A stretch of DNA of 11,049 nt from Gammaproteobacteria bacterium. Lineage in GTDB: Bacteria; Pseudomonadota; Gammaproteobacteria; Competibacterales; Competibacteraceae. The translations under genes and the position numbers were made by a program. The notes beneath the pieces are model-generated. The model made no database searches, had not been told where the DNA came from, and saw nothing but the letters and a program-made list of their open reading frames with translations. The stretch covers positions 1-11,049 of the forward strand of contig JAIFNF010000064.1 of the NCBI GenBank assembly GCA_020047885.1, in the 5' to 3' direction. This document shows, piece after piece, positions 1-11,049 of this stretch (position 1 is the stretch's first letter; every line of letters starts with the position of its first letter).

Positions 1-199
1 GGCCGATTGACACCCCTGGCAAAGAGGACTCTGGCGAGTGGCGGCCCCATCTTCTTACCCGTCATTAGCCTATCGCGGCGGTGTCAGATTTCCTGACTAA
101 AAAGAAGGCAGTCGGTGGCTTTTCTGCGTTGGAAACCGTTGACCGCGTGGGTGCCTTAACGCATTGGCAATAGGATGCAATAAGTTATGACTCCATTCA

Positions 200-228
200 A
201 CCAAAAAGCTGACCGTGCTACGCACGGT
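200..228 (-). terminator. Probable Rho-independent terminator after pgm
   Basis: On the minus strand, a perfect 7-bp stem (ACCGTGC / GCACGGT at 212-228, three-base loop) is followed after four bases by a run of five T (the A run at 204-208 on the plus strand). This is the hairpin plus U-tract form of an intrinsic terminator. It lies about 80 bases beyond the ancestral pgm stop (309) and faces the right way to end a comF-pgm transcript. The gap between stem and T run is a little long, so termination may be weak. Confidence 0.45.
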
Positions 229-239
229 GCGCTATCCCT

Positions 240-259
240 CCCCGCCCTAAAGGACGGGG
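240..259. repeat. GC-rich palindrome resembling an IS200/IS605 end
   Basis: Arms CCCCGCCCT (240-248) and AGGACGGGG (251-259) form a 9-bp stem with one mismatch and a two-base loop. On the minus strand it reads CCCCGTCCTTTAGGGCGGGG. From general knowledge, very similar hairpins occur at ends of IS200/IS605-type, TnpB-carrying elements and their non-autonomous derivatives. No tnpA or tnpB gene is present here, so a solo end or unrelated repeat is equally possible. Confidence 0.4.
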
Positions 260-288
260 CCTCTCGCGCAAGAAGGGTGAGGGAGAGG
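260..288. repeat. Inverted repeat CCTCTC/GAGAGG
   Basis: Six-base arms at 260-265 and 283-288 enclose a 17-base loop, directly abutting the neighbouring GC-rich palindrome. Together they could fold into a two-hairpin structure in the 3' untranslated region of pgm. The arm is short and may be part of the same mobile repeat; no function can be assigned from sequence. Confidence 0.3.
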
Positions 289-308
289 CGTTCGGCGTGG
301 AAGGGCGC

Positions 309-2707
<2,399 letters not shown>

Positions 2708-2710
2708 CAA

Positions 2711-2805
2711 GTGCGCTTCATCATTGACAAGGCCAGAGCGGTTTCCGAAGATAACCGATTAGCGTGGATACTGGGTTTCTTTCCATAATTTAAGGTATAA
2801 AAATC
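2711..2805 (+). promoter_or_regulatory. Divergent promoter region between comF and the rightward run
   Basis: This 95-base gap must hold start signals for both directions. A perfect TTGACA lies at 2724-2729, with AT-rich ATAACC-like DNA about 20 bases on. A CATAAT -10-like hexamer at 2784-2789 lacks a good partner. AAGG at 2792-2795 serves as ribosome binding site for the gene starting at 2806. No operator palindrome, such as a clear BirA-type site, was recognised. The promoter assignment is weak and by eye. Confidence 0.3.
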
Positions 2806-3240
2806 ATGCAGATGCACATCCTTGAATCGCTTGAAGCAAGTGAAGACACCGTCATTGGCAAGATGGCGCGCGGCTCCTCCGCCAAACGGGCTTCGACCCT
2901 GATGAATTATGGCAATGTGATTGCGATCCTGATTCCCTTTCCGCTGCTGATCTTCTGGTTTGGCGCATCGATGCTGGTCTATGCCATGAACCGCCACCAC
3001 CCCAATCCTAAAGTCGGGCACTATACTCAACAGGCGGCTTACCGTTTCTACGGAATTACCGGCTTTTTTATCGTGGCTGCGACCTTCATCCCGGGCGGCG
3101 GCTGGATCTGGCATTTTTTGGCCTGGATCCTGGCGGCGCTGATCCTGATTCCCTGGTCAATTATTGATCTGCGGCGCATTCACCGGGATGAATGGATGGA
3201 TATCCCACTGGATGACCAGGGTCATCCCTTAACCCGTTGA
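2806..3240 (+). CDS. Small integral membrane protein of unknown function
   Basis: I do not recognise a family. The 144-residue protein has a polar N-terminus (1-35, with a basic ARGSSAKRAS stretch), a hydrophobic segment at about 37-61, a polar loop rich in His, Asn and Pro (62-75), a second hydrophobic segment at about 81-95, and a third at about 100-121 with several Trp. The tail is charged and ends LTR. Two or three membrane spans with no signal peptidase site suggest an inner-membrane protein. The start at 2806 follows AAGG after ten bases; an ATG two codons later is possible. It opens the rightward run and ends only nine bases before the cobalamin-binding protein, so the two are probably cotranscribed, which hints at a shared context but not a function. 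Confidence 0.75.
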   Translation: MQMHILESLEASEDTVIGKMARGSSAKRASTLMNYGNVIAILIPFPLLIFWFGASMLVYAMNRHHPNPKVGHYTQQAAYRFYGITGFFIVAATFIPGGGWIWHFLAWILAALILIPWSIIDLRRIHRDEWMDIPLDDQGHPLTR

Positions 3241-3249
3241 TAGAGCCTG

Positions 3250-3972
3250 ATGAACACCTACGATCCACGGCGAGCCAACATCGGCGACCGGCCTGGTTTG
3301 AACGCTGAGTCGGATTTACCGGCGTTCTATCGCCAGATGCCTACCCCTGATCGGGAAAGTCCCGCTTTCGCCGAGGCGTTGCTGGCCGGGAATCAATGCA
3401 CCGCACGCAACATTGTGAATGGTCGGCTGGATGCTGGCGTTGACCTGATCGAAGTGGACGTCGCTGTGATGCAACCGGCGCTGTATGAAGTGGGCCAGCG
3501 TTGGCAACATAACCGGATTTCGGTCGCGCAGGAACATCTGGCGACGGCAATTTGCCAGACGGTGCTGGCAGGCGCGCTGCTGCGGGTCGAACCTGCGCCA
3601 TTTTGTGGCCAGCGGGGGCTGTTCGCCTGTGTGGAAGGCAATTTTCATGCGCTGGGGCTGCGTATGGTGGCTGACGCCTTTGAACTGGCCGGTTGGGAGA
3701 GCGCTTATCTGGGCGCTGATGTGCCGAATACGGCGTTGCTTGAGCAGATCGCGTCCACCCGTCCGGATGTCGTAGGGCTATCAGTTTCCCTGCCGCAGCA
3801 GGTGCTAAAGGTACGGGAACTCATTCGTATGTGCCGGATTGAACTGGGCGCACAGTGTCCCCCCATCATGGTGGGCGGACTGGCGATGAACAGCGTCGAT
3901 GATCTCTGGCGGCGTGTCGAAGCTGATGTCTGGTATCCCGACGCGCGGTCTGCCCAGCGTGAGGTGTTATGA
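3250..3972 (+). CDS. Cobalamin-binding sensor protein, CarH/AerR-like
   Basis: This 240-residue protein looks like a free-standing B12-binding module: a helical cap (about 38-115) followed by a Rossmann-type cobalamin domain (about 122-236). In the cap, W85 is followed by exactly nine residues and then E95-H96, matching the W-x9-EH signature of CarH-type adenosylcobalamin photoreceptors. In the Rossmann part, EGNFHALG (129-136) corresponds to the ExDxHxxG lower-ligand loop, keeping His133 and Gly136 but with Asn131 in place of the usual Asp. GLSVSL (176-181) and MVGGLAMN (207-214) correspond to the SxL and GG motifs that cradle the nucleotide tail. There is no MerR-like DNA-binding domain; the first 36 residues are polar. 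The stop overlaps the next ATG by four bases, so it is coupled to a diguanylate cyclase, its likely output partner. Alternatives are a corrinoid carrier or a haem-binding SCHIC-type domain. B12 binding is likely; light sensing is inference. Confidence 0.85.
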   Translation: MNTYDPRRANIGDRPGLNAESDLPAFYRQMPTPDRESPAFAEALLAGNQCTARNIVNGRLDAGVDLIEVDVAVMQPALYEVGQRWQHNRISVAQEHLATAICQTVLAGALLRVEPAPFCGQRGLFACVEGNFHALGLRMVADAFELAGWESAYLGADVPNTALLEQIASTRPDVVGLSVSLPQQVLKVRELIRMCRIELGAQCPPIMVGGLAMNSVDDLWRRVEADVWYPDARSAQREVL

Positions 3973-4970
3973 ACCAGTTGGTCCGTTCTCTCGAAGACTT
4001 GGGATTGCCGCCGTTCCTGCAGGAATTGAGCAGCGTCGTCATTGCGTTGCTTGATGAGAACGGTCATGTCCTGGCCGCGAATCGAGGGTTTCTGCGCATG
4101 TCCCCGCCGCCGGAAGTTGGCGGCGAACCCTGGGATGTGCGTTCGCTGTTCGTCAATCCCCGCCTGGAGGATGTACAGGCGCTGGTGCCGTACCATGGCG
4201 GTGCACTGCTGTTGTATCGGGGGATTTTGAATGTCGCCCACGACGACCAACCCTGCCGCTCCTTGCAGGGGCATATCTATCGGTGGCAGCAGGGGCGGTT
4301 GCTGGTGGCGGCGGAATATGATGTCGAAGGTTTGGAAATGCTCGGCGCGACCGTGATGCAACTTAATGAAGAGCTGGCCGAGACCCAGCGGCAGTTGTTG
4401 CGCGCCAATCGGGAATTGAAGCGTAACGAAGTAACCATTCGTGAGTTGATGCATACCGACACGCTCACCGGGGTCGGCAATCGGCGGCGACTGGACGAGG
4501 CGCTGGCGGCTGAAGTCGAGCGGGGACGGCGGTATGGCGATGCCTTTTGCCTGTTGATCACGGATCTGGATCATTTCAAGGAAGTGAATGACCGCTACGG
4601 CCACACCGTCGGCGACGACGTGCTGAAACAGTTTGCGGCGCTCCTGCGCGAGCATTGTCGGCAGAGCGATCTGGTGACCCGCTTTGGCGGCGAGGAGTTT
4701 GTGTTGCTGCTGCCGGATACGGATTTGACCAGCGCGGTCGCCTGTGCGGAGCGGATTCGTCACCATCTGGAATCCCAACCCCTGACGCCGCAAGTCAACC
4801 GGATTACCGCGAGCTTCGGCGTGGCGATGCTGACTACCGATGAGGAAGGCGGCGATTTGTTGCGACGGGCGGATCAGGCGCTGTACCGCTCTAAAAAGGA
4901 AGGCCGCAACCGCGTCACCCAATCCATTGCGCCGGGACAAAACGCCGCCCCAGATACCGGGTGCTGCTAA
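3969..4970 (+). CDS. PAS-GGDEF diguanylate cyclase
   Basis: Predicted to make cyclic di-GMP from two GTP in the cytoplasm; no membrane segment is visible. The 333-residue protein has a PAS-like sensor region (about 18-115, with ALLDENGHVLAANRGF), a probable coiled-coil linker (about 125-160, rich in Glu, Leu and Gln) and a GGDEF domain (about 160-320). The active-site signature is GGEEF (240-244), preceded by D199 in the metal loop TDLDHFK. An inhibitory-site RxxD (RQSD, 231-234) sits five residues before it, so product feedback inhibition is expected. The start overlaps the stop of the B12-binding gene in ATGA, with GAGGTG as ribosome binding site, implying translational coupling and comparable amounts of both proteins. 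The GGDEF domain ends about 15 residues before the C-terminus, which finishes in Cys-Cys. The PAS ligand cannot be told from sequence. Confidence 0.93.
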   Translation: MNQLVRSLEDLGLPPFLQELSSVVIALLDENGHVLAANRGFLRMSPPPEVGGEPWDVRSLFVNPRLEDVQALVPYHGGALLLYRGILNVAHDDQPCRSLQGHIYRWQQGRLLVAAEYDVEGLEMLGATVMQLNEELAETQRQLLRANRELKRNEVTIRELMHTDTLTGVGNRRRLDEALAAEVERGRRYGDAFCLLITDLDHFKEVNDRYGHTVGDDVLKQFAALLREHCRQSDLVTRFGGEEFVLLLPDTDLTSAVACAERIRHHLESQPLTPQVNRITASFGVAMLTTDEEGGDLLRRADQALYRSKKEGRNRVTQSIAPGQNAAPDTGCC

Positions 4971-5768
4971 ATGCCGCTTTATACCTCTACCGTTGGCGAA
5001 GGACCGGATGTGGTGCTGGTACATGGCTGGGGGATGCACTCCGGCGTCTGGGAAGATGTCGTGGAGGGTCTGGGCGATCATTACCGGGTGACGGTGCTGG
5101 ATTTACCCGGCCATGGCCATAGCGATCCGCTGCCCGTTGTGCAGGTCCCCCCCTTTGAAAAAGGGGGGTCAGGGGGGATTTCGCACTGGGCAACGGCGGT
5201 ATTGGCCGCGACGCCGGCTCCAGCCACCTGGATCGGTTGGTCACTGGGCGGACTAGTCGCGCAGCAGGTGGCCTTGATCGCGCCGGAACGGGTCAGCCGA
5301 CTGGTGCTGGTCAACAGTACGCCCTGCTTTGTCCAGCGCCCTGACTGGCCGTATGGCCAGGCGTTTGCGGTGTTGCGCCGCTTCGCTGAAGAGTTGCGTC
5401 AGGACTATCGGGCGGTACTCAAGCGATTTATTGCCCTGGAAGTGCATGGCAGTGAACACGCCAGCGCCCAGTTAAAGCAGTTGAAAGCGATGCTGTTTCA
5501 ACATGGCGAACCGGCAGTAGCCGCGCTGGAGGAGGGACTGGCGATTCTGGAAACCACGGATCTGCGGACTCAGTGGCCACGGATTCAATGTCCGGTACTG
5601 TTGTTGATGGGGCAGCGCGATCAACTGGTTCCTGTTGGGGCAGGCGAAGCGATGTTGCCGCAGTTGCCAGACGCTCGGCTGCATGTCTTTCCCAAGGCCG
5701 GCCACGCGCCGTTCTTCTCGCACTTGCCGGAATTTCTGGCGGAACTTAGAGCCTTTCTCCATGAATGA
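4971..5768 (+). CDS. bioH: Pimeloyl-ACP methyl ester carboxylesterase BioH
   Basis: BioH is a cytoplasmic alpha/beta hydrolase that removes the methyl group from pimeloyl-ACP methyl ester, ending the pimeloyl stage of biotin synthesis. The 265-residue protein has the oxyanion-region HGWGMHSGVW (18-27), DLPGHGHSD (44-52), nucleophile elbow GWSLGG (Ser91), acid Asp217 in GQRDQLVP and His245 in GHAPFF. The start codon abuts the diguanylate cyclase stop directly, and the gene overlaps bioC by eight bases. Residues 59-70 (VPPFEKGGSGGI) are encoded by a palindromic G/C-rich repeat inserted in frame between GHSD and the helix before the nucleophile elbow. The closest remembered relative, E. coli BioH, has no such stretch and is a few residues shorter. 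The catalytic triad is complete, so activity is plausible. The neighbouring bioC strongly supports this identity over a generic hydrolase. Confidence 0.93.
   Translation: MPLYTSTVGEGPDVVLVHGWGMHSGVWEDVVEGLGDHYRVTVLDLPGHGHSDPLPVVQVPPFEKGGSGGISHWATAVLAATPAPATWIGWSLGGLVAQQVALIAPERVSRLVLVNSTPCFVQRPDWPYGQAFAVLRRFAEELRQDYRAVLKRFIALEVHGSEHASAQLKQLKAMLFQHGEPAVAALEEGLAILETTDLRTQWPRIQCPVLLLMGQRDQLVPVGAGEAMLPQLPDARLHVFPKAGHAPFFSHLPEFLAELRAFLHE
5147..5181. repeat. Palindromic G/C-rich repeat inside bioH
   Basis: A perfect 9-bp inverted repeat (CCCCCCTTT at 5148-5156, AAAGGGGGG at 5160-5168, loop GAA) is followed by TCA and a second run of six G (5172-5177), then ATTT. This G6-TCA-G6 arrangement is a dispersed repeat I associate with intergenic DNA in several bacterial groups, from memory. 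Here it lies inside a coding sequence and keeps the frame, adding a Pro-Pro-Phe-Glu-Lys-Gly-Gly-rich loop. No other copy is visible in this window. Confidence 0.8.
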
Positions 5769-6657
5769 CGGCAGGGAAGATTTACCATTCCAACCCGACC
5801 CATACTGGCTGCGTCAGGTGTTCGAGTGGGCGGCGGGGCATGATGACGACGCGGCGTTTCTGCTGCGTGAAGTCGGTCATCGGCTGCTGGAACGGCTGGA
5901 CTGCATGAACTTCCAGCCGGAGATGATTCTTGATGTCGGCTGTGGAACCGGCCTCATCACTACCCAGTTGATGAAGAAATATCGCAAGGCGCGGGTCTTC
6001 GGGCTGGAACGGGCGCTGGCGATGGTCAAAAAAGCCCGCAAACGCGCCCCCTGGTTCCGTACCCTGCATGGACTATGCGCTGAACCGGAGGCGCTACCAC
6101 TGGCGGATGCCCGCTTCGATCTCATCTTCTCCAATCTGGCTCTGCCCTGGACGGTTGATCTGGATCGGACGCTGGCGGAATTTCGCCGCCTGCTCAAACC
6201 GGGTGGTGCACTGCTGTTCAGCACCTTGGGGCCTGATACCCTGACCGAATTACGGCGCAGTTGGACAGCAGCCGACGATGGTTATAATCACGTCAACGTC
6301 TTTCTCGATATGCACGACATCGGCGACGCCCTTTTGCGAGCAGGGCTGGCGGAACCGGTGATGGATGTCGAACGGCTGACTCTCACCTACCCGAATATTG
6401 AACGCCTGGCGCAGGATCTCCGCCAGATGGGTGCCCGTAATGTGACCCTGGGACGTTCCGCCACGCTAACCGGCAAGGGGCGCTGGCAGGCGGTGCGGGA
6501 CGCTTACGAGCGCTATCGCCGTGCAGATAGTCTGCTGCCGGTTAGTTGCGAAGTGGTCTATGGCCACGCCTGGGGAGCGTTGCCGAATCAGGCGTGTTCC
6601 TCCAGCGAAGGTCCGGCGTTTTTCCCGCTATCGCAACTGCGTCGGCGCGGTTCATAA
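5761..6657 (+). CDS. bioC: Malonyl-ACP O-methyltransferase BioC
   Basis: BioC methylates the free carboxyl of malonyl-ACP using S-adenosylmethionine, disguising it so that fatty acid synthesis can build the pimeloyl chain; BioH later removes the methyl. The 298-residue protein has the SAM motif ILDVGCGTG (56-64), GLERA (81-85) in place of the acidic motif II, the NLALPW stretch (125-130), LKPGGALLFST (145-155) and the BioC-typical DMHDIGDALLRAGL (183-196). The frame is open back to 5635, but the ATG at 5761 is chosen because family similarity starts there and it overlaps the bioH stop by eight bases, a usual coupling arrangement. bioD does not follow; the next gene is unrelated, so the biotin pathway is split across the genome. 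The C-terminal 30 residues are less conserved in appearance. Confidence 0.95.
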   Translation: MNDGREDLPFQPDPYWLRQVFEWAAGHDDDAAFLLREVGHRLLERLDCMNFQPEMILDVGCGTGLITTQLMKKYRKARVFGLERALAMVKKARKRAPWFRTLHGLCAEPEALPLADARFDLIFSNLALPWTVDLDRTLAEFRRLLKPGGALLFSTLGPDTLTELRRSWTAADDGYNHVNVFLDMHDIGDALLRAGLAEPVMDVERLTLTYPNIERLAQDLRQMGARNVTLGRSATLTGKGRWQAVRDAYERYRRADSLLPVSCEVVYGHAWGALPNQACSSSEGPAFFPLSQLRRRGS

Positions 6658-6699
6658 TCACCCAATCCGTAAACAGCGTCTGGCAACGGGCGCACTACC

Positions 6700-6705
6700 G
6701 AGGAG
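6700..6705 (+). promoter_or_regulatory. Strong ribosome binding site for the EncFtn gene
   Basis: GAGGAG ends nine bases before the ATG at 6715. It fixes that start and suggests efficient translation independent of bioC, which ends 57 bases upstream. No clear promoter hexamers were found in the 6658-6699 gap. Confidence 0.6.
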
Positions 6706-6714
6706 CAAACGATC

Positions 6715-7002
6715 ATGGCAAATGAAGGTTATCACGAGCCGATTAGTGAACTGTCTGATGCGACACGGGATATGCATCGGGCGATTATCTCATTGATGGA
6801 GGAATTGGAAGCGATTGACTGGTACAACCAGCGTGTCGACGCCTGTCAGGACCCGGAACTGAAAGCGGTTCTGGCGCATAACCGCGATGAGGAAAAGGAA
6901 CACGCGGCGATGGTGCTGGAATGGATTCGCCGCAAAGACCCGGTATTCGACCATGAGCTGAAGGATTATCTGTTCACTAATAAACCTATTGCCCACGGCT
7001 AG
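6715..7002 (+). CDS. Encapsulated-ferritin-like protein (EncFtn) without targeting tail
   Basis: EncFtn proteins are short two-helix ferritin-fold ferroxidases that form an annular decamer, oxidise Fe(II), and are normally housed inside an encapsulin shell. This 95-residue protein carries the family core MEELEAIDWYNQRVDA (28-43) and AHNRDEEKEHAAMVLEW (54-70). By alignment in memory with the Rhodospirillum rubrum protein, the ferroxidase ligands are Glu30, Glu60 and His63, and the metal-entry residues are Glu29, Glu32 and Trp36; all are present. The chain ends soon after the LFTNKP segment (86-91). It lacks the C-terminal extension with a hydrophobic cargo-loading peptide, and no such peptide is found beyond the stop. 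No encapsulin gene is in the window. Either it works outside a shell, is loaded by another means, or has lost its tail. It has a good ribosome binding site and is probably separately expressed. Confidence 0.9.
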   Translation: MANEGYHEPISELSDATRDMHRAIISLMEELEAIDWYNQRVDACQDPELKAVLAHNRDEEKEHAAMVLEWIRRKDPVFDHELKDYLFTNKPIAHG

Positions 7003-7036
7003 ACCACTATCCCCTTGTGTGGGAGGTTCAGAGGCC

Positions 7037-7123
7037 ATGATAAACGACGCTTCAACAATCGATTCTTCGCGATTGAAGCATAAATCACTTCCTCTCATGC
7101 GAGACTGTCAGCGACAACTTTGA
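7037..7123 (+). CDS. Possible 28-residue small ORF between EncFtn and Uma2 genes
   Basis: An ATG at 7037 is preceded by GGGAGG (7021-7026, ten bases upstream) and GAGG (7031-7034), and opens 28 codons ending at TGA 7121-7123. The product begins MINDASTID, has two Cys-free basic stretches and one Cys near the end, and resembles nothing I know. The ribosome binding site is better than chance would suggest, but the length is within what random sequence gives. It overlaps the imperfect hairpin at 7049-7079, so a leader-peptide role for the next gene is conceivable. Low confidence. Confidence 0.22.
   Translation: MINDASTIDSSRLKHKSLPLMRDCQRQL
7049..7079. repeat. Imperfect hairpin upstream of the Uma2 gene
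   Basis: GCTTCAA plus TCG (7049-7061, interrupted by CAA) pairs with CGATTGAAGC (7070-7079), giving a 10-bp stem with a three-base bulge and an eight-base loop. No T-run follows, so it is not a standard terminator. It may be an RNA processing site, attenuator or chance structure. Confidence 0.3.
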
Positions 7124-7147
7124 ATCCAACCGGTTTAATCCAACCGG
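7123..7147 (+). repeat. 11-bp direct repeat at the Uma2 translation start
   Basis: AATCCAACCGG occurs at 7123-7133 and again at 7137-7147, separated by TTT, so the unit recurs every 14 bases. The second copy runs into the GGAGG ribosome binding site of the Uma2 gene. It could be a small tandem duplication or a binding site for a regulator; nothing in the sequence decides. Confidence 0.45.
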
Positions 7148-7155
7148 AGGCCCTC

Positions 7156-7743
7156 ATGTCTGCAGTCATGAAAGCAGTCCACTCTGCAGATGATTTGTAT
7201 GCTGAACTGGAAGCCTTACCGGAAAATCTGACCGGCGAAATTATTAACGGTCAGTTATATACCCAACCGCGCCCGGCTAATCGACATGCTTTAGCCGGTT
7301 CAAACCTGGGCGGAGAGCTTTATAGCCCTTATCACCGTGGACGGGGTGGACCGGGTGGGTGGTGGATTCTCGATGAGCCAGAAATTCATTTTATTCGCGA
7401 CACCGAAGTTCTGGTTCCCGATCTAGCCGGTTGGCGGCGGGAGCGGATGCCACGTTTACCGAAAGATCAGCGGATTCAGGTCGTCCCGGACTGGGTCTGT
7501 GAGATTTTATCGCCCTCCACTGCCCGCAAAGACCGAATGACCAAAATGCCGGTTTACGCCCGCTATGGCGTGCCGTATCTATGGCTGGTCGATCCGCTGG
7601 CCCGGACACTCGAAGCCTTCGCACTGCGTGAGGGGCGCTGGACGGTGATGGGGCAGTTTCAGGATCAGGCCATCGTCAGCGTCCAGCCGTTTCAGGAGAT
7701 TGGCCTGGAACTGGACGCGTTGTGGGAACCGACTGAGGATTGA
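7156..7743 (+). CDS. Uma2 family putative restriction endonuclease-like protein
   Basis: Uma2 (DUF820) proteins have a PD-(D/E)XK nuclease fold; most are uncharacterised single genes that occur in many copies in cyanobacteria and some proteobacteria. The 195-residue protein has the N-terminal GEIINGQLY (27-35), core PDLAGW (88-93, catalytic-type Asp89), DWVCEILSPSTARKDRMTK (112-130, Glu116 with following basic residues) and the C-terminal YARYGVPYLWLVDP (134-147). The start at 7156 is chosen over the longer frame from TTG 7120 because GGAGG lies five bases upstream. No methylase or specificity subunit accompanies it, so it is not a classical restriction system here. It is convergent with glycerate kinase. 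Function beyond a nuclease fold is unknown. Confidence 0.88.
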   Translation: MSAVMKAVHSADDLYAELEALPENLTGEIINGQLYTQPRPANRHALAGSNLGGELYSPYHRGRGGPGGWWILDEPEIHFIRDTEVLVPDLAGWRRERMPRLPKDQRIQVVPDWVCEILSPSTARKDRMTKMPVYARYGVPYLWLVDPLARTLEAFALREGRWTVMGQFQDQAIVSVQPFQEIGLELDALWEPTED

Positions 7744-7813
7744 TCAGGATGATTCGCATGACAGACCAGAAAATCATCGAGCCATTTGCGGATCATCTTT
7801 TCAGGAAATCGCC

Positions 7814-8950
7814 TTAACGACGGCCTGCCAGGAAGGCGCGCACTACCTGTTCAGCCGCCGCGGCGAGATAATCACCGCCGGACGCCATGGCCTGTTCCAG
7901 GCTCACCGGTCCCGGACACAGGCTGAAGACCGCGTTGATGCCCAGGTCATGCAGCGCGTCCAGGCCACTGCCGACCCTGCCGGCGATGGCGATGCAGGGG
8001 ACGCCGCTGGCGCGAGCACGTTCCGCTACCCCCGCCGGCGCTTTGCCAAATGCGGTCTGAAAGTCGATTTGCCCCTCGGCAGTGAGCACCAGATCAGCGC
8101 CGCGCAACTGCTCGTTCAGCCCGACCAGGTCCAGCACCAGATCGACCCCGCGCCGGAGTTCCGCCTTGAGAAAGGCTTTTAAGCCCGCGCCCAGTCCCCC
8201 CGCCGCGCCAGCGCCGGGCAGATCCCGCACGTCCAGCCCAAGGTCGCGTTCGATCACGGCGGCCAGATGGGCCAGACCCGCCTCCAGCATTCGCACCTGT
8301 TCGGGGGTAGCGCCTTTCTGGGGAGCATAAACCTGGGCGGCACCGCGTTCGCCCAAGAGCGGATTGTCCACGTCGCAGATCGCCTCAATCCGCACCTCTG
8401 CTAATCGGGGATCGAGGCCGCTCAGGTCGATGCGCTGGATCTGGGTCAACGCGCCACCGACAGGTTCGACCGGCTGGCCATTCTTGTCCAGAAAGCGCAC
8501 CCCCAGCGCGGTGGCCATGCCGATCCCGCCGTCATTAGTGGCGCTGCCGCCAATGCCGACGATGAGATGGGAAACCCCCAGGTCCAGGGCCGCTCTGATT
8601 AGCTCTCCCGTACCGAGGGTCGTGGTCAGCAGCGGATTAAGGCGATCATTCGTCAGCAGCGCCAGGCCGCTGGCCGTCGCCATTTCAATCGCCGCCAACC
8701 GGCGGGTGGGGACATGGCAGAACCGGGCAGATACCGGATCGCCCAGCGGGCCGGTGACGAGTGCGGTTCGTTCCACCCCGTGTAAGGCGCTGACCAGCAC
8801 CTCGGCCAAACCATCGCCGCCATCAGCGACGGGAACTTGCACGATGTCGCTGTCGGGGCTGGCTCGGGCGACGCCACGCGCCAAGGCTGCTGCTGCTTCG
8901 GCGGCGGTCAGACAGCCTTTGAGGGCATTAGGCGCAATGACTATTTTCAT
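7814..8950 (-). CDS. Glycerate 2-kinase (GlxK/GarK family)
   Basis: Phosphorylates D-glycerate with ATP, most likely to 2-phosphoglycerate, feeding glyoxylate or glycerate into lower glycolysis; cytoplasmic. The 378-residue length fits the GlxK/GarK family. Visible signatures are the N-terminal MKIVIAPNALKGCLTA, DGGDG (43-47), GIGGSATNDGG (132-142), CDVDNPLLG (192-200), GAGAAGGLGAG (246-256) and TAEGQIDFQT (290-299). The frame is open to 9019, but family similarity starts at MKIVIAPN, so the ATG at 8950 is preferred; its ribosome binding site is weak. The stop lies about 70 bases from the end of the convergent Uma2 gene. It starts 79 bases after the GspE-like gene on the same strand and may be read from the same transcript, though the functions are unrelated. 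I cannot tell glxK from garK by eye, so no symbol is given. Confidence 0.93.
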   Translation of the reverse strand: MKIVIAPNALKGCLTAAEAAAALARGVARASPDSDIVQVPVADGGDGLAEVLVSALHGVERTALVTGPLGDPVSARFCHVPTRRLAAIEMATASGLALLTNDRLNPLLTTTLGTGELIRAALDLGVSHLIVGIGGSATNDGGIGMATALGVRFLDKNGQPVEPVGGALTQIQRIDLSGLDPRLAEVRIEAICDVDNPLLGERGAAQVYAPQKGATPEQVRMLEAGLAHLAAVIERDLGLDVRDLPGAGAAGGLGAGLKAFLKAELRRGVDLVLDLVGLNEQLRGADLVLTAEGQIDFQTAFGKAPAGVAERARASGVPCIAIAGRVGSGLDALHDLGINAVFSLCPGPVSLEQAMASGGDYLAAAAEQVVRAFLAGRR

Positions 8951-9029
8951 GCAACTCGCTATATCCATTGAGACTTTCGCGGCCAGTGGTGATATGCGGC
9001 TTCGCCCCGATGCGGACACGTTGTCCGCT

Positions 9030-10973
9030 TCAACCGGTCCGACTCAGCTTCTCCTCAATCCGCGCCAGCAGACTGTCCCGAGTCACTGGCGCGGCCAGGT
9101 AATCCGTCATGCCAAACTCCTTGAGTACCGTAATCAGCTCAGTATAGCGCTCATCAACGATCAGGATCGCGGGTAGTCGCGTCCCGGCCAGGGCCTCATA
9201 GAGTTGTTGCAGGAGCGCACGGAATCGTGGACCCAGCGTACTGAGATCCAGCAGCAACAAACCAATATTGCCCTGGGCTTGCAGCAAAGTTTTGCACTCA
9301 TCAATCGTTTGCGCCGGGAATAAGGCATAACCGGCGCGGGCGACCCAGGGTTCAAACACCTCGAAGGCCCAGCCTTCCTCCGGATAGAACAAAATTCCGA
9401 GCCGATCGAGTTCCTCCTGACCTTCCAGAAAGGGTGAAGCAAACACCCGGCCGGCGACCGAAGTCCCACCGCCCGCCTCGTGCAGGCGATTCCAGAAGCG
9501 CTGCCCCAGCACCCGGAAAGCTTCTTCCGGGGTGGTTTCGCCGGACACGATCAAAGCCGCGGCGCTGGCTTCCAGCGAGCGGCTGCCCGCCGCGGCGGTG
9601 CGCAGACTGTCCATATCCACCCGGCCATCCAGCAACGCCGCCCGCAATGGCTCATTGACTTCAACAATTTCCGCGACCGGCAACCGGCCTTGATAGCCGG
9701 TGTACTGACAGCGCTCACAACCGATCGCCCGATAGGCGGGCGGGACCTGCATGGCGGTTTGGAAAAACTGTTCTAGCGCGGCCAGCAGTTCAGTGACGCG
9801 AGTTTTGCAGTCGGCACAGAGTCGCCGTAACAGCCGTTGCGCCATCGCGCCCAGCAAGGTGTCGGCGATGAAACTGGGACGGACACCCAAATCCAGCAGG
9901 CGCGGGATGGTGGTCAGGGCGTCCATGGTGTGCAGCGTGGAAAACACCAGATGACCGGTCAGCGCCGCTTTTACCGCGATGTCAGCGGTCTCGGCGTCGC
10001 GGATTTCCCCGACCAGCAACACGTCTGGATCCTGGCGCAGAATGGCTCGAATCGCCGAGGCAAAGGTCAGCCCGCTCCGTGGATCGATGTCCACCTGCGA
10101 AATGCCGTTCAGGCGGTACTCGACGGGTTCTTCAACGGTAATGATGTTGGTGTCCATCCGGTTCAGACCGGCCAGCATCGAGTACAGCGTGGTGGTTTTG
10201 CCGCAGCCGGTGAGACCGGTCAGCAAAAACAGGCCGGCGGTGTTGCCCGCAATGCGTTGGAGCGCCAGTTTTTCCGCCTGGGCGAAACTCAGGTTCGTCA
10301 CCGAGTAAATTTTGGACTGATCGAGGATGCGGAATACCAGGCGCTCGACGCCACTGCTGGGCAGCGTGGAAATGCGCAAATCGTATTTGCGATCCCCGTA
10401 TTCAATCGACAGGCGGCCATCCTGCGGAATCATGTCCTCGGTAGTATCCATCCGGCTGATGGTTTTAATCCGCCGCAGATAGGTTTCATAGACATTGAGC
10501 GGCAGGGTCAACAGGCGTTGCAGGACGCCGTCCACCCGGATGCGCACCAGGGCACCACCGGTAAAGGGCTGCATGTGGACATCGGAGGCACCCCGCCGGA
10601 TGGCTTCCTGGACGATGCGGCGTCCCAACTCGGCGATATGGCTGTCATCGCCGGGATTAGGGTCGATGGGGGTTCCATCAGCCCGCCAGCGTAATACGCC
10701 AAATCGGCCAGAGTCGCGCACGATCGCGGCCGCGTAGAGGGCGTTGATCGTGTCTTCAAGGTCTTCGGGCGGCGCCACCCGCAGGGCCAGCGGGCGGGGA
10801 TAGGCAAAGCGAATTTGCGCCAGCACCTCGGCGTCGCCGGGATTAGCCAAGGCAATCACCAGTCCTTCCGGGCTATCCTTGATCGGTAACACCGTTTGTT
10901 GCCGGACCAGGCGTTCGGGCAGCAGTCGGGCGGTGGCCGGGAGGGCTTCGCGAGGATCAATAGAGTTGTTCAT
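9030..10973 (-). CDS. GspE/PilB-type secretion ATPase with C-terminal receiver-like domain
   Basis: Cytoplasmic hexameric ATPase of the type II secretion/type IV pilus assembly family. From ATG 10973 it has 647 residues. In order: a T2SSE N-terminal domain (about 10-80), Walker A GLTGCGKTT (253-261), Asp box ITVEEPVEY (278-286), Walker B DVLLVGEIRD (317-326), His box GHLVFSTLHT (340-349) and a zinc site with C386, C389, C419 and C422. The usual family core ends near residue 495. About 120 extra residues (525-645) look like a receiver domain, with the phospho-acceptor-like Asp576 in LLLLDLST and a FGMTDYLAAPV segment where the conserved Lys before Pro is Ala; the acidic N-terminal pair is Pro-Glu-Glu. 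This suggests a degenerate receiver. AGGTGA (10982-10987) supports ATG 10973 over GTG 10985. No gsp or pil partner genes are in the window, so the machine it drives is unknown. Confidence 0.93.
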   Translation of the reverse strand: MNNSIDPREALPATARLLPERLVRQQTVLPIKDSPEGLVIALANPGDAEVLAQIRFAYPRPLALRVAPPEDLEDTINALYAAAIVRDSGRFGVLRWRADGTPIDPNPGDDSHIAELGRRIVQEAIRRGASDVHMQPFTGGALVRIRVDGVLQRLLTLPLNVYETYLRRIKTISRMDTTEDMIPQDGRLSIEYGDRKYDLRISTLPSSGVERLVFRILDQSKIYSVTNLSFAQAEKLALQRIAGNTAGLFLLTGLTGCGKTTTLYSMLAGLNRMDTNIITVEEPVEYRLNGISQVDIDPRSGLTFASAIRAILRQDPDVLLVGEIRDAETADIAVKAALTGHLVFSTLHTMDALTTIPRLLDLGVRPSFIADTLLGAMAQRLLRRLCADCKTRVTELLAALEQFFQTAMQVPPAYRAIGCERCQYTGYQGRLPVAEIVEVNEPLRAALLDGRVDMDSLRTAAAGSRSLEASAAALIVSGETTPEEAFRVLGQRFWNRLHEAGGGTSVAGRVFASPFLEGQEELDRLGILFYPEEGWAFEVFEPWVARAGYALFPAQTIDECKTLLQAQGNIGLLLLDLSTLGPRFRALLQQLYEALAGTRLPAILIVDERYTELITVLKEFGMTDYLAAPVTRDSLLARIEEKLSRTG

Positions 10974-10981
10974 CAATAAAA

Positions 10982-10987
10982 TCACCT
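10982..10987 (-). promoter_or_regulatory. Ribosome binding site for the GspE-like gene
   Basis: On the minus strand AGGTGA stands eight bases before ATG 10973. It overlaps an in-frame GTG (10985), so the GTG cannot use it and the ATG start is favoured. The remaining upstream DNA to 11049 is AT-rich next to the gene but shows no convincing -35/-10 pair. Confidence 0.6.
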
Positions 10988-11049
10988 AACTTATTGAACT
11001 AAAAATGAGTTTTTGAGGTTCCAGAGGCCGGCAGCGGCAAAAATAAAGT

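Follow-up and report, generated by a model that had tools for sequence, protein, structure and literature searches.

A globin-less B12 protein and a PAS-like/GGDEF cyclase encoded by overlapping genes in a Competibacteraceae genome: a candidate two-protein light switch

The window, that is, the whole stretch of 11,049 nucleotides that was analysed, carries a same-strand run of genes (up144, the B12 gene, the cyclase gene, bioH and bioC), with comF upstream and divergent. The genes of this run, and a site at the junction of two of them, are as follows.

2806..3240, forward strand: up144, encoding a protein of 144 aa for which no Pfam family reaches its cut-off; upstream of the B12 gene in this run
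3250..3972, forward strand: the B12 gene, encoding a standalone cobalamin-binding photoreceptor-like protein of 240 aa (photocobilin-type CBD without a globin)
3961..3966, forward strand: GAGGTG, a putative ribosome-binding-like site of the cyclase gene, read from the sequence and lying within the end of the B12 gene
3969..4970, forward strand: the cyclase gene, encoding 333 aa (PAS-like domain, signalling helix and GGDEF diguanylate cyclase)
4971..5768, forward strand: bioH, directly 3' of the cyclase gene with no gap (TIGR01738, 256 bits against a cut-off of 207)
within 5635-6657, same strand: bioC, after bioH (TIGR02072, 189 bits against a cut-off of 185)

The overlap between the stop of the B12 gene and the start of the cyclase gene that had been noticed in the original prediction is the ATGA at 3969-3972. 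A block of comF, up144, cyclase and bioH, with or without the B12 gene between up144 and the cyclase gene, is conserved in the family, and up144 (2806-3240) remains in synteny with comF and the cyclase gene throughout the family. Just past bioC, at 6715-7002, lies a gene for an EncFtn-like encapsulated-ferritin domain protein (PF22277, E 7.5e-45). No B12 or c-di-GMP riboswitch was found among RNA elements in the window at the gathering threshold.

The B12 protein consists of a Pfam B12-binding_2 domain (residues 40-107, E 2.5e-14) followed by a B12-binding domain (residues 123-239, E 9.2e-20). These are the only Pfam families at E<=1, in agreement with the original prediction that the protein has no DNA-binding domain. 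It carries the complete published light signature (GxxW/EH/GxxH/GxxxP).

3493..3504, forward strand: GxxW of the light signature (G82-Q-R-W85)
3532..3537, forward strand: E95-H96 of the light signature
3637..3648, forward strand: GxxH (G130-N-F-H133), with the predicted lower axial Co ligand (role as given in PMC11796333 and PMC10979010)
3712..3726, forward strand: GxxxP (GADVP, residues 155-159), which completes the light signature

Every residue of the originally noted pattern, W85-x9-E95-H96 together with H133 (within EGNFHALG), proved correct. All four motifs occur in 62 of 81 aligned B12 proteins (the window's, which is among the 62, and those of 80 loci), and the W, E, H and lower-ligand H are common to all 81. 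The same pattern had been read as CarH-type, and here the prediction held in part: the W-x9-EH motif and lower-ligand His shared with CarH are present within a full light signature, but the nearest solved structures are photocobilins and not CarH. Further, there is no MerR-type DNA-binding domain, the NCBIfam CarH model scores 48.7 bits against a cut-off of 400, and the His at TtCarH position 132 that gives the bis-His light state is replaced by Gln86, which directly follows W85 (placed by the W-x9-EH spacing). This position is discussed in PMC11796333, and Gln there is reported for the photocobilin SasPcob. Membership in the CarH family was rejected on the missing DNA-binding domain and the Gln at 132, with CarH retained as a relative in mechanism. 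Nor does the protein conform to photocobilins in full, in that its 240 aa include no fused globin-like bilin-binding domain.

The cyclase protein has a Pfam GGDEF domain at residues 162-315 (E 2.2e-46) that includes a GG[D/E]EF site, as expected of a diguanylate cyclase.

3981..4373, forward strand: PAS-like receiver domain 'PASN', residues 5-135 (A3 alignment), encoded beside B12 photoreceptor genes and linked to either a GGDEF or a histidine-kinase output
4659..4670, forward strand: RxxD inhibitory-site motif (RQSD, residues 231-234)
4686..4700, forward strand: GGEEF active-site motif, residues 240-244

The partner had been described as a PAS-GGDEF protein with intact GGEEF and RxxD. Both motifs are confirmed, and residues 23-118 follow a PAS-like order of strands and helices in an AlphaFold2 model (mean pLDDT 87.3), whereas Pfam PAS families remain below cut-off across the whole protein (best PAS_8, 15.9 of 21.8 bits). 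The 21 PAS-like members scanned are similar in this respect, with a best E of 0.0023 and matches at E<=0.05 to PAS_4 (3), PAS_8 (3), PAS_9 (1) and PAS (1). In the same model, a helix of 44 residues (119-162) leads into the GGDEF domain. The PAS-like domain has no match among PDB sequences at E<=10, the signal of homology between it and the domains of distant partners is weak, and the VIA-align rows for the cyclase mostly span residues 118-332, such that the PAS part is barely covered.

Loci were collected by similarity to the B12 protein alone (168 stretches matched, 141 confirmed, the best 80 of the 141 kept), and every open frame of 60 aa or more was then scored with profiles built here from the globin, the B12 part and the window's own PAS-like and GGDEF domains. 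A search for co-occurrence of B12 and GGDEF genes had been proposed with the original prediction, and it bore the pairing out: in 44 of the 80 loci the B12 gene is accompanied by one for the PAS-like domain (42 by the window-domain profile, plus L036 and L046 by the A3 profile), all within the closest 46 (L001-L046), a cut that was drawn after the distribution of the domain had been seen. The partner output is GGDEF in 21 loci (that of L009 is split by a stop), while the 17 other complete partners among the closest 46 loci are all histidine kinases; 7 of the 46 (L005, L007, L017, L018, L024, L027 and L033) are unclassed due to a contig end, a broken gene or a PAS-like domain that stands alone. 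Arrangements vary: the two genes are convergent in L021, a single chain of 887 aa (L026:3967-6630) reads PAS-PAS-GGDEF-globin-B12, and in L024 the B12 gene reaches the contig end and the PAS-like domain is found close to the beginning of a second contig from that genome. On a B12 tree of 39 rows (the window, 21 GGDEF loci and 17 kinase loci), the output changes about seven times, with at least three changes forced by well-supported branches.

Of the 43 genomes behind these loci (that of L029 left out), 42 contain the PAS-like domain, with 43 of 45 matches at the B12 locus, one elsewhere in G429 and one on another contig in G426; these genomes were chosen after the adjacency had been seen, so the count measures exclusiveness and not fresh adjacency. 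In 369 genomes drawn from the class, the domain was detected in just two, G001 and G029, which both belong to the window's family, with a few misses possible since only 12 candidates were scored in some genomes. No partner in L047-L080 matches the PAS-like profile at 1e-5; partners scanned in 8 of these 34 loci comprise histidine kinases (6), SpoIIE (1) and STAS/PAS proteins (1), and the gene after the B12 gene matches GGDEF in L067 and L077. Taken together, the sequence comparisons indicate that the partnership of B12 protein and cyclase is well supported.

Several side observations were made among these loci. The PAS-like domain occurs as an output-less frame beside a globin-B12 gene at L018:2775-3266 (163 aa) and L027:6016-6543 (175 aa), both on contigs that end soon after. 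A second, distant and globin-less B12 protein (222 and 232 aa) is encoded in G008 and G022 (L090:1468-3466 and L091:302-2247), where it precedes a histidine kinase that weakly matches the PAS-like domain described above; G008 has this second protein and lacks the first sensor. The B12 genes of L043 and L045, both from metagenome bins, group tightly with a betaproteobacterial bin, and their titles (Bordetella parapertussis and Klebsiella pneumoniae, respectively) look unreliable.

A quite different role, that of a corrinoid methyl-transfer protein of the MtbC/MttC kind next to which the cyclase gene lies by chance, is extremely improbable given that the MtbC-type family model scores 44.2 bits against a cut-off of 215.3, that the W, E, H and lower His are invariant in the 81 proteins and that a PAS-like neighbour recurs at the 44 loci. 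Additionally, none of 30 neighbour proteins scanned matches a methyltransferase family, the neighbourhood in homologues that had been named in advance as speaking against the prediction.

A protein search yielded 1379 relatives of the B12 protein at E<=0.001. Among the best 120 of these, most are 340-370 aa long with an additional N-terminal domain, which a profile of nine copies identifies as a phycobiliprotein-type globin (phycocyanin alpha, 4.6e-6; AbPcob globin region, 4.1e-5; SasPcob weaker at 0.17). Pfam Phycobilisome matches two of the nine copies (best 1.6e-4) and has precomputed matches in 3 of the 120 relatives. In the window's protein and seven close relatives (232-241 aa), the PAFYR junction is kept, both B12 domains are present and the globin domain is absent. 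In the nearest globin-bearing group (P0008, P0009, P0010 and P0012), a C-x-x-D stretch has its Cys replaced by Phe, whereas P0013, P0014, P0016, P0017 and P0019 retain the Cys; we read this stretch as a probable equivalent of the CXQD motif that photoglobins are said to have (PMC10151467). The globin-less form asks for two changes on the tree, of which well-supported branches force only one, and it may thus have had one origin. Because w between the window and G001 is 0.098 over 240 codons, the globin-less B12 gene is, as judged by sequence comparison, under purifying selection and not decaying. Standalone B12 proteins of 214-259 aa with the full light signature also occur in L049, L050, L052, L055, L057, L058 and L079 (titles of Chloroflexota), and the L057 gene is flanked by genes for STAS/PAS proteins.

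Loss of a bilin source as the cause of globin loss is not supported by the distribution of heme oxygenase, which is present in G001, was not found in G002 and occurs in 8 of the 27 genomes examined (27 of the 45 behind L001-L046). The G001 enzyme is a single protein of 441 aa (L144:5649-6974, contig C61) in which a heme oxygenase (PF01126, residues 21-213) is followed by a photoglobin-like stretch (residues 260-349), and it possibly acts as a self-loading biliverdin maker; its relatives at E<=0.001 number 174, and the names of some of these point to Competibacteraceae. Such a fusion could supply bilin in trans, leaving the switch a two-chromophore photocobilin. This is very improbable: the globin match in the fusion, the sole one in G001, is marginal genome-wide (E 8.6e-4), and the fusion need not be linked to the B12 locus because it lies on a different contig and has so many relatives.

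Among 39 genomes of G001's family, a close B12 orthologue was found only in G001 and G002, and distant orthologues (36-38% identity) in five more. The cyclase with its PAS-like domain, whole or as a piece, occurs in 14 of the 39, and the comF/up144/cyclase block is kept without the B12 gene (bioH too, where the piece extends that far). Debris of a globin-B12 gene is readable in G039, G035, G028 and G029, and the sensor was therefore once present there; G039, G035 and G028 occupy three separate places of the cyclase tree, indicating that it was lost at least three times. The GGEEF motif is intact in all three genomes with the sensor (the window, G001 and G002), while without it the motif is altered or the gene broken in 9 of 12 (Fisher one-sided p 0.044 for 9/12 versus 0/3, kinship not corrected for). 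Seven sensor-less copies have altered motifs (G036 GGEKF, G028 NGEKF, G008 GEDGF, G007 GEEEF, G006 GGKRF, G005 DGGEF and G009 GSEEF); a single clade of the cyclase tree (support 80/77) accounts for five of its seven altered copies. In G004 and G029 the gene is broken. Against a reading of sensor loss followed by decay, the motif is kept in three sensor-less genomes (G039, G038 and G035) and P0143 (GSEEF) is encoded on a contig equal in length to that of a globin-B12 protein, which may be one and the same.

Substitution rates were compared in the same block. Between the window and G001, w is lower for the cyclase gene (0.055) than for up144 (0.084), bioH (0.109) and comF (0.133). In three sensor-less pairs (G006, G007 and G008), w is 0.21-0.35 for the cyclase, 0.16-0.32 for comF and 0.18-0.20 for up144, the cyclase being highest in two of the three and comF in the third. 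In pairs with one sensor-less member, the cyclase is at 0.130 and up144 at 0.077 (G002-G028), or the cyclase at 0.069, comF at 0.140, bioH at 0.116 and up144 at 0.051 (window-G039). The gene debris in four family genomes and the nine altered or broken cyclases raise the alternative that globin loss broke the photoreceptor and that the window's pair is a remnant decaying as elsewhere in the family; this is distinctly improbable in light of the low w of both genes between the window and G001, the intact signature residues and GGEEF in the window, and the seven relatives that are likewise globin-less and retain both B12 domains.

Comparison thus shows a conserved partnership, conserved pocket residues, an intact cyclase motif and purifying selection. 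The reading favoured here, at a probability of about 0.6, is a two-protein photosensory switch in which the B12 protein, acting in trans on the PAS-like domain, sets cyclase activity by light. AdoCbl, which the B12 protein very likely binds, would be held between the four-helix cap and the Rossmann domain, with H133 below the cobalt and W85, E95 and H96 holding the adenosyl group. A light response is likely: green or shorter-wavelength light would break the Co-C bond and the B12 protein would then change its shape or oligomer state. The light product is expected to be ligated by water or hydroxide, as in SasPcob, because Gln and not His occupies the bis-His position. The B12 protein would then act in trans on the N-terminal PAS-like domain of the co-translated cyclase, and contact is likely to be made there because this receiver is conserved across output swaps; the signal would pass along the helix and so determine GGEEF activity, and hence c-di-GMP. 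According to PMC10979010, the cyclase activity of AbDPcob with AdoCbl bound is low in the dark and its turnover is more than 10-fold higher after light, separate photocobilin domains alter the activity of an isolated cyclase domain (AbPcob in a dose-dependent manner), and SasPcob without biliverdin has an effect of reversed sign. By analogy with AbDPcob, light would turn the cyclase on; by analogy with SasPcob lacking biliverdin, the effect of the bilin-less sensor may be of opposite sign. Because the N-terminal phycobiliprotein-like globin of most relatives is missing, the window's lineage is predicted to have no red-light input via a bilin carried on the B12 protein itself.

The pair could instead report cobalamin status, with the B12 protein signalling the level of AdoCbl (bound or unbound) to the cyclase and any light response being incidental. 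AbDPcob with AdoCbl is indeed reported to be less active in the dark than the apo-protein (PMC10979010), and several relatives are, by a reading of their titles, symbionts or Accumulibacter, for which light is doubtful. Still, this reading is unlikely: W85, E95, H96 and P159, which are typical of light-responsive CBDs, are kept, and the globin of most relatives makes sense for light and not for a B12 level. Returning to the light switch, a broader proposal is more tentative and falls somewhat short of even odds, namely that the PAS-like domain serves B12 photoreceptors as a dedicated receiver within a modular two-protein relay: a B12 or B12-bilin sensor would dock on it whatever enzyme lies behind, with cyclase and kinase outputs freely swapped. 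The window's lineage would then have a minimal green-light sensor left after deletion of the bilin half, and sister lineages without the sensor would have let the cyclase decay.

In the literature searched, neither a member without globin that has a separate cyclase of its own nor a PAS-like receiver domain with swapped outputs was found, and the literature searched likewise gave no case of cyclase decay after sensor loss. The photoglobin-B12 proteins of Schneider et al. 2022 reportedly couple globin and B12 domains and are said to have a predicted association with signal-transduction domains, gene neighbourhoods included; unlike these, the window's protein has no globin. The terms cobalamin, B12 and vitamin do not appear in the main text of a review of c-di-GMP inputs (PMC8846402). 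The interpretation originally offered is partly supported, although its statement that no characterised example was known has been overtaken: AbDPcob is a light-activated cyclase (PMC10979010) and control of a cyclase by light through B12 is thus already known.

The photocobilins SasPcob (8j2w/8j2x) and AbDPcob (8j2y), as described in PMC10979010, resemble the B12 protein in their AdoCbl cap and Rossmann module and in a full light signature. SasPcob additionally shares the Gln at the TtCarH His132 position and standalone action in trans (in vitro), and AbDPcob shares output to a diguanylate cyclase. Unlike these photocobilins, the window's protein is without a bilin-binding globin and its cyclase is a separate protein reached via the PAS-like domain; moreover, the globin is N-terminal in the window's relatives but C-terminal in SasPcob and AbPcob. 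CarH/LitR (TtCarH, 5c8d) differ in having a MerR DNA-binding domain, His132 in place of Gln and no cyclase output. The logic of photosensor, coiled-coil helix and GGDEF is shared with bacteriophytochrome-DGC (5llw/6et7) and LOV-DGC (8c05), in which sensor and cyclase form one chain, whereas in the window the sensor is the separate B12 protein. If the proposed mechanism is correct, this would be a native two-protein pair of B12 photoreceptor and cyclase, whose sensor and enzyme could be combined, titrated and exchanged at will, and which would reveal the contribution of the bilin domain, nature having already made the bilin-less version.
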